Below are positions 1 to 64,000 of a stretch of 64,000 nt of DNA, one piece after another (positions within the stretch are counted from its first letter, which is position 1; each line of letters begins with the position of its first letter). This DNA comes from Tessaracoccus lacteus (lineage in GTDB: Bacteria > Actinomycetota > Actinomycetes > Propionibacteriales > Propionibacteriaceae). The notes beneath the pieces were generated by a model. The model did not search any database. It worked only from the letters and a program-made list of their open reading frames with translations, and had not been told where the DNA came from. The stretch covers positions 1,612,001 to 1,676,000 of the forward strand of contig NZ_CP123967.1 in assembly GCF_029917005.1 (NCBI RefSeq). Reading direction: 5' to 3'. The position numbers were made by a program, and so were the translations under genes.

Positions 1-16
1 CAGGCTGTGGGCCCGG

Positions 17-1225
17 TCAGCTGCCGATGCGAGCCGCGATCAGGCCGGTGACGATGACTGACGTGATGGTCACCGTCGAGAAGCCGGCGATGATCATCTT
101 CGGAAGGATCGCGCCCTCGATGGCCGCGACCTCCTCAGGGGTCTCGCCCGCACCCTTGGCCGCCTCCTGGGAGAGGATCATGGTGCCGGGGAAGCCGTAC
201 AGCGAGGTGAGGCCGATGGCGATCGACATCGGCACGGTGTAGCCGAGCAGCTTGCCCGCGATCCCCGCGAAGAGCGCGATGCCGGCGATGCCGAACACGA
301 AGGCGATCAGCAGCGGGACGGCCAGCGCGGCGACGTCGGCCGGCTGGACGGTGGCCAGTGGGCCGAAGACCAGGATCATGATCGAGAGCATCATGAGGCC
401 GTAGGCGTCGATGCCGTTGAGGATGCCGGGCTTGAAGAAGCCGAAGGCACGCAGGGCGATGCCGAAGATCAGCGCCACGACGAAGGTGTTGAGGATGCCG
501 TTTGTGAGGTTGTTGATCAGGATCGAGATCAGCACCACCGCACCCACCACCAGCAGCGTGCCGGGGGTGGTGCTGAGGAACGCGGGCATCTTCGACGGCG
601 CCGCTTCCTTCGTGGCGGCGGCCGCGGCCGGGGCCTCCAGCCGGCCCGCGCGGTACTCGCCCTTCAGGCGCGCGGCCTCCTGGCGCAGGATGATGGAGGT
701 CAGCGGGAAGCCGATGAGCCCCTGCAGCGCGGCGATCAGCACCGGGAAGATGGCCACCGACGTGAGGCCGACGCCGAGCGCGGCCTCCTGGATGATGAGC
801 ACCGAGATGGTGCCGCCGCTGAGCGAGCCGATGCCGGCCACCACGTAGTCCATGGCCTGCGAGACCCCGTCGTAGGCGCCCTGGCGGCGGCCGCCGCCGA
901 AGATGAAGCCGGCGATGTAGAGCAGGACGCCGATGCCCACGACGGTGGAGATGCCCACCACGAGGGTCTTCCACTGGCGCTTGAACTCGTCGATGCTGAT
1001 CAGAGTGCCGAGGTGGACGATGATGAAGCCCACCACGACGCCGCCGAGGCCGAGCAGCGACGAGCTGGCGAGGAGATCGTCGGGGAAGATGTCGGTGAGG
1101 AAGCCGATGAAGAAGATGATCGACGCGACGAACAGCGACGACAGCAGCGACTGCGTCTTCTTCGCCACCCAGTCGCTGACCGTCCAGACCGCCATGACGA
1201 TGGCGAAGGCGAGCACCGCGTTCAT
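17..1225 (-). CDS. Multi-pass membrane protein, putative transporter
   Basis: The 402-residue protein is almost entirely hydrophobic, with about ten membrane segments. Two halves look alike: each has a GxP(M/L)S/T-type turn followed by a short charged loop (for example ILRQEAARLKGEYR near the middle and ILSQEAAKGAGETPEE near the end), which suggests an inverted-repeat carrier fold such as the glutamate:Na+ symporter or CPA type. The start ATG follows a strong GGGAGGG ribosome site. A promoter palindrome lies 69 nt upstream of the start. The gene is downstream of an SLC13-type permease on the same strand. I do not recognise the substrate; the transporter call is inference from topology. Confidence 0.7.
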   Translation of the reverse strand: MNAVLAFAIVMAVWTVSDWVAKKTQSLLSSLFVASIIFFIGFLTDIFPDDLLASSSLLGLGGVVVGFIIVHLGTLISIDEFKRQWKTLVVGISTVVGIGVLLYIAGFIFGGGRRQGAYDGVSQAMDYVVAGIGSLSGGTISVLIIQEAALGVGLTSVAIFPVLIAALQGLIGFPLTSIILRQEAARLKGEYRAGRLEAPAAAAATKEAAPSKMPAFLSTTPGTLLVVGAVVLISILINNLTNGILNTFVVALIFGIALRAFGFFKPGILNGIDAYGLMMLSIMILVFGPLATVQPADVAALAVPLLIAFVFGIAGIALFAGIAGKLLGYTVPMSIAIGLTSLYGFPGTMILSQEAAKGAGETPEEVAAIEGAILPKMIIAGFSTVTITSVIVTGLIAARIGS

Positions 1226-1269
1226 AAATTGATCCCTCCCGATCAGCCTGATGAGCCAGCTAAACCATT

Positions 1270-1286
1270 GCCCCCTCCGCGGGGGC
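1270..1286 (-). terminator. Short GC hairpin after the SLC13 permease gene
   Basis: GCCCCC-TCCGC-GGGGGC forms a six-pair stem 50 nt beyond the permease stop codon. There is no T-tract. It also fills the spacer between the upstream palindrome and the -10-like hexamer of the next gene, so it could act on transcription of either gene. Confidence 0.35.
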
Positions 1287-1293
1287 CTGCATC

Positions 1294-1306
1294 ACCCGTG
1301 GCGGGT
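1294..1306. promoter_or_regulatory. ACCC-N5-GGGT palindrome, copy 1
   Basis: ACCCGTGGCGGGT lies in the gap upstream of the 402-residue membrane protein. On the minus strand it is followed after exactly 24 nt by AATGGT, a -10-like hexamer, which would give a start site near 1257. Two more copies at 3539 and 12151 share the palindrome, the outer CATC on the strand shown, and the 24-nt spacing. The protein that binds is unknown; the LuxR/MalT-like regulator at 4395-7070 is the nearest candidate. Confidence 0.6.
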
Positions 1307-1336
1307 TAATCGACCCCCGCGACCGATCAGCCAGGC

Positions 1337-2899
1337 TCAGAACGGCCAGAACAGCGGCACGAGGAAGATGCCGACCGCGCCGTAGATGAGTAGGAGCGGC
1401 AGGCCGAGCTTCCAGTAGTCGCCGAACCGGTAGCCTGCGGCCTCCATCACCATCAGGTTGGCCGGCGTGGCGACGGGGGTGAGCAGCGCGCCGGCCGCGA
1501 ACACGGCCACCGACAGCAGCACCGGGATGGGGGAGACGTCCAGCTGGGCAGCGGCGGACAGGCCGACGGGAATCACGATCAGGGCCGTGGCGGTGTTGCT
1601 GATCAGCTGGCCGAGGACCGCCGAGATAAGGAAGAGGCCCGCGAGCAGCGCGTAGGGGCCGGCGTCGCCGATGAGGTTGACCAGTCCTTCGGCGAGCATC
1701 TCCGCGGCGCCGCTTGCCACCATGGCCGTCGAGAGCGACATCATCCCGCCCACCAGGATGACCGTGGTCCACGAGATCCCCCGGTAGGCCTCGTCGACGG
1801 TGAGGACGCCCAGCACGATCATCGCGATGGCGGCGGCAATCCCCGCCACCGGCGCGGGGACCAGCCCCGTCGCGAGCAGCACAACCATGCCCAACAGGAC
1901 GCCGATGGCCCGCTTCGCGCCGACGCCCAACGGCACCGCCTGACGGCGTACCGTCTCCGGGGAGTCGACGGCCATGATGTTGGGGTCCTGGGCGGCGTTG
2001 TCGAGGGCGGTCCAGGGGCCCTGCAGCAGCAGGGAGTCACCGGCGGAGAGGGTGAGCTCCTCGCGCACGTCCTGGCCCTTGTGGTGCATGGCGGCCACCA
2101 CCAGCTCACCGCTCTCGGTGACCATCCCGCGGTGGACCTTGTCCCCGATGAACGACGAGCGGGGCGGGATGATGAACTCCCCCACGCCACTGCCCCGGGC
2201 CATGAGCGTGCTGTGCGACTCGTCGACCCCGTAGTGCGTGGCCAGGGTGTCTCCGTGGGAGCCGAAATCCCGCAGCGCCTTGGCCGGGGTGCGCGTGGGG
2301 ATGAGCGTGGAGCCGAACAGGATCACCATCGCGATGGTGGCGAGCAGCAGCGGCACACCGATGATGCCGATGGTGAACAACCCGATCCGGTAACCGGAGG
2401 CCTCCTCCACGTAGTCCGCCACCAGGACCGTCACGGGAGAGCCCGTGAGCATGAGAAGGGATCCGGCATGGGCTGCGAAGGCCGTGGGCAGCAGGAGCTC
2501 CGACGGCGACCGCTTGCCCCTGATCGCGATGACCACCACCACCGGGGTGAGCGCCGCGACCGCTCCGTTGGGGCTGATCAACGCCGTCAGCACGGCCACC
2601 ACCAGCATCACGATCACCATGATCCGGGTGGGGCTCTCGCCCCCGTGCCGCATGGCGAACTCCCCCACCCATGCCGTGACCCCGGTCTTGTCGAGCGCCT
2701 CGCTCACCACGAACAGCGCGGCGATGAACAGGACCGTGGGATCCCCGAGGCCCGCCGTCGCGACGCCGAGGTCCAGGACCCCGGTGGCCCACAGGCTCAG
2801 CGGGACCAGCAGCGCCACGACGGCGACGGGAAGACGGTCCAGGACGAAGAGGACCACCGTCAGGCCCAGGATGACGAGGGTGATGGCGCTGTCGGTCAA
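1337..2899 (-). CDS. SLC13-family permease with internal RCK_C (TrkA-C) domain
   Basis: The 520-residue protein matches the ArsB/NhaD/SLC13 superfamily. It has two membrane halves (about residues 5-190 and 335-520) that carry the repeated SPNGA and SNTATA loops and a terminal PVATPANLMV motif. A soluble RCK_C/TrkA-C domain sits between them (about residues 215-300, GEFIIPPRSSFIG onward), as in many bacterial sulfate, dicarboxylate or SAC1-type permeases. The start is TTG, chosen for the TAGGAG ribosome site just upstream and the immediate LxxLxxTVVLFVLDR membrane helix. The substrate (anion or dicarboxylate) cannot be told from sequence. The 402-residue membrane protein lies downstream on the same strand. 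Confidence 0.85.
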   Translation of the reverse strand: MTDSAITLVILGLTVVLFVLDRLPVAVVALLVPLSLWATGVLDLGVATAGLGDPTVLFIAALFVVSEALDKTGVTAWVGEFAMRHGGESPTRIMVIVMLVVAVLTALISPNGAVAALTPVVVVIAIRGKRSPSELLLPTAFAAHAGSLLMLTGSPVTVLVADYVEEASGYRIGLFTIGIIGVPLLLATIAMVILFGSTLIPTRTPAKALRDFGSHGDTLATHYGVDESHSTLMARGSGVGEFIIPPRSSFIGDKVHRGMVTESGELVVAAMHHKGQDVREELTLSAGDSLLLQGPWTALDNAAQDPNIMAVDSPETVRRQAVPLGVGAKRAIGVLLGMVVLLATGLVPAPVAGIAAAIAMIVLGVLTVDEAYRGISWTTVILVGGMMSLSTAMVASGAAEMLAEGLVNLIGDAGPYALLAGLFLISAVLGQLISNTATALIVIPVGLSAAAQLDVSPIPVLLSVAVFAAGALLTPVATPANLMVMEAAGYRFGDYWKLGLPLLLIYGAVGIFLVPLFWPF

Positions 2900-2960
2900 G
2901 AGTGCTCCTACTCCAAAGATCGCGACGGTGGCTGAGGACGACGCGGGGGCCGCCCGGGGA

Positions 2961-3452
2961 TCAGGCCTCGGTGCCGGAGAGTTCCTCGGCCAGGGCCTTC
3001 TCGTCGGCGTCGGAGAGGGAGGTCTTCAGCACGGTGCCGCCGAACTCGGCCATGGCGGCCGAGAACTTGTCCTCGGTGATCTTCGACGCCATCACGACGA
3101 GGGCGGCCTTGCCCGGGGTCAGGAGCCCGTCGACGCGCTCACGCAGGCTGCGGTTCACGCCGGCCTTGCTGGCCACGCCGGCGAGGGCGCCCCAGGCGCC
3201 GCCGATGAGCAGGCCGAGCCCGGGCACCAAGAACAGCAGGCCGATGATCATGCCCCACAGTGCGCCGCCGGTGGCCGAGACGCCGACGATGGATCCGGGG
3301 GTGTCGATGTGTTTCTTGCCGTCCTCGTCGACGCGGACGACGGCGAGGCCGGTGAGACTGAGCACGAAGTCGCGCTGGAGTTCGATGACCTTGGCCTGGG
3401 CGCGCTCGGCGGTGGCGTGGTCGTCGTAGCCGATGATGATGAGTTCAGACAT
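2961..3452 (-). CDS. DUF1269-family membrane protein
   Basis: The protein is 163 residues and begins MSELIIIGYDD. The family shows an N-terminal alpha/beta part (residues 1-60), a glycine-rich hydrophobic hairpin here at about 65-105 (GALWGMIIGLLFLVPGLGLLIGG-like), and a soluble C-terminal part with KAALVV. The role of the family is unknown; members are often linked to stress or envelope genes. This ATG is preferred over one further upstream because AAGGAG lies 8-9 nt before it and the homology-like region begins here. It is divergent from the LapA-like gene and shares with it the palindrome at 3539. Confidence 0.85.
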   Translation of the reverse strand: MSELIIIGYDDHATAERAQAKVIELQRDFVLSLTGLAVVRVDEDGKKHIDTPGSIVGVSATGGALWGMIIGLLFLVPGLGLLIGGAWGALAGVASKAGVNRSLRERVDGLLTPGKAALVVMASKITEDKFSAAMAEFGGTVLKTSLSDADEKALAEELSGTEA

Positions 3453-3538
3453 GGCGAAAGGCTCCTTATGGTGGGCCGCGCGCCGAAGCACGCGGGGACT
3501 CTCACTCAACCCTCCCCCTGGCCCCACCCCTGGGCATC

Positions 3539-3551
3539 ACCCACCACGGGT
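3539..3551. promoter_or_regulatory. ACCC-N5-GGGT palindrome, copy 2, between divergent genes
   Basis: ACCCACCACGGGT is flanked by CATC on the left and AATCC on the right. On the plus strand the hexamer CATGAT begins after 24 nt (3576), before the LapA-like gene. On the minus strand GAGGGT begins after 24 nt, before the DUF1269 gene. The palindrome would cover about -49 to -37 of either promoter, the usual place for an activator. Confidence 0.6.
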
Positions 3552-3626
3552 AATCCGCAGTCCCCGGACCGGGGCCATGATGGGGGGAGCGACCCGGCGC
3601 CAGCCGGGGTCAGAGAGGACCTGACG

Positions 3627-3851
3627 ATGAGCACCAGTGAGAGACCCCCGGCCGGCTTCCTCCGCTCGCCCCGGACCTGGGTGGGGCTGGCGATCGCCGC
3701 GGTCGCCGTCGCGTTCATCGTGCAGAACCGGCAGAGCGTGGCCATCGAACTCCTCTTCGTCAGTGTCGCGGCCCCCCTGTGGATCACGTTGAGTGGGGTC
3801 TTCCTCGCCGGGTTCGTGACATGTTGGCTGATCGCGCGCCGGCGGAGGTGA
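3627..3851 (+). CDS. LapA-like (DUF1049) small membrane protein
   Basis: The 74-residue protein begins MSTSERPPAG. Two membrane segments (about residues 16-34 and 44-65) surround the short motif FIVQNRQSVAIELLF, which is characteristic of the lipopolysaccharide assembly protein A/DUF1049 family. It ends in ARRRR, so both ends should be cytoplasmic. It is translationally coupled to the next gene by a TGATG overlap, which suggests a two-gene unit. In Actinobacteria, which lack LPS, the role of this family is not known. Confidence 0.8.
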   Translation: MSTSERPPAGFLRSPRTWVGLAIAAVAVAFIVQNRQSVAIELLFVSVAAPLWITLSGVFLAGFVTCWLIARRRR

Positions 3852-4324
3852 TGGGCGAGCGCCCGCCGCTGGAGCTCCGGATCCACGCGGAGGGCGTGTT
3901 CGACGACGCCCTCGTCGCCGAGCTGGGCAGGCTGGAGGTCCGGCACGTGCCGGGCGGCGCCATCCTGCACGGCCCCGTCATGGACGCCGCCGAGCTCTGG
4001 GGAGTCCTGCACCGGCTGCACCGCGCGGGGATCCGGCTGAGGTCCCTCGAACGGCTCGGCGCCCCGGACACCCACCCCGCCACGCCCCGGGTGGAGCCCG
4101 CGGAGGTCGCCGAGGTCGAGGTCCGGATCGAGGTGAACGGCTATGCGGCAGGGGTGGTGTCGGTCGTCGTCGGGAAGGCCGACGTCTTCGAGAGCCCTCC
4201 CTCCACCACCCTGGTCATGCGCCTGCCCACCGACGGCGATGTCCTCTTCGACGTCCTCGACCGCCTGGAGGGCCTCGCCTTGGACATCCGGGGGATCCGG
4301 GTGGAGGACCACTCCCCTGACTGA
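3851..4324 (+). CDS. Conserved-looking soluble protein of unknown function
   Basis: The 157-residue protein starts MGERPPLELRIHAEG. The ATG overlaps the stop of the LapA-like gene by one base and has CGGAGG upstream. The sequence reads as two alpha/beta halves, each with a strand-helix-strand pattern (residues 7-65 and 82-150), reminiscent of a duplicated ferredoxin-like or ACT-like fold, but no diagnostic motif is visible. I do not recognise the family. The LuxR/LAL regulator follows after 70 nt, so a link to that regulator's signal is possible but unproven. Confidence 0.75.
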   Translation: MGERPPLELRIHAEGVFDDALVAELGRLEVRHVPGGAILHGPVMDAAELWGVLHRLHRAGIRLRSLERLGAPDTHPATPRVEPAEVAEVEVRIEVNGYAAGVVSVVVGKADVFESPPSTTLVMRLPTDGDVLFDVLDRLEGLALDIRGIRVEDHSPD

Positions 4325-4358
4325 CCGATCCGTTTCGCGTCGCGGTCAGCGGGTCACC

Positions 4359-4364
4359 TATGAT
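4359..4364 (+). promoter_or_regulatory. -10-like hexamer TATGAT of the LuxR gene
   Basis: TATGAT matches the actinobacterial TANNNT consensus and lies 30 nt before the GTG start, leaving a short leader that contains GGGAGGA. Confidence 0.45.
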
Positions 4365-4394
4365 GGCCGCAACGGCCATCCTTGGGAGGAACTG

Positions 4395-7070
4395 GTGAGC
4401 GCGCGCGCGGAGGTGCGGCCCTTCGGGGAGACCAGATTCCGCGTCCCCCTCCCCTCGGACCGCTTCATCCACCGCCCCCGCATCGCGGGCCTGCTCGACG
4501 AGCACATGGCCCGCCCGGTCACCCTCGTCACCGGCCCCGCCGGAACCGGCAAGACCCTCGCGGTGGCCGACTGGACCACGGAGGGCAACCCTCCGGGCCC
4601 GGTGGCGTGGCTGTCGCTGGATCGGGGCGACGCGAGCGTCTCGCGCTTCTGGGTGTCGGTTCTGTCCGCTGTCGCGGCGGTGGTTCCCGCAGCGCTCAAG
4701 GGGGTGCAGATCCCGGACTCGCCCGATCCGTCGCTGCTCCACGCGATCGCCATCAACGCTGGCGGCACGCTCGTGCTCGTGTTCGACGACGTCCAGGAGC
4801 TCGACGGCGGCACCGCCATCGAATGGCTCGAGCAGGTGCTGCGCTGGCCGCCCGAGGGCGTCCGGTTCGTGCTCGTCTCCCGCCACGACCCCCCGGTGGC
4901 GCTGCAGAGACTCCGCCTGGAGGGCAAGGTGGGCGACGTCCGGGTCGCGGATCTCGCCTTCACCCGCGCCGAATCCCAGGAGCTGCTCGAGGACTCCGGC
5001 ATCTCACTGACCGCCCCCGCGCTGGACCAACTGCTGGACACCACCGGCGGATGGGCCGCGGCCCTCCGCCTGGCGGCACTGACGCTGCGGATCGCCGACG
5101 ACCCGTCGGAGGCCATCGACCGGTTCGGGGGGCTGAGCTTCCTGGTCTCGGAGTATCTGTGGGACGAGGTCTTCAACCTGCTGCCCCCGGAGTACAGCGA
5201 GTTCCTCCTGAAGACGTCGGTGGCCGGGCGCCTGTGCGCACCGCTGGCCGTGGCGCTGACGGATGAGCCCCGCGCCGACGAGATGCTGCGCACGCTCGCC
5301 CGCGAGCAGCTTCTGGCCCACGAGGTGGAGGGCACGGGCTGGTACCGCACGCACTCGCTTCTCACCGGGGTGCTCCGCGCCCGCCTGAAGGCCTCCAGGC
5401 CGGAGCTCAAAGAGGAGCTACAGCGCAAGGCGGCCCTCTGGTTCGAGGAGAACGGCGCCTGGGTGGAGGCGCTCAGCCACGCCGTCTCGTCCGGGGACTG
5501 GGACTTCGCGGGGCGCATGGCCATGCGATCGGGGGCGGTTCCCCTGTTCACCACCGACCGGCAGCCCTACGTCGAGGCCATGGCGCGCGTCCCCGCCGCG
5601 GCGACGGTGGACCACCCGGAGCTGGCCGTGGCGCACGCCGTCGCCGCCTACTGCCGCGGGGACCGCAGCGCCGTCGAGGCGTTGCTGGCCAGGGCGGACC
5701 TCTCCGCGTTGCCGGAGCGGAGGAGGGACCTGGCCACCATCACGATCGAGTCGCTGCGGACCGCCCAGGCCCACCGGCACGGCGACGCCCTGGTCATGCG
5801 CGAGGCCGCCACCCGGGCCGACGAACTGCTCGCAGGCATCACCGCGGCAGAGGCGCCCGGTTGGGCGGCCTACAGCGGCTTCTCCCACGCCCTCCGCGGC
5901 GTGGCCGAGCTGTGGGCCGGCCGGCCGGACGTGGCGGCCCAGCTGCTGGCGCAGGCGGTGGAGTCCTACCCGGCCGGCCCGTTCAACCCGTACGGCGCGG
6001 TGTACTACGGCGGCCTCCTGGCCCTGGCGCAGGCCGGGAGCGGGCGCCTGGCGTTGGCGCGCGGCACTGCTGAGGAGGCACTTGGCGTGGCGCGCACGCA
6101 CGGTCGTTCCCGCTCCTACGAGAGCCAGTGGGCGTGGCTCGCCCTGGCCATCACCCTGCTCTACGCGGGAGACACCGACGGCGCCGCTGCGGCCCGCAGC
6201 CATTGCACCGAGGCCGGCGGGGAGGCGATCAACCCCTTCGTCGCAGCGACGCTGCAGATCCTCACCGCACGCCAGGCGCTCGGCACCGGTGACCTGGCCG
6301 GCGCCCGACGGGGGGCCGCTGTCGTCCGCGCCGCCGTCGCGAAGCGCCCCGGGATGCTGACACCCATGGCCCTGCTCACCTCCCTCCGCGTCGACCTCGC
6401 GCTCGCCGAGGGCGACACCGGTGCCGCCGCCGCGGCTCTGGCCGAGTACGACGCGTCGCCCATCGGGCGCGGCGAGGCCCCGGCCCCCCGGCCCGACGCG
6501 GTCTCCAACTGCCGGGCTCGCTTCTTCCTGGCCACCGGGAGGCCGGAGCGCGTGCGTGGCGCCGTCGCGCACCTCCTCGACGTGGTGGGCGCCGAGGCGG
6601 TGCAGGCGTGGCTGTCGGTCGCGGCGGCCGAGGACCGCCTGCGGCACGACTCGCTCGCCATCGAGGCGATGGGCCGCGCGCTGGACCTGGCCGAGAGCGA
6701 GGGCGCGGAGCTGTTCCTGCTGCGCCAGTCGCGCCAGCTCGCCGCGGCGCTGCGCCGCCATCGCGACGTGGTGGGCAGCCATCTACCGCTGGTGGACCGC
6801 GCGCTGGCGATCGCCGAAGGGGCAACGCCCCCGCCCGGGCGCAGGGCCCTCGTGCCGCTGACCGAGCGCGAGCGGGCGGTGCTGTACTACCTGCCCACGA
6901 TGGGGTCCAACGCCGAGATCGCGGCGGCGCTCAGCGTCTCCGAGAACACCGTCAAGCAGCACCTCAAGTCCATCTACCGGAAGCTGACGGTCAACAGCCG
7001 CAGGGAGGCCGTGCGGGTGGCCCGCGACGCAGGGCTGCTCGACGGGCTGACGCGCACCAACCCCAACTAA
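4395..7070 (+). CDS. LuxR-family regulator of the MalT/LAL (STAND ATPase) type
   Basis: This 891-residue cytoplasmic transcription regulator has a Walker A GPAGTGKT at residues 47-54, a Walker B-like LVLVFDD near 125-131, a winged-helix and alpha-helical repeat region of roughly 500 residues that would bind an inducer or partner, and a C-terminal LuxR helix-turn-helix (about 820-885: PLTERE, then SVSENTVKQHLKSIYRKL). Proteins of this class bind ATP and an effector, oligomerise and activate transcription. The GTG start was chosen because GGGAGGA lies 4 nt before it and the conserved part begins soon after; an in-frame ATG farther upstream would overlap the preceding gene. It may bind the ACCC-N5-GGGT sites in this region (inference). 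Confidence 0.9.
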   Translation: MSARAEVRPFGETRFRVPLPSDRFIHRPRIAGLLDEHMARPVTLVTGPAGTGKTLAVADWTTEGNPPGPVAWLSLDRGDASVSRFWVSVLSAVAAVVPAALKGVQIPDSPDPSLLHAIAINAGGTLVLVFDDVQELDGGTAIEWLEQVLRWPPEGVRFVLVSRHDPPVALQRLRLEGKVGDVRVADLAFTRAESQELLEDSGISLTAPALDQLLDTTGGWAAALRLAALTLRIADDPSEAIDRFGGLSFLVSEYLWDEVFNLLPPEYSEFLLKTSVAGRLCAPLAVALTDEPRADEMLRTLAREQLLAHEVEGTGWYRTHSLLTGVLRARLKASRPELKEELQRKAALWFEENGAWVEALSHAVSSGDWDFAGRMAMRSGAVPLFTTDRQPYVEAMARVPAAATVDHPELAVAHAVAAYCRGDRSAVEALLARADLSALPERRRDLATITIESLRTAQAHRHGDALVMREAATRADELLAGITAAEAPGWAAYSGFSHALRGVAELWAGRPDVAAQLLAQAVESYPAGPFNPYGAVYYGGLLALAQAGSGRLALARGTAEEALGVARTHGRSRSYESQWAWLALAITLLYAGDTDGAAAARSHCTEAGGEAINPFVAATLQILTARQALGTGDLAGARRGAAVVRAAVAKRPGMLTPMALLTSLRVDLALAEGDTGAAAAALAEYDASPIGRGEAPAPRPDAVSNCRARFFLATGRPERVRGAVAHLLDVVGAEAVQAWLSVAAAEDRLRHDSLAIEAMGRALDLAESEGAELFLLRQSRQLAAALRRHRDVVGSHLPLVDRALAIAEGATPPPGRRALVPLTERERAVLYYLPTMGSNAEIAAALSVSENTVKQHLKSIYRKLTVNSRREAVRVARDAGLLDGLTRTNPN

Positions 7071-7088
7071 GAATCGGGGCGCCGAGGC

Positions 7089-8120
7089 TCAGGCGCTTCC
7101 CCGGCCGGTCTCGGCGGCGGCGGTGTCCGGCTCGGCCCGAGACTGCAGCAGGTCCAGCCCCAGACCCCTGGCGAGGTGGCGCGCCACCAGTTGGCCCTTG
7201 ACGCTGTTGCCGGCCTCGTCGAGCGGCGGCGCGAACGTGGCCAGGCCGCCCTTGCCCGGGGAGATGGTGACAATCCCGCCGCCGATGCCGCTCTTGCCCG
7301 GCAGGCCCACCTCGTACAGCCAGTCCCCCGAGGTCTCGTAGAGCCCCGCCGTCAGCATCACCGCGAGCACCGGGTGGCAGAGGTCCTCGTCGAGCACCCG
7401 GACGCCCGTGACCGGGTTGACCCCGCCGTCGGCCAGCGTGGCGCCCATGGTGGCCAGGTCCCTAGCCGTAACCCGGAGGCAGCTCTGGCGGGTGTACAGG
7501 TCCAGGGCGAGGTCCGGGTCCGCGCCCAGCACGCCCCGGCTGTGCAGCAGGTTGGCCGCCGCCCGGTTGACGTGATTGGTGGCCGACGCCGACGCGTAGG
7601 TCTCCTCGTCCACCTCCAGCTCACGCCCCGCGAAGGCTGACAGCCCGTCGACGATGGCGGTCCACTTCGCCTCGCCATCGCCGGGCACCAGGCTGGTGGC
7701 GGTCATGGCCCCTGGGTTGACCATCGGGTTGGTCCGGCCGTCGGGTGAGCGTTCGACGGCGGCGGCGGAGTTGAACGGCAGGCCGGTGGCGTTGGCGCCC
7801 ACCCGTCGACGGGCCTCCGAGGCCCCCAGCGCGCGGCACACGAGCGCGAAGACGAAGGGCTTGGCCACGCTCATGATGGTGAACGGATGGTCCGCGTCCC
7901 CCGCCGTGAAGACCGCGCCGTTGACGCCCACCACGCACACCCCGAACATGCCCGGGTCTGCGGCGGCGAGCGCCGGGTACACCTGGGAGGGCTGCCCCTC
8001 CGCGGTGTCGCGGTACCGCTCGTGCGCCTCGGCCACCAGGGCCGAGACAGTGGACGCACCCGGGAGGCTTCCCGTCGAGACATGGGAGGGAATGAGGGAC
8101 GCCTCCCGGGTGCCCGTCAC
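7089..8120 (-). CDS. glsA: Glutaminase (serine-dependent, GlsA family)
   Basis: It hydrolyses L-glutamine to glutamate and ammonia in the cytoplasm. The 343-residue protein has the beta-lactamase-like fold signature with the catalytic pair in SVAK (Ser84, Lys87), then NPMVNPGA, a conserved tyrosine-containing segment, and a glycine-rich GKSGIGGGI loop near residue 270. The start is a GTG that overlaps the stop of the AbgT-type transporter gene (GTGA), a sign of translational coupling. No ribosome site of its own stands out, which supports coupling. Together with the transporter and the M17 peptidase it would turn imported glutamyl compounds or glutamine into glutamate. The product call is firm; the joint pathway is inference. 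Confidence 0.93.
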   Translation of the reverse strand: MTGTREASLIPSHVSTGSLPGASTVSALVAEAHERYRDTAEGQPSQVYPALAAADPGMFGVCVVGVNGAVFTAGDADHPFTIMSVAKPFVFALVCRALGASEARRRVGANATGLPFNSAAAVERSPDGRTNPMVNPGAMTATSLVPGDGEAKWTAIVDGLSAFAGRELEVDEETYASASATNHVNRAAANLLHSRGVLGADPDLALDLYTRQSCLRVTARDLATMGATLADGGVNPVTGVRVLDEDLCHPVLAVMLTAGLYETSGDWLYEVGLPGKSGIGGGIVTISPGKGGLATFAPPLDEAGNSVKGQLVARHLARGLGLDLLQSRAEPDTAAAETGRGSA

Positions 8121-9766
8121 GGGACGCTCGGCGGGTAGCCCGGCCCGAGCGGGATGCCCAACGCGAACCATGCGATGAACATGACGGTCCACACCACCAG
8201 CAGGATCACGGAGTAGGGCAGCATGAGCGCCACCACCGTCCCGATGCCGGCCTTCTTCGTGTAGCGCTGGGCGATGGTGACGATGAAGGGCAGGTAGACC
8301 ATGAGCGGCGTGAGTGCGTTGACGGGCGAATCCGCGACGCGGTAAGCCGCGAGCAGGGTCTGCGGGGCCACACCGAGACGCATGAAGAGCGGCACGAAGA
8401 TGGGCGCGAAGATGGCCCACTTGGGCAGCGCCCCGGGCATGATGAAGTCCAGCAGCACGATCACCAGCACGAACCCGATGAGCAGCGGGATGGCGCCGAT
8501 GTTGGCCTGCTCCAGCAGCTCCGCCAGCGAGCCGGCGATGACGCGCGGCAGGTTGGTCCAGTTGAAGTAGGCGATGAACTGGCTGATCATCAGCAGCATC
8601 AGCACCATGCCACCGAGGCCGGCGAACGTCTTGGTGATGGCCTTGATCACGTCCGAGCTGCCCTTGATGGTGCCTGCGCCCGCCCCGTAGGCCACGCCGG
8701 AGACGAGGAAGGCCAGCATGATGATGAACAGCAGGCTGTCCATGAACGGCGTGTTGCCGATGATGTTTCCGGTCTCGGGGTCCCGCAGGGGGGCGCCGGG
8801 CAGGAACGTGGCCAGGGACACGATGGCCATCACGATCAGGAATCCGATGAGGGCGAACCGGCTGCCGCGCTTGTCCGCGTCCGCCGGGATGTCGCCCGCG
8901 TCGGAGTGGACGACTGCCCCAGGCTCGGGCGTCCAGGGCCCCAGCCTCGGCTCGACGATCTTCTCGGTGATGACCGCGGCCACCATGGCCATGACAAGGG
9001 ACGACGCCACCATGAAGTAATAATTGGCCACGATGGTGATGGGTTCGCCGCCTGCCAGCGCGAGTGACTCGTTCGCGATCTCCGTGATCATCGCATCGGT
9101 GGGAGTCAACGAGATGTTGACCATGAAGATGGCCGCGACACCCGCGAACCCCGAGGCCAAGCCCGCCAGGGGATGTCTACCGACGCTGGCGAACGCCGCC
9201 GCCGCCAACGGGATGAGGATGAGGTACCCGGCGTCCGAGGCCACCGACGACACCACACCCACCAGGATGAGGATGAACGTCAGGGCCCACTTCGGGGCGG
9301 CGCCCACCAGCTTGCGGATCAGTGACCCCAGGAGCCCGGACTCCTCCGCGACGCCTGCGCCCATCATGGCGATGAACGTCACCGCGACGACGCCGAACCC
9401 GGCGAAGTTGCTCACGAAGGAGGAGAAGATGAACCGGATGCCCTCCACCGAGAGCAGGCTCTTGATGGGAATGGTCTCCTCGACGATGGTCCAGTCCTCG
9501 TCATAGGGGGGCGTGCCGGGCGCAAGCCCGGGCTGGGTGGTGTCCTCGTAGTAGTCGTAATCGGGGGCGCCCTCGGCGATGGGCACGGCCACCTGCTCGG
9601 TAACGCTCACGCCCGCGAGGCTCAACCCCCACGACAGCACGATGACGAGCAGGATCAGGTACCCGAACATGAGCACCGGGTGCGGCACCTTGTTGCCGAT
9701 GCGTTCCACCGCACCGAGCAACCCTCCGGGTGCCGACTCCATGTCCTCCACTGGCTTCGCGGTCAT
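8117..9766 (-). CDS. AbgT-family transporter
   Basis: The 549-residue inner-membrane protein belongs to the AbgT family (p-aminobenzoyl-glutamate and related importers; some members export sulfonamides). The evidence is the N-terminal RIGNKVPHPVLMFGYL stretch typical of the family, a long extracytoplasmic loop after helix 1 (residues 40-85), about ten further helices, SDAGYLILIP and the C-terminal DSPVNALTPLMVYLPFI. ATG at 9766 was chosen over an upstream start since the AbgT signature begins within 20 residues and GGGGGG precedes it. It sits between an M17 aminopeptidase gene (20 nt upstream) and glsA (4-nt overlap). This recalls the E. coli abgABT logic of importing a glutamyl conjugate and cleaving it. 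Confidence 0.92.
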   Translation of the reverse strand: MTAKPVEDMESAPGGLLGAVERIGNKVPHPVLMFGYLILLVIVLSWGLSLAGVSVTEQVAVPIAEGAPDYDYYEDTTQPGLAPGTPPYDEDWTIVEETIPIKSLLSVEGIRFIFSSFVSNFAGFGVVAVTFIAMMGAGVAEESGLLGSLIRKLVGAAPKWALTFILILVGVVSSVASDAGYLILIPLAAAAFASVGRHPLAGLASGFAGVAAIFMVNISLTPTDAMITEIANESLALAGGEPITIVANYYFMVASSLVMAMVAAVITEKIVEPRLGPWTPEPGAVVHSDAGDIPADADKRGSRFALIGFLIVMAIVSLATFLPGAPLRDPETGNIIGNTPFMDSLLFIIMLAFLVSGVAYGAGAGTIKGSSDVIKAITKTFAGLGGMVLMLLMISQFIAYFNWTNLPRVIAGSLAELLEQANIGAIPLLIGFVLVIVLLDFIMPGALPKWAIFAPIFVPLFMRLGVAPQTLLAAYRVADSPVNALTPLMVYLPFIVTIAQRYTKKAGIGTVVALMLPYSVILLVVWTVMFIAWFALGIPLGPGYPPSVP

Positions 9767-9786
9767 CTTGCCCCCCACTCCTTCCG

Positions 9787-11268
9787 TCAGGCCTTGAAGT
9801 TCAGGGCCAGGTCGATCAGCAGACGCGTGCCGAAGCCGGTGGTGCCCTTGTTGCGCCACTTGCTTGCGGTCCAGGACTGCGCGGTGCCGGCGATGTCGAT
9901 GTGCACCCACGGCTTACCCGCGACGAACTCCTGCAGGAACAGGGCCGCCGTGATGGTGCCCGCGTTCGCGCCGCCCATGTTGCGCAGGTCGGCGAGCGTC
10001 GAGTCCAGCTCGGGCCGGTAGCGGTTGGCCAGCGGCAGCTCCCACACCGGCTCGTCGACCCGCTCGGCGGAGGCCTTCACCTGGTTCATCAGAGCTTCGT
10101 TGTTGCCCAGCACGGCCGCGATGTCGGTGCCGAGGGTGCGCAGCGCCGCGCCGGTGAGGGTGGCGATGTCGACGATGGCGTCCACCGGCTCCTCGGTGGC
10201 GAGCACCAGGGCGTCGCCCATGACCATGCGGCCCTCGGCGTCGGTGTTGATCACCTCGACCGTCTTGCCGCCGCGCATGGCCACGATGTCGCCCAGCCGC
10301 AGCGCGGAGCCCGACGGCATGTTGTCGGTGCACATCAGGTAGCCGGTCACCTGAGCCTGGCAGCCGAGGTCCTTCAGCACCGTCATGGCGGCGAGGATGG
10401 CACCGGCGCCGGCCATGTCGTTCTTCATCACGGCGTGCACCTCGTCCCCGGGCTTGAGGGCCAGGCCACCCGCGTCGTACATGATGCCCTTGCCGACGAG
10501 TGCCAGCTTGCCGGTGGGCTCACCCTCGGGGCGGTAGACGAGCTTGATCATGGCCGGCGGCTCGACGCTGCCGAGGTTGATCCCCAGCAGGCCGCCGCAG
10601 CCGAGCTCGACGAGTTCCTCCTCGCCGAAGACCTGCACCTCGAGGCCGGCGTCGGGGCCCATCTCGAGGGCGATCTCTCCGAGCTTGGTGGCGGTCAGCA
10701 TGCCGCCGGGGGTGCCGGCGAGGTCGCGGGCCAGCTTGGTGGCCTTGACCAGCAGCAAACCGCGGACGACGGCGGCCTCGGCCTCCGCGACCGCCCCCTC
10801 GTCGCAGACCAGCGCCAACGCGCTGAGCTTCGCGTCCGGGCCGTCCTCACCGATGCGATAGACGTAGCGCGCCAGGGCGGCGCCCTCGATGGCCGCCACC
10901 ACCGTGTCCGACACGCTCGTGGAGGTCTGCGGAAGAACGACGGCGAGCCGGTCCTGGCCGGGGACGGCGCGGGCGAAGTGGGACACCACGTCTCGCAGAA
11001 CGGTGGCGTCCGCGGTGCTGCGGTCGCCGCCGCCGACCAACACGGTGAGCGGGCCGTCGGGGCCGACGAGGACCAGGGTCTTGCCGACGGCGGCGTCGAA
11101 GCCCAGCGAGGCGGCGCGCTCGGCCGAGATGCCGCTGGCCGCCGGGGGCTGCTCGCCGGAGAAGACGATGTGAGCGGCCGCGTCGATGCCGTCGGGCAAC
11201 TCGCCGACGGTGACCGCCAGCTCACGGGTGGGGAGGGAGAACGGGGGGTACGGGGCTGCGTGGGTCAT
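9787..11268 (-). CDS. pepA: M17 leucyl aminopeptidase (PepA family)
   Basis: This 493-residue cytosolic metallo-exopeptidase removes N-terminal residues from peptides using two metal ions. The catalytic half (about residues 175-490) holds VGKGIMYDAGG, the MKNDMAGAG block, the family signature NTDAEGR, and VDIATLTGA. The N-terminal half is the variable oligomerisation domain. The usual length is about 500. It is the first gene of the peptidase-AbgT-glutaminase unit; its 3' end is 20 nt from the AbgT start. It could cleave imported glutamyl dipeptides, though PepA is also a general housekeeping enzyme. Confidence 0.95.
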   Translation of the reverse strand: MTHAAPYPPFSLPTRELAVTVGELPDGIDAAAHIVFSGEQPPAASGISAERAASLGFDAAVGKTLVLVGPDGPLTVLVGGGDRSTADATVLRDVVSHFARAVPGQDRLAVVLPQTSTSVSDTVVAAIEGAALARYVYRIGEDGPDAKLSALALVCDEGAVAEAEAAVVRGLLLVKATKLARDLAGTPGGMLTATKLGEIALEMGPDAGLEVQVFGEEELVELGCGGLLGINLGSVEPPAMIKLVYRPEGEPTGKLALVGKGIMYDAGGLALKPGDEVHAVMKNDMAGAGAILAAMTVLKDLGCQAQVTGYLMCTDNMPSGSALRLGDIVAMRGGKTVEVINTDAEGRMVMGDALVLATEEPVDAIVDIATLTGAALRTLGTDIAAVLGNNEALMNQVKASAERVDEPVWELPLANRYRPELDSTLADLRNMGGANAGTITAALFLQEFVAGKPWVHIDIAGTAQSWTASKWRNKGTTGFGTRLLIDLALNFKA

Positions 11269-11311
11269 GGAGTGTCCTTGCGTCTGGCGATGGTGTGGTG
11301 TGGGTGCGCCG

Positions 11312-12091
11312 TCAGGCGCGGGTCAACTGGACGGCGATGGCGTCGTCGGCGGTGCGCATCTCGAGCATGTCGCCCTCGATGCTGAAGGTCGCGGCACTCT
11401 CCAGGGCCGCGATGACGGCCGCCTCCTGGTCCATGACACCATCTGCGCCGCAGAACATCTGGGTGCTGGCGAGGATGCCGAACGAGATGGTGCCGTCGCC
11501 GGCGGTGTAGCTGCCGAGCACCCGGTTGCAGCCGCCGGTACCGGAGATGGTGCCGTCGTCGGCGAACGTGAGGTTGGCCTCGGCGCCCTCGAGGACGCTC
11601 ACGACGGCGGAGACGCCGTCGTTGTAGGCGGTGATGTTCCAGGTGGTGTCGGCCAGGTCCTGCGACTGGGCTGCTAGGGTGCCCAGGGCCGCGCCGCTCT
11701 CGTCGTTGAGGGTCAGCGTCTCGTCCTCGACGGCGAACCCGCGGGCGCTGGTGAGTGCGGTGAAGAAGGCGGACTCGAGCGCCATCACGTCGTCGGCGCA
11801 GGCCATCATGGTGGAGGGGAGCGCGTCCCCGACGGTGAGGGTGCCTCCGTCGATCTCGTAGGTGCCCGAGAATCGGTTGCAGCCGCCCGAGCCGAAGAGG
11901 GCGCCGTCGTCCGCGAAGTGGACCGTGACCGGGGAACCGTCCACGGGGGCCTCGCCGGCGAGATTCTCCAGCAGCCAGGTGACGCCCACGAGGTCCCCCG
12001 ACGAGGGTGGGGCGGCAGGGGTCGCGGATGCGCACGAGGCGAGCAGCAGCGACATCGCCACCACCGCCGTCGTCCAGAGTGCCTTCGCCAT
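11312..12091 (-). CDS. Lipoprotein with two META domains
   Basis: The 259-residue secreted lipoprotein has a signal peptide and lipobox LLASC (Cys20). Two tandem META (HslJ-like) domains follow, each with the hallmark GGCNR (residues near 69 and 188) and a second conserved Cys-containing motif (MMACADD, MFCGADG). META/HslJ proteins are linked to novobiocin resistance and heat shock in E. coli, but the biochemical role is unclear. A GAAGGAG ribosome site precedes the ATG. It is divergent from the DMT permease and shares with it the palindrome at 12151. Confidence 0.9.
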   Translation of the reverse strand: MAKALWTTAVVAMSLLLASCASATPAAPPSSGDLVGVTWLLENLAGEAPVDGSPVTVHFADDGALFGSGGCNRFSGTYEIDGGTLTVGDALPSTMMACADDVMALESAFFTALTSARGFAVEDETLTLNDESGAALGTLAAQSQDLADTTWNITAYNDGVSAVVSVLEGAEANLTFADDGTISGTGGCNRVLGSYTAGDGTISFGILASTQMFCGADGVMDQEAAVIAALESAATFSIEGDMLEMRTADDAIAVQLTRA

Positions 12092-12150
12092 TGATGATCT
12101 CCTTCGTGGTCGGCCCAGCCATCGTTTCCCCCGATCCGGCCCTGGACATC

Positions 12151-12163
12151 ACCCGAACTGGGT
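12151..12163. promoter_or_regulatory. ACCC-N5-GGGT palindrome, copy 3, between divergent genes
   Basis: ACCCGAACTGGGT is flanked by CATC and AGTCCGC, as in the other copies. On the plus strand TACGCT (12188) follows after exactly 24 nt, before the DMT permease. On the minus strand AACGAT follows after 24 nt, before the META lipoprotein. Confidence 0.6.
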
Positions 12164-12234
12164 AGTCCGCGCGGACATCCAGGTGGCTACGCTGCAGGCG
12201 CGGGCCACGCCACCGCACGTGAGAAGGGCCCCAC

Positions 12235-13143
12235 ATGGAGCAGAACATCCCCCTGGCCATAGCGCTGACCGTGGTCACCACTGTTTTCTTCGCGGCCGCT
12301 GCCACCGTCCAGCACACGGTGGTCGGCGAGCAGTCGGACGGCGAAGGCCACGACACGAGCCTGAGCGGCGGGCAGCTGTGGGCGCTGGTGCGCTCCCCGC
12401 GTTGGTGGCTCGGCATGGTGCTCAACGGCGTGGGCGCGATCATCTCGGTGGTGGCGCTGCTGATGGCGCCGGTCAGCGTGGTGCAGCCCCTGGCCATCCT
12501 GGCGGTGCCGTGGACGGTGCTGCTCGCCAGCCGCATCCACGGGCACAGGCTCCCGCTGAGGCTGTGGGGTGCCGTCGGCCTCGCGGTGGCCGGAACCATC
12601 TGGTTCGCCGTGGTGGCGGTGCAGCACGCCGTCGAGGAGGACGTGTTCGACGACGCCTACCTCGTGGGCGGAGCCCTCGCCGGTTTCGCCGTGGCAGGCG
12701 GGCTCGCCGTGGTGGGTTGGCGCGGCCCGCAGCGGTGGCGCTGCTTTGCGTGGGCCTCGGCAAGCGCCACGATCTTCGGCCTGGAGGCCGGGCTGATGAA
12801 GGCGGTCGGGGAGATCGTCGCCGACGGCGAGTGGGCGCAGTCCGCGACCTTCTGGACGCTGGCCGTGATGATGGTGGTGGGCTCGCTGGCCGCGACCGCC
12901 TTCATGCAGCAGGGCTACGCCAACGGCCCGGCCGAGACGGTGGTGGGCGCCATGAACGCCTTCGGGCCCATCGCGGCGGTGGTGTTCGGCTTCGTGGTCC
13001 TCGGCGAGGGGGCGGAGGTGACGCCGTCGGCGGCGGCGATGATGGTGGCCGCGGCGGGCCTGGCGGTGACCGGCGTGGTCTTGCTGTCGCGGTTCCATCC
13101 GGCCACCTCGTCGGCGCAGGTCGCGGCCGACCCTCCCGGCTGA
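12235..13143 (+). CDS. DMT-superfamily permease (EamA/NIPA-like)
   Basis: The 302-residue protein has nine to ten membrane helices arranged as two similar halves. Motifs such as MAPVSVVQPLAILAVPW and NAFGPIAAVVFGFVVLGE are typical of the drug/metabolite transporter superfamily and of NIPA-type magnesium transporters. Helix 1 is followed by a hydrophilic loop (residues 30-48). The substrate is unknown. GAGAAGG precedes the ATG. It stands alone on this strand and is controlled by the shared palindrome region upstream. Confidence 0.85.
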   Translation: MEQNIPLAIALTVVTTVFFAAAATVQHTVVGEQSDGEGHDTSLSGGQLWALVRSPRWWLGMVLNGVGAIISVVALLMAPVSVVQPLAILAVPWTVLLASRIHGHRLPLRLWGAVGLAVAGTIWFAVVAVQHAVEEDVFDDAYLVGGALAGFAVAGGLAVVGWRGPQRWRCFAWASASATIFGLEAGLMKAVGEIVADGEWAQSATFWTLAVMMVVGSLAATAFMQQGYANGPAETVVGAMNAFGPIAAVVFGFVVLGEGAEVTPSAAAMMVAAAGLAVTGVVLLSRFHPATSSAQVAADPPG

Positions 13144-13307
13144 CCCTCTCCCCCACACCCTGCCCATTCCTGGCACAACACGCCGCCCCAGTGGCACGTC
13201 GGTGTCGCATGCGACGCCGAACCCCGCCTCAGACGGCGTTTCGTGCACGCTCGACGGCGGCGCCGGGGCGGCGCGCGTAGGCTAAGCCGCATCGGGAAGG
13301 ACGGGCG

Positions 13308-13802
13308 ATGAAGGCCGTTGTTGTCTACGAGTCACTGTGGGGAAACACCGCGGCCGTCGCGCGTGCCGTGGCGGAGGGGATCGGTGAGGGCGCCGTCGCG
13401 CTGCCCACCAAGGACGCCGGGGCCGACGACCTTGCAGGGGCGGACCTGATCGTGGCGGGCGGGCCGGTGTTCGCCTTCCACCTCTCCTCGGAGCGGACGC
13501 GGCACGACATCGCCGAGCACCCCGAGCCGGGCGCCCCCGCACCTGACCTCAGCGGGCCGTCGATCCGCGACTGGCTGGACGCGCTGCCCTCCGGCACGGC
13601 CGCGTTCGCCTCCTTCGACACCGAGGTCCGCGGTCCCTTCGGCAAAGGCGCGCCCACCATCGCGAAGGAACTCGAGGAGAAGGGCTACCGGAGGGTGGCC
13701 AAGCCGGAGGGGTTCATCGTTCAGGGCAAGTACGGCCCGCTCAAGGACGGCGAGCTGGACCGTGCCCGACGGTGGGGCGCGTCCCTGCGCGCGGCGCTGT
13801 AG
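13308..13802 (+). CDS. Flavodoxin-like protein
   Basis: The 164-residue protein has the flavodoxin fold: an N-terminal strand and phosphate loop VVYESLWGNTAAVA (FMN phosphate binding), an AGGPVF loop and a C-terminal helix. It may carry electrons or act as an oxidoreductase in the cytoplasm; no partner is obvious. GGGAAGGA precedes the ATG, and TAGGCT at 13278 is a plausible -10. It is the last backbone gene before the insertion-sequence cluster. Confidence 0.88.
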   Translation: MKAVVVYESLWGNTAAVARAVAEGIGEGAVALPTKDAGADDLAGADLIVAGGPVFAFHLSSERTRHDIAEHPEPGAPAPDLSGPSIRDWLDALPSGTAAFASFDTEVRGPFGKGAPTIAKELEEKGYRRVAKPEGFIVQGKYGPLKDGELDRARRWGASLRAAL

Positions 13803-13953
13803 CCCGGCCACCTACCCGCCGCTGGCAGCTCCGCCGACGATCGGGCTGAGTGTCACTCGGGCTGATTGTCACTCTGAGTGTCTGGGCGGCCTAGGGATTT
13901 CGGACGGTGGGCCCTCTTGAGCTGAGGGCGCTACTGAAAGAGAGATCGGCAGG

Positions 13954-14243
13954 ATGAGTGCATCATGACGGCGATTCAGCCAGGAGTTCAAGGACGAGCT
14001 GTGCCAGGAGGTGATCTCGACCTCGAAACCGATCCGGGAGGTCGCTGAGGCCTACGGTGTCGGCTCGGAGACGCTGCAAACTGGCTGATCAAGTACCGCG
14101 ACGCGCACGGGGGCACCGAGACGGAGCTGACGGTCACCGAGCGTGCTCGGTTGAAGGAACTCGAGCGGGAGAATCAGGAGCTCCGTGCGGAGACGGCGTT
14201 CCTAAAAAACGCCGCGGCCTACTTCGCGAGGGAACCGCGGTAG
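13954..14243 (+). pseudogene. IS3-family OrfA, broken
   Basis: The frame starts MSAS, then hits TGA at 13966 where relatives have an Arg codon, and continues RRFSQEFKDEL...GVGSETL. At about 14077 one base is missing, after which NWLIKYRDAHGG...LKELERENQELRAE follows in another frame. The product would be the helix-turn-helix plus leucine-zipper subunit that binds the element's ends. Two independent lesions mean no functional OrfA. The frame ends at a TAG that overlaps the orfB start. Confidence 0.8.
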
Positions 14244-14851
14244 TGGGCAAGTACGAGTACATCGATTCCCTCCGAAACGACCCGACCGAGACGACCCCGG
14301 TGTGGAAGATGTGCCTGTGGTTGGCGGTGTCAACCTCGGGGTTCTACGACTGGCTCAAGCGCCCGCAGTCAGCGACCGCCGCGCGCCGGGAAGCACTGGC
14401 TGCACGGGTCCGGCACTTCTTCACGGCCTCTGACGGCACCTACGGCTATCGACGCATCCACGCCGACCTTGCGGCTGAGGGCGTGGAGTGTTCACCGGAG
14501 CTGGTGCGCCAGATCATGCGGCAGGAACACCTGGTGCCTTGCCAACCGCGCCCGTTTCGGGTCACAACCCAAGCAGACGCGGAAGCTGCGGCATGCATGC
14601 CTGACTTGGTGAAACGGGACTTCACTGCCGAGCGGCCCGGGGTGAAGTTCGTCGGCGACATCACCTACATCCACACCTGGCAGGGTTTCATCTACCTGGC
14701 CACGGTGATCGACTGTTACTCGAAGAAGGTCGTCGGCTGGTCGATCGCTGATCACATGCGCACCGAACTCGTCGAGACCGCGCTGCGTAACGCGGCCGCG
14801 ACGGCAGTGATCGAGACTGACGCGATCTTCCACTGCGACCGTGGCAGCGTC
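14243..14851 (+). pseudogene. IS3-family OrfB transposase, 5' part
   Basis: It begins VGKYEYIDSLRND, the usual start of IS3 OrfB. The HTH_21-like segment (GTYGYRRIHADL) is followed by the DDE catalytic core: first Asp in FVGDITYI and second Asp in FHCDRGS. The reading frame is cut immediately after that motif by the IS30-family element; the rest resumes at 16341. Confidence 0.85.
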
Positions 14852-16340
14852 GGCGGAATCAAGTGGTCGTCGCAACACCTCGATGACGGAGGTGTGTGTT
14901 GGGTAGTTCCAGGAAGCCGTGGCCACAGCGGCCGGCGGGTGCTCGTCGACAGTGGGGAGCGGACCGGGCGTTGCGGCCGGCGATGCGTTCCCCGGGGCGG
15001 CCGGAGCCCTCGCGTGCGGTGCAGCGTGAGTTCTGGAGACTGATCGCCGCCGGCGTCTCGACGGAGGAGGCGGCTGAGCGGGTCGGCGTGTCGACGCCCG
15101 TGGGGTCCCGGTGGTTTCGCCACGCTGGCGGGATGAGCCCGATCAGTCTGGCCGAGCCCACCGGCCGCTACCTGTCCTTCGCCGAGCGGGAGGAGATCGC
15201 CCTGCTGAAGGTGGAGGGCTACGGCGTGCGTGAGATCGCCTGGGCGATCGGGCGGGACCCGGGGACGATCTCACGGGAGCTGCGCCGTAACGCGGCCACG
15301 CGGGCCGGGAAGCATGCCTACCGGGCGAGCGTGGCGCAGTGGAAGGCGCAGCAGGCCGCGAAGCGCCCCAAACCTGCGAAGTTGGCGACCAACCCGCGGT
15401 TGCGCGCCTACGTGGAAGACAAGCTCTCCGGGGCGGTCACCGACGCCGACGGGCGACCGATCGCCGGCCCGGACGTACCCTGGGCCGGTCGCCGGCACGG
15501 GCGTCGGCAGGACCGCCGTTGGGGCACCGCGTGGTCCCCAGAGCAGATCAGCAACCGGCTCAAGGTCGACTTCCCCGACGATGAGTCCATGCGGGTCAGC
15601 CACGAGACCATCTACCAGTCGCTGTACGTCCAGGGCCGCGGCGCGCTGAAGCGGGAGCTGACCGCGTGCCTGCGCACCGGCCGCGCGTTGCGCGAGCCAC
15701 GCGCCAGGACTGGCCGCAGCGGCCGCACCTTCGTCACCGACGAGGTCAAGATCTCCGCCCGGCCTGCCGAGGCGGACGACCGGGCGGTACCCGGTCACTG
15801 GGAGGGCGACCTGATCATCGGGCTGGACAAGTCAGCGATCGGGACGCTTGTGGAGCGCACCAGCAGATACACGATGCTGCTGCACCTGCCCAGGATGGGG
15901 GGGGGGCTTCGGCGAGGTCCCGTACGTCAAGAACGGGCCACCCCTGGCAGGTCACGGCGCCCAGGCCGTCCGGGACACGATCACCGCCCAGCTGGGCGAC
16001 CTGCCCCAGCAGCTGCGCCGGTCGCTGACCTGGGACCAGGGCGGGGAGATGGCCCAGCACGTCCAGCTCAAGATAGACGCTGGCGTCGCGGTCTACTTCT
16101 GCGATCCGCACTCACCATGGCAGCGTCCGAGCAACGAGAACACCAACGGCCTGCTGCGCCAGTACTTCCCCAAGGGAACCGACCTATCACGATGGTCCGC
16201 CGAGGAGGTTGCAGCCATCGCCCTCACCCTCAACAGACGACCCCGCAAGGTCCTCGGATGGCGAACTCCTGCCGAGGTCTACGCCGAGCAGCTATCCTCC
16301 CCACCACAGGCCGGTGTTGCATCGACCCCCTGAACCTGCC
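14852..16340 (+). mobile_element. IS30-family insertion sequence inside the IS3 orfB
   Basis: It is 1489 bp long. The first 28 bp and the reverse complement of the last 28 bp agree at about 21 positions, sharing GGTCG and GCAACACC. The 3-bp repeat GTC flanks it (14849-14851 and 16341-16343). Removing it rejoins the IS3 transposase as RGSVYTSAGY, a normal sequence for that family, so the boundaries are well supported. Confidence 0.88.
14896..16333 (+). pseudogene. IS30-family transposase with a frameshift at a G10 run
   Basis: The N-terminal part has helix-turn-helix regions (RYLSFAEREEIALLKVEG, then DPGTISRELRRN). The DDE core follows: GHWEGDLIIG holds the first Asp, WDQGGEMA the second, and SNENTNGLLRQYFPKGTD the Glu region. 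The reading frame changes at a run of ten G at 15897-15906; the first 335 or so codons and the last 145 are in different frames. Deleting one G restores one protein of about 479 residues. It may be a real inactivating slip, programmed slippage or a sequencing error. The start is uncertain: GTG at 14896 has GGAGG just upstream. Confidence 0.82.
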
Positions 16341-16628
16341 GTCTACACCTCGGCCGGTTATCGGGCACTGGTGGCAGGGCTGGGCATGCGGTCCTCGATG
16401 GGACGCACGGGCGTTTGCTGGGATAACGCGATGGCCGAATCGTTCTTCTCCGCGTTGAAGAACGAGCGGGTCTACCGCACCGTCTACGCGACGAAAGAAC
16501 GTGCCAGACGTGACGTCATCGCCTACATCGAGGGGTTCTACAACAGCCGCCGCCGGCACTCCGCCCTCGGCTACCGCAGGCCCAACGAGGTCCACTACAG
16601 TAACCAACAGCCAGCACTGGCAGCGTAA
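16341..16628 (+). pseudogene. IS3-family OrfB transposase, 3' part
   Basis: The sequence VYTSAGYRALVAGLGMRSS continues the frame broken at 14851 and contains the catalytic Glu in DNAMAESFFSALKNE, then FYNSRRRHSALGYRRPNE, the standard IS3 C-terminus. Confidence 0.88.
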
Positions 16629-16674
16629 GAGAAACCAATCAACTCCGCTGTCCGGAAACACCGCGCCAGCCCAG

Positions 16675-16798
16675 TTCTTCATGGGCCGCAACGAGGTGGG
16701 GGTAGGCGACGAGGGATTCCTCACCTCCATGATTCCGCACCATTCACGCGCCATCCTGGTGTGCCAGGAGGCCAGCATCACCGATCCTGAGATCGAAC
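16675..16798 (+). pseudogene. DUF305 gene, 5' fragment
   Basis: The frame FFMGRNEVGVGDEGFLTSMIPHHS... is the DUF305 signature region (IPHHSRAI), ending at DPEIE. The start and membrane anchor are missing, lost where the IS3 element abuts it. The IS256 element interrupts it on the other side. Joining it to 18205-18281 gives DPEIEQLCSEIVEAQ, a normal DUF305 C-terminus. DUF305 proteins are small extracytoplasmic proteins often found with copper-resistance genes. Confidence 0.8.
16791..16798. repeat. 8-bp target duplication of the IS256 element, left copy
   Basis: GATCGAAC is repeated at 18197-18204 directly beyond the other end of the element. Eight bases is the usual IS256-family duplication. 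Confidence 0.85.
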
Positions 16799-18196
16799 GG
16801 GACTGTACGTTTTCCGGTGTAACTCCGATGTAGGAGGTAGCCGATGAGGATGCAGGTTGAGCCGGTCGCTGAGGCGGTCGTGATGGAGGTCGAGGACCAG
16901 GTGACGGCGACGGGAACGCCCCCGCTGGTGGACAAGGATTTGGTGGCGCAGCTCGTGGGCGACGCGCAGCGGCTGGGGCTGTCCGTGGAGGGCGAGGGCG
17001 GGCTGCTGGCTCAGCTGACCAAGCTGGTCCTGGAGTCGGCCCTGGAGGGCGAGATGACCGCGCATCTGGGCTATGACAAGCACGAGCGGGTCGAGGGCAG
17101 CGACAACGCTCGTAACGGGACGCGGTCGAAGACGGTGCTGACGAAGGCCGGCCCGGTCGAGATCGCTGTGCCTCGGGATCGGGCCGGGTCGTTTGAGCCG
17201 GTCGTGGTGGCGAAGCGGCAACGGCGTTTGGGGGCGATCGAGGACGTGGTGTTGTCGCTGTCGGCTCGCGGGCTGACCCATGGCGACATCGCGGCGCATC
17301 TGGCCGATGTTTATGGCTCTGAGGTGTCGAAGACCACGATCTCGACGATCACCGACAAGGTCCTGGACTCGATGGGCGAGTGGCAGAACCGACCACTGGA
17401 CCCGGTGTATCCGGTGGTGTTCATCGACGCGATTCATGTGAAGGTCCGCGACGGGCAGGTCGCGAACCGGCCGATCTACGTCGCGTTGGCGGTCACTGTC
17501 GACGGGAACCGCGACATCCTCGGGCTGTGGGCCGGGGACGGCGGCGAGGGCGCGAAGTACTGGCAGCAGGTGTTGACCGAGATCAAGAACCGTGGCGTCG
17601 CCGACGTGTTGATGCTGGTGTGCGACGGCCTGAAGGGGTTGCCCGAGTCGGTGGGCAACGTGTGGCCGCAAACGATCGTGCAGACCTGCGTGGTGCACCT
17701 GATTCGCGGGTCGTTCCGTTACGCGGCAAGGCAGGACTGGGACAAGCTGGCCCGCGCGCTGCGGCCGATCTACACCGCCGACACCGTCGCCGCGGCCGAG
17801 GACCGGTTCCTGGAGTTCACCGAAGTATGGGGCGCTAAGTACCCGGCGATCGTGCGTTTGTGGGAGAACGCGTGGCCGGAGTTCGTGCCATTCCTGCAGT
17901 TCGACAAAGAGATCCGCCGGATCGTGTGCACCACCAACGCGATCGAGTCGGTCAACGCCAGGATCCGCAAGGCCGTCAAGGCCCGCGGGCACTTCCCCAA
18001 CGAGCAGGCCGCACTCAAGTGCGTCTACCTCGCTGTGATGGCGCTGGACCCCACAGGCAAGGGACGAGCACGTTGGACACAGCGCTGGAAGGGCGCCCTC
18101 AACGCGTTCGAGATCACCTTCGACGGACGGCTCTCCGCCGGCCGCCGATACTGAGAGTCAAACAACCATGAGATACACCGAAAACTTGACAGACCC
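16799..18196 (+). mobile_element. IS256-family insertion sequence, apparently intact
   Basis: It is 1398 bp long. The left end GGGACTGTACGTTTTCCGG and the inverted right end GGGTCTGTCAAGTTTTCGG are imperfect inverted repeats. It has GATCGAAC on both sides and contains one full transposase gene. It looks like a recent insertion because the duplication is perfect and the host gene can be rebuilt exactly. Confidence 0.9.
16844..18154 (+). CDS. IS256-family (Mutator-type) transposase
   Basis: The 436-residue transposase is full length for the family. The DDE catalytic core is visible as VFIDAIHVKVRDG (Asp), LVCDGLKGLPE (Asp) and CTTNAIESVNARIRKAVKARG (Glu). The N-terminus carries LVLESALEGEMTAHLGYDKHE, typical of the family. 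AGGAGG lies 7 nt before the ATG. The protein moves only this element; nothing suggests it is inactive. Confidence 0.95.
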   Translation: MRMQVEPVAEAVVMEVEDQVTATGTPPLVDKDLVAQLVGDAQRLGLSVEGEGGLLAQLTKLVLESALEGEMTAHLGYDKHERVEGSDNARNGTRSKTVLTKAGPVEIAVPRDRAGSFEPVVVAKRQRRLGAIEDVVLSLSARGLTHGDIAAHLADVYGSEVSKTTISTITDKVLDSMGEWQNRPLDPVYPVVFIDAIHVKVRDGQVANRPIYVALAVTVDGNRDILGLWAGDGGEGAKYWQQVLTEIKNRGVADVLMLVCDGLKGLPESVGNVWPQTIVQTCVVHLIRGSFRYAARQDWDKLARALRPIYTADTVAAAEDRFLEFTEVWGAKYPAIVRLWENAWPEFVPFLQFDKEIRRIVCTTNAIESVNARIRKAVKARGHFPNEQAALKCVYLAVMALDPTGKGRARWTQRWKGALNAFEITFDGRLSAGRRY

Positions 18197-18204
18197 GATC
18201 GAAC
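18197..18204. repeat. 8-bp target duplication of the IS256 element, right copy
   Basis: GATCGAAC matches 16791-16798 exactly. Confidence 0.85.
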
Positions 18205-18281
18205 AGCTCTGCAGCGAGATCGTCGAGGCGCAGGAAAGGGAGATCGCCCAGATGAAGGAGATCCTCAAGCGGTACCAGTGA
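18205..18281 (+). pseudogene. DUF305 gene, 3' fragment
   Basis: QLCSEIVEAQEREIAQMKE, ending ILKRYQ and TGA, is the C-terminal helix of a DUF305 protein. It follows directly on the IS256 duplication and continues the fragment at 16675-16798. Confidence 0.82.
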
Positions 18282-18334
18282 GTTGAAGCCGCCGCGGGGC
18301 ACTCGGACCGAACGACACGTCCCCCGCAATGACT

Positions 18335-18952
18335 TCACCGCAGTCGCGTAGTGACTTCGTCGAGGAGTTCCTGGGGGTCGAGCCACATGGAGGGGTAGTT
18401 GCCGTACCAGCGCTGGACGCCCTCGCCGTCGATGAGGACGAAGCCGTGTCCGGGCATCCCGGGGTGCATGCCCTTGTCGAGGACGTCGTAGGCCTTGGAC
18501 ACGGTGCCGTCGTCGAGGAGGTAGGGGGTGGTGACGCCGAACTGCTGCATGTCGGGCAGGATCTGCTCGGCGCTGTTCATGACGATTGGCAAAACCTGGA
18601 TGCCGGCCTCGGCGAAGCCGGGGTTCTTCTCGATCTCGGCCATCTGCATGGTGCAGGAGGCGCAGCCGGCGCCTTCGTTGAAGTAGATGAGCACCGGGCT
18701 GGGTCGTAGGTCGCTGAGGGTGACCGTGGCGCCGGCTGTGGTGGTGAGGGTGAAGTCGGGGGCGAGGCGCTGGGTGTCGCCTTGTTCTGGGATGGCGGTC
18801 CACAGCCCGTAGCCGACGACGACGACGATCAGGGTCACTACTCCGCCGATGATCCGGCTCCACGTGCGGCGCTTCGTGTCGCGGCGCGTCTCGGCCTCCT
18901 GGCGGGCTTTGAGTTGCTCGCGCCGTGAGGGTGCGGGGTTCGTGGTGGTCAT
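18335..18952 (-). CDS. Membrane-anchored TlpA/peroxiredoxin-like thiol protein
   Basis: The 205-residue protein has a basic, charged N-terminus (residues 1-33), one membrane anchor (about 34-53) and an extracytoplasmic AhpC/TSA-Redoxin domain (about 64-200: LAPDFTLTTTAG, then FNEGAGCASC). The CASC motif is the expected redox pair. It would reduce or oxidise thiols outside the membrane. It overlaps the CcdA-like gene by ATGA and is last in a three-gene operon with it and a glutaredoxin-like gene. The CcdA-like protein is the natural electron donor. The link to copper stress is inferred from the box at 20260 and the neighbours. Confidence 0.87.
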   Translation of the reverse strand: MTTTNPAPSRREQLKARQEAETRRDTKRRTWSRIIGGVVTLIVVVVGYGLWTAIPEQGDTQRLAPDFTLTTTAGATVTLSDLRPSPVLIYFNEGAGCASCTMQMAEIEKNPGFAEAGIQVLPIVMNSAEQILPDMQQFGVTTPYLLDDGTVSKAYDVLDKGMHPGMPGHGFVLIDGEGVQRWYGNYPSMWLDPQELLDEVTTRLR

Positions 18953-19914
18953 CGTGGCTCCTGGGAGAGTGTCGTCGGAGCGCTGGCTCCTTCGGGCGCG
19001 GGGGTCGGTGTTGGTTGGGTGTCGCAGCAGTCATGGACGGCGGCGGTGGGCTTGGCGTGTCGGCGGTCGCGAAGGGTGGCGATGACGAACACGGCCACCA
19101 GCGCGAGCAGTGCCAGTCCGAGGACGGCCTCGGGGATAGGGGCGGTGATCGCGATCAGCCACGCGAAGACCTCGGAGAGCCAGGCGCCCATGCCGACCAG
19201 CGGGGCGTCGGCGCCGGTCATCTCGGTGGCGCCGGCTTGGCCGATCACGAGGATGCCCATGATCACGAACCCGACGGCGACCAGCAGGTTGACGCTGTTG
19301 GTGGCCAGCGTGAAGCGGCCCAGGTTGATCCGGATGGGCTTGGCGCGGAGGCTGCGCATCCGCTCGGGTCGCTTGTCCCACAGCAGTGCCATCACGAACA
19401 ACGGGATCACCATCCCGAACACGTAGGTCAGACCGAGCACCAGCCCACCGACGGGCGAGCCGGACAGCGCCGACAGGGTCATCACGCCCGCCAGGACCGG
19501 CGCGCAGCAACTGGAGGCGATGCCGGAAAACACGCCGAGGCTGAAGAAGGTGGCAGTGTCCCCGCGTGCGGTGTCAGGCGCCCGGAGGAACGACGGCATC
19601 GACCACATCGCCCCCGACAACGTCAACAGGCCGAGTCCGATCATCAACAGGCCGCCGGCCCAGTAGAGAACCACGTGGTACTTGGCAATGGCGCCGGCGA
19701 TCAGGCTGACCCCCATGGTGATCGGGACCAGGACCGCTGCCAGGCCGGCGGCGAACACGAAGGTCAGCGGGATCAGGCGCCAACGGCGGTTCTTCGCCGC
19801 CGCGGCCAGATAGCTGGGGGCGAGGAAGACGATGCAGCACGGGGCGAACAGCGCGACGCCGCCGGCGAGGAACGCCGCCAGGATCCCTCCCGCGCTGAGC
19901 AAGTCGGCACCCAT
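18949..19914 (-). CDS. CcdA/DsbD-like membrane thiol transporter
   Basis: The 321-residue protein has eight or so helices. Two cysteine-bearing segments, LFAPCCIVFLAPSYL near the N-terminus and GIASSCCAPVLAG in the middle, are the paired cysteines that carry electrons across the membrane in CcdA/DsbD proteins. The hydrophilic C-terminal tail has a CC pair (HDCCDTQ) that could bind metal. It starts by a one-base overlap with the upstream glutaredoxin-like gene and ends with an ATGA overlap into the TlpA-like gene, so the three are translated together. The likely electron path is cytosolic thiol protein to CcdA-like to TlpA-like. Confidence 0.87.
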   Translation of the reverse strand: MGADLLSAGGILAAFLAGGVALFAPCCIVFLAPSYLAAAAKNRRWRLIPLTFVFAAGLAAVLVPITMGVSLIAGAIAKYHVVLYWAGGLLMIGLGLLTLSGAMWSMPSFLRAPDTARGDTATFFSLGVFSGIASSCCAPVLAGVMTLSALSGSPVGGLVLGLTYVFGMVIPLFVMALLWDKRPERMRSLRAKPIRINLGRFTLATNSVNLLVAVGFVIMGILVIGQAGATEMTGADAPLVGMGAWLSEVFAWLIAITAPIPEAVLGLALLALVAVFVIATLRDRRHAKPTAAVHDCCDTQPTPTPAPEGASAPTTLSQEPR

Positions 19915-20216
19915 CAGCGGGCACCGAGGCGGTCGACGAGCCGCGCCAGCTTGCCTCGCGGAATGCGGCCGGCGTGGAAGTACCTGCCCGCCACCAGGGT
20001 CAGCGGGAAACTCCCAGGGCGGTGCTCGGCGATCAGCGCCTCACCTTGCGGTGACTCCGCCGGCACTGCCGTCAGCCGCAACAATCCTGCACGTTCCAGA
20101 GCGTGGAGGCGTTGATGGGCGTCGTCGCAGAAGTGACAGGCGGGGGTGGTCACCAAGGTGACGTTGACCACCTCGGTCGGGGCGGTCGGCGGTGCTGATG
20201 CCGGAATCTCGTTCAC
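19914..20216 (-). CDS. Glutaredoxin-like thiol protein
   Basis: The 100-residue thioredoxin-fold protein has CHFC at about residues 27-30 (VTTPACHFCDDAH) and the SFPLTLVAG cis-Pro loop near residue 70. It is the first gene of the operon with the CcdA-like and TlpA-like genes. The start is GTG; a leaderless start is possible because the -10-like GAGGCT lies 6 nt upstream. A direct-repeat box lies 44 nt upstream on the same strand. Confidence 0.82.
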   Translation of the reverse strand: MNEIPASAPPTAPTEVVNVTLVTTPACHFCDDAHQRLHALERAGLLRLTAVPAESPQGEALIAEHRPGSFPLTLVAGRYFHAGRIPRGKLARLVDRLGAR

Positions 20217-20259
20217 GATCCCAGCCTCAACCCTCCAGATCAGGGAACGGTTCAGCCCG

Positions 20260-20278
20260 GGTCAAGATTCGGCCAAGA
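20260..20278 (-). promoter_or_regulatory. OmpR-type direct-repeat box A
   Basis: On the minus strand it reads TCTTGGCCGAATCTTGACC: two half-sites 11 bp apart. The -10-like GAGGCT follows after 31 nt, pointing at the glutaredoxin-like operon. It lies between that operon and the divergent response regulator gene, so it may also control the latter. Confidence 0.7.
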
Positions 20279-20338
20279 ACACTCCCCCAGCACCGTGAGG
20301 GGGTGGGGTGGCGGGCGGGGAGTGTCAATAATGGCTGT

Positions 20339-21046
20339 ATGGCTGAGCCCCGCAGGTCGAGTGTGTTGGTGATCGACGACGAGCGCCCGCTGGCAGGGAT
20401 CGTCGCCTCCTACCTCAACAAGGCAGGCTTCGACACCGCCCTGGCCTACACCGGCCCAGACGGCGTCTCCTCGGCGCAAGACCTGGACCCCGACGTCATC
20501 ATCCTTGACCTGGGCCTACCCGGCATCGACGGCATCGAGGTGTGCCGCCAGATCCGGCTGTTCTCCGACTGCTACATCCTGATGCTGACCGCCCGCGCCG
20601 ACGAGGTCGACAAACTGATCGGCTTGTCGGTGGGCGCCGACGACTACCTGACCAAGCCGTTCAGCCCCCGCGAGCTCATCGCCCGCGTCAACACCGTGCT
20701 GAGACGCCCGCGCCGCCAGACCCACGGCACACAACTGACCGCGCCGCGCGAGTTCGGGCGGCTGCGGGTGGACGCGGAAGGCCGCGACGTGTGGGTCGAC
20801 GACCAGCAGGTGGGGCTCACCCGCACCGAGTTCGACATCCTCGACGCACTCTCAGCCCGACCCAACGTGGCGCTGAGCAGGCGGCAGATTATCGACTCGG
20901 TGTGGGGCCCGGGCTGGGTCGGCGATGATCACGTCGTCGACGTGCATGTGGCAAATCTCCGCAAGAAGCTCGACGACCCGCCCGCGGAACCGTGCTACAT
21001 CCTCACCGTCCGCGGAGTCGGCTACCGGATGGGACCAGGAGCATGA
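20339..21046 (+). CDS. OmpR/PhoB-family response regulator
   Basis: The 235-residue protein has a receiver domain (residues 7-120) with acidic pocket D13/D14, phosphorylation site Asp57 in LDLGLPG, and KPFSPREL carrying the conserved Lys. A winged-helix DNA-binding domain covers about 140-232 (RTEFDILDALSARPNVALSR and VDVHVANLRKKL). It is translationally coupled to its kinase by ATGA. OmpR-type regulators bind head-to-tail repeats with an 11-bp period, which is exactly the box repeated seven times in this island. A copper-responsive CusR/CopR-like role is inferred from the surrounding genes. The start ATG begins the conserved part, with AATAAT 6 nt upstream. Confidence 0.92.
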   Translation: MAEPRRSSVLVIDDERPLAGIVASYLNKAGFDTALAYTGPDGVSSAQDLDPDVIILDLGLPGIDGIEVCRQIRLFSDCYILMLTARADEVDKLIGLSVGADDYLTKPFSPRELIARVNTVLRRPRRQTHGTQLTAPREFGRLRVDAEGRDVWVDDQQVGLTRTEFDILDALSARPNVALSRRQIIDSVWGPGWVGDDHVVDVHVANLRKKLDDPPAEPCYILTVRGVGYRMGPGA

Positions 21047-22182
21047 CCAGGCTGCGCGGTCTCGTGGGCCGGATGCGGTGGGGAACCCGCACCTTCCTCA
21101 CCCAGGCCCTGGTGGTGGCGGTCGGCGTGATCACCGCCGCCCTGGTCGCTGTGGTGGTCGGGCCCCCACTGTTCCACGAACACCTGCAACAACTCGGGCA
21201 CTCTGTCGGAACTGCCGAGATGGGGCATGTGGAGCAGGCGTTCCTCGACGCTGGCGTCAGATCGTTGGGCATCGGACTGGTGGTGGCGCTCACGCTGGCT
21301 ATCGGCCTGGCCTGGATCGAGACCAGGCGGCTGCGCCGCCCACTGGAACAACTGACCGCAGCCGCCGCCCAGCTCGAGGCAGGCGACTACACCGCCCGCG
21401 TCCCCCAGAGTGGAACAAGTCCCGAGTTCACGGCCGTCGCCGACGCGTTCAACGACATGGCCAGCCGCCTGGACTCCACCGAGACCAGCCGACGGCGGCT
21501 TCTCTCCGACGTGGCACACGAGCTCCGCACCCCCCTGGCCACCCTGACCGCTGAGCTGGAGGCCGTCATCGACGACGTGGTCCCCTGGGACCACGACAGC
21601 CAACAACTGCTCACCCTCCAGGCCGCCCGGCTCAAGAAGATCGCCGCCGACCTCGACGACGTGTCCCGCGCCGAGGAAGGCCGATTCACCCTCGACACCC
21701 AGACACAGCCGGTCTGGGACCTCATCGAACCCGCCGTCGCCTCCGTCACCACCCGATACGAGGCCAAGGGAGTCGTCTTGTCCGCGGACTCCGACCCGGG
21801 CCTCGTCGCAGCCGATCCGCAGCGGGTGGGTGAGATCCTGGGCAACCTCCTCGACAATGCGCTGCGGCACACCCCACCCAGCGGGATCGTGCACATCAGT
21901 GCACGCGAGTCCAGGGACGAGGTGGTGATCACGGTCACCGACACCGGCGATGGCCTCACCCCGGAGCAGCTCTCGAAGGTGTTCGAACGGTTCTACCGCG
22001 CCGACACGGCCAGGGCCCGCGACGCCGGCGGTTCCGGGATCGGGCTGACCATCGCCCGCAGCCTCGCCCTGGCTCACGGCGGCTCACTGACAGCCGCCAG
22101 CCCCGGCCCCGGACACGGCTCGATCTTCACCCTGCACCTGCCCACCGCGCCAGCACCTGAGCGGGTCTTGATCGATTCTTGA
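21043..22182 (+). CDS. Sensor histidine kinase
   Basis: The 379-residue kinase has two membrane helices (about residues 19-41 and 74-94) around a short extracytoplasmic sensor loop with several His (FHEHLQQLGHSVG), a HAMP domain (about 95-147), a HisKA domain with phosphorylated His159 in SDVAHELRTPLA, and an HATPase domain with the N box NLLDNALRHTP, G1 DTGDGL and G2 GGSGIGL. It overlaps the response regulator by 4 bp. The small His-bearing sensor loop fits a metal sensor, but the signal is inferred only from context. Its stop codon lies inside box B. Confidence 0.92.
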   Translation: MTRLRGLVGRMRWGTRTFLTQALVVAVGVITAALVAVVVGPPLFHEHLQQLGHSVGTAEMGHVEQAFLDAGVRSLGIGLVVALTLAIGLAWIETRRLRRPLEQLTAAAAQLEAGDYTARVPQSGTSPEFTAVADAFNDMASRLDSTETSRRRLLSDVAHELRTPLATLTAELEAVIDDVVPWDHDSQQLLTLQAARLKKIAADLDDVSRAEEGRFTLDTQTQPVWDLIEPAVASVTTRYEAKGVVLSADSDPGLVAADPQRVGEILGNLLDNALRHTPPSGIVHISARESRDEVVITVTDTGDGLTPEQLSKVFERFYRADTARARDAGGSGIGLTIARSLALAHGGSLTAASPGPGHGSIFTLHLPTAPAPERVLIDS

Positions 22183-22184
22183 CC
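22166..22184 (+). promoter_or_regulatory. OmpR-type direct-repeat box B
   Basis: TCTTGATCGATTCTTGACC, the cleanest copy, overlaps the kinase stop codon. Another half-site TCTTGA lies at 22199, 33 bp (three periods) from the first. TAGCCT follows the box after 32 nt as -10 for the DUF305 lipoprotein gene. Confidence 0.72.
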
Positions 22185-22270
22185 ATACACGGGTTGGCTC
22201 TTGAGCTGATCGTTCATAGCCTCGACGTTAGGGCCGGCGGCCCCCGTCGGCCAGGAATGGAGCATCTTTC

Positions 22271-22924
22271 ATGACACGCACTAAGCGGATCACTGCCACT
22301 TTGGCGGGGCTGGTCCTGACGGCCACCCTGGCGGCCTGCGCGGACCAGGGCGCCACTCCCCCGGCGGCGACCACCTCCCCGACAGGCAGCACCTCCGCCA
22401 CGGCCACTGAGTCCGAGTCGGCGTCGGCGAGCGCCTCATCTGAGGTGTCCGCCGACCACAACGACCAGGACACCACGTTCGCGCAGATGATGATCATCCA
22501 TCACGAGGGCGCCATCGAGATGTCTCAGCTGGCGATCGAACGCGCCGAATCCCCCGAGGTCGTGGCCCTCGCGGAGCGGATCGCCGAGGCCCAGGGCCCG
22601 GAGATCGAGGAGATGACCGCCTGGCTCAGCGCCTGGGGTGAAGATGTCTCCCCCGGTGGGCATGGCGGCATGGACATGGGCGGCATGGACATGAACGGAA
22701 TGAGCCAGGAGGAGATGATGACCCAACTCGACGGCATGTCCGGCGCCGACTTTGATCAGGCGTTCCTCGAGGCCATGATCGCCCACCACGAGGGTGCGAT
22801 CGGGATGTCCGAGCAGCAGTTGGCCGAGGGGCAGAACCCGGATGCTCTCATGTTGGCGGAGAAGATCATCGCCGACCAGCAGACTGAGATCACCGAGATG
22901 CAGGAGATGCTCACCAGCCTCTGA
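22271..22924 (+). CDS. DUF305 lipoprotein with duplicated HHEGAI motif
   Basis: The 217-residue exported lipoprotein has a signal peptide with lipobox LAAC, a Ser/Thr/Ala/Glu-rich linker (residues 25-60), and then a DUF305 domain with two HHEGAI motifs (residues about 77 and 175). A Met/Gly-rich GGMDMGGMDMNGM insert (about 133-146) sits between them. DUF305 belongs to the ferritin-like class; His and Met clusters outside the membrane suggest copper binding. It is preceded by box B and followed by a hairpin terminator, so it is a single-gene unit. Confidence 0.9.
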   Translation: MTRTKRITATLAGLVLTATLAACADQGATPPAATTSPTGSTSATATESESASASASSEVSADHNDQDTTFAQMMIIHHEGAIEMSQLAIERAESPEVVALAERIAEAQGPEIEEMTAWLSAWGEDVSPGGHGGMDMGGMDMNGMSQEEMMTQLDGMSGADFDQAFLEAMIAHHEGAIGMSEQQLAEGQNPDALMLAEKIIADQQTEITEMQEMLTSL

Positions 22925-22949
22925 CCAACCCAGGCGTGCAAGCGATGAG

Positions 22950-22982
22950 GCGCCCGTCCAGCCGTTGTGGCTGGGCGGGCGC
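22950..22982 (+). terminator. Hairpin terminator after the DUF305 lipoprotein gene
   Basis: A 14-pair stem (GCGCCCGTCCAGCC with GGCTGGGCGGGCGC, one G-T pair) has the loop GTTGT and ends in TTC. It lies 25 nt past the stop. Confidence 0.7.
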
Positions 22983-23026
22983 TTCGTCGGTTGCCCTGGT
23001 TGGCGCGAACGCCGTACCTGGCGGGG

Positions 23027-23317
23027 TTAGGCGGCTGGGTTGCTGGCGAGATGCTCGGCGTCGAAGAGGTCCTGGCAACGTCGGCAGCAGAAGTAGAACC
23101 GCTGGCCTTCGACGTCGCGGAACAGTCCCGCCGCCTCGGCGGTGGACTTCAGCGTGCTGGTCCCGCGGACCGTGCAGGTGACCAGCTCGTCGCCTGGGCC
23201 CGCCACCACGTCATGTTGACAGTGATGGCCCCCACCCTGACCGCCGCCGGCGTGACCGCCGCAGCAGCCTGCCTCCTGCTGGTTCCCGTGCTGGTGTCCA
23301 TGCTCGTGATTGCACAT
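23027..23317 (-). CDS. Small Cys/His-rich YHS-like metal-binding protein
   Basis: The 96-residue protein has an N-terminus dense in His and Cys (HEHGHQHGN, AGCCGGHAGG, GGGHHCQH). It is followed by a YHS-like part: TCTVRGT, EAAGLFRDVEGQRFYFCC and CRRCQDLFDAEH. YHS domains bind copper or other soft metals. It is the third gene of the Lgt-like operon, 35 nt after its neighbour, and likely a cytosolic metal buffer or chaperone. Confidence 0.8.
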   Translation of the reverse strand: MCNHEHGHQHGNQQEAGCCGGHAGGGQGGGHHCQHDVVAGPGDELVTCTVRGTSTLKSTAEAAGLFRDVEGQRFYFCCRRCQDLFDAEHLASNPAA

Positions 23318-23352
23318 GTGCTTGGTTTCCTTTCATTTCATTGTGGTGTTGA

Positions 23353-23784
23353 TCATGGGGTGGGCGAGGCGCTGTGGTGCCCCTCGTGGTCCTCGGTGCC
23401 GGACGCGCTGGCGGAGGCCGCCGATGACGGCGTGTCTGGTTGGTTGGGGGTGGCGGGGTTGAACAGTGGCCCGATCACGAACGCGGACAGGGCGAACAGG
23501 GCGGTGAACACCGCGACCCCGATCGCGGGGGCCTTCCGGGTGCCGAATCGGCGACGCAGCCGTCGCAGCAGCGGGATGCTCAGCAGCAACCCGACCACAT
23601 AGAGGAGCGAGTTGCCGAGGAACCCGGTCAGGAACGCGGCCCCGGCCAGGAAGCCGATGTGATGCATCACGTGCGGCGCCAGTCCCATCAGGGCGCCGAC
23701 GGTGGCCCTGGTCCCGGCCCACAGCGCACCCCAGAACCCGCGACCACCCCTCACGGCTGTGGCCGGCTCGGTGATCGTGTCCAT
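23353..23784 (-). CDS. Small membrane protein with His-rich tail
   Basis: The 143-residue protein starts MDTITEPATAV. Two or three membrane helices (about residues 25-70 and 84-104) include an APHVMHHIGFLAG segment whose HVMHH cluster is at the membrane face, and a hydrophilic tail ends in DHEGHHSASPTP. His pairs at both places suggest metal handling. ATG at 23784 is preferred over a GTG four codons upstream because GGGAGG lies 11 nt before it and would overlap the GTG. It follows the Lgt-like gene by 8 nt. The family is not recognised. Confidence 0.72.
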   Translation of the reverse strand: MDTITEPATAVRGGRGFWGALWAGTRATVGALMGLAPHVMHHIGFLAGAAFLTGFLGNSLLYVVGLLLSIPLLRRLRRRFGTRKAPAIGVAVFTALFALSAFVIGPLFNPATPNQPDTPSSAASASASGTEDHEGHHSASPTP

Positions 23785-23792
23785 GGCGCCGC

Positions 23793-24590
23793 TCACCTCC
23801 CGACCGGGTGAGAGCTAAGGACGGCCGATTCGGAGCCCACAGGAGCATCTGAGGGCGCAACTGCGGGGTGGAAGGCGTCTCGCAGGATCAGGGCGACGCC
23901 CAGAATGATACTGACGATGCCGATCAGCTGCGCCTCGGTGAGGCCCAACAGGACGTGCGGGTTGATCCGGACGACCTCGGCGAGCAGGCGTGCCGCGCCG
24001 CTGAGCAGCAGGTAGGACCCGAACACGGCCAGCGGTCGCAGCCTGCGACCCAGCGCCCACAGGATGCCGGCGATCAGGAAGGCGCCGGCGGCCTCATACA
24101 GCTGGACGGGATGCACCGGCACGTTCACCGGCACCACCCCGTTGGGGAACGCCATCCCCCAGGGCAGGTCGGTGGGTGTGCCGTACGTGCCGTCACCGGC
24201 GAGGAAGCAGCCGATCCGGCCGATGCCGTAGGCCACCGACAGCGGCGCCGCCATCGCGCCCGCCACCCGTCCAAGGGGCAGATCGTGGCGTCGAGTCATC
24301 ACGATCACCGCGATCGACCCGGCGATCAATCCCCCGTACCAGACGAACCCGGACCCGCCGAACAGGTGCCAACTGAAGTTGTCCCAGTTCGCGATCAGGT
24401 AGTACACCTTCGCGCCGACGAACCCCCACACCGTCGCCCACAACGCGATCGAGTGCGCCAGTTCCTTGTCGTAACCGATCCGCGTGAACGCGCGACCCAA
24501 CAGGAACGCGCCGACCAGCAGCGCCAGCGCCTTACTCAGCCCATAGCTCTGGATCCCCACACCAAAAATCGAGAACACCTCAGGCCACAC
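23793..24590 (-). CDS. Lgt-like membrane protein (prolipoprotein diacylglyceryl transferase family)
   Basis: The 265-residue protein has seven helices and the Lgt layout: GIQSYGLSKALA at the N-terminus, GGSGFVWYGGLIAGSI in helix 3-4, the family signature GRIGCFLAGDGTYG, and HPVQLYEA. In true Lgt the third block is FHGGLIG with an essential His, and the signature is GRIGNF with an essential Asn. Here they are Tyr and Cys. It may therefore not transfer diacylglycerol. The GTG start has GGGAG 6 nt upstream; an alternative TTG lies at 24659. It heads a three-gene operon with two His/Cys-rich small proteins and has a box for the response regulator, so a metal-related role is possible. Confidence 0.85.
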   Translation of the reverse strand: MWPEVFSIFGVGIQSYGLSKALALLVGAFLLGRAFTRIGYDKELAHSIALWATVWGFVGAKVYYLIANWDNFSWHLFGGSGFVWYGGLIAGSIAVIVMTRRHDLPLGRVAGAMAAPLSVAYGIGRIGCFLAGDGTYGTPTDLPWGMAFPNGVVPVNVPVHPVQLYEAAGAFLIAGILWALGRRLRPLAVFGSYLLLSGAARLLAEVVRINPHVLLGLTEAQLIGIVSIILGVALILRDAFHPAVAPSDAPVGSESAVLSSHPVGR

Positions 24591-24688
24591 AGCCCACTCC
24601 CATCGTCGAAACTGTTCCAGGCGCGCGACGTGACCGCGGGGCCTCACTGCCAGTCTCAACCGGTCACCTCAAGCAACGAGCAGGACCC

Positions 24689-24707
24689 GGACAAGGTTTG
24701 GTCAAGA
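24689..24707 (-). promoter_or_regulatory. OmpR-type direct-repeat box C, minus strand
   Basis: On the minus strand it reads TCTTGACCAAACCTTGTCC, half-sites 11 bp apart, followed after 31 nt by GAGACT as -10-like hexamer. It points to the Lgt-like operon. Confidence 0.62.
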
Positions 24708-24754
24708 TCCCCGTCCACGTGCCTGGACGAGGTAACGCCACACAGTAAGGCGGA

Positions 24755-24773
24755 TCTTGAGCGAAGCCTGACC
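24755..24773 (+). promoter_or_regulatory. OmpR-type direct-repeat box D, plus strand
   Basis: TCTTGAGCGAAGCCTGACC has half-sites 11 bp apart. TACCCT (24807) follows after 33 nt. The CsoR-type palindrome comes 6 nt after that hexamer. Confidence 0.65.
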
Positions 24774-24818
24774 ACCTGACCGTGACTTTTTGGATTGCAC
24801 CCTGCCTACCCTGATGAC

Positions 24819-24835
24819 ATACCCCTTTGGGGTGT
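24819..24835. promoter_or_regulatory. CsoR-type operator, copy 1
   Basis: ATACCCCTTTGGGGTGT is a G/C-tract palindrome with A/T ends as found for copper-sensing CsoR repressors. It starts 6 nt after the -10-like hexamer and so covers the transcription start. The csoR gene is at 29509. Confidence 0.7.
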
Positions 24836-25035
24836 GGTGGCGGCGTCGATACCACGGGTCCCCCGTGTCGGCTCGGAAGTTGAGGAAAGGGCTCTTCGGC
24901 GTAGGTCGAAGCTCCGTGGCGGGTGCGTGCCAAACTCGAGATTCAATGGCTGGTGGTCGAGATGGGTTCAAGCGGCAGCTCTTCAGATGGCGTCCGAGCG
25001 GATGTGGTGCTCGCGGGGCACCGCGATCTCCAGAA
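24836..25035. other. Stretch without a recognisable gene
   Basis: Downstream of the CsoR-type operator no frame shows a known family. Short similarity to the start of the HMA-like gene at 26283 (around 24960-24990) is too weak to define a coding region. It is probably the decayed 5' half of the pseudogene that follows. Confidence 0.5.
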
Positions 25036-25152
25036 TCTGGCGTCCACTGCGTCGACCTGGATCTGGAGCCGCCGATGGAGTCGCTGTTGCCCCCGGCCGG
25101 GGCCGTGACCAGCGAGTTCTTTCCCGCCCCGGTCAGGGCCACGACGGCCTGA
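25036..25152 (+). pseudogene. Remnant of an HMA-like gene (copy of 26283-26594)
   Basis: The frame reads SGVHCVDLDLEPPMESLLPP then AGAVTS, which parallels PGVHTVGMDLEPHGESLLT and AGALTS in the gene at 26283. The first half of the domain is not recognisable in the same frame and the end differs, so this is a decayed duplicate. The same kind of gene thus precedes both ATPase genes of the island. Confidence 0.55.
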
Positions 25153-25233
25153 GACCGGACGGACGGGCAGGCATCCGCCGAGCCCGTCGGCGCACGACCT
25201 GTCGGCCAAGCGGTCGGAGAGGAAGACCCGATC

Positions 25234-26196
25234 ATGAAGAGTCAAACCACGGTCCTGGAGGCCGGTGGCCTGCACTGGGCCACCTCGGAATCAGTGATCG
25301 AGAGAACGCTACTTGGGGTACCCGGCGTGCTGGCCGTCGAGGCCAGCGCCGTCTCCCAGACCGCGACGGTCACATATGACCCGAACCAGACGTCGGTCGC
25401 CCAACTGGTCGGCTGGGTCAATGACTGCGGCTACCACTGCACCGGCAGTCGGTACCTAGCCACACCACGGCGGAACCGGTCTCGACCGACCCCCACATCG
25501 GCCACGAGCGGCACACAGGCCACGGGGGCGGTGAGGATGAGGATGGCCGGGTCCGCGCAGGCGGTGATGGGCCACGGCGGGCACGGTGGGTCGATGGTGG
25601 ACATGGTGCGCGACATGCGCAACCGGCTCCTGGTCGCCGCGGTCCTGTCGGTGGTCATATTGTTCTGGTCGCCGATCGGGCGAGAGGTCCTGGGGTTCAC
25701 CGTGCCGGCACCCTTCGGGCTGCGCGACGACGTCTTCTCGCTGATCTTGTCCCTTCCGGTGGTGTTCTACTCGGCGTGGATCATCTTCTTCGACGGGGCC
25801 TTCCGGGCGCTCCGCGCGAGAACGCTGGACATGATGGTCCTGGTGGCGGTCGGGGTCGGGGCGGGCTGGTTGTACAGCGTGGTGGTCACGTTCACCGGCG
25901 GGGGTGAGGTCTTCTACGAAGCCGCCACGGTCCTGACCACCTTCGTCCTGCTCGGGCACTGGCTGGAGATGCGGGCTCGTGGCGGCGCGACCGACGCTGT
26001 GCGCACGCTGCTCGAACTCGCGCCCTCCCAGGCAGTCGTGCTCCGGGACGGTCAGCCCGTGCAGGTCCCAACCTCCGAAGTCGTCACCGGTGACCTGCTA
26101 CTGGTACCTGTCCGGGTCCTACTCGTTGTTCATGTGACCGGTGGTGTGGGTGCGGTGAAGATCCGCCCACCTGGCCGGGTCTTGTCGGGATCTTGA
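25234..26196 (+). pseudogene. Copper-type P1B ATPase, truncated after the start of the A domain
   Basis: The 320-residue frame begins with an HMA-like domain without CxxC (GGLHWATSESVIERTLLGVPG), then a His/Met-rich stretch (MGHGGHGGSMVDM), four membrane helices (about residues 130-235) and the start of the actuator domain (LLELAPSQAVVLRDGQPV). After VTGDLLLV it leaves the family and ends in about 30 unrelated residues. The TGE loop, the CPC metal site, DKTGT and the ATP-binding domain are all absent, so it cannot pump. The break falls about 70 nt before box E, which suggests a deletion joining this gene to the promoter of the next one. Confidence 0.85.
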
Positions 26197-26198
26197 CC
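26180..26198 (+). promoter_or_regulatory. OmpR-type direct-repeat box E
   Basis: TCTTGTCGGGATCTTGACC lies 85 nt before the HMA-like gene. CACCAT follows after 32 nt as a weak -10-like hexamer. Confidence 0.65.
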
Positions 26199-26282
26199 CC
26201 ACCCAGACCGGTTCCCGACACCGCGGGGGGCACCATCGAACATGAACACGCGAAACCGACCAGGAAGAGAGGGTGATTCGAC

Positions 26283-26594
26283 GTGACGACGATTCCACAG
26301 GCCACCTACGGGGTGCGCGGGCTCAGCTGTTGGCGCCGCATGATCAGCGCTGTGGACGCGGTCCGGGCCTTGCCCGGGGTGCATACCGTCGGGATGGATT
26401 TGGAGCCGCACGGCGAGTCGCTGTTGACGCTGGCACCGGCCGGCGCCTTGACCAGCGCCCAGGTCCGGGCCACCCTCGACCGCTCCGGATTCGAAGTGAC
26501 CCGACGCCGGCGCCGGCCCCGACCCAGCCTGCTCCGACATGCCCTCACCACAGCCCCCGTGGACGACGGCCGGGAAATCTTGACCGAAGCCTGA
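26283..26594 (+). CDS. Small HMA-like protein with a single cysteine
   Basis: The 103-residue protein's first 70 residues follow the beta-alpha-beta-beta-alpha-beta pattern of heavy-metal-associated domains (TYGVRGLSCWRRMISAVDAV, then PGVHTVGMDLE and LTSAQVRATLDRSGF). The metal motif CxxC is reduced to one Cys (SCWRR). The rest is a basic tail (RRRRRPRPSLLRH) and a short acidic end. The start is GTG with AGAGAGG upstream. It may be a copper chaperone variant or a degenerate one. Its 3' end overlaps box F, which serves the ATPase gene. Confidence 0.7.
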   Translation: MTTIPQATYGVRGLSCWRRMISAVDAVRALPGVHTVGMDLEPHGESLLTLAPAGALTSAQVRATLDRSGFEVTRRRRRPRPSLLRHALTTAPVDDGREILTEA

Positions 26595-26596
26595 CC
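26578..26596 (+). promoter_or_regulatory. OmpR-type direct-repeat box F
   Basis: TCTTGACCGAAGCCTGACC overlaps the stop codon of the HMA-like gene. TACACT (26627) follows after 30 nt, then after 6 nt the CsoR-type operator. Confidence 0.7.
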
Positions 26597-26638
26597 CCAT
26601 CGGGGTCGTCCGGGCCTGCGCGGGCCTACACTGGATAC

Positions 26639-26655
26639 ATACCCCCCCAGGGTAT
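26639..26655. promoter_or_regulatory. CsoR-type operator, copy 2
   Basis: ATACCCCCCCAGGGTAT has the same 17-bp length and the same 6-nt distance from the -10 as the copy at 24819. It lies between the promoter and the intact ATPase gene. Confidence 0.72.
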
Positions 26656-26687
26656 TGGGTGGGAGTCGAGTGGAAGTGGAGGTTGTG

Positions 26688-29480
26688 ATGCTCTGGCTGG
26701 TCATAGGTGGGGCGGTGGTCCTGACCGGGTTGCTGCTGTGGTTCTTCTTCGGCCCGAAACGGGCAGGGAAGGTCCGCATCGAAGATGGTGTTCAGGTGGT
26801 GGAGGTGACTGTCGACGGCGGCTACAACCCGGGGGTGATCGACGGGGTGCGTCCGGGGATGCCGGTGCGGATCATGTTCGACCGCCGAGAGGGTGGCGAG
26901 TGCACCTCGCGGGTGGTGATGCCGGACTTCAAGGTCAACGCGAGCCTTCCCGCGTACCGGACCACGGCCGTCGAGTTCACCCCGACTGAGGCCGGCGAGT
27001 TCCGCTTCGCATGCGGCATGAACATGGTCTCCGGTCTGATCCGCGTCACCGGCGACCCCCACACCGCACCCACCCCCACCACAGCATCGGATCATCACCG
27101 CGCGCAGGTGGCCGCCTCCCCGGCAGTGGCCGGTCTTGCGACCGACGGCGCCGATGATGAGGCAGAGCGGGCTGCGGAGATCCGGGACCTGACCCGGCGG
27201 GTGATCATCGGCGCTATCCTCACCGCCCCGGTGCTGATCGCGGTGATGGCCGTCGAGCTGTTCGGCGCCACCTGGGTGCCTGAGATCTTGATGAGTCCCT
27301 GGTTGCAGCTGGCGCTGATTGCGCCGGTGATGCTGTGGTCGGGCTGGCCGATCCACCGCGTGGGGTGGCGTGCACTGTCGCACCGCACCGCAGACATGAA
27401 CTCGCTGATCACGCTCGGCACCGTCGCGGCGTTCGGTTACAGCCTGGTGGTGACCTTCGCCCCCGGACTACTGCCTGAGGAGTTGCGGCAGGTGTACTTC
27501 GAAGCCGTCGGGGTGATCATCACGTTGATCCTGCTCGGCCGGCTCCTGGAAACCAAAGCCAAGGCCGGCACCGGTGAGGCGATCCGCAAACTGATCGGCC
27601 TGCAGCCCCGCACCGCCCGCGTCCTCCGCGAAGATGTGGAGCTGGAGATCCCGGTCGAGGACGTCGTGGTCGGGGATGTGATCGTGATCCGCCCCGGGGA
27701 GAAGATGCCCGTTGACGGTGAGGTGATTCACGGATCCTCCGCGGTCGACGAGTCGATGGTGACCGGGGAGTCGATCCCTGCGGCCAAGACGGTCGGTGAC
27801 ACCATCATCGGCGCAACCATCAACGCCACCGGGGCACTGCGCTATGTCGCCACCAAGGTCGGCTCCGATACCTTGCTCGCCCAGATCATCAAACTGGTCC
27901 GTGAGGCCCAGGGCTCGAAGGCCCCCATCCAACGGCTGGTGGACAAGGTCTCGAGCTACTTCGTCCCGGTCGTGATCATTATCGCGGTGTGGACGCTGGC
28001 GATCTGGCTGCTGGTGGGTCCCCCGCCGGTGTTCGTGTTTGCGTTCGTCGCCGCCGTCTCGGTCCTGATCATCGCCTGCCCCTGCGCCTTGGGGCTCGCG
28101 ACCCCGATGTCGATCACCGTGGGCACCGGCAAGGGAGCCGAACACGGAATCCTGATCCGCTCCGCTGAAGCGCTGGAAACCGCGCACAAGCTTGACGCGA
28201 TCATCCTCGACAAGACCGGCACCATCACCAAGGGTGTACCGACCCTCACCGACGTGGCCACCGTGGCAGCGTTCGATGAGAACCAGCTCCTCGGCTGGGT
28301 CGCCGCTATCGAGAACAGCTCCGAGCACCCCCTGGCGGCGGCGATCGTGACCGGCGCCACCGACCGCGGTCTCACCCTGGGCGAGGTCACTGACTTCGAC
28401 TCGGTCACCGGGCAAGGCGTCTGCGGCCACGTCGACGGCCACGACGTCCTGGTCGGCAACCGGCGACTTCTCGACGAAAATGGCATCAGTACCGACACGC
28501 TGCGGCCGCTGCATGACGCGCTCGCAGCAGGGGGCAAGACGCCGATGCTGGTGGCCGTCGACGGGCTCCCCGCGGGAATCGTGGCGGTCGCCGACACCAT
28601 CAAGGACGGCTCCCCGGCCGCGGTCGCGGCCCTCCAGGCACGCGGCATCGAGGTCATCATGATGACTGGCGACAACCGGGCAACCGCCGCCGCGATCGCC
28701 TCCCAGGTCGGGATCCGTCGCGTGGTCGCCGAAGTGATGCCCGCCCACAAGGCCGCCGAGGTCCGACGCCTCCAGGACGAAGGCAAGATCGTCGGAATGG
28801 TCGGCGACGGCATCAACGACGCCCCCGCCCTCGCGCAGGCAGACGTCGGCTCCGCGATCGGCACCGGCACCGACGTGGCCATCGAATCCTCCGACATCAC
28901 CCTGATCTCCGGCGCCCTGTCAGGGGTGGTCACCGCCGTTGACCTGTCGCGGGCCACTATGCGCAACATCAAACAGAACCTGGTGTTCGCGTTCCTGTAC
29001 AACACCCTCGGCATCCCCATCGCCGCAGGTTTGCTCTACCCCGTCTTCGGGATCCTGCTCAGCCCCATGGTCGCCGCCGCAGCCATGGCCCTGTCCTCAC
29101 TGTCGGTGGTCACCAACGCCAACCGGCTCCGCCGCTGGGCACCACACCCCATCCACGAGTCCCCCACCACCGGCTCCCCCGTCACCCCCGTCGTCGAAAT
29201 CGGCGGCGAGACCCCCACCACCCAGCACCACACCACAGGAAAGGACAGCCCCATGTTCGGCAAGAAGACCACCGCCACCACCCACATCGATCCCGTCTGC
29301 GGAATGAAGGTCAAGCCCGCCACCGCGGCCGCTACCCGCACCCGCAGCGAGACCACGATCTACTTCTGCTCCACCCACTGCGCCGAAGCCTTCGACGCGG
29401 ACCCCGCCCGCTACGGACACCCCCAGATCGCGGCCGAGCACCAACCCGAGGCTCACACCCCCGCACCGCACCACCACTAG
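26688..29480 (+). CDS. Copper-exporting P1B-type ATPase with N-terminal cupredoxin-like and C-terminal YHS domains
   Basis: The 930-residue protein should pump Cu(I) out of the cell using ATP. Order: one membrane helix (residues 2-21); a cupredoxin-like domain (about 34-120) with Cys72 and a CGMNM cluster (109-113) in place of the usual HMA domain; eight pump helices; TGES at 359-362; the CPC metal site at 464-466; phosphorylated Asp508 in DKTGT; SEHP in the ATP-binding domain; TGDN at 660-663; GDGIND at 706-711; and a C-terminal YHS domain (from about 868, DPVCGMKV and [11 protein letters not shown]) with a His-rich end. ATG at 26688 was chosen because GGAGG lies 5 nt before it. Box F and a CsoR-type operator precede it, and csoR follows, so activation by the two-component system and relief by copper are both expected. 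Confidence 0.93.
29253..29480 (+). other. Possible internal start giving a free YHS protein
   Basis: Within the ATPase frame, GGAAAGGA lies 7 nt before an in-frame ATG (residue 856). Translation from here would give a 75-residue protein, [20 protein letters not shown] onward, that looks like a complete stand-alone YHS copper-binding protein. The preceding linker (about 30 residues rich in Pro, Thr and His) is what one would expect of two fused genes. Not proven. Confidence 0.35.
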
Positions 29481-29508
29481 CCGCCGAACCAGACCAGGTC
29501 CAGGACAC

Positions 29509-29790
29509 ATGACCGGCAACCCACAGCGTCCGGAACTCATCGGCCAACTCGCCGTGATCGAAGGCCATATCCGCGGCATCGCCCGCATGGTCTATCAGGA
29601 CGCCAACTGCATCGAGATCCTCACGCAGACCTCAGCAGTCACCGGCTCGCTGCGCTCAGTCGCCCTGGACCTGGTCGACAACCACCTCCAGCACTGCCTC
29701 ACCCAGGCCATCCACTCCCCAGACCCCGCCTACCGCGACGCCAAGGTCGCCGAGGCCTCCACAGCCATCGCCCGCCTCGTCCGCAGCTGA
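29509..29790 (+). CDS. csoR: CsoR-family copper-sensing repressor
   Basis: The 93-residue all-helical DUF156 protein has the Cu(I) ligand set of CsoR: Cys34 in DANCIEIL, and His59 and Cys63 in NHLQHC. EGHIRGIARMV is the conserved DNA-contact helix of the family. Apo-CsoR binds G-tract palindromes and lets go on binding Cu(I). Two such palindromes are in this island. The gene follows the ATPase by 28 nt on the same strand and is probably cotranscribed, giving autoregulation. Confidence 0.92.
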   Translation: MTGNPQRPELIGQLAVIEGHIRGIARMVYQDANCIEILTQTSAVTGSLRSVALDLVDNHLQHCLTQAIHSPDPAYRDAKVAEASTAIARLVRS

Positions 29791-29795
29791 ACCGT

Positions 29796-29814
29796 TCTTG
29801 ATCAGAGGTTGACC
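29796..29814 (+). promoter_or_regulatory. OmpR-type direct-repeat box G
   Basis: TCTTGATCAGAGGTTGACC lies 5 nt past the csoR stop. CACAGT follows after 31 nt as -10-like hexamer for the small membrane protein gene. Confidence 0.65.
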
Positions 29815-29884
29815 GGCCGCGGATCGGATCTGAATCCGGACCCCGCACAGTGGAAGCAGCACCCGAACGAGAGGAACCCGGCTC

Positions 29885-30139
29885 ATGAGCCTCCACAGCC
29901 AACACCGCCCCACCGACACCGGCCCCGACACCCCACCCGCGGCCACCGGACCCGCCCAGCAGCACCAGGACCACGGTGGCCACATGTGGCACATGCTCCT
30001 GATGTGCCTACCGTTGATCGGGTTCGGCCTGTGGTCGCTGTTCAGCGGAGGCGGCGCAGGCGCGCTGATCGGCGGCCTCCTCTGCGCAGGCATGATGCTG
30101 CTCATGCACGGCCGCCCCGGCGCCGGGCACCGCCACTGA
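29885..30139 (+). CDS. Small His/Met-rich membrane protein (DUF2933-like)
   Basis: The 84-residue protein has a hydrophilic N-terminus (residues 1-28), then HQDHGGHMWHMLLMCLPLIG leading into two membrane helices and a His-containing end. The HGGHMWHMLLMC pattern is typical of short DUF2933-type proteins near copper or heavy-metal genes. GAGAGGA lies upstream of the ATG. Box G is 70 nt upstream. It probably binds or senses metal at the membrane; the function is not known. Confidence 0.75.
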   Translation: MSLHSQHRPTDTGPDTPPAATGPAQQHQDHGGHMWHMLLMCLPLIGFGLWSLFSGGGAGALIGGLLCAGMMLLMHGRPGAGHRH

Positions 30140-30195
30140 AACTTGGCCGCCGCGGAGTGCCCGACCCACAGAAACCCAGCGAACGCCAAGGCGCC

Positions 30196-30300
30196 CAGAT
30201 CGGGACGCGCCTGCACGTGTCCCTGGCGTCGGTGAAGGCCCACCTGTCGCACATCCTCACCAAGCTCGGCGTCGACAAACCGCGTGTCAGCCGCCCTGGT
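30196..30300 (+). pseudogene. Fragment of a LuxR/NarL-type helix-turn-helix
   Basis: The frame TRLHVSLASVKAHLSHILTK then LGVDKPRV is the DNA-binding helix pair of a NarL-type response regulator. Nothing upstream gives the receiver domain and the end degenerates, so it is a remnant. It marks the right edge of the copper island. Confidence 0.6.
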
Positions 30301-30647
30301 CTGATTACCAGTTCGGCGACTGGTTCGCCACCTGAAAGCACGGAAGGTCCCGAGCTGCTGGACGCTGATCATGCCGCCATGTTGCCGTTGATCCGGCCGC
30401 GATCGGAAGGCTCGACGTGAGCGATGACCGACCACGCCCGCGACACCGGCTGACCCACGAGGAGTACCTGGTCGCCGGCTAGTGGTCATCACCGTTAGTT
30501 CGTCGGGGGGATGGGTGGTTCAGGTGCGTGCAGTGCAAGGCGGAGGAGTGAGGCGATGCGGGGGCATCATCGATCGACGACAACGATGCAATGTGCGTGC
30601 CTGGGCCGGCTAGACCCCTGGCGAACTAGGGCGCGTGGCCGGACGGA
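30301..30647. other. Intergenic stretch at the right edge of the island
   Basis: There is no recognisable gene. A short frame at 30418-30483 (SDDRPRPRHRLTHEEYLVAG) may be another remnant. The rest shows no repeat or promoter I can support. Confidence 0.5.
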
Positions 30648-30681
30648 TGACGGCCACCCCCACGCAGGGAGGTGGCCGTCA
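30648..30681 (-). terminator. Hairpin terminator after gltD
   Basis: TGACGGCCACC and GGTGGCCGTCA form a perfect 11-pair stem with a 12-nt loop, beginning 12 nt past the gltD stop. Confidence 0.75.
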
Positions 30682-30693
30682 CGATGGTCCGGT

Positions 30694-32160
30694 TCAGGCG
30701 AGGAGCTGGCGCAACTCGGGCCCGATGGGCCGCGGCAGCTTGGAGGTGCCGGACAGGAACGTGTCGACGCCGGCCGCGCAGCTGCGCCCCTCGGCGATGG
30801 CCCACACGATGAGCGACTGGCCGCGCCCCGCGTCACCGCACGCGAACACGCCGTCCACGTTGGTCGCGTAGGCGTCGTCGCGCACGATATTGCCGCGGCC
30901 GTCGAGCTCGAGCCCGAGCTCCTCAACCAGGCCGGCCTTCTCCGGTCCGACGAAGCCCATCGCGAGCAGCACGAGCTGCGCCGGGATGTGCTTCTCGGTG
31001 CCCTCCACCTCGACGAACCGGCCGGCCTCGAAGCGCACCTCGACGATGTCGAGTCCCGCGACGTTGCCGTCCTCGTCGCCCACGAAGCGCTGGGTGTTGA
31101 CCGCGTAGACCCGGTCGCCGCCCTCCTCGTGGGCGGAGGTGACCTTGAAGGTCATCGGGTAGGTGGGCCAGGGCTGGTGGTCGGGGCGCGCCACGGGCGG
31201 CATCGGCATGATCTCCAGCTGCGTGATAGACGCGGCGCCCTGGCGGATCGACGTGCCCAGGCAGTCGGCGCCGGTGTCGCCGCCGCCGATGATGACGACG
31301 TCCTTGCCGGCGGCGGTGATCTGGTCGGGGACCTCCTGGCCGACAGCGACGCGGTTGGCCTGGGGCAGGAACTCCATCGCCTGGTGGATGCCGTTCAGCT
31401 CGCGGCCGGGGGCGGGCAGGTCGCGGGCGACGGTGGAGCCGACGGCCAGCACGACCGCCTCGTACTGCTCGCGCAGTTCCGCGCCCGTGATGTCGACGCC
31501 GACGTTGACGCCGGTCTTGAACTGGGTGCCCTCGAGGATCATCTGCTTGAGGCGCCGGTCCAGGACGGACTTCTCCATCTTGAACTCGGGGATGCCGTAG
31601 CGCAGGAGGCCGCCGATGGCGTCCGCCCGCTCGTAGACGACGACCGTGTGGCCGCGCCGCGTCAGCTGCTGCGCGGCGGCGAGCCCGGCGGGGCCGGATC
31701 CAATGACCGCGACGGTCTTGGCCGTGTGCCACGGCGGCTGCTGCGGGGTGACGCGCAGGTCATCCCACGCCTTGTCGATGATGGCGACCTCGACGTTCTT
31801 GATCGTCACCGGGTCGCGGTTGATGCCGACGACGCAGCTCGTCTCGCAGGGCGCGGGACACAGCCGCCCGGTGAACTCCGGGAAGTTGTTGGTGGCGTGC
31901 AGCCGCTCGAGCGCGGACTGCCACTCGTCGCGCCACACCAGGTCGTTCCACTCGGGGATCAGGTTCCCGAGCGGGCAGCCGTTGTGACAGAACGGGATGC
32001 CGCAGTCCATGCATCGGCCGGCCTGCTCGGTGATGATCGGCAGGAGGGCACGCCCGGGTGTCCCGGGGTAGACCTCCTTCCAGTCGTGGATGCGCTCCCC
32101 CACCGGCCGACGCGCGGCCAGCTGCCGCGGCGTCGTCATGAAACCCTTGGGATCAGCCAT
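30694..32160 (-). CDS. gltD: Glutamate synthase, small subunit
   Basis: The 488-residue FAD/NADPH-dependent subunit feeds electrons to GltB for making two glutamates from glutamine and 2-oxoglutarate. The N-terminal iron-sulfur cluster region ([17 protein letters not shown] and CPAPCETSC) is followed by the FAD motif [10 protein letters not shown] and the NAD(P)H motif [10 protein letters not shown]. The length fits the family. It overlaps gltB by 8 bp, so the subunits are co-translated, and a terminator follows. Confidence 0.96.
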
Positions 32161-35100
32161 GAGCGGCCTCCATCATCAGCTTGGTGGTCTCGGTCTCGGC
32201 GAGCCCGTCGGCCATCGCCATCTCGCGCACGGCCATCAGCCGTGCGAAGTCGCGGGGCAGCACCTTGGTGAAGCGCAGCCCAAGTTCGGCGTCGCTCAGC
32301 TGGAGCAGCGCGTCGGCGACCAGCGAGCCGGTCTCCGCGCGGTGCTCCGTCATGAGCTCGCGGACGCGGGCGAGGTCACCCTCGTTCAGGTCGACGGGGT
32401 CGACCAGTTCTGAGTTCAGCCGCAGCGGGTTCAGGTCGAGGACCCAGGCGACGCCGCCGGACATGCCGGCCGCGAAGTTCCGCCCAGTCGGGCCGAGCAC
32501 GAGAACCTCGCCGCCCGTCATGTACTCGCAGCCGTGGTCGCCGACCCCCTCGACGACCGCAGTCGCCCCGGAGTTGCGGACGCAGAAGCGCTCGCCCACA
32601 AGGCCGCGCAGGAAGAGCTGACCCGACGTCGCGCCGTAGCCGATGACGTTGCCGGCCACGATCTGCGTCGCGGGGTCGAAGTGCACGTCATCCTGCGGGG
32701 TGACGACGAGCCGGCCGCCGGAGAGGCCCTTGCCGAAGTAGTCGTTCGAATCGCCGACCAGCCGCAGCGTCACGCCGCGGGGCAGGAACGCGCCGAAGCT
32801 CTGGCCTCCGGTGCCCTTCAGGGTGAACTCGATGGTGCCGTCGGGCAGTCCCTTGCCGTCGGTGGCCTTGGTCACCTCGTGTCCGAGCATTGTGCCGACC
32901 GTGCGGTCGACGTTGCGGACCCCGAGGCTCTGGCGGACCCGCTCGCCGCGGGCCAGCGCGGGCTCGGCCAGCCGGATCAGTTCGACGTCGAGCTTGGTGT
33001 CGAGACCGTGGTCCTGGCCCTGGATGCGGTGCAGCGCATTGCCGTGCACGTCGTCGACCTTCGTCAGGATCGGCGTGAGGTCGAGGCCCTGCGTCTTCCA
33101 GTGGCCGACGGCCTCGGCGATGTCGAGGACGTCGACGCGGCCGACGGCCTCCTCCAGCGTGCGGAAGCCGAGCTGGGCGAGCAGCTCTCGCACCTCCTCG
33201 GCGATGAACATGAAGAAGTTGACGACGTGATCGGGGTCGCCGTGGAACTTGCCGCGCAGCTCCGGGTTCTGGGTCGCGACGCCGACCGGGCAGGTGTCCT
33301 TGTGACAGACGCGCATCATGACGCAGCCGGACACCACGAGCGGTGCCGTGGCGAACCCGAACTCCTCCGCGCCGAGCAGGGCGGCGACGATGACGTCGCG
33401 GCCGGTCTTGAGCTGCCCGTCGCACTGGACGACGATGCGGTCGCGCAGGCCGTTGAGCAGCAGCGTCTGCTGGGTCTCGGCCAGGCCGAGCTCCCAGGGT
33501 GCGCCCGCGTGCTTGACGGAGGTCAGCGGAGCCGCGCCGGTGCCACCGTCGTGCCCGGAGATGAGCACGACGTCGGCCTTGGCCTTACTGACGCCCGTCG
33601 CGACGGTGCCGACGCCGACCTCGGACACCAGCTTGACGTGCACGCGTGCGACGGGGTTGGCGCACTTCAGGTCGTGGATCAGCTGCTTGAGATCCTCGAT
33701 CGAGTAGATGTCGTGGTGCGGCGGCGGCGAGATGAGGCCGACGCCCGGCGTCGAGTGCCGAGTCTTCGCCACCCAGGGGTAGACCTTCGGGCCGGGCAGC
33801 TGGCCGCCCTCTCCGGGCTTGGCACCCTGCGCCATCTTGATCTGGATGTCGTCGGCGTACGTGAGATACTCCGACGTCACGCCGAAGCGGCCGGAGGCGA
33901 CCTGCTTGATCGCCGAGCGGCGCGCCGGGTCGTGCAGGCGCTCGGGATCCTCGCCGCCCTCGCCCGTGTTCGACTTGCCGCCGATGCGGTTCATCGCGAC
34001 GGCCAGGGTCTGGTGGGCCTCCATCGAGATGGAGCCGTAGCTCATCGCGCCTGTGGAGAACCGCTTGACGATCTCGCTGGCGGGCTCGACCTCGTCGATG
34101 CTGATGGGCTCCCGCTCGGAGAACTTCAGCATGGAGCGGAGCGTCATGATCCGCGAGCTGTTGTCGTTGACGAGCGCCGAATAACGCTTGAAGGCCTGGT
34201 AGTCGCCGGTCTGCGTCGAGTGCTGCAGCCGGAACACCGTCTCGGGGTCGAACAGGTGCGGCTCGCCCTCGCGGCGCCACTGGTATTCGCCGCCCACGGG
34301 CAGCGTGCGGTGCGCCAGCGGGATGCCGTCGCCCGGGTAGGCCAGCTTGTGGCGCGCCTTGATCTCCTTGGCCAGCTCGGCGATGCCTAGTCCGCCGAGG
34401 CGCGACGTGGTGCCGGTGAAGTACTGGTCGACGACCTCCTGGCTCAGCCCGATGCACTCGAAGATCTGCGAGCCGGTGTAGGAGGCGACGGTGCTGATGC
34501 CCATCTTGCTCATCACCTTCAGCACGCCCTTGCTGAGCGCCTTGGCGACGTTGGCGATCGCCTTCTCCGGGGTCACGTTGACGTACATCTCGCGGCGGGC
34601 GAGGTCCTCGGCGGACTCGAACACCAGGTACGGGTTGACCGCGGCGGCTCCGTAGCCGAGCAGCAGCGCGACGTGGTGCACCTCGCGCACGTCGCCCGCC
34701 TCGACGACCAGGCCCACCTGCGTGCGCGTCTTCTGCCGCACGAGGTGATGGTGGATCGCGGCGGTGAGCAGCAGCGAAGGGATGGGAGCCAGGTCGGCGT
34801 TGGAGTGTCGGTCGGACAGCACGATCGCGCGGGCGCCGCCGCGGATGGCCGACGACACCTCCTCGCACAGCTCGTCGATGCGGGCCTGCAGGGCCCGGCC
34901 TCCGCCGGCGACCTTGTAGACCCCCTTGATGACGTGCGCATTGAAGCCGGGCAGCTCGCCATCGCGGTTCATCCGCACGATCTTGGCCAGCTGCTCGGAG
35001 TCGAGGATCGGGCTGGTCATGGTGATCTGGCGGGCCGCGTCGGGGGTCGGCTCGAGCAGGTTCCGCTCGGGGCCGATCTTGGTGGTCAGGCTCGTGACGA

Positions 35101-36682
35101 GCTGCTCACGGATCGCGTCGAGCGGCGGGTTGGTCACCTGAGCGAACAGCTGCTTGAAGTAGTCGAAGATGAGCCGCGGGCGGGAGCTCAGCACCGCGAT
35201 GGGGGTGTCGGTGCCCATCGACCCGATGGCCTCCGCCCCCTGGTTCGCCATGGGAGCGACGAGCTGGCGCAGTTCCTCGTGCGTGTACCCGAACACCTGC
35301 TGGCGTCGGATGACCGAGCTGTGCGAGTGGACGATGTGCGCGCGGGTCGGCAGCTTGTCGAGCTCGATCTTCTGCTCGGCGACCCACCTGCGGTAGGGGT
35401 GCTGCGAGGCAAGCGCGCCCTTGACGTCCTCGTCGGAGAGGACGCGGTGCCGCTCCAGGTCGAGCAGGAGCATGCGGCCGGGCTGCAGCCGCCCCTTGCG
35501 GACGACGTCCCTGGACTCGATCGGCAGGACACCCGCCTCGGAGGCGAACACCACGAGCCCGTCCACGGTCTCCCAGTAGCGGCCGGGGCGCAGGCCGTTA
35601 CGGTCGAGCGTGGCGCCGATGATGGACCCGTCGGTGAAGGTCATGCAGGCCGGGCCGTCCCAGGGCTCCATGATCATCGAGTGGTACTCGTAGAACGCGC
35701 GGCGCTCCGGGTCCATCTCCGCGTGGCCCTCCCAGGCCTCGGGGATCATCATGAGCACGGCGTGCGGCAGCGAACGGCCGCCGAGGTGCAGCAGCTCGAG
35801 CACCTCGTCGAAGGACGCGGAGTCGGAGCCCTCGGGGGTGCAGATCGGGAACAGTGCGTCGACGCCGCCGGGGAACTTCTCGGAGGTGAGGAGGGCCTCG
35901 CGGGCGCGCATCCAGTTGCGGTTGCCACGCACGGTGTTGATCTCGCCGTTGTGGGCGATCATGCGGTACGGGTGCGCCAGCTCCCAGGCCGGGAAGGTGT
36001 TGGTCGAGAAGCGCGAGTGGACCAGCGCAAGGGCCGACGCCATGCGCTCGTCGTGCAGCTCGGGGAAGACCTCCTCCAGCTGGGCCGTGGTCAGCATGCC
36101 CTTGTAGACGAGCGTGCGGGCGGACAGCGAGGAGAAGTAGACGCCCGCCTCGTGCTGGGCGCGGCGCCGGAGCACGAACGCGAAGCGGTCCAGCTCGATG
36201 CCGGACTGGCCGTCGCGGCCGGCGACGATCAGGTGCTCGAAGTGCGGCATGGCGCCGATCGAGATGGGCGACAGCGTGCCGGTCTCGACGGGGACGTCCC
36301 GCCAGCCGAGCACGTCCAGCTCGACCTCCTCGGCGATGGCCTCGATCCGGCTGCGCGCCTCGGCGCGCTCGGCCTCGTCGACGGGCATGAACGCCATGCC
36401 GACGGCGTACTCGCCGAGGTCGGGGAGCTTGACTCCCGCGACGTCGCGGAGGAACTTGTGGGGGACCTGGATCAGGATGCCCGCGCCGTCGCCGGCCGCC
36501 TCGTCCGCGCCGGTGGCGCCGCGATGGTCGAGGTTGCGCAGGGCCTCGAGGCCCTTCGACACGATGTCGTGGGTCGGTACCCCGTCGAGGCGTGCCACGA
36601 AGGCGACGCCGCAGGCGTCATGCTCGTACGCCGGGTCATAGAGACCCACCTTGGCCCGCTGGGGAAAAACACTGTGGGACAT
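32153..36682 (-). CDS. gltB: Glutamate synthase, large subunit
   Basis: The 1509-residue protein has a class II glutamine amidotransferase domain at the N-terminus with Cys24 (HDACGVAF) as the nucleophile exposed after removal of a 23-residue propeptide, a central domain, the FMN-binding synthase domain ([10 protein letters not shown], then [19 protein letters not shown] and [14 protein letters not shown]), the 3Fe-4S cysteines ([13 protein letters not shown]) and a C-terminal beta-helix. It is full length for bacterial GltB. GAGGAGGA precedes the ATG. A possible GlnR box lies upstream, which would match nitrogen control. Confidence 0.97.
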
Positions 36683-36805
36683 GGGCGGGTCCTCCTCGAG
36701 GGTCGGTGGGCACGCGTCCGCTCACGCGGCAGCGTGCAAACATTACGGCCAGCAGTTCTGCACGACAATCCAGTCTCACCGAGCGGGCGGCCGGTTTGCC
36801 AGGTT

Positions 36806-36821
36806 GTAACGAACCCGCAAC
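36806..36821. promoter_or_regulatory. Possible GlnR box upstream of gltB
   Basis: GTAAC-N6-GCAAC fits the actinobacterial GlnR half-box pattern GTNAC-N6-GNAAC. It lies 124-139 nt before the gltB start, within the only sizeable gap between trpA and gltB. Only one a/b pair is seen, so confidence is limited. Confidence 0.4.
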
Positions 36822-36824
36822 AAC

Positions 36825-36856
36825 TGATCCCCCGGGCCGGCCGGGACACGGGATCA
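36825..36856. terminator. Inverted repeat between trpA and gltB
   Basis: TGATCCC and GGGATCA enclose an 18-nt GC-rich loop that can itself pair (CCGG). It begins 10 nt past the trpA stop, so it may end the trp operon transcript. Confidence 0.5.
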
Positions 36857-36866
36857 GTCGCCGGGA

Positions 36867-37715
36867 TCAAGGGCGGGCGCTCGCGACGCCCGCGGCCAGT
36901 TCGCCCGACAGCGCCCGCAGGCGCCGCAGGTCCCCCGGCATGTCTGCCCCGTCGGAGTCCAGGCACTTGAGCAGCGCCGAGCCGACGATCACGAGGTCAG
37001 CGTAGCCGCCGATCTCGGCCGCCTGCGCCCCGTTGCTCACGCCGAGACCGATGCCGACCGGGACGGTCGGGTCGATGGCGCGGGCGCGTCCCACGATCAC
37101 GGGCGCGGCGTCGGAGGTGGCGGAGCGCGCTCCGGTGACGCCCATCACGCTGGTGGCGTACACCCAGCCACGGCACGATCCCATCGTGAGCGCGATGCGC
37201 TCGTCGGTGGAGCTGGGGGCGATCAGGAACACCCTGTCGAGGTTGTGCGCGTCGCTGGCCTCGAACCACTCCGGACAGTCGTCCGGGGGCAGGTCCGGGG
37301 TGATGACGCCGCGGCCGCCAGCAGAGGCCAGGTCGCGGGCGAACCGGTCGGGGCCGTAGGCCTCGATCAGGTTCCAGTAGGTCATCACCATCGGGGCGGC
37401 GCCGGTCGCGGCGACCGTCTCCGCGGCGGTGAACGCGTCGCGCGTGTGGACCCCGCGCGCCCTTGCCTTCACGGTGGCGTGCTGGATGACCAGCCCGTCC
37501 ATCAGCGGATCGGAGTACGGGATGCCGATCTCGACGATGTCGGCGCCGCGGCCGTCGCTGCCCTCGACCACGGCACGGAAAGCCTCCATCGACTGCGCGA
37601 CGCACGGGTAGCCGACGGGGAGGTAGCCGACGAGCGCCGGTCGCCCCGCATCGAGGCAGGAGCTGACGACAGCGCCGGTGTTGCCCAGCCGGGCGGCGTC
37701 GGTGAAGCTGCTCAT
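36867..37715 (-). CDS. trpA: Tryptophan synthase alpha subunit
   Basis: The 282-residue TIM-barrel enzyme splits indole-3-glycerol phosphate to indole, which passes to TrpB. Catalytic Glu and Asp lie in [14 protein letters not shown]; phosphate-binding loops include GVTGARS and [17 protein letters not shown] lies 7 nt before the ATG, which overlaps the trpB stop by ATGA. It is last in the operon. Confidence 0.96.
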
Positions 37716-38947
37716 TCCAGACCTCCAACGGTCTTGTCCGGCACGCCGGGCAGCCCGAACCAGTCGAACGCCGTCGCCACGTCCTTGTCGCCGCGGCCCG
37801 ACAGGCACACGAGGATCTTCGGGTGCAGGTCCGGGCGCTCCTGAGCCAGTCGCAGCCCGAGCCGCTTCGCGCCGGCGACCGCGTGGGCCGACTCGATGGC
37901 CGGGATGATGCCCTCGGTGCGGGTCAGCTGCTTGAACGCATCCATGGCGTCCGCGTCGGTGACCGGTTCGTAGACCGCACGGCCGGTGGTGGCCAGCCAG
38001 GCGTGCTCGGGGCCGACACCCGGGTAGTCGAGGCCGGCCGAGATGGAGTGCGACTCGATGGTCTGCCCCTCCTCGTCCTGCAGGACATAGGTGCGGGCGC
38101 CGTGCAGCACGCCGGGGCTGCCCGCCGTGATCGTCGCCGCGTGGCGCCCGGTGGCGATCCCCTCGCCCTCGGCCTCGAATCCGTAGAGGCCGACGGACGG
38201 ATCCTCGATGAAGTCGTAGAACATGCCGATGGCGTTGCTGCCGCCCCCGACGCAGGCTGCAACATAGTCGGGCAGGCCTCCGTGCTCGGCGATCATCTGG
38301 CGCCGCGCCTCCGTGGAGATCACCCGCTGCAGCTCGCGCACGAGGTACGGGAACGGGTGGGGGCCGCCGACGGTGCCGATGAGGTAGTGCGTGTCCTCGA
38401 CCGTGGTGACCCAGTCGCGCATCGCCTCGTTCATGGCGTCCTTGAGCGTCCTGGAGCCGGCGGCCACGGCGTAGACCTCCGCGCCGAGTAGCTGCATCCG
38501 GGCGACGTTCAGCGCCTGACGCTGCGTGTCGACCTCCCCCATGTAGACGCGGCACTCGAGTCCGAGCAGGGCGGCGGCGGTTGCGGTGGCCACGCCGTGT
38601 TGGCCGGCGCCGGTCTCCGCGATGACGCGGGTCTTGCCCATCCGCTTGGTGAGCAGGGCCTGGCCGAGCACGTTGTTGATTTTGTGCGCGCCGGTGTGGT
38701 TCAGGTCCTCGCGCTTGAGCAGGATCGTGGCGTTGCCGCACTGCCGCGAGAAGTTCCCCGCGACGGTGATGGGTGTCGGACGGCCCGAGTAATCGCGCTG
38801 CAGCTTCTCGAGCTCCGCGTGGTAGCTGGGGTCCGCCCAGGCTGCGTCGAAGGCCTCCGTGAGCTCCGCCAGCGCAGCCTGGAGTGCCTCGGGGACGAAA
38901 CGCCCCCCGAACTGGCCGAAGTGTCCCGTGTCGGTCGGCAGGCTCAT
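37712..38947 (-). CDS. trpB: Tryptophan synthase beta subunit
   Basis: The 411-residue PLP enzyme joins indole and serine to tryptophan. The PLP lysine sits in [11 protein letters not shown], the catalytic Glu in [10 protein letters not shown], and the glycine-rich phosphate loop in [10 protein letters not shown]. The length is normal. It overlaps trpC and trpA by 4 bp each, fitting the tight alpha-beta stoichiometry. Confidence 0.97.
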
Positions 38948-39738
38948 CGGATGCCCCTTTCTGCGGCCGCCATGAACTCGGAGATCGCCGCGGCGGGGTC
39001 GCCGTGGCGGACGAGCGCCTCCCCCACCAGGATGGCGTCGGCTCCCTGCGAGGCGAGGAGTTCCACGTCGGCGGCGGTGAGGATGCCGGACTCGGCCACC
39101 TTGACGGCGTCGGAGCCGATGCGTCCGGCCAGCGCCCCGAAGGCCGCCAGGTCGACGTCGAGCGTCTTGAGGTTGCGGTTGTTGACGCCGATCACCTCGG
39201 CACCGGCTTCGAGCGCGCGGTCGACCTCCTCTGCGGTGTGCGTCTCGACGAGAGCCGTCATGCCGAGGTCGGACGTCAGGGTGAGGAAGCTCCTCAGGTG
39301 AGCGTCGTCGAGGGCCGCGACGATGAGCAGCACGAGGTCCGCTCCGTGGGCGCGGGCCTCAAAGAACTGGTACTCGTCGATCATGAAGTCCTTGCGCAAC
39401 ACCGGCACGTCGACGCGGGCGCGCACGGCGTCCAGGTCGTCGAGCCTGCCGTTGAAGCGGCGCTGCTCGGTGAGGACGGAGATCGCCGCCGCGCCGCCCG
39501 CCGCGTAAGAGGCGGCGAGTTCCGCCGGGTCGGCGATGTCGGCCAGGTGTCCCTTGGACGGCGAGCTGCGCTTGACCTCGGAGATCACGGCCAGGCGCGG
39601 GTCGCGCAGTCGGGGGACGATCTCCAGGGGCGCGGGCGCACTCTCCGCGGCGCGCCGCACATCGGCGAGCGGGGTGAGTGCGGTACGGGCGTGGAGGTCT
39701 TCGCGGACTCCGGCGATGATGTCGTCGAGGACGGTCAC
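38944..39738 (-). CDS. trpC: Indole-3-glycerol phosphate synthase
   Basis: The 264-residue TIM barrel carries [24 protein letters not shown] and VNNRNLKTL, followed by VAESGI and [12 protein letters not shown], all standard TrpC motifs. The GTG start overlaps the stop of the small HGxxPAAW gene (GTGA), so the long open frame upstream is not part of the protein. Confidence 0.96.
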
Positions 39739-39941
39739 GGTTGGCCGAAGCCCATGGTCTTCATGACCATGGTGACGAGGCAAGCGACCAGGATCACGGC
39801 AGCGCCGGTGATGACGAGCGGCCAGCTGGGACCGATCATGGCCGCGATGGCGACCAGCACGAAGCCGATCGCGACGCCGACAGAGCCGACCCAGGCCGCA
39901 GGGCTCCGCCCGTGGTGGTAGTACTTCGCGGTACGCGCCAT
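39735..39941 (-). CDS. HGxxPAAW-family small membrane protein
   Basis: The 68-residue protein has the family motif HGRSPAAW at residues 10-17 and two membrane helices. It is found in many actinobacterial trp operons; function unknown. It sits between the Trp-associated membrane protein gene and trpC, and GAGAGG precedes the ATG. Confidence 0.9.
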   Translation of the reverse strand: MARTAKYYHHGRSPAAWVGSVGVAIGFVLVAIAAMIGPSWPLVITGAAVILVACLVTMVMKTMGFGQP

Positions 39942-39994
39942 CGCTCAGCCTCTCTGGTTTGGTCGGATCGCTGACTCCGGTGAGCCTACCGCCA

Positions 39995-40399
39995 TCAGGC
40001 GGCGCGGTCAGGCCGTTGTTCATCCCCGGTGGTGGTCGGGTCGAGGCCAGCATCCATGGCCGACCAGTCGTCGAGGCGCCGCTCGGCGGCGGGCGAACGA
40101 CGGACCCAGCGCGGCCCCCACACGACGACGCCGAGCAGCCCGGCCGCCGCGACGGCGAAGCCCGCGCCGACGATCCACGCCCCGAGCGAGACGGCCCACC
40201 CCAGCCCCGCCACCGACAGCGCGGTGACCGCGACGCCGAGGACCCGCAGTGCGGTGCGGTACAGCATGAGGCTCAGCGCGAGGCCGGCCAGGACCGCCAG
40301 CGCCGGCCCGATGAGCGGCGACGACGCCGCCTGCGAGCCGAGGGTGGCCAGTAGCGCCCCGGCCATGGCCACGAGTGTCGCGGGCGCGCGCCCCGTCAT
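39995..40399 (-). CDS. Trp biosynthesis-associated membrane protein (TIGR02234-like)
   Basis: The 134-residue protein has three or four membrane helices (about residues 5-25, 30-48, 55-72, 76-95) and a charged tail. Its place directly after trpE, with an ATGA overlap, and its topology match the actinobacterial family of proteins linked to tryptophan biosynthesis. No enzymatic motif is present. A role in export or regulation is possible but unknown. Confidence 0.85.
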   Translation of the reverse strand: MTGRAPATLVAMAGALLATLGSQAASSPLIGPALAVLAGLALSLMLYRTALRVLGVAVTALSVAGLGWAVSLGAWIVGAGFAVAAAGLLGVVVWGPRWVRRSPAAERRLDDWSAMDAGLDPTTTGDEQRPDRAA

Positions 40400-41889
40400 A
40401 CGGGCGCCACCATGGCCTCTGCCCTCCCGATGGCCGTGATGACCGCCCTGGCCTTGTGCGAGCACTCCGCGTCCTCGAGTTCCGGGACCGAGTCGGCGAC
40501 GATCCCGGCTCCCGCCTGGACGTGCGCCACGCCGTCGGCGATCAGCGCGGTGCGGATGGCGATGGCCACGTCGGCATTGCCCGCGAAGTCGAAGTACCCG
40601 ACCACTCCCCCGTAGAGCGCGCGTCGGCTCACCTCGAGCCGGTCGATGATCTCCATCGCCCGCACCTTCGGGGCGCCGGACAGAGTGCCGGCCGGGAAGC
40701 AGCTGAGCACCGCGTCGAGACCTGTGGCTCCCTCCCGGAGGCGACCGGAGACCGCGGCCTCCAGGTGCATGATGTGCGAGTAGCGGCGGACCTTCATGAA
40801 CTCGTGCACGGTGACGCTGCCGGGGGCGCAGATCCGACCGAGATCGTTGCGCCCGAGGTCGACGAGCATGAGGTGCTCCGCCTTCTCCTTCGGATCGGCG
40901 AGCAGCTCCTCGGCGAGGCGGCGGTCGGCCTCGGGCGTGGCCCCGCGCGGACGGGACCCGGCGATCGGCCGGGTGGTCGCGACGCGGTCTTGCACCGTCA
41001 CCAGGGCTTCGGGGCTGGACCCGACGACGTCGAAGCCCGGCAGCCTCAGCAGGTACAGGTAGGGACTCGGGTTGGTCAGGCGCAGCGCCCGGTAGACCTC
41101 GAACGCATCGGCGCTGGTCGGCACGTCGAAGCGCTGCGACACGACGATCTGGAAGGCCTCCCCCGCGCGGATCTCCTCCTTCGCCTCCTCGACGATCGCG
41201 CGGTACTCCTCGGAGGAGCGCTGGCGGATCACGGTGGGCGTGCGGGGCTCGCCCTCCTGCACGACGAGGCTCGCCCGAGGGCGCCTCAGCTGGGCGGCCA
41301 TGTCCTCGATGGCGCCCACGGCAGTGTGGTAGGCGCGCTCGACGCCCTCGTCGGTGCCGTCGAAGTTGATGGCGTTGGCCACGAGCCACAGCTCGCCGCG
41401 GTGGTGGTCGAGGATGGCGAGCTCGCTGGCGAGCATCATGACGAGCTCGGGGCGGCCGAGGTCGTCGGTCGTGGTGTTGGGCAGCCTCTCGAGCCGCCGC
41501 ACGACGTCGTAGCCGAGATAGCCGACCATGCCGGCGTGGAACGGCGGGAGCCCAGTCTCTGGCGGGGTGGCGAGCTCGGCGAGCGTGGCGCGGAGCACCT
41601 CGAGAGGGTCGCCGTCGTCAGGGATGCCCACGAGCTCACGGCCGATCCAGGCGGCGTGGCCGTCCCCCTCGGTGAGCGTCGCGGCGGCGCGGACGCCGAC
41701 GAACGACCAGCGCGACCAGACCCCACCGTCGGCCGACTCGAACAGGAAGGTGCCCTCCCTGCCGCCGCAGAGCTGCTGGTAGAGGGCGACGGGTGTCTGG
41801 TCGTCGGCAAGCAGCCGCGCGTGGACGGAGATGACCCGGCGCGTCCTGGCCTGCTCGGTGAACTCCTCGAGCGTGGGCGAGATGATCAT
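40396..41889 (-). CDS. trpE: Anthranilate synthase component I
   Basis: The 497-residue protein converts chorismate to anthranilate with ammonia or with the glutaminase subunit TrpG. The chorismate-binding domain shows [29 protein letters not shown] and [17 protein letters not shown]. The feedback site region LLESADG appears as LFESADGG near residue 50. trpG and trpD are not in this window. It overlaps hisI and the following membrane gene by 4 bp each. Confidence 0.96.
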
Positions 41890-42212
41890 GCGGCGCCGCC
41901 GTCGTTCAGCTCCGTGAAGAAGCAGGTGCGGTTGCCGGTGTGGCAGGCGGCCCCCGTCTGGTTGACCGTCAGGAGGATGGTGTCGCCGTCGCAGTCCAGC
42001 TCGACCTTCACGACACTCTGGTGGTGCCCGGAGGTCTCTCCCTTGACCCAGTACTCATGGCGGGACCGCGACCAGTAGGTGGCCCTGCCTGTGGCGAGGG
42101 TACGGCGCAGGGCCTCGGCATCCATCCAGGCCAGCATCAGGACCTCCCTGGTGTCGGCGTCTTGGGCGATCGCGGGCATGAGGCCGTCCGCGTTGAAGGT
42201 GAGCTCTGGCAT
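41886..42212 (-). CDS. hisI: Phosphoribosyl-AMP cyclohydrolase
   Basis: The 108-residue enzyme opens the adenine ring of PR-AMP in histidine biosynthesis. Motifs [27 protein letters not shown] and the zinc-binding [11 protein letters not shown] plus GAACHTG are present. As the first gene of the operon it joins a histidine step to the trp genes, an arrangement common in Actinobacteria. CACAAT, a near-consensus -10, lies 7 nt before the ATG, so the mRNA may lack a leader. Confidence 0.95.
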
Positions 42213-42273
42213 GGGCCCTATTGTGCCCCGCGCATTCCCGGATGTCGCGTCCGCCGGGTTGGCTCAGAGTGTC

Positions 42274-42279
42274 TAGTCT
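42274..42279 (+). promoter_or_regulatory. -10 hexamer for a leaderless start at 42287
   Basis: TAGTCT then 7 nt then ATG. Confidence 0.6.
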
Positions 42280-42286
42280 TGTGCCC

Positions 42287-42895
42287 ATGACCCTCGCCCG
42301 ACGCCAACGCGCTGCCCTGGCCGACCTCCTCGAGGAGCTCGGCCCCTTCGCCCCGACCGAGTGTGCGGGGTGGCAGACCCAGGACCTCGCCGCTCACCTT
42401 TACGTGCGCGAGCACAAGCTCGGCGCGCTGCCTGGCATCGGCTCGGAGAAGTTCGCGCCGAGGACCGAGCGCATCCAGCGCGAGACGCTCCACGAGCTTG
42501 GCTACCCGGCCCTGGTCGAGGCCATCCGCACGCCCGGCTGGATCATGTTCCCGGTCGACAACCTGGTCAACTCGGGCGAGTACTTCATGCATCACGAGGA
42601 TGTGCTGCGCGCCAACGGGCGCGTCCAGGTGCTGAGGCCCGGCGACCAGCGCGACCTGTGGCCGATAACCAAGGTGCTGGCCCGCAAAACGAACATGCAG
42701 TTCAAGGGGCACGTCCGGCTGCAGCGCACCGACACGGGCGAGGTGGCCCAGCTCGGGCGCGGCCCGAAGCCCCTGACGATCGCCGGGCTGCCGTCCGAGA
42801 TCCTGCTGCACCTGAGCGGGCGCAAGGCCGACGTCGCCGTCACGGGCGAGCCCGCCGTCGTGGAGGCCTGGCAGAAGGCGATCAAGGGACTCTGA
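42287..42895 (+). CDS. TIGR03085-like protein (DinB/mycothiol-dependent maleylpyruvate isomerase-like)
   Basis: The 202-residue protein starts MTLARRQRAALADLLEE. The helical bundle with CAGWQTQDLAAHLYVRE and YFMHHEDVLRANG matches the metal-binding helical family that includes mycothiol-dependent maleylpyruvate isomerase; the paired His residues would bind the metal. The substrate is unknown. It is convergent with the S9 peptidase gene, with a perfect hairpin between. Confidence 0.82.
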   Translation: MTLARRQRAALADLLEELGPFAPTECAGWQTQDLAAHLYVREHKLGALPGIGSEKFAPRTERIQRETLHELGYPALVEAIRTPGWIMFPVDNLVNSGEYFMHHEDVLRANGRVQVLRPGDQRDLWPITKVLARKTNMQFKGHVRLQRTDTGEVAQLGRGPKPLTIAGLPSEILLHLSGRKADVAVTGEPAVVEAWQKAIKGL

Positions 42896-42911
42896 GTCCG
42901 ACCCGACGCCT

Positions 42912-42944
42912 GACGGCCCGTCCCCTGCCGGGGGACGGGCCGTC
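42912..42944. terminator. Perfect bidirectional hairpin between convergent genes
   Basis: GACGGCCCGTCCCC and GGGGACGGGCCGTC pair over 14 bases with the 5-nt loop TGCCG. It lies midway between the two stop codons (42895 and 42959). Confidence 0.82.
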
Positions 42945-42958
42945 GCATGTCCGGGGCG

Positions 42959-44980
42959 TCAGAGCAGCTCGGGGGTCTCCATCGCCCTGCCCTCGCGGTG
43001 GGCGGCGAGGAACTCGATGACGGTGTCGTACCAGACCTTCGCGTGCTGCGGGGACAGGATCCAGTGGTTCTCGTCGGGGAAGTACAGGAATCGGTGCGGC
43101 AGGTCGGCGGGTTCCCCCTCGTGCTTCTCGTTGAGCGCCCACCACAGGGCGAGCCCCTCGCCGATCGGCACCCGGTAGTCGCGGTCGCCGTGGATGACGA
43201 GCATCGGGGTGACGATGTCGGCGGCAAAGAGATGTGGCGAGTGGGCGGCCATCATCTCTTCGCTGAGTTCGCGCTTCCAGTACCACGAGGCGTCGGTGGT
43301 CGGGCCGAAGGACTGGAGGTTCCAGAGCGAGGCGTGGCTGACGATCGCGGCGAAGCGGTCGGTGTGCGTAGCGATCCAGTTGGCCATGTAGCCGCCGAAG
43401 GAGCCGCCCATCATGACGGAGGCGTCGTCGCGGACGTCGTCGCGCGCCTCCGCGGCGTCGGTCAGCGCCATGATGTCGGTGAACGGCTCGGCCCCCCACC
43501 GTCCCCAGCCGCGCTGGATGTGGTCGAGGCCGTAGCCGGTGGAGAGTGCGGGGTCGGGGAGCAGGACCGCCTGGCCGCGCGAGACGAGCAGCCAGGGGCA
43601 CCACCGCCAACTCCAGGCGTTCCAGGAGCCGAGCGGGCCGCCGTGCACCCACAGCGTCAGGGGTGCCGGGTTGTCGTGAGATGCACCGTCGGGCAGGACC
43701 AGCCAGCCTGGGATCCTGGTGCCGTCGGCGGCGGTGGTCTCGACGCGCTCGATGCGGCCGGGCAGCGCCGGGTACTCGACGGGGCCGGGCAGCACCCGGG
43801 TCGTGGCGCCAGCGATGTCGATCGCGACGACCTCGCCCGGGATGTCGTAGGCGGTGCGCACCGCGTAAGCGGTGGCGCCGTCGGGGCTGAGCTGGACGGA
43901 GCTGTACGCGCCGTGCTGCGTCAGGCGGCGCACCTCTCCGGTTGCGACATCGATGGCGAAGACGGGGCACTCGCCGTCGTCGTCCGCGGTCACGATGAGC
44001 GTGGCGTTGTCCGGAGTGAACGCGACGGGGTGCGCCCAGCGGTCCCAGTCGGCCGCCAGCGGGCGCGACTCGCCGTCGCCGTCGATCAGCCACAAGGTGG
44101 CGTCGGGGCTCAGCGCCGAGGTCGAGCGGCGGTTCCGGACGGCGACGATCAGGCTGCCGTCGTCGCTCACGACCGGGGTTCCGAACTCGTCGTCGGCGTG
44201 CGACGCGATGACGGTCTGCTCGCCCGTGGCCGAGTCGATGCGGACGAGCTCGGCGCGGGTGACGCCGTGCGCCTCGGGCACCGACCACTCGGCCACGATG
44301 AGCGATCCGTCGCGGGAGACCGCGACGTCGCCGAGCGCGCGACCGACGTCGCCGGTGAGGTCTTCCACGTCGGCCAGCTCACGGTCGCCCTCCGCGGTGA
44401 CGCGGCCGACGCGCAGGCGCGTGGTCTCCTGGCCAAGGTCGTGATCCCAGTAGCGGACGGGGTAGCCGGTGTGCAGCAGCGCGGCGACCTTCTTGTCCCG
44501 GCGCGCCGTCCGCTTGGCGGAATCGGCCTCGTCGTCCGCGGCGCCCTGGTGGACGGGCACGCCGAGGATGACCCGGTCGCTGTCGGTGGTGAGCACCTGA
44601 CCCCAGCCGCCGTCACGGCGGGCCAGTTCGTAGGCCTCTCCCCCGCCGGCCGGCAGGCACCACAGCGCGGCGGTCGTCTCGGACGGCTTGTCTCCCGCCT
44701 TGCCGAGGAGGTCGCGCTTCGAGGTGAACAGCAGCGACCCGTCAGGCAGGAACGCGCTGAGGCTCTCGCCCTTGACGGAGCGCGTGAGGCGGGTCGACGG
44801 GGTCTCCCCCGTCGGGTCGACCCGGCACAGCGCGGTGGTGTAGGCGGTCGCCTCCGCATCGGTGCCCTGGACAGCCACGACGAGCGACGAGCCGTCACGG
44901 CTCAGCGTGAGCCCGCCGAGCCGGGGCGTCGAGATGTAGGTGTCCAGATCGAACCAGGGGGATGGGGTGGGATCAGTCAT
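42959..44980 (-). CDS. S9-family (prolyl oligopeptidase-type) serine peptidase
   Basis: The 673-residue cytosolic peptidase has an N-terminal seven-blade-type beta-propeller (about residues 1-390, repeated SRDGSSL/SPDATLW-like strands) and a C-terminal alpha/beta hydrolase domain: nucleophile elbow GGSFGGYMANW, HGGPLGSWN as oxyanion region, Asp and His in HGDRDYRVP and PDENHW. It cleaves short peptides. The start ATG is 6 nt after TAGGTT, so it is probably leaderless. Confidence 0.93.
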   Translation of the reverse strand: MTDPTPSPWFDLDTYISTPRLGGLTLSRDGSSLVVAVQGTDAEATAYTTALCRVDPTGETPSTRLTRSVKGESLSAFLPDGSLLFTSKRDLLGKAGDKPSETTAALWCLPAGGGEAYELARRDGGWGQVLTTDSDRVILGVPVHQGAADDEADSAKRTARRDKKVAALLHTGYPVRYWDHDLGQETTRLRVGRVTAEGDRELADVEDLTGDVGRALGDVAVSRDGSLIVAEWSVPEAHGVTRAELVRIDSATGEQTVIASHADDEFGTPVVSDDGSLIVAVRNRRSTSALSPDATLWLIDGDGESRPLAADWDRWAHPVAFTPDNATLIVTADDDGECPVFAIDVATGEVRRLTQHGAYSSVQLSPDGATAYAVRTAYDIPGEVVAIDIAGATTRVLPGPVEYPALPGRIERVETTAADGTRIPGWLVLPDGASHDNPAPLTLWVHGGPLGSWNAWSWRWCPWLLVSRGQAVLLPDPALSTGYGLDHIQRGWGRWGAEPFTDIMALTDAAEARDDVRDDASVMMGGSFGGYMANWIATHTDRFAAIVSHASLWNLQSFGPTTDASWYWKRELSEEMMAAHSPHLFAADIVTPMLVIHGDRDYRVPIGEGLALWWALNEKHEGEPADLPHRFLYFPDENHWILSPQHAKVWYDTVIEFLAAHREGRAMETPELL

Positions 44981-44986
44981 GGTCCC

Positions 44987-44992
44987 AACCTA
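44987..44992 (-). promoter_or_regulatory. -10 hexamer for a leaderless start at 44980
   Basis: On the minus strand TAGGTT, 6 nt, ATG. Confidence 0.6.
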
Positions 44993-45001
44993 TCCCCGCC
45001 G

Positions 45002-46018
45002 TCAGACGCCGAGCTCGCCGAGGACCTGGGAGAACGTGTGCCGGGCCTGCTCGGCCAGGGGTGGGAGGGTCAGGCGGTAGAAGGACAGCTGGAACGCGGC
45101 CTGCGCGAACGCCCGGGCCCGCGCCCGGCGCCACGTGGCGTCGGGCACGTCGATGGCCCGCCGGAAGGCCTCGCGGGCGTTCGGTGTGAACAGATTCCAG
45201 GCGACCTGCAGGTCGTTGGCGGGCTCCCCCACCCCGACGCCGCCCCAGTCGATGAGCCCGACGAGGCTCCCATCGCGGACGATCAGGTTTCCCGGCGCCA
45301 CGTCGCCGTGCAGCCAGAGCGCGCCGCCGCCGTCCCAGGGCGGGGTCGCCTCGAGCAGGGTGGTCCAGACCGCGGCCAGGTCATCGTGAACCTCGGGACC
45401 GTCCGCGCCGCCCGCCTGGGGACCGTCCGCGCCGCCCGCCTGGGGACCGTCCGCGCCGCCCGCCTCAGGACCGTCCGCGCCGCCCGCCCCGGGGGTCCGC
45501 GCGCCGATGCCGAGGTCGCCGACGCTGCCTGCCAGCGCGGCAAGACGCTCTCGCACGTCGGCGTCCATGTCGTGAGGGCTGAGCCCTGCCGTCGGTGCCC
45601 CTTCGGGGATCGGGAGGGCCCGCAATTCGCGCAGGAAGTCGGCGATCTCGACGGCTAGACCGGCGTCGTCGCTGCCGGGCTGGAGCCGACGCCCTGGCAC
45701 CCATTGCTGGACGCACCACGGCGCCGGGTAGCCGCAGGCCGGCGCGCCGTAGAACTCGGGCACGGCGGGCGGCAGGCTGAGCCGGTCGCGTAGCCAGGGC
45801 AGCCAGGGGCGGACGCGCTCCTGCTGGTCGAAGGCCCAGGTCACGATCGGAAGCCGCACGCAGTGCCGGTCCCCGACGCGGTACACGTCCGTGTCTGTGC
45901 CGTGCATAGGGACGTCCGCGATGGGCTCACCGGCGAGCACGGGATACTGCTCCTCCAGCAGCCGACGCACGAGCCCGGCGCTGGTCGCCACCTGGTTCTC
46001 GTGCATCCTGCCTGCCAT
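45002..46018 (-). CDS. Aminoglycoside phosphotransferase-like kinase
   Basis: The 338-residue protein has the APH/ChoK fold: CVRLPIVTWA near the Lys/ATP region, the Brenner motif LHGDVAPGNLIV (catalytic Asp) and LIDWGGVGVG (metal-binding Asp). The substrate may be an aminoglycoside, another antibiotic, a sugar or an amino alcohol; resistance cannot be claimed. A low-complexity insert (about residues 175-210) made of the repeat AGGADGPQ interrupts the domain. The ATG lies 6 nt after TAGCTT, suggesting a leaderless mRNA. Confidence 0.88.
   Translation of the reverse strand: MAGRMHENQVATSAGLVRRLLEEQYPVLAGEPIADVPMHGTDTDVYRVGDRHCVRLPIVTWAFDQQERVRPWLPWLRDRLSLPPAVPEFYGAPACGYPAPWCVQQWVPGRRLQPGSDDAGLAVEIADFLRELRALPIPEGAPTAGLSPHDMDADVRERLAALAGSVGDLGIGARTPGAGGADGPEAGGADGPQAGGADGPQAGGADGPEVHDDLAAVWTTLLEATPPWDGGGALWLHGDVAPGNLIVRDGSLVGLIDWGGVGVGEPANDLQVAWNLFTPNAREAFRRAIDVPDATWRRARARAFAQAAFQLSFYRLTLPPLAEQARHTFSQVLGELGV
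45396..45490. repeat. Four tandem 24-bp repeats inside the kinase gene
   Basis: Copies begin at 45396, 45420, 45444 and 45468 and share GGACCGTCCGCGCCGCCCGC. They keep the frame and encode AGGADGP(Q/E) four times, so copy number can vary without breaking the gene. Confidence 0.9.
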
Positions 46019-46024
46019 GGCCGC

Positions 46025-46030
46025 AAGCTA
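46025..46030 (-). promoter_or_regulatory. -10 hexamer for a leaderless start at 46018
   Basis: On the minus strand TAGCTT, 6 nt, ATG. Confidence 0.58.
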
Positions 46031-46041
46031 TCACCCGCGTG

Positions 46042-46135
46042 CCTGAGCTCCCCCGGTCACCTGAGCTTGCCCCGGTCACCTGAGCTTGCCCCGGTCACCT
46101 GAGCTTGCCCCGGTCACCTGAGCTTGCCCCGGTTC
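46042..46135. repeat. Tandem array of a 19-bp unit
   Basis: Five copies of CCTGAGCTTGCCCCGGTCA; the first has 18 bp and the last differs at its end. The unit resembles the left part of the dispersed element that follows directly. Confidence 0.9.
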
Positions 46136-46173
46136 CCTGAGCTTGTCGAAGGGCCCTGAGCGAAGCGAAGGGG
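46136..46173. repeat. REP-like element
   Basis: CCTGAGCTTGTCGAAGGG followed by CCTGAGCGAAGCGAAGGG: two related halves, each able to fold on itself. CCTGAGC(T/C)TGTCGAAGG is a sequence widely scattered between genes of Actinobacteria. The rest of the gap to 46432 shows only a short AT-richer stretch and no gene. Confidence 0.7.
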
Positions 46174-46432
46174 AAACGCCGGTTCCCTGCCCGCCGGCGC
46201 CCGGCTCGCCTGAGCACCCCGCTCCGACGCCCACCCCGGCCCCCTTTCCGGCACAAAAATGCCTATGTCGGGGCCGCTGCAACATGGCAACAGCAGCACC
46301 GATATACGCATCGTTGTGCGCGGGAGTTGAGGTGGACCGGGCAACGTCATGGTCGGCGATCAGGGGTGTGATCAAGTAGACGAGCCTGTGGATAATTCAG
46401 ACGGGCGTGCGAAAAGTGTCGGTGGCGGGTCG

Positions 46433-46438
46433 TAGCGT
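46433..46438 (+). promoter_or_regulatory. -10 hexamer for a leaderless start at 46446
   Basis: TAGCGT, 7 nt, ATG. Confidence 0.5.
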
Positions 46439-46445
46439 CAGTGTC

Positions 46446-47384
46446 ATGGAAACCCGGCGACGTGACGATTCCCGGGAGGCGACCATCCGCCTCCGCGCCG
46501 GTGTTACTCTTCGTCGCCGGGGTGAGGCCGAGGAGCTGGAGGTCATCTGCGACCTGGCCGTCGCGTACAGGGTGGATGAGGCGGACCTGCTGGATTACGG
46601 GACCGAGATCTACCGGGACCGCGACACCAGACTCCCGGAGAAGCTGATCCGTCCCGGCGGGGAGGGAACCCCATCGGTGTCGGAGTTCCTGGCGATGGAG
46701 GTCGCCTCGTTGCTGCGGTGTTCCCAGACCTCGGCGATCGAGACGATCGCTTCCGCGCTGAACCTGAAGTACCGCCACCCCATGTTGTTCGAGGCAGTGA
46801 TCAACGGGGAGGTCGAACGCTGGCTCGCAGCGAAGGCCGCCTGGCTGTGTCGGGAGCTGGATCCGATGCAGGCCGAGACCGTCACCGCCCATTGGCTGCC
46901 TCGGCAGTACGGCCTGGTGCCCAGCGCCGCGCTGGGAGAGCTGAAGAAGCTGATCATCCGCGCCGACGCGGCCGCCGCCAGGGAACGGGAGGCTGAGGCC
47001 CGTGCCCGGCGCGGGGTATGGCTCCTGCGGCTGCTGCGCCCAACCGAGGCGTTCCCGTTCTCCACCCGCACCCGCCGCCTGGACGTCGACCACAACACCA
47101 CCTACCAGCCCGGCCGACTCGGCCAGACCCGGCTGGACAACCTCGCCCAGCTCTGCCGCCGCATCCACCGCGGCAAGACCAAAGGCGCCTGGGTACTGAA
47201 CCAGATCACACCCGGCCACTTCCGCTGGACCAGCCCCCTCGGCTACGTCTACGAGGTCACCAGCGACGGTGCATGGTTGGAATGCACCCCCGACCTCGGC
47301 CCCCAGCTCAGCACCGTCGACAAGTCCATCCAGGACTGGTGCGACACCATCGCAGACGCCGCCACCCTCGCCCGCTGCAGCTGA
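46446..47384 (+). CDS. DUF222/HNH endonuclease-like protein with internal deletion
   Basis: The 312-residue protein's N-terminal part (about residues 1-190) is DUF222-like: FLAMEVASLLRCS, then EVERWLAAKAAWL. The C-terminal part (about 205-312) is the HNH region: RTRRLDVDHNTTYQPG, then RLDNLAQLCRRIHRGKT. Family members usually have a longer middle section; here REREAEARARRGVWL runs almost directly into RPTEAFPFSTRTRRLDVDH, so roughly 100 residues seem to be missing without loss of frame. The usual DHTTPY reads DHNTTY and the second His remains, so nuclease activity is doubtful. ATG is preferred over a GTG at 46407 as it lies 7 nt after TAGCGT. Confidence 0.75.
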   Translation: METRRRDDSREATIRLRAGVTLRRRGEAEELEVICDLAVAYRVDEADLLDYGTEIYRDRDTRLPEKLIRPGGEGTPSVSEFLAMEVASLLRCSQTSAIETIASALNLKYRHPMLFEAVINGEVERWLAAKAAWLCRELDPMQAETVTAHWLPRQYGLVPSAALGELKKLIIRADAAAAREREAEARARRGVWLLRLLRPTEAFPFSTRTRRLDVDHNTTYQPGRLGQTRLDNLAQLCRRIHRGKTKGAWVLNQITPGHFRWTSPLGYVYEVTSDGAWLECTPDLGPQLSTVDKSIQDWCDTIADAATLARCS

Positions 47385-47468
47385 CAACACTCGCGCACGG
47401 GTACCCCGACGCCCGACAAGGCCTGTGCTGAGCCCGTCGGAGTGCTCAACGACCCGACATGGCCGGGA

Positions 47469-48956
47469 CTACGCGAGCTTCTCCAGGATCAGCTCACGGA
47501 CCTTGGCCGCGTCGGCCTGACCGCGCATGGCCTTCATGACCTGACCGATCAGGGCGCCGGCCGCCGCGACCTTGCCGTCGCGGATCTTGGCCGCGACGTC
47601 AGGGTTCTTCGCGATCACGTCGTCCACCGCGGCGCTCAGCGCTCCTGTGTCGGAGACGACGGCGAGTCCGCGCTTCTCCACGACCTCGGCGGGTTCGCCC
47701 TCGCCGGCGAGCACGCCGTCGATGACCTGGCGGGCCAGCTTGTCGTTGACCCTACCCTCGTCGACGAGCGCCTGAACGCCCGCGACCTGCGCCGGGGTGA
47801 TGGCGAGCGCGTCGATCTCGACGCCGGTCTCGTTGGCGCGGCGGGCCAGTTCCGTGACCCACCATTTCCGGGCCGCGGCCGGCGTGGCGCCCGCCTGGAC
47901 GGTCTCCTCGACCAGCGTGAGGGCGCCGGAGTTCACGACCGCGCCGAAGTCGATGTCGCTGAACCCCCAGGCGGCCTGCAGTCTGCGGCGGCGCTCGGCG
48001 GGCGGCTCCGGCAGGGTGGCGCGCAGCTCCTCGACCCACTCGGCGCTCGGGGCGATGGGCATCAGGTCGGGCTCCGCGAAGTAGCGGTAGTCCTCGGCCT
48101 CCTCCTTCGAGCGTCCGGGCGACGTGGTGCCGTCCGCCTCGTGGAAGTGACGGGTCTCCTGCTTGATGCGGCCGCCGTCGTCGAGGATGGCAGCCTGGCG
48201 GGTCATCTCGTACGAGATGGCCGTCTCGACCGAACGCAGCGAGTTGACGTTCTTGGTCTCCGTGCGGGTCCCGAGCCTGTCGGCCCCGATGGGCGCCAGC
48301 GAGATGTTCGCGTCGCAGCGCAGTGACCCCTGCTCCATGCGGGCGTCCGAGACACCGAGTGCCTTCACGAGCTCGCGCAGGTGCGCGACGTAGGCGCGGG
48401 CAACCTGGGGCGCCTTGTCGCCGGTGCCGAGGATCGGCTTGGTGACGATCTCGATCAGCGGCACACCGGCACGGTTGTAGTCGATGAGCGAGTAGTCGGC
48501 GCCCGTGATCCGACCCGAGCCGCCGACGTGCGTCGCCTTGCCCGCGTCCTCCTCCATGTGGGCGCGCTCGACCTCGACGCGGTAGGTCTCGCCGTCGACC
48601 TCGAGGTCGACGTAGCCGTCGAACGCGATCGGCTCGTCGTACTGCGAGGTCTGGAAGTTCTTCGTCATGTCCGGGTAGAAGTAGTTCTTCCGGGCCATGC
48701 GACACCAGGACGCGATGGAGCAGTTCAGCGCCAGCCCGATCCGGATGGCGGACTCGACCGCCTTGCCGTTGATGACGGGCAGCGAGCCGGGCAGCCCCAG
48801 GCAGACCGGGCAGGTGTGGGTGTTCGGCTCGCCGCCGAACTCGTTGGCGCAGCCGCAGAACATCTTGGTGGCGGTGTTCAGCTCGACGTGCACCTCGAGC
48901 CCGAGGGCGGGCTCGTAGCGGGTCAGCAGGTCGTCGTAGTCGGCCAGCTCGGTCAT
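47469..48956 (-). CDS. gatB: Asp-tRNA(Asn)/Glu-tRNA(Gln) amidotransferase subunit B
   Basis: The 495-residue tRNA-binding and kinase subunit of GatCAB makes Gln-tRNA(Gln) and Asn-tRNA(Asn). [20 protein letters not shown] and the zinc cysteines (CGC and CPVC), then [15 protein letters not shown] and the GatB/YqeY C-terminal domain (about 345-495) are present. The ATG overlaps the gatA stop by 4 bp; the frame that continues upstream is not part of the protein. Confidence 0.97.
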
Positions 48957-50461
48957 GCGGTCACCGCCTGGGTGTCGATGGTGGGAAGTACGTCCAGCAG
49001 CGGGTGGCCCCAGGCCGACTCGAGCGCCCGCTCCAGGACGCCGCCGACACGGTAGAGCCGCTCGTCGGCCATCGGCGGGGCCATCACCTGCAGCCCGACG
49101 GGGAGACCGTCGCTCAGCCCGCAGGGGAACGACGCGGACGCGTTGCCGGCCATGTTCGACGGGATGGTGCAGAGATCCGCGAGGTACATGCTCATCGGAT
49201 CGCTCATGCGCTCCCCGATCCGGAACGCCACGGTCGGCGTGGTGGGCGAGATGAGCACGTCGACGGTCTCGAATGCCTTCGTGAAGTCGGCCTGGATAAG
49301 CGTGCGGACCTTCTGCGCTGAGCCGTAGTAGGCGTCGTAGTAGCCGGCCGACAGCGCGTAGGTGCCGATGATGATGCGGCGCTTGGCCTCGCGGCCGAAG
49401 CCCTCCTCGCGGGACAGGTTCATGACCTGCTCGGCCGAGTGGGTGCCGTCGTCGCCTGCCCGCAGCCCGTAGCGCATGCCGTCGAAGCGAGCAAGGTTGG
49501 AGCTCAGCTCCGCGGGCTGGATCAGGTAGTAGGCGGGCAGCGCGTAGGTGAACGCGGGACAGCTGACCTCGAAGATCTCGGCACCGGCCGCGCGGAGCAG
49601 CTCGACGGCCTCGGCGAAGCGCTCCAGGACCCCCCGCTCGTAGCCCTCCCCCTGGAACTCCGTGACGACGCCGATCCGCACGCCGGTCAGGTCTGCCGCC
49701 TGCGCAGCCGCGATGAGGTCCGGCACGGGCATGTTGAGCGAGGCAGAGTCGTGCGCGTCGTAGCCACCGATGACGGCCTGCAGCAGCGCGGCGTCCTCGG
49801 TGCTGCGCGTGCATGGGCCGGGCTGGTCGAGGCTCGAGGCCATCGCCACCAATCCGTAGCGGGACACGCCGCCGTAGGTGGGCTTCACGCCGACGGTGCC
49901 CGTCACCGCCCCAGGCTGCCGGATGGAGCCGCCCGTGTCGGAGCCGACGGCCAGCGGCACCATGAAGGACGCGACGGCAGCCGCGGACCCACCACCGGAG
50001 CCGCCGGGGATCCGGTCGGTGTCCCACGGGTTGCGGGTCGGGCCGTAGAACGACGTCTCGGTCGACGACCCCATGGCGAACTCGTCCATGTTCGTCTTGC
50101 CGACGATGACCAGCCCCGCCTCGCGAAGCCGCTTCACGACGGTGGCGTCATACGGCGGAATCCAGCCCTGCAGCATCCGCGAGCCGCACGTCGTGGGCAT
50201 GTCGGTGGTGCAGTAGTTGTCCTTGACGCCGATCGGCACGCCGGCCAGCGGGCCGAGCTCGTCACCGGCGGCACGCCGGGCGTCGACGGCGCGGGCGGCG
50301 GCAAGCGCCCCCTCGGCATCGACGTGCAGGAAGGCGTTCAACGTCGGGTTCAGCGCCTCGATGCGGGCAAGGCAGGCGCGGGTCAGCTCCTCGGAGGTGA
50401 GCTCGCCGGCTGCCATGCGGCGGCCGAGCTCTGCCGCGCTCAGGCGGATCAGTTCGTCCAT
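48953..50461 (-). CDS. gatA: Amidotransferase subunit A (glutaminase)
   Basis: The 502-residue amidase-signature enzyme releases ammonia from glutamine for GatB. The catalytic triad is visible: Lys in PIGVKDNY, cis-Ser in [12 protein letters not shown] and nucleophile Ser in [16 protein letters not shown], itself part of the gatC end, lies 5 nt before the ATG. It is 2 nt from the gatC stop. Confidence 0.97.
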
Positions 50462-50463
50462 GC

Positions 50464-50757
50464 TCACTCCTCGCCCAGGATCTGCGGGACGCGGAAGCGC
50501 CCGTCCTCGTTGTCGGGGGCGCCGGAGAGCGCCTGCTCGGCCGTCATCGAGGGCTGCACCACGTCGTCGCGGAACACATTGGTCATCGTGATCGCGTGCG
50601 TCGCCATCGGCACCTCGGGTGTCGCGACCTCCGAGACCCGTCGGATCGATTCCAAGATGACGTCCAGCTCGGGGGCGAGTTCGGCGCATTCCTGCTCTGA
50701 GAGCTGGATGCGGGCCAAGGCGCCCAGTCGAGCCACGTCGGCGGCGGTGAGACCCAC
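50464..50757 (-). CDS. gatC: Amidotransferase subunit C
   Basis: The 97-residue clamp subunit stabilises GatA-Gat[17 protein letters not shown] at the N-terminus and FRVPQIL at the C-terminus are the family marks. The start is GTG with AGGAGC upstream. It is first in gatCAB. Confidence 0.93.
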
Positions 50758-50830
50758 AGCGCTGCTCCTAGGTTGTCCAGTCGACCGCTGGCGCGGCCGG
50801 GACCATCTTAGGGCGAACCGAGTTGGGCCC

Positions 50831-51034
50831 CTACGCGCCGGTCAGAATGAGGTAGAACATGCGGCCGAGGAAGAACAGGCCGATGGCGATCGCGACGGTG
50901 ACGATCGGGATGAGGATCCGCTGGACCTTCTTCCACCTGGTGGTGGGCACGCCCGTCGGCCCCCAGGTACCACGGTTCGCGTGGGCACGCACGGGGTTGT
51001 CGCCGTCGAGATTCAGGTCGGAGAAGACGCGCAC
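50831..51034 (-). CDS. Small single-pass membrane protein
   Basis: The 67-residue protein has a hydrophilic, basic N-terminus (RVFSDLNLDGDNPVRAHANR) and one membrane helix (about residues 41-64). The GTG start lies 6 nt after TAGACT, which suggests a leaderless mRNA and supports the gene being real. Family not recognised. Confidence 0.68.
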   Translation of the reverse strand: MRVFSDLNLDGDNPVRAHANRGTWGPTGVPTTRWKKVQRILIPIVTVAIAIGLFFLGRMFYLILTGA

Positions 51035-51040
51035 GGCGCC

Positions 51041-51046
51041 AGTCTA
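51041..51046 (-). promoter_or_regulatory. -10 hexamer for a leaderless start at 51034
   Basis: On the minus strand TAGACT, 6 nt, GTG. Confidence 0.58.
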
Positions 51047-51061
51047 GGCGCTGCGCATGGG

Positions 51062-52018
51062 TCAGCCGCGCGCCAGCGACTCCTCGACCAGCGCGGCCGC
51101 GCGGGTCAGGGCGTCCAGCTGCGGCACGACGTCGCCGAGACGCCAGCCGCCGAGCCCGCAGGCCGTGCCGAGCAGCAGGTCGTCGTACACCTCGGTGCCG
51201 ACCTGCCTCAGGATGCGCAGCGCGGTCCGCACGAGCTCGTCGACGCCCTGTCGGGTGCGGGATGCGGTGTCGACCACCCCGAGAACGAGCCGGCGACGCT
51301 CGTCGCACCACTGCGCCAGCTCGTCGAGGTCGACGAGCGCCGCGTCGACGGCGACCCCGTGGAAGCGCGCCCGGCTGGCCACGCCGAGCCAGCGTCCGGG
51401 CGCGCAGCAGTGCAGCAGGGAGGCCTCCCCGCCGAGGGGCCGCAGCGCGTCGACGAGCTCGGCCTCGCCGACGCGACGGTGCCGCGAGAACCCGCTGGCG
51501 GTCGGCACCGACCCGGACCCGACCGCGATCAGCCCGGGTTCGTCGACCTGCACCCACACCGTCGCGCGCGGGAGGCGGCGGGCCAGGTCGGCGCGCAGCA
51601 CGGCCGCGGCCTCGGCCAGCGCCTGGGCGAGTTCGCGGCGTGCGCCGTGGTCGGCCAGCAGCCGGTCCCCAGCTGGCCGCTCGACGCCGGCGGCCAGCGT
51701 CCAGGGGCCGGTCAGCGCGACCTTGACCACCCCGTCGAAGTCCTGCAGCAGCTCCTCGGCGTCGTCCAGGTCCCGCCGCCACTCGGCGCGTGCCCGGCGG
51801 AATGCGGCATCGCCGTGCGCGGTCAGTCGCCAGCCGGCGGGCTGCAGGTCGAACTCGAGGCCGTCGACCATGGCGAGCGTGCGCCCGAACATGTCGGATC
51901 CGACGCCGCGCGCCGGCAGCTCGGGCAGCGGCAGCACGTCCGGCAGCGCCTCGGACATGGCCCTCACCGCGCCGCGGAAGTCATCGCCGGGCAGGGACCC
52001 GGCCGCCGTGACACGCAT
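51062..52018 (-). CDS. Cobalamin-independent methionine synthase-like protein
   Basis: The 318-residue protein corresponds to the catalytic C-terminal barrel of MetE, without the N-terminal half. Candidate zinc ligands are His and Cys in LLHCCAPG and a later Cys in GTACGLGG; WVQVDEPGL fits the methyl-acceptor strand. Short MetE-like proteins may use a different methyl donor. The start overlaps the mnmA stop by one base (TGATG), so the two are translationally coupled. Confidence 0.82.
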   Translation of the reverse strand: MRVTAAGSLPGDDFRGAVRAMSEALPDVLPLPELPARGVGSDMFGRTLAMVDGLEFDLQPAGWRLTAHGDAAFRRARAEWRRDLDDAEELLQDFDGVVKVALTGPWTLAAGVERPAGDRLLADHGARRELAQALAEAAAVLRADLARRLPRATVWVQVDEPGLIAVGSGSVPTASGFSRHRRVGEAELVDALRPLGGEASLLHCCAPGRWLGVASRARFHGVAVDAALVDLDELAQWCDERRRLVLGVVDTASRTRQGVDELVRTALRILRQVGTEVYDDLLLGTACGLGGWRLGDVVPQLDALTRAAALVEESLARG

Positions 52019-53091
52019 CAGCGGGCCTCGGCGATCACGGCGCTGCCGACGACCCGGTCGCCGTCGTAGAGCACGACGCTCTGGCCGGGAGCGACCCCGG
52101 AGGCGGGCGCGTCGAGGGCCACGACGAGCCCGTCGCCGACCGCTTCGATGGTGGCGTCCTGCGGCGCGCCGTGCGCGCGGTACTGCGCCTGGCCGCGCCA
52201 GGGGCCGACGACCGGGGCTCCGGTCCAGGTGACCCGGATGCCTGTCAGCGTGTCGACGGCCAGCTCCCCCCGCGACCCCACCACGACGGTGCGGCTGGCG
52301 GGCTCGATGCTGAGCACGTAGCGCGGTTCGCCCGTCGGGGCCGGCACCCGCAGGTCGAGCCCCTTGCGCTGGCCGACGGTGTAGTTGTGCGTCCCGGCGT
52401 GGGAGCCCAGCACGGCCCCCGCCCTGTCGACGATCTCCCCGGGGGCGTCGTCGAGGTGACGGGACAGGAACCCCTGCGTGTCCCCGTCCGCGATGAAGCA
52501 GATGTCGTGGCTGTCCGGCTTCTTCGCGACCCCGAACCCGAGGGCGCGGGCCTCCTCTCGGACCACGGGCTTCTCGACGTCGAACAGCGGGAACAGGCAC
52601 CGGGACAGCTGCGCCTGCGTCAGCATGCCCAGCACGTAGGACTGGTCCTTGGCGGCATCGGCGGCGCGGTGCAGCGTGACGGCGCCGTCGGCGGACCGGC
52701 GGAGGTCGGCGTAGTGGCCCGTGGCCACAGCGTCGAACCCGAGCGCGATGCCCCGGTCCAGCACCGCGGCGAACTTGATCTTCTCGTTGCACCTCAGGCA
52801 GGGGTTGGGGGTCCGGCCGGCGCGGTACTCGTCGATGAAGTCCTCGACGACGGCCTCGTGGAACTCCTCGGCGAAGTCCCACACGTAGAACGGGATGTCC
52901 AGCTTGTCGGCGACGCGGCGGGCGTCGTGGGAGTCCTCCAGGGAGCAGCAGCCGCGCGCGCCCGAGCGGTAGGAGGCGGGATTCTTCGAGAGCGCCAGGT
53001 GCACCCCCGTGACGTCGTGGCCCTCGGCCACGAGCCTGGCCGCCGCGACGGCGGAGTCGACCCCGCCGGACATCGCCACCAGCACCCTCAT
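52018..53091 (-). CDS. mnmA: tRNA-specific 2-thiouridylase
   Basis: The 357-residue enzyme adds sulfur to U34 of Lys, Glu and Gln tRNAs. The ATP pyrophosphatase loop SGGVDS, catalytic Cys in [12 protein letters not shown] and second Cys in SHDICFI, then GQRKGL are visible. GGAGG lies 7 nt before the ATG; an upstream in-frame ATG was rejected. It lies 34 nt downstream of the cysteine desulfurase gene, its likely sulfur donor. Confidence 0.96.
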
Positions 53092-53125
53092 CCGCGCCTC
53101 CTGACCCTGGATCCGGCGCACCAGT

Positions 53126-54247
53126 CTACGCGCCGCGCCCGAAGGCCCCGCGCGCCCGATCCAGCGCCTGCGGCAGCGCGACCTCCAAGGCTTCGACGTC
53201 CGCCCCCGTCGAAGTGTGGCCGAGCGAGAAGCGCAGCGAGCTCGTGGCGTCCTCGAGGCTGCGACCCATCGCGAGCAGCACCTCGCTCGGCTGGTGCACC
53301 CCCGCTCGGCACGCGGACCCGACGGAGGCGTACACCCCGAGCTGGTCGAGCAGGAACAGCACGTCGTCGGCTCGGACGCCGTCGAACGTGGCGTTCACGA
53401 TGTGTGGCGCGCCGCCTTCGCGGCTGTTGAGCCGCGCCCCGAGCCCGACGACGAGCGCGACGATGCGGTCCCGCAGGTCGACGAGCCGGCCCGCTTCGGT
53501 GGCGAGCTCGTCGACGGCGAGGCTCGCGGCGCGCGCGAAGGCCGCCGCCAGCGCGACGGGGCTCGTGCCGGACCGCACTCCCCGCTCCTGTCCGCCGCCG
53601 AGCCCGACCGCAGCGGGCGTCGTCTCCCTGCGCGCCAGCAGGGCGCCGATGCCGACGGGCCCGCCGACCTTGTGGGCGCTCAGGCTCATCAGGTCGAGTC
53701 CGCTCGCGGCGAAGTCCACGGGCACGTGGCCGAGCGCCTGCACGGCGTCGCTGTGCAGCCAGGTGTCCCGCGCCAGCGAGCGGACGGCGGCAAGCGGCTG
53801 CACGACGCCGGTCTCGTTGTTGACCCACTGCACGCTGACCAGCCCGACCGACGCGTCGACCAGCGTCGCCGCGCGATCGAGGTCGACGAGCCCGTCGCCG
53901 TCCACCGGGAGCACCTCGGCCCCGCGCGCCACGGCGTCCGCGACGGCCGGGTGCTCGACGGCAGACACCAAGCAGCGGGGCAACCCGGCGTCGCGGCGGG
54001 CGGCCCAGCCGCCAAGGACCGCGATGGTGTCCGCCTCGGACCCTCCCGAGGTGAGGATGACCTCGCTCGGGTGCGCCCCGACGGCGGCCGCCAGCTCCTC
54101 GCGGGCCTCCTCCAGTGCCGCGCGGGCCCGCTGTCCAGACCGGTGCAGGGAGGAGGCATTGCCCACGATCCGCGAGGCTTCGACGAAGGCCTCCAATGCC
54201 TCTGGGCGCAGGGGTGACGTCGCGGCATGGTCGAGGAACACGGACAT
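53126..54247 (-). CDS. Cysteine desulfurase (IscS/NifS-like)
   Basis: The 373-residue PLP enzyme moves sulfur from cysteine to an active-site Cys and on to acceptors. [15 protein letters not shown], the EHPAV His, the PLP Lys in [10 protein letters not shown] and the persulfide Cys in [14 protein letters not shown] are present. With mnmA directly downstream, its product likely supplies tRNA thiolation. The ATG is 6 nt after TAAGTT on the minus strand, a probable leaderless start. Confidence 0.94.
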
Positions 54248-54253
54248 GTGTGC

Positions 54254-54259
54254 AACTTA
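54254..54259 (-). promoter_or_regulatory. -10 hexamer for a leaderless start at 54247
   Basis: On the minus strand TAAGTT, 6 nt, ATG. It lies in the divergent gap before glgX. Confidence 0.58.
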
Positions 54260-54349
54260 TCCGACGCGCCAGTTGACACCCGGGTTAACGTTCACATCGT
54301 CGGCAATGACAGTATTGGTTGCGGCAACCTACGGACAGAAAGCCAGCTG

Positions 54350-56488
54350 ATGACTCCTGCCCCGCTCCCCGCGACCGACGCTCTCGGCGCCACGATCACC
54401 GGGACCGGCACCCGCTTCGGTCTCTGGGCGCCGCGCGCAGCCCGGGTGGAGCTGGCCCTCGTCGACTCCCGTAACCGGGAGCGGCGGGTCCCCATGGAGG
54501 TCGACGGGAACGGGGTCTGGACCGTCGAGGTGCCCGGCGTCGGCGCGGAGCAGCTCTACGGGTACCGGGTGTTCGGCACCTGGAACCCCAACGGCGGCGA
54601 CCGCTTCAACCCGCACCAGCTGCTGCTCGACCCCTACGCCCGCGCCATCAGCGGCGGCGTCGACTTCCGGGGCCCCATCCGCGACCACGTCCCCGGCCAC
54701 CCCGGCACCATGTCGACGCTGGACTCGCTCGGCTCCGTCCCGCTGTCGGTCGTCGTCGCAGGCACCCCGGCGCCGACGCCCGTGGCCCAGCGACGGGACC
54801 TGTCGCAGACCATCATCTACGAGACCCACCTGCGGGGATTCACGAAGCTCCACCCCCAGGTCCCCCACGAGCTGCGCGGCACCTACCTCGGCATGGCGCA
54901 CCCGAGCGTGATCGACTACCTCGTCGACCTCGGCATCACCGCCGTCGAGTTCCTGCCGCTGCACCACTTCGTGTCGGAACCCTTCATCGCCGAGAAGGGC
55001 CTGCGCAACTACTGGGGCTACAACACGCTCGGCTTCTTCGCCCCGCACGCCCTGTACGCGACGCGCGGCACCGTCGGACGCCAGGTCGACGAGTTCAAGC
55101 AGATGGTCTCGGCCCTGCACGAGGCCGGCATCGAGGTCATCCTCGACGTGGTCTACAACCACACCGCAGAGGGCGGCTCCGACGGGCCGACGCTGTCCAT
55201 GCGTGGCATAGACGACGCCGCCTATTACCGCCTCACGGACAACGGGCGCGACGACTACGACGTCACCGGCTGCGGCAACTCCCTCGACACCTCAACGCCG
55301 ATGGTGCGCGCGATGGTGCTCGACTCCATGCGGTACTGGGTCACGGAGATGGGCGTCGACGGCTTCCGATTCGACCTGGCCACGACGCTGGTGCGCAACA
55401 GGAAGCACCACGTCGACCAGCACCATGCCATCAAGCGACTCATTTCCGCCGACCCGACGTTCGACGACATCAAGATCATCGTCGAGCCATGGGACATCGG
55501 GCCGTTCGGGTACCAGGTCGGCGCGTGGGGCGCCGGCTGGCACGAGTGGAACGACCGGTTCCGTGACCTGGTGCGCGACTACTGGCGCGGCGCCGTCCAC
55601 GGTGTCCAGGAGCTCGCGACCCGGCTCGCCGGCTCCCCCGACCTCTTCGACGCCCCCGGCCGCTGCCCGCAGTCGAGCATCAACTTCATCACGGCGCACG
55701 ACGGGTTCACGATGCGTGACCTCGTCAGCTACGACGTCAAGCACAACCTCGCCAACGGCGAGTCGAACCGCGACGGCACCGACAACAACCGCTCCTGGAA
55801 CCACGGCTGGGAGGGCGAGACCCCCGACGAGGAGATCAACGCGGTCCGGCGCCGCCAGGTGCTGAACCTGATGGCAACGCAGCTGCTCGCCATCGGCACG
55901 CCCATGCTGACCGCCGGCGACGAGTTCGGACGCACGCAGCAGGGCAACAACAACGCCTACTGCCAGGACTCGCCCATCAGCTGGGTCGACTGGAACATCT
56001 CGCCCGAGTGGCGCAGGGTGCACGACAAGGTGCGCTCGCTGATCGCCATCCGCCAGGCCTACAGCGTCTTCCAGCCGACCGACTTCGCCTATCACAACGA
56101 GATCCTCAGCCCCCAGGGCGAGAACCTGCACCGGGTCGACATGACGTGGATGAACGGCAAGGGCGGGCAGATGACCGAGATCGACTGGCACGACGGATCC
56201 CGCCGCCTGCTCGGCATGTACGTGTCGAACGAGCACGAGGCGTTCCTCACCTGGTTCAACTCCGGTGCCCACGACGTCAGGCTCCAGCTGCCGGAACTGC
56301 CCTGGGGTCGCAGCTACCGGGTGGTGTGGCACAGCGGGGACGACGGCGAACTGCCCGACGTCCTGCTGCCCGCCGGGGCGAAGCTCACCCTGCCGGGCCG
56401 CACCGTCGCGGTGATGCGCGCCGAGGTGCCGACGAGCTCGCTGGAACTGCTCACCTGGGAGCGGGAGGCCTCGGCCGGGGAGCCCTGA
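54350..56488 (+). CDS. glgX: Glycogen debranching enzyme
   Basis: The 712-residue isoamylase-type GH13 enzyme cuts alpha-1,6 branches of glycogen. It has an N-terminal CBM48-like domain (about residues 10-110). The catalytic set is GVDGFRFDLA (Asp nucleophile), IIVEPWDIG (Glu acid) and FITAHDGFT (Asp), plus VVYNHTAEG. The length matches the family. It is the first gene of the glucan cluster, and a divergent promoter gap separates it from the cysteine desulfurase gene. Confidence 0.95.
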   Translation: MTPAPLPATDALGATITGTGTRFGLWAPRAARVELALVDSRNRERRVPMEVDGNGVWTVEVPGVGAEQLYGYRVFGTWNPNGGDRFNPHQLLLDPYARAISGGVDFRGPIRDHVPGHPGTMSTLDSLGSVPLSVVVAGTPAPTPVAQRRDLSQTIIYETHLRGFTKLHPQVPHELRGTYLGMAHPSVIDYLVDLGITAVEFLPLHHFVSEPFIAEKGLRNYWGYNTLGFFAPHALYATRGTVGRQVDEFKQMVSALHEAGIEVILDVVYNHTAEGGSDGPTLSMRGIDDAAYYRLTDNGRDDYDVTGCGNSLDTSTPMVRAMVLDSMRYWVTEMGVDGFRFDLATTLVRNRKHHVDQHHAIKRLISADPTFDDIKIIVEPWDIGPFGYQVGAWGAGWHEWNDRFRDLVRDYWRGAVHGVQELATRLAGSPDLFDAPGRCPQSSINFITAHDGFTMRDLVSYDVKHNLANGESNRDGTDNNRSWNHGWEGETPDEEINAVRRRQVLNLMATQLLAIGTPMLTAGDEFGRTQQGNNNAYCQDSPISWVDWNISPEWRRVHDKVRSLIAIRQAYSVFQPTDFAYHNEILSPQGENLHRVDMTWMNGKGGQMTEIDWHDGSRRLLGMYVSNEHEAFLTWFNSGAHDVRLQLPELPWGRSYRVVWHSGDDGELPDVLLPAGAKLTLPGRTVAVMRAEVPTSSLELLTWEREASAGEP

Positions 56489-56540
56489 CGCGTCACCTGG
56501 ACACTCGACCAGACCCGAAGTAACGCGCGGGTCCATTGGC

Positions 56541-56546
56541 TAGGCT
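56541..56546 (+). promoter_or_regulatory. -10 hexamer for a leaderless start at 56554
   Basis: TAGGCT, 7 nt, GTG of glgE. Confidence 0.6.
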
Positions 56547-56553
56547 GTGCAGC

Positions 56554-58563
56554 GTGACAGACGAGTTTCCGGCCCGCGCCGCACGCCAGCGAATCATCCG
56601 TACCGAGGGTGGCCTCGGACGCATCCCCGTCACCGGTGTCACCCCCGTCCTGCAGGGCGGCGCGTACCCGGTCAAGGCCGTCGTCCACGAGCGCCTACTC
56701 ATCCAGGCCAACGTCTTCCGGGAGGGGCACGACGCCGTCAACGCGTCGGTCATCCTGACGGCTCCTGGCGGCACCCAGCGCCGCATCGACATGACCCAGG
56801 TCGAACCCCTCGGACTCGACATCTGGCAGGCGCACGTCCGGATGGCCGCCGAGGGCGACTGGACGTACCGCGTGGAGGGTTGGAGCGACCCCTGGGGCAC
56901 CTGGACCTACAACGCGACCAAGAAGCTCCCGGCCGGCGTCGACGTCGACCTCGTCTGCCTGGAGGGGCGCGACCTGCTCGAGCGCGCGGCCGCGCAGGCC
57001 GAGACGCTGCGGACCCCCGGCGCCGCCCACCTGCTGCGCGGCACGGCCGAGTCCGTCACGGCCGACGCCGACGTCAACGAGCTGCTCGAGCTGATCAGCT
57101 CCGCCCCCATCCGCCGCGCGATGGCCCGCTTCGGCCCGCGCGAACTGGTCTCCCCCACGCCCGACTACCCCATCCGCGTCGAGCGCCGCCGCGCGCTCTA
57201 CTCGTCCTGGTACGAGTTCTTCCCCCGCTCCCAGGGCGCGTGGCAGGGCGACGACGGCCAGTGGCACTCCGGCACGTTCGCCTCCTCGCACGAGCGCCTC
57301 GAGGCCGCCGCCGCCATGGGCTTCCACATCGTCTACCTGCCCCCGATCCACCCGATCGGCTCAGCATTCCGCAAGGGAAAGAACAATTCGCTGACCCCCT
57401 CACCGCAGGACCCTGGCTCCCCCTGGGCCATCGGCTCCCCCGAGGGCGGCCACGACGCGATCCACCCTGACCTCGGCGACTTCGACGACTTCGACGAGTT
57501 CGTCTCGAAGGCCCGCTCGCTCGGGCTGGAGGTGGCGCTCGACCTCGCGCTGCAGGCCTCCCCCGACCACCCGTGGGTCACCGAGCACCCCGAGTGGTTC
57601 ACGACGCGCCTCGACGGCACCATCGCCTACGCGGAGAACCCGCCGAAGAAGTACCAGGACATCTACCCCATCAACTTCGACAACGACCCCGTCGGGATCT
57701 ACCACGAGGTGCTGCGGATCGTCCGCTTCTGGATCGACCGTGGCGTGACGGTCTTCCGCGTCGACAACCCGCACACCAAGCCCGTCGAGTTCTGGGACTG
57801 GCTGCTGCAGCGCGTCCACGAGACCAACCCGGAGATCATCTTCCTCGCGGAGGCCTTCACGAAGCCGCAGATGATGTCGGCGCTCGGCACCGTCGGCTTC
57901 CAGCAGAGCTACACCTACTTCACCTGGCGCAACCTCAAGTGGGAGCTGACGGAGTACCTGACGGAACTCAGCGACGAGATGGCCTCGCACTACCGTCCGA
58001 ACTTCTTCGTCAACACCCCCGACATCAACCCCTTCTTCCTGCAGTCCGGGAACCCCGCCGCCTTCGCGATCCGCGCGATCCTCGCCGCGACCATGTCGCC
58101 GACGTGGGGCGTCTACTCCGGCTTCGAGCTGTTCGAGCACGAAGCGCTGGCGCCCGGCAAGGAGGAGTACCTCAACTCCGAGAAGTACGAGTACCGGCCG
58201 CGCGACTACGACGCCGAGCCGAACCTCAACGTGCTGATGGGGACGCTGAACCGCCTCCGGGAGGCCCACCCGGCGCTGCAGCAGCTCCGCGACGTGCACT
58301 TCCACCACGCTCCGCATGACAAGGTCATCGCGTTCTCCAAGTCGGACGGCGACGACGTCGTGCTCGTGGTCTGCTCGCTGGACCCGGACAACACCGTCGA
58401 GTCGAGCCTGAACCTCGACTTCGCCGCACTGGGGCTTCCCGGTGCACGTCAGGTGGCCGTCTTCGATGAGCTGAACCAGGAGCGCTACACCTGGGGCGAG
58501 GAGGCATTCGTCCGCCTCTACCCCGGTCGTCCCGCACACGTCCTGCATGTGACCGCGGAATGA
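56554..58563 (+). CDS. glgE: Alpha-1,4-glucan:maltose-1-phosphate maltosyltransferase
   Basis: The 669-residue GH13 enzyme extends alpha-glucans with maltose units from maltose-1-phosphate. The N-terminal domain (about 1-200) holds VTPVLQGGAYPVKAVVHER. The barrel carries SSWYEFFPRS, the nucleophile in FRVDNPHTKP, the acid in FLAEAFTKP and NTPDINPFFLQ, the GlgE-specific version of the third catalytic block. GTG at 56554 has no ribosome site but stands 7 nt from TAGGCT, so a leaderless start is likely. It overlaps the maltokinase gene by 4 bp. Confidence 0.96.
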   Translation: MTDEFPARAARQRIIRTEGGLGRIPVTGVTPVLQGGAYPVKAVVHERLLIQANVFREGHDAVNASVILTAPGGTQRRIDMTQVEPLGLDIWQAHVRMAAEGDWTYRVEGWSDPWGTWTYNATKKLPAGVDVDLVCLEGRDLLERAAAQAETLRTPGAAHLLRGTAESVTADADVNELLELISSAPIRRAMARFGPRELVSPTPDYPIRVERRRALYSSWYEFFPRSQGAWQGDDGQWHSGTFASSHERLEAAAAMGFHIVYLPPIHPIGSAFRKGKNNSLTPSPQDPGSPWAIGSPEGGHDAIHPDLGDFDDFDEFVSKARSLGLEVALDLALQASPDHPWVTEHPEWFTTRLDGTIAYAENPPKKYQDIYPINFDNDPVGIYHEVLRIVRFWIDRGVTVFRVDNPHTKPVEFWDWLLQRVHETNPEIIFLAEAFTKPQMMSALGTVGFQQSYTYFTWRNLKWELTEYLTELSDEMASHYRPNFFVNTPDINPFFLQSGNPAAFAIRAILAATMSPTWGVYSGFELFEHEALAPGKEEYLNSEKYEYRPRDYDAEPNLNVLMGTLNRLREAHPALQQLRDVHFHHAPHDKVIAFSKSDGDDVVLVVCSLDPDNTVESSLNLDFAALGLPGARQVAVFDELNQERYTWGEEAFVRLYPGRPAHVLHVTAE

Positions 58564-59731
58564 ACCACGACGACGTGACCTCCGCCCTGTTCGAGCTTGC
58601 CTCGACGCAGCGCTGGTTCTCAGGCCGCGCCGGCACTCCCGAGGGGGTCGAACTCGGAGACTGGGTCGTGCGTCCCGGTCCCGGCCCGGGTCTGCGCCCA
58701 GCGGTCCTCCTCGTCTCCTATCCCGACGGCCGCGTAGACCGGTTCCTCATTCCGCTGCGCATCAACCCCGACGGCAGCTTCGTCGACGCGTGCGACGAAG
58801 CGCTGATCCTGCTGGACGCGCTCCGCGCCGGCGCTCCCGGCTTCGAGGCGTACCGGCAGATCCCGGACGGGCTTGGCGCCCGCCGGTTCTCCGGCGAGCA
58901 GTCGAACACCACAGTGTTCTTCGGCACGGCCCTGCTGGCCAAGGTCTTCCGGCGCCTCGAGTCGGGTCGCAATGTCGATGTCGAACTGCACCGCGCGCTC
59001 GCCGGTACCGGAACCGTCGCTGAGCTCTACGGGACGTGGAGCGTCGGCGACACCGACCTCGCCGTGTTCCTCGAGTGCCTGCAGGACCCGACCGACGGCT
59101 TCGAGCTTGCGCGTCGCCACGCCGCAGCCCGGTCCGATTTCTCCGACCACGCACGGGAAGCAGGTCGCGCCCTGGCCCGGCTGCACGAGGCCCTTGCCGA
59201 ACGCCTCGGTACGGCCACGCTGTCGGGTGAGGAGCTCGCGGCGGCCTTCCGCGAACGCTTTGCCGACGTCGTCGAACAGCAGCCGGCTGTGGGTCCCTTC
59301 GCGGACGCGGCGGCAGCTGTTTTCGACGCCGTCCCCACGGGCGACCTGCCGGCGCAGCGGATCCACGGCGACTGTCACCTCGGACAGGTGCTCCTCACTC
59401 AGGGGCGCTGGGTCTACGTCGACTTCGAGGGAGAGCCCCTCAGACCGATGGCCGATCGACGGCTCCCCGACTCCCCGCTGCGCGACGTGGCGGGCATGCT
59501 CCGCTCCCTGCGCTACGCCTCGGTCATGGAGGAGGCACCCGACGGGTGGCTCACCGCTGCCCGCGACGCGTTCCTCACCGGCTACGGCCTCGACCCGGCC
59601 CGCCCTGATCCGGTGCTCGCCGCGTACGAGACGGACAAGGCCGGATACGAAGTGTCCTACGAGTCACGATTCCGCCCACACCTGGTGCGGGTGCCGATAG
59701 ATTTTCTGGCAGCACTTCCACAAAGGAGCTC

Positions 59732-59735
<4 letters not shown>
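58560..59735 (+). CDS. mak: Maltokinase-like protein (Mak/Pep2 type)
   Basis: The 391-residue kinase should phosphorylate maltose to maltose-1-phosphate for GlgE. FLIPLRINPDG and FSGEQSNTTVFF at the N-lobe, the catalytic loop QRIHGDCHLGQVLL and metal site YVDFEGEPLRP are typical. In many Actinobacteria it is fused or next to treS, which makes maltose from trehalose; treS is absent here. Overlaps of 4 bp on both sides (glgE and glgB) show tight coupling. Confidence 0.92.
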
Positions 59736-61629
<1,894 letters not shown>

Positions 61630-61633
<4 letters not shown>

Positions 61634-62406
61634 GCGACTTCAAGGTCGAGGTGGACATCGCCGACGGCGTGGGTCGGCTCCGCTGGGAACAGCAGAGCGT
61701 CGACGCCGAGACTCTGCAGCGCGCGGTCTCGCTCGCCGCGGACGACGCGATCATCGCCCATGACCTGCGGCGCCTGCAGGTGGAACTGCCCGACTGGGAC
61801 GTCACCGCCCGCACGGCGCTGCACCGCTGCGGATTCCGGCTCGAGGGACGTCTGCGGTCCGCCATCGAGCCGGAGCCGGGCATCTACCGGGATGTGCTGG
61901 TCTACTCCCGGCTGGCGGTCGACACCGTCTACGGCGAGCACGGGTTCTCCGGCATGCTCGACTCCATCCTGCCCACCAAGCGCCTCATCGCGCACGTCCT
62001 GTTCCGCGACGAGCAGGGCCGCGTGTTGCTCCTGGAGACCACATACAAACAGGACTGGGAGCTGCCTGGCGGCGTCGTGGAACGAGGCGAGTCGCCCAGG
62101 GCAGGCGCCGAGCGGGAGGTCGAGGAGGAGCTCGGCCTCGAGGTCGCGCTCGGCCAGCCGCTCATCGCGGACTGGATGCCGCCCTACCTCGGCTGGTCCG
62201 ACGCAGTGGAGTTCATCTTCGACGGCGGGGTCCTCGACGCCGTGACGGTCGCGACCATCGCCGCCTCCGACCACGAGATCCGAGACGTGCACTGGGTGGC
62301 GCCCCATGAGATAGGCGAGTTCGTCACGGAGCTGTCCTTCCGACGCATCACCTGGCTGCTGGAAGGCGGCCGGGGCTATTCGGAGGCCGGCTACCCCGTC
62401 ACCTGA
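61630..62406 (+). CDS. Nudix hydrolase with an N-terminal acetyltransferase-like segment
   Basis: The 258-residue protein has a complete Nudix box in its C-terminal part (GGVVERGESPRAGAEREVEE then ELGL; about residues 150-175). The first 100 residues (AADDAIIAHDLRRLQVELPD, then ALHRCGFRLEGRLRSAI and RDVLVYSRL) resemble the end of a GNAT acetyltransferase. The start GTG overlaps the glgB stop, so it belongs to the glucan operon; a nucleotide-sugar or similar substrate is possible. A hairpin terminator follows. Confidence 0.82.
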
Positions 62407-62417
62407 CGACATAAGAC

Positions 62418-62447
62418 GCCCGCCGGTGCCCTGAGGCGCCGGCGGGC
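62418..62447. terminator. Hairpin between convergent Nudix and thioredoxin-fold genes
   Basis: GCCCGCCGGTGCC and GGCGCCGGCGGGC form a 13-pair stem with one G-T pair and the loop CTGA. It lies 12 nt past the Nudix stop and 16 nt past the other. Confidence 0.8.
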
Positions 62448-62462
62448 ATTCCTGTGTCCGGA

Positions 62463-63362
62463 TCAGAACAGGACGGTCGCGAGCCGGCGGCGCGCCTTGA
62501 GCACGACCGGCTCCGTGCGCCCGACGACCTCGAACAGCTCGAGCAGCCGGACCCTGATGGTGTCCTTCTCCTCTGGGCCGACCTCGGCCGCCAGCCCGAG
62601 CAGCCGGTCGAAGGCCTCCTCGTAGCGGCCGTTGATGACCTCGAGGTCGGCGGCGTCGAGCTGCGCGGGCACGTCGCCCGGCCCGGCGGCGGCCTTCTCG
62701 ACGATGCCCTGCGCGTCGAAGCCAAGGCTGCGGTTCAGGAGCGCCGCCTGCGCCCGGCCCGCGATGACCTCGGCGTCGTGCGGGGTCTGGGCCAGCAGCG
62801 TGTCGAACTCCGCCAGCGCTGCCGCAAAGTCGCCGGCCTCGAGGGCCGCATCCGCTTTCGCGAAGCGCGGGTCTGCCACCGGAGCAGCTTCGCCCTCGGG
62901 CCCGGCCGGGCCGTCGACCGGCGTCGCCCGCCCTGTCAGGCCGTTCCCGACGGCCACCTGCGCGACCTGGTCAAGCACCTGGGCGATCTCCTCGCGGGTC
63001 TTGGTGCCCTGGAACAGCGGCGCCAGCTGGCCCCCGATGACAGCGACGACCGTCGGGACGGCCTGCACCCCGAACCCCTGGGCCAGGCGCGGCTCCGCGT
63101 CGACGTCGACGCGGCCGAGCAGGAAGCGGCCGTCGGCCTCGTTGACCAGCTCCGCGAGCGCGGCCGACGTGGCCTGCCCCGCCTGGTCACGCGACGAGTG
63201 GAACTCGACGATCACGGGATGCTGCATCGAGCGCGCCGCGACTGCCTGGAACTCGACCTCCGTCAGCGGCATCACGTAGTTGGCGCCGGAGTGCTGCCCT
63301 GCGGCGGTGGAGAGCGTGGAAAGGTCGACGGCCCCGGGACGTGAGAAGTTGGCTTGCGTCAT
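62463..63362 (-). CDS. CnoX/YbbN-like thioredoxin-fold and TPR protein without CxxC
   Basis: The 299-residue protein has a thioredoxin fold at about 25-135 (HPVIVEFHSS, then QGFGVQAVPTVVAVIGG with the cis-Pro) followed by a helical TPR-like domain (about 165-299), as in E. coli CnoX. The active-site position reads FHSSRDQAGQA: no cysteine is present, so it is not a redox enzyme and may act as a holdase. The ATG is 7 nt after CAGAAT, a near-consensus -10. Confidence 0.88.
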   Translation of the reverse strand: MTQANFSRPGAVDLSTLSTAAGQHSGANYVMPLTEVEFQAVAARSMQHPVIVEFHSSRDQAGQATSAALAELVNEADGRFLLGRVDVDAEPRLAQGFGVQAVPTVVAVIGGQLAPLFQGTKTREEIAQVLDQVAQVAVGNGLTGRATPVDGPAGPEGEAAPVADPRFAKADAALEAGDFAAALAEFDTLLAQTPHDAEVIAGRAQAALLNRSLGFDAQGIVEKAAAGPGDVPAQLDAADLEVINGRYEEAFDRLLGLAAEVGPEEKDTIRVRLLELFEVVGRTEPVVLKARRRLATVLF

Positions 63363-63437
63363 GGTCCCTATTCTGGCCGCCGCGTCGGCACCCTTCAAAC
63401 ACGGGCCGTTACCTTCCCGCACGAGGAGAGTCGCCAC

Positions 63438-63443
63438 TAGGAT
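63438..63443 (+). promoter_or_regulatory. -10 hexamer for a leaderless start at 63450
   Basis: TAGGAT, 6 nt, ATG. Confidence 0.58.
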
Positions 63444-63449
63444 CGCTGC

Positions 63450-64000
63450 ATGGCACATGAGCGCGCCGGGCTTCCGGCTCAGGAATCCGATCTGATCGAC
63501 GTCGACGAGGTCATCGCCGCCTACTACGATCGCGTCCCCGATCCCGCCAACCCGGACCAGCAGGTCACCTTCGGTACCTCCGGCCACCGCGGCTCCTCAC
63601 TGGACACCGCGTTCAACGAGGCCCACATCGCCGCCACGACGCAGGCGATCGTCGAGTACCGCGCGGCGCAGAACACCACCGGCCCGCTGTTCATCGGCAA
63701 GGACACCCACGCGCTCAGCTACCCGGCCTGGAAGACGGCGATCGAGGTGCTGCACGCGCACGGAGTCGAGGTGCTCGCCGAACGTGACGACGAGTACACG
63801 CCCACCCCGGCCGTGTCACGGGCCATCATCCGCCACAACCTCGGCAGCGGACCCCGCGCCGACGGCATTGTCGTCACCCCGTCCCACAACCCCCCGCGCG
63901 ACGGCGGCTTCAAATACAACCCGCCGAACGGCGGCCCGGCCGACACCGACGCGACGAAGGTGATCGCCGCCCGCGCCAACGAGTTGCTCGGAGACTACCG
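63450..64000 (+). CDS. pgm: Phosphoglucomutase (alpha-D-glucose-specific), 5' part
   Basis: The first 183 residues are in the window; the gene runs off the edge. [19 protein letters not shown] and the phosphoserine loop TPSHNPP (Ser145) identify the enzyme that interconverts glucose-1-phosphate and glucose-6-phosphate. It supplies or drains the glucan pathway encoded just upstream. No stop codon is seen up to 64000. Confidence 0.94.

Follow-up and report, generated by a model that had tools for sequence, protein, structure and literature searches.

Direct repeats with an 11-bp period as candidate CopR-type operators in a copper island of Tessaracoccus lacteus

Seven direct-repeat boxes in a copper-resistance island of Tessaracoccus lacteus very probably serve as operators for the two-component system encoded within it. 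This system, likely orthologous to CopRS of Corynebacterium glutamicum, would activate most of the units in the island. In its strict form the box occurs nowhere else in the genome, similar boxes recur beside orthologous regulators, base 4 of the half-site covaries with the regulator and the spacing to the -10 is fixed, making an OmpR/PhoB-type regulator on 11-bp direct repeats, as proposed in an earlier note on this DNA, the best reading, with activation as its inferred outcome. There is thus strong sequence-based evidence that the island regulator reads these boxes, and from the same evidence we infer binding, phosphorylation, copper as the signal and activation. Among related species, changes in the spelling of the box go along with changes in the DNA-reading part of the regulator. 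Beyond the earlier note, the analysis points to a system that is probably orthologous to CopRS and has a changed box, to further weak half-sites, to CsoR-like operators and to an ATPase remnant.

Boxes in the island and in the genome

The window is a 64,000-nucleotide stretch of contig NZ_CP123967.1, and the features of the island are collected in Table 1. All seven boxes lie where the earlier note had placed them, and an 11-bp distance between half-sites, read from the sequence, is found in every one. The proposed pattern TCTTGAYCGAATCTTGACC describes six boxes with at most three mismatches (one in 20260(-) and 22166, two in 26578, and three in 24689(-), 24755 and 26180), whereas box 29796, missed by this search, has four as counted from its sequence, and no box matches perfectly. 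By chance, a mean of 0.02 matches is expected at this threshold (100 shuffles), and no shuffle reached six. The half-sites read TTGA, CTGA or near variants with G as base 4; boxes 26180 and 29796 are weak. The period itself stands out among 41 loci, some of them near-identical islands, with 128 half-site pairs at 11 bp versus at most 50 for any other period from 7 to 23, the runner-up being 22 (50 pairs), itself a multiple of 11.

The genome scan suggested earlier was run with patterns. Strict TCTTGNNCNNNNYYTGACC, derived afterwards from four boxes and escaped by boxes 24689, 26180 and 29796, has four matches in the 3.05-Mb genome, all inside the island, and its control has none. The looser CTTGANCNNNNCYTGACC, with one mismatch allowed, has 28 matches in 3.05 Mb and three for the reversed pattern. 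Eight of the 28 fall inside the 9.6-kb island: six coincide with listed boxes, one picks up box 26180 a half-site further on, and one lies at window position 24955(-), a site absent from the list of seven. The 20 matches outside were checked for their position within coding-like ORFs, and six are copies of one repeated ORF. The nearest look-alike outside the island, at 2.218 Mb, is probably a chance match because it lies in an ORF, close to the 3' end, and this ORF looks restriction-type by eye; it was therefore not kept as a candidate for a further regulon member.

Table 1 Features of the copper island (window coordinates)
Feature	Position	Strand	Remark
CopR-type box 1	20260..20278	-	faces thiol operon; -61 to -79 from regulator ATG
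Box 2	22166..22184	+	overlaps kinase stop codon; 5' of DUF305 gene
Box 3	24689..24707	-	5' of Lgt-like operon
Box 4	24755..24773	+	5' of truncated ATPase remnant
Box 5	26180..26198	+	5' of HMA-like ORF
Box 6	26578..26596	+	5' of full-length copper ATPase
Box 7	29796..29814	+	5' of small membrane protein; same site in L060, L063
-10-like hexamer GAGGCT, box 1	20223..20228	-	read from sequence and spacing rule
-10 hexamer TAGCCT, box 2	22217..22222	+	
-10-like hexamer GAGACT, box 3	24652..24657	-	read from sequence
-10 hexamer TACCCT, box 4	24807..24812	+	
-10-like hexamer CACCAT, box 5	26231..26236	+	read from sequence
-10 hexamer TACACT, box 6	26627..26632	+	
-10-like hexamer CACAGT, box 7	29846..29851	+	read from sequence
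CsoR-like operator ATACCCC-TTT-GGGGTGT	24819..24835	+	0 mismatches; directly after -10 of box 4
CsoR-like operator ATACCCC-CCC-AGGGTAT	26639..26655	+	1 mismatch; directly after -10 of box 6
Thiol operon: glutaredoxin-like, CcdA-like, AhpC/TSA-type thioredoxin-fold protein	18335..20216	-	glutaredoxin-like: weak Pfam match under cut-off; CcdA-like: no Pfam match, named from its sequence
OmpR/PhoB-type response regulator, CopR-like	20339..21046	+	Response_reg, Trans_reg_C; orthologs
Sensor kinase, CopS-like	21043..22182	+	His-rich stretch between two hydrophobic N-terminal segments
DUF305/CopM-type lipoprotein	22271..22924	+	PF03713; CopM NF049983 above cut-off
Operon: Lgt-like protein, small membrane protein, His/Cys-rich YHS/TRASH-like protein	23027..24659	-	YHS/TRASH-like: family matches under cut-off
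HMA-type P-ATPase remnant	25234..26196	+	without phosphorylation domain
CopZ/HMA-like small ORF	26283..26594	+	no CxxC motif; named by likeness to L091; no match in Pfam search
Cupredoxin-copper P-type ATPase-YHS protein	26688..29480	+	longest ORF from 26655
CsoR-family metal-sensing repressor	29509..29790	+	PF02583; RicR-like, under RicR model cut-off
Small His-rich protein	29885..30139	+	membrane-like by eye; no match in Pfam search

Promoter geometry

A hexamer with A at position 2 and T at position 6 can be seen by eye 30-33 nt past each of the seven boxes, as the earlier note had described, while T at position 1 occurs at only three of them (22166, 24755 and 26578). Across loci, a -10-like hexamer lies 31 or 32 nt downstream of 164 of 227 boxes, versus 13 at 21-22 nt and one at 41-42 nt; deduplication had reduced 315 boxes to 229 in one spacing analysis and 331 to 227 in another. 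By sequence, the box promoters thus have a direct repeat at a fixed distance before a -10 and no visible -35, the arrangement of OmpR/PhoB-type activators at -35-less promoters. As TTGACC looks like a -35 hexamer, the repeats might instead be read as -35 elements of housekeeping or ECF sigma promoters and not as regulator sites, yet 31 or 32 nt separate the end of the second TTGACC from the -10-like hexamer, more than a spacer of 16-19 nt would allow, and this hardly credible reading was ruled out on spacing. Conservation moreover extends to both copies and their exact 11-bp distance, and many orthologous boxes carry TTCA.

Many TTGA-type promoters show an extra weak half-site, the mean score being -9.2 at +22 and +33 versus -14.2 (sd 1.2). 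By box type, these extra half-sites are clear with GG and GC, barely present with CC and absent at +33 with CG. In the window, such a half-site is recognisable at +33 in four of the seven promoters, and boxes 24755, 26180 and 26578 have negative scores at both +22 and +33.

Relation to known systems

The likely orthology with CopRS is based on Corynebacterium relatives and published text. In C. glutamicum (cg3285-cg3284) as in the island, an OmpR/PhoB regulator stands beside a HAMP/HisKA kinase, and a copper ATPase and other copper genes adjoin the pair. Histidines at i, i+2 and i+17 in the short, presumably extracytoplasmic loop of the CopS-like kinase, whose membrane segments were judged by eye, correspond in spacing to H39, H41 and H56 of C. 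glutamicum CopS (PMC3140484), and the three are kept in 56, 89 and 88 of 94 kinases. In both systems, the box is a direct repeat of period 11 pointing away from the regulator ATG, at -61 to -79 for box 1 and at -59 to -78 in C. glutamicum (PMC3140484). The window regulator shares 56-57% identity with the Corynebacterium regulators L127 and L128, and 58% with a plasmid copy of C. faecale. In an NCBIfam scan it matched 84 families, of which the best 25 were all under their cut-offs, giving no named family (heavy-metal regulators TIGR01387, cztR_silR_copR, 160.8 bits versus 279.2; MtrA NF040689, 212.3 versus 300).

The two systems differ in the half-site, TTGA in the island versus TTCA in C. glutamicum (TCTTCA, absent from the half-sites of the seven boxes), the island box being the published CopR box with TTGA where that one has TTCA. 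The recognition helix differs as well (DDHVVDVHVANLRKKL in the island versus DERIVDVHIGNLRRKL in the Corynebacterium relatives), and the island has seven boxes, whereas a single site is reported for C. glutamicum. Another difference from C. glutamicum CopRS is the presence of CsoR-like operators within two promoters. In PhoB-dependent promoters, some 10 bp separate the site from the -10. PhoB on the pho box and PhoP resemble the island in their head-to-tail repeats of period 11 and in placing a recognition helix in the major groove; for Mycobacterium tuberculosis PhoP, head-to-tail 7-bp motifs with a 4-bp spacer are reported (PMC4832192). The island differs from them in half-site sequence and signal, and of its half-sites the distal two are the strongest.

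Boxes beside orthologous regulators

The ortholog set comprises 198 loci, namely the window, L059–L134 and L179–L299; short or duplicate stretches (L001–L058), more distant regulators (L135–L178) and L300, which is not regulator-linked, were left out. Removing duplicates took 191 regulator records to 182 unique ones, a lower bound on the orthologs. With base 4 left free and a score of 10.5, 96 box sites were found upstream of the regulator among the 182 versus 0.7 in single-base shuffles, and 56 around the kinase end versus 0.0. In the searched stretches, a box was detectable near 116 of the 182 regulators and none near 66 at this score. Of 93 boxes on the opposite strand, 21 are 61-64 nt away from the regulator start and the others elsewhere.

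Box base 4 and the recognition helix

Base 4 of the box, G or C, covaries with the regulator of the same locus. When nearest pairs were compared, columns 205, 197, 199 and 222 ranked highest among 98 for half-site 1, and columns 205, 199, 206 and 222 among 76 for half-site 2, all within the stretch taken as the recognition helix (195-211) or the wing. All testable columns served as controls in this test, whose pairs are not strictly independent and which stood in for a strict tree-based test; the latter, underpowered with one to five supported pairs per trait, gave nothing significant among the results listed. The ten helix columns scored higher than the rest on MI per entropy (p 0.009 and 0.006) as well as on raw MI (p 0.036 and 0.041). 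Columns 199 and 206 presumably align, in the register assumed here, with Thr194 and Arg201 of PhoB. These two PhoB residues touch bases (PMC3973317).

The resulting helix-box code is loose. At a score of 10, regulators with H-L helices (n=103) go with CC in 32 cases, GC in 16, CG in five, GG in four, others in 11 and no box in 35, and those with H-V helices (n=58) with GG in 29, GA in eight, GC in seven, CC in two and no box in 12; the TCTTCA half-site goes with Corynebacterium-type helices. Six plasmid loci were kept out of rule-making, and three fit (L302, L303 and L306), while L301 and L305 carry T or mixed letters and L304 has no box. One genome, G011, encodes two copies, L064 of TTGA type and L085, which combines an H-L helix with a C-type box.

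OmpR/PhoB-type regulators often bind 11-bp repeats, and the genome encodes others of the type (three matches at E 1e-50, of which one besides the island's is listed, at 44% identity). It could be speculated that an MtrA-, RegX3- or PhoP-like regulator binds the boxes and that the island regulator controls something else. This is very unlikely, given the covariation of base 4 with the recognition helix of the co-encoded regulator and the restriction of the strict box to the island.

A possible reading, held tentatively, joins these observations. Helix and wing positions 197, 199, 205, 206 and 222, numbered as in the window protein, may form a readable but loose code in actinobacterial CopR regulators, with TTGA read by D/V/A/N-type helices and TTCA by E/L/G/H-type helices and the Corynebacterium type. 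The two half-sites could be set separately, and insulated copies could coexist in one genome, as in G011. Many TTGA-type promoters would then carry a graded array, strong distally and weak proximally, ending 9-10 bp before the -10, and a CsoR operator at the ATPase promoters would complete a two-compartment copper gate. The joint reading is less probable because three of the seven window boxes and the CG boxes have no extra half-sites. OmpR/PhoB regulators form a very large family of bacterial switches. How they alter their DNA specificity while the regulon stays intact is difficult to address, since large matched sets of sites and regulators are seldom available. In the present set, 116 regulators have a detectable operator nearby, a two-letter code is visible, and a few residues stand out for exchange.

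Copper control and CsoR-like operators

Under the preferred reading, in which the island's CopRS-like pair acts on the seven boxes, copper outside the cytoplasm would probably be sensed by the short His-rich loop of the kinase. The phosphorylated regulator would bind head to tail on the two strong TTGA half-sites, 11 bp apart, and at several promoters further subunits would probably extend the array toward the degenerate -10, ending 9-10 bp away. From there the regulator would recruit RNA polymerase and so substitute for a -35 element. The thiol operon, the DUF305 protein, the Lgt-like operon, the HMA-like ORF, the copper ATPase and the small membrane protein would be switched on, perhaps together with the regulator gene itself. 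At two ATPase-type promoters, CsoR may provide a second, cytoplasmic copper check through an operator just past the -10. In this natural design, a single promoter would bring together an extracytoplasmic activator and a cytoplasmic repressor.

Both features of a CsoR regulon, a CsoR-family gene and a CsoR-type palindrome at a promoter, appear to be present, and the GC-rich palindromes just past the -10 resemble those of CsoR/RicR repressors; unlike in those systems, the putative operator shares its promoter with an upstream CopR-type box. The consensus used for matching is one that we take to be that of CsoR operators. With up to two mismatches, it was found at nine of 178 promoters with a -10, versus four of 178 in the upstream control and none of 178 in the +150 control, a modest enrichment, so that the case depends on which genes lie downstream. 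The two operators and the one box divergent at the regulator gene would also suit true CopR sites that are mainly repressor or autoregulatory, with CsoR doing the copper switching. This is improbable, since boxes at a fixed distance upstream of degenerate -10s without visible -35 have activator geometry, no CsoR-like operator occurs at the other five window promoters (spacer 3, up to three mismatches), and C. glutamicum CopR activates both divergent operons (PMC3140484).

Genes downstream of the boxes

An ORF followed 173 of 178 box promoters, 160 once look-alikes were removed. Classified by motifs of our own, these 160 comprise 22 SHOCT-type small proteins, 21 DUF305 proteins, 18 multicopper oxidases, nine glutaredoxin-like proteins, eight with a lipobox only, six YncE-like proteins, five P-ATPases, four Lgt-like proteins, 14 in small classes and 53 unclassified. 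In the island, the regulator and kinase do span 20339-22182. The ATPases of the earlier note fared unequally: the copper ATPase is full-length, whereas 25234-26196 has no catalytic part, and its relatives differ from it from 26107 on.

Boxes in the window and across the genome

The earlier note placed seven boxes, each made of two half-sites 11 bp apart, in a copper island of the window and proposed that the island's two-component system acts on them. All seven boxes are present, each with the 11-bp period and with an xAxxxT hexamer 30–33 nt after it. The proposed pattern is matched with 1–3 mismatches by six of the seven, against 0.02 expected, and with four mismatches by the seventh. The note's refuting condition was examined by pattern searches of the host genome (3.05 Mb, single contig): a strict pattern, fitted to four of the boxes, gave four matches, all in the island, and its reversed control gave none. 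A looser pattern gave 28 matches (control 3): eight in the island, one of them an unlisted site, and 20 outside, six of which are one repeated ORF. The proposal was right in substance and the finding is real; the island is predicted to be a regulon of CopRS-like type that has many sites and whose DNA code has shifted.

Features of the copper island, its surroundings and the host genome (some island gene names come from weak matches or from reading of the sequence)
Feature	Position	Remark
Copper island	between 18.3 and 30.2 kb of window	
Boxes 1–7	20260(-), 22166, 24689(-), 24755, 26180, 26578, 29796	
Extra looser-pattern match	24955(-)	CTTGAACCCATCTCGACC; absent from the earlier note
Thiol operon	in island	glutaredoxin-like, CcdA-like, AhpC/TSA-type
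OmpR/PhoB regulator and kinase	in island; 20339..21046(+), 21043..22182(+)	
AATAAT before regulator ATG	20327-20339	ends 7 nt upstream
DUF305/CopM-type lipoprotein	in island	
Lgt-like operon	in island	
Lgt-like lipoprotein-modification protein	23793-24659	member of copper operon
ATPase remnant	in island	
HMA-type P-ATPase	25234-26196	the ATPase remnant of the row above; ends ahead of catalytic part
HMA-like ORF	in island	
CopZ/HMA-like ORF	26283-26594	the HMA-like ORF of the row above; CWRRM, against CASC in L091
Cupredoxin–copper ATPase–YHS protein	in island	
CsoR-family repressor	in island	
Small His-rich protein	in island	
CsoR-like palindrome	24819–24835	directly after −10 of box 4
CsoR-like palindrome	26639–26655	directly after −10 of box 6
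Mutator-family transposase	16844-18154	within segment 16798-18197
293-aa ORF, six copies	genome 64887, 312502, 375053, 1354133, 1498561, 2062786	box look-alike CATGACCCGTTCTTGACC within the repeated gene

Boxes beside regulator orthologs

Orthologs were sought in 116, 394 and 198 genomes and one named collection (at least 80 loci), and the matches listed include 182 unique regulators in 198 loci. With a template ignoring base 4 of each half-site (score 10.5), 96 sites were found upstream of the 182 regulators against 0.7 in shuffled sequence, and 56 around the kinase end against 0.0. Of the upstream boxes, 93 face away from the regulator and five point along it; the distance to the start codon is 61–64 nt for 21 of the 93 and spread for the others. 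In a count of half-site pairs at 41 loci, of which some are near-identical, period 11 led with 128 pairs, and the runner-up (50 pairs at 22) is a multiple of 11.

Covariation of base 4 with the regulator

At score 10.5, 116 of the 182 regulators have a box, with base 4 distributed as G 61, C 54 and T 1 in half-site 1 and as G 33, C 65, A 13 and T 5 in half-site 2. Ranked by mutual information divided by entropy, the best of 177 regulator columns for half-site 1 are 197, 199, 189, 205, 209 and 198, and the best of 176 for half-site 2 are 206, 42 (receiver domain), 209, 205 and 199. We take columns 195–211 to be the recognition helix and 222 the wing. A second test compared nearest pairs carrying different residues at a column; its four leading columns were 205 (28 to 2), 197 and 199 (21 to 0 each) and 222 (20 to 0) for half-site 1 (98 columns), and 205 (21 to 3), 199 and 206 (12 to 0 each) and 222 (11 to 0) for half-site 2 (76 columns). 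Receiver positions 87 and 120 (10 to 0 each) are among the columns that follow for half-site 2, and kinship is therefore not fully removed. A strict tree test went in the same direction among the results listed, without significance; mixed boxes are many and outright exceptions to the helix–box code few. By the VDVH register, PhoB Thr194 corresponds to column 199 and Arg201 to column 206. Both residues contact bases according to a published PhoB study (PMC3973317).

Relation to CopRS

The published binding site of C. glutamicum CopR is TGAAGATTTgaTGAAGATTT, located at −59 to −78 relative to the start of CopR itself (PMC3140484). The reverse complement contains TCTTCATCAAATCTTCA, the exact box beside two Corynebacterium-type regulators (L096, L127). 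Box 1 of the window has the same design in a similar place (−61 to −79), but reads TTGA where the C. glutamicum half-site is TTCA. The His triad spacing of CopS is common to the window kinase. A regulator pair of this kind is also found on a C. faecale plasmid, where its neighbours are genes for CueP, multicopper oxidase, TlpA and CcdA, although the best box there is TTTG/TTTA. Given the box design and position, the triad spacing and the plasmid pair, the window system is predicted to work like CopRS and is most likely orthologous to it, differing in one defining feature, the TTCA half-site. A narrow literature search on the CopR box and on the same-promoter arrangement returned no paper, subscription journals being largely outside its coverage; a broader one turned up the C. 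glutamicum study along with papers on other systems.

Promoter geometry

The hexamer lies 31 or 32 nt downstream in 164 of 227 distinct boxes, against 13 at offsets 21–22 and one at 41–42; a separate count over 229 boxes gave 89 and 84 at the two offsets. Among the 178 promoters with a hexamer, T occupies its position 1 in 13% and no −35 consensus was seen. The half-site score rises at +22 and +33 from the box (mean −9.2 at both; background −14.2, sd 1.2) but not at −11, −22, −33 or +44; the top score, −7.9, falls at +53, a position overlapping the last part of the hexamer by which the rows were chosen. Grouped by base 4 of the two half-sites, the share of boxes with at least four of five core letters at +33 is 43% for GG, 24% for GC, 15% for CC and 11% for CG; at other offsets it averages 4–5% and reaches 12–22% at most. 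In the window, the +33 score is positive for boxes 20260, 22166 (reading CTTGAGC), 24689 and 29796 and not for 24755, 26180 and 26578. Since the +33 half-sites differ by box type and among window boxes, some promoters, but not all, are likely to have an extended array whose end lies 9–10 bp from the −10. The regulator itself may come from a leaderless transcript, because AATAAT ends so close to its ATG.

CsoR-like operators

Across loci, a CsoR-like site at most 76 nt after the −10 occurs in 9 of 178 promoters (controls 4 and 0 of 178). For eight of these promoters, the first called ORF resembles, by its sequence start, the window ATPase or an HMA protein, the one in L091 having a Pfam HMA match below the cut-off; the ninth is box 4, where a 68-aa frame ahead of the ATPase remnant is called first. 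Five of the nine belong to the window or to Tessaracoccus relatives with the same gene. A joint CsoR gate at two promoters is probable.

Signs of mobility, and gene content of the island

The transposase-bearing segment is not present at the corresponding place in three genomes (G020, G003, G016), where both flanks are adjacent with an 8-bp overlap, from which we infer a recent insertion. Positions 18197-29697 (11.5 kb of the island) are 99.5% identical to locus L059 of G020, another genome of the genus, and the common part stops within csoR; this identity suggests recent transfer of that part.

Around the ATPase remnant, relative L061 has ~2.5 kb extra at window position 26107, its own frame looking split, and relative L060 is without 25445-26148. 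The metal site of the CopZ/HMA-like ORF may be lost, as CWRRM replaces CASC. On a Rhodococcus qingshengii plasmid, too, a gene annotated as Lgt-like is found close to the regulator. In relatives, the periplasmic copper protein CueP also has a CopR-type box upstream (L061:1668-2279).
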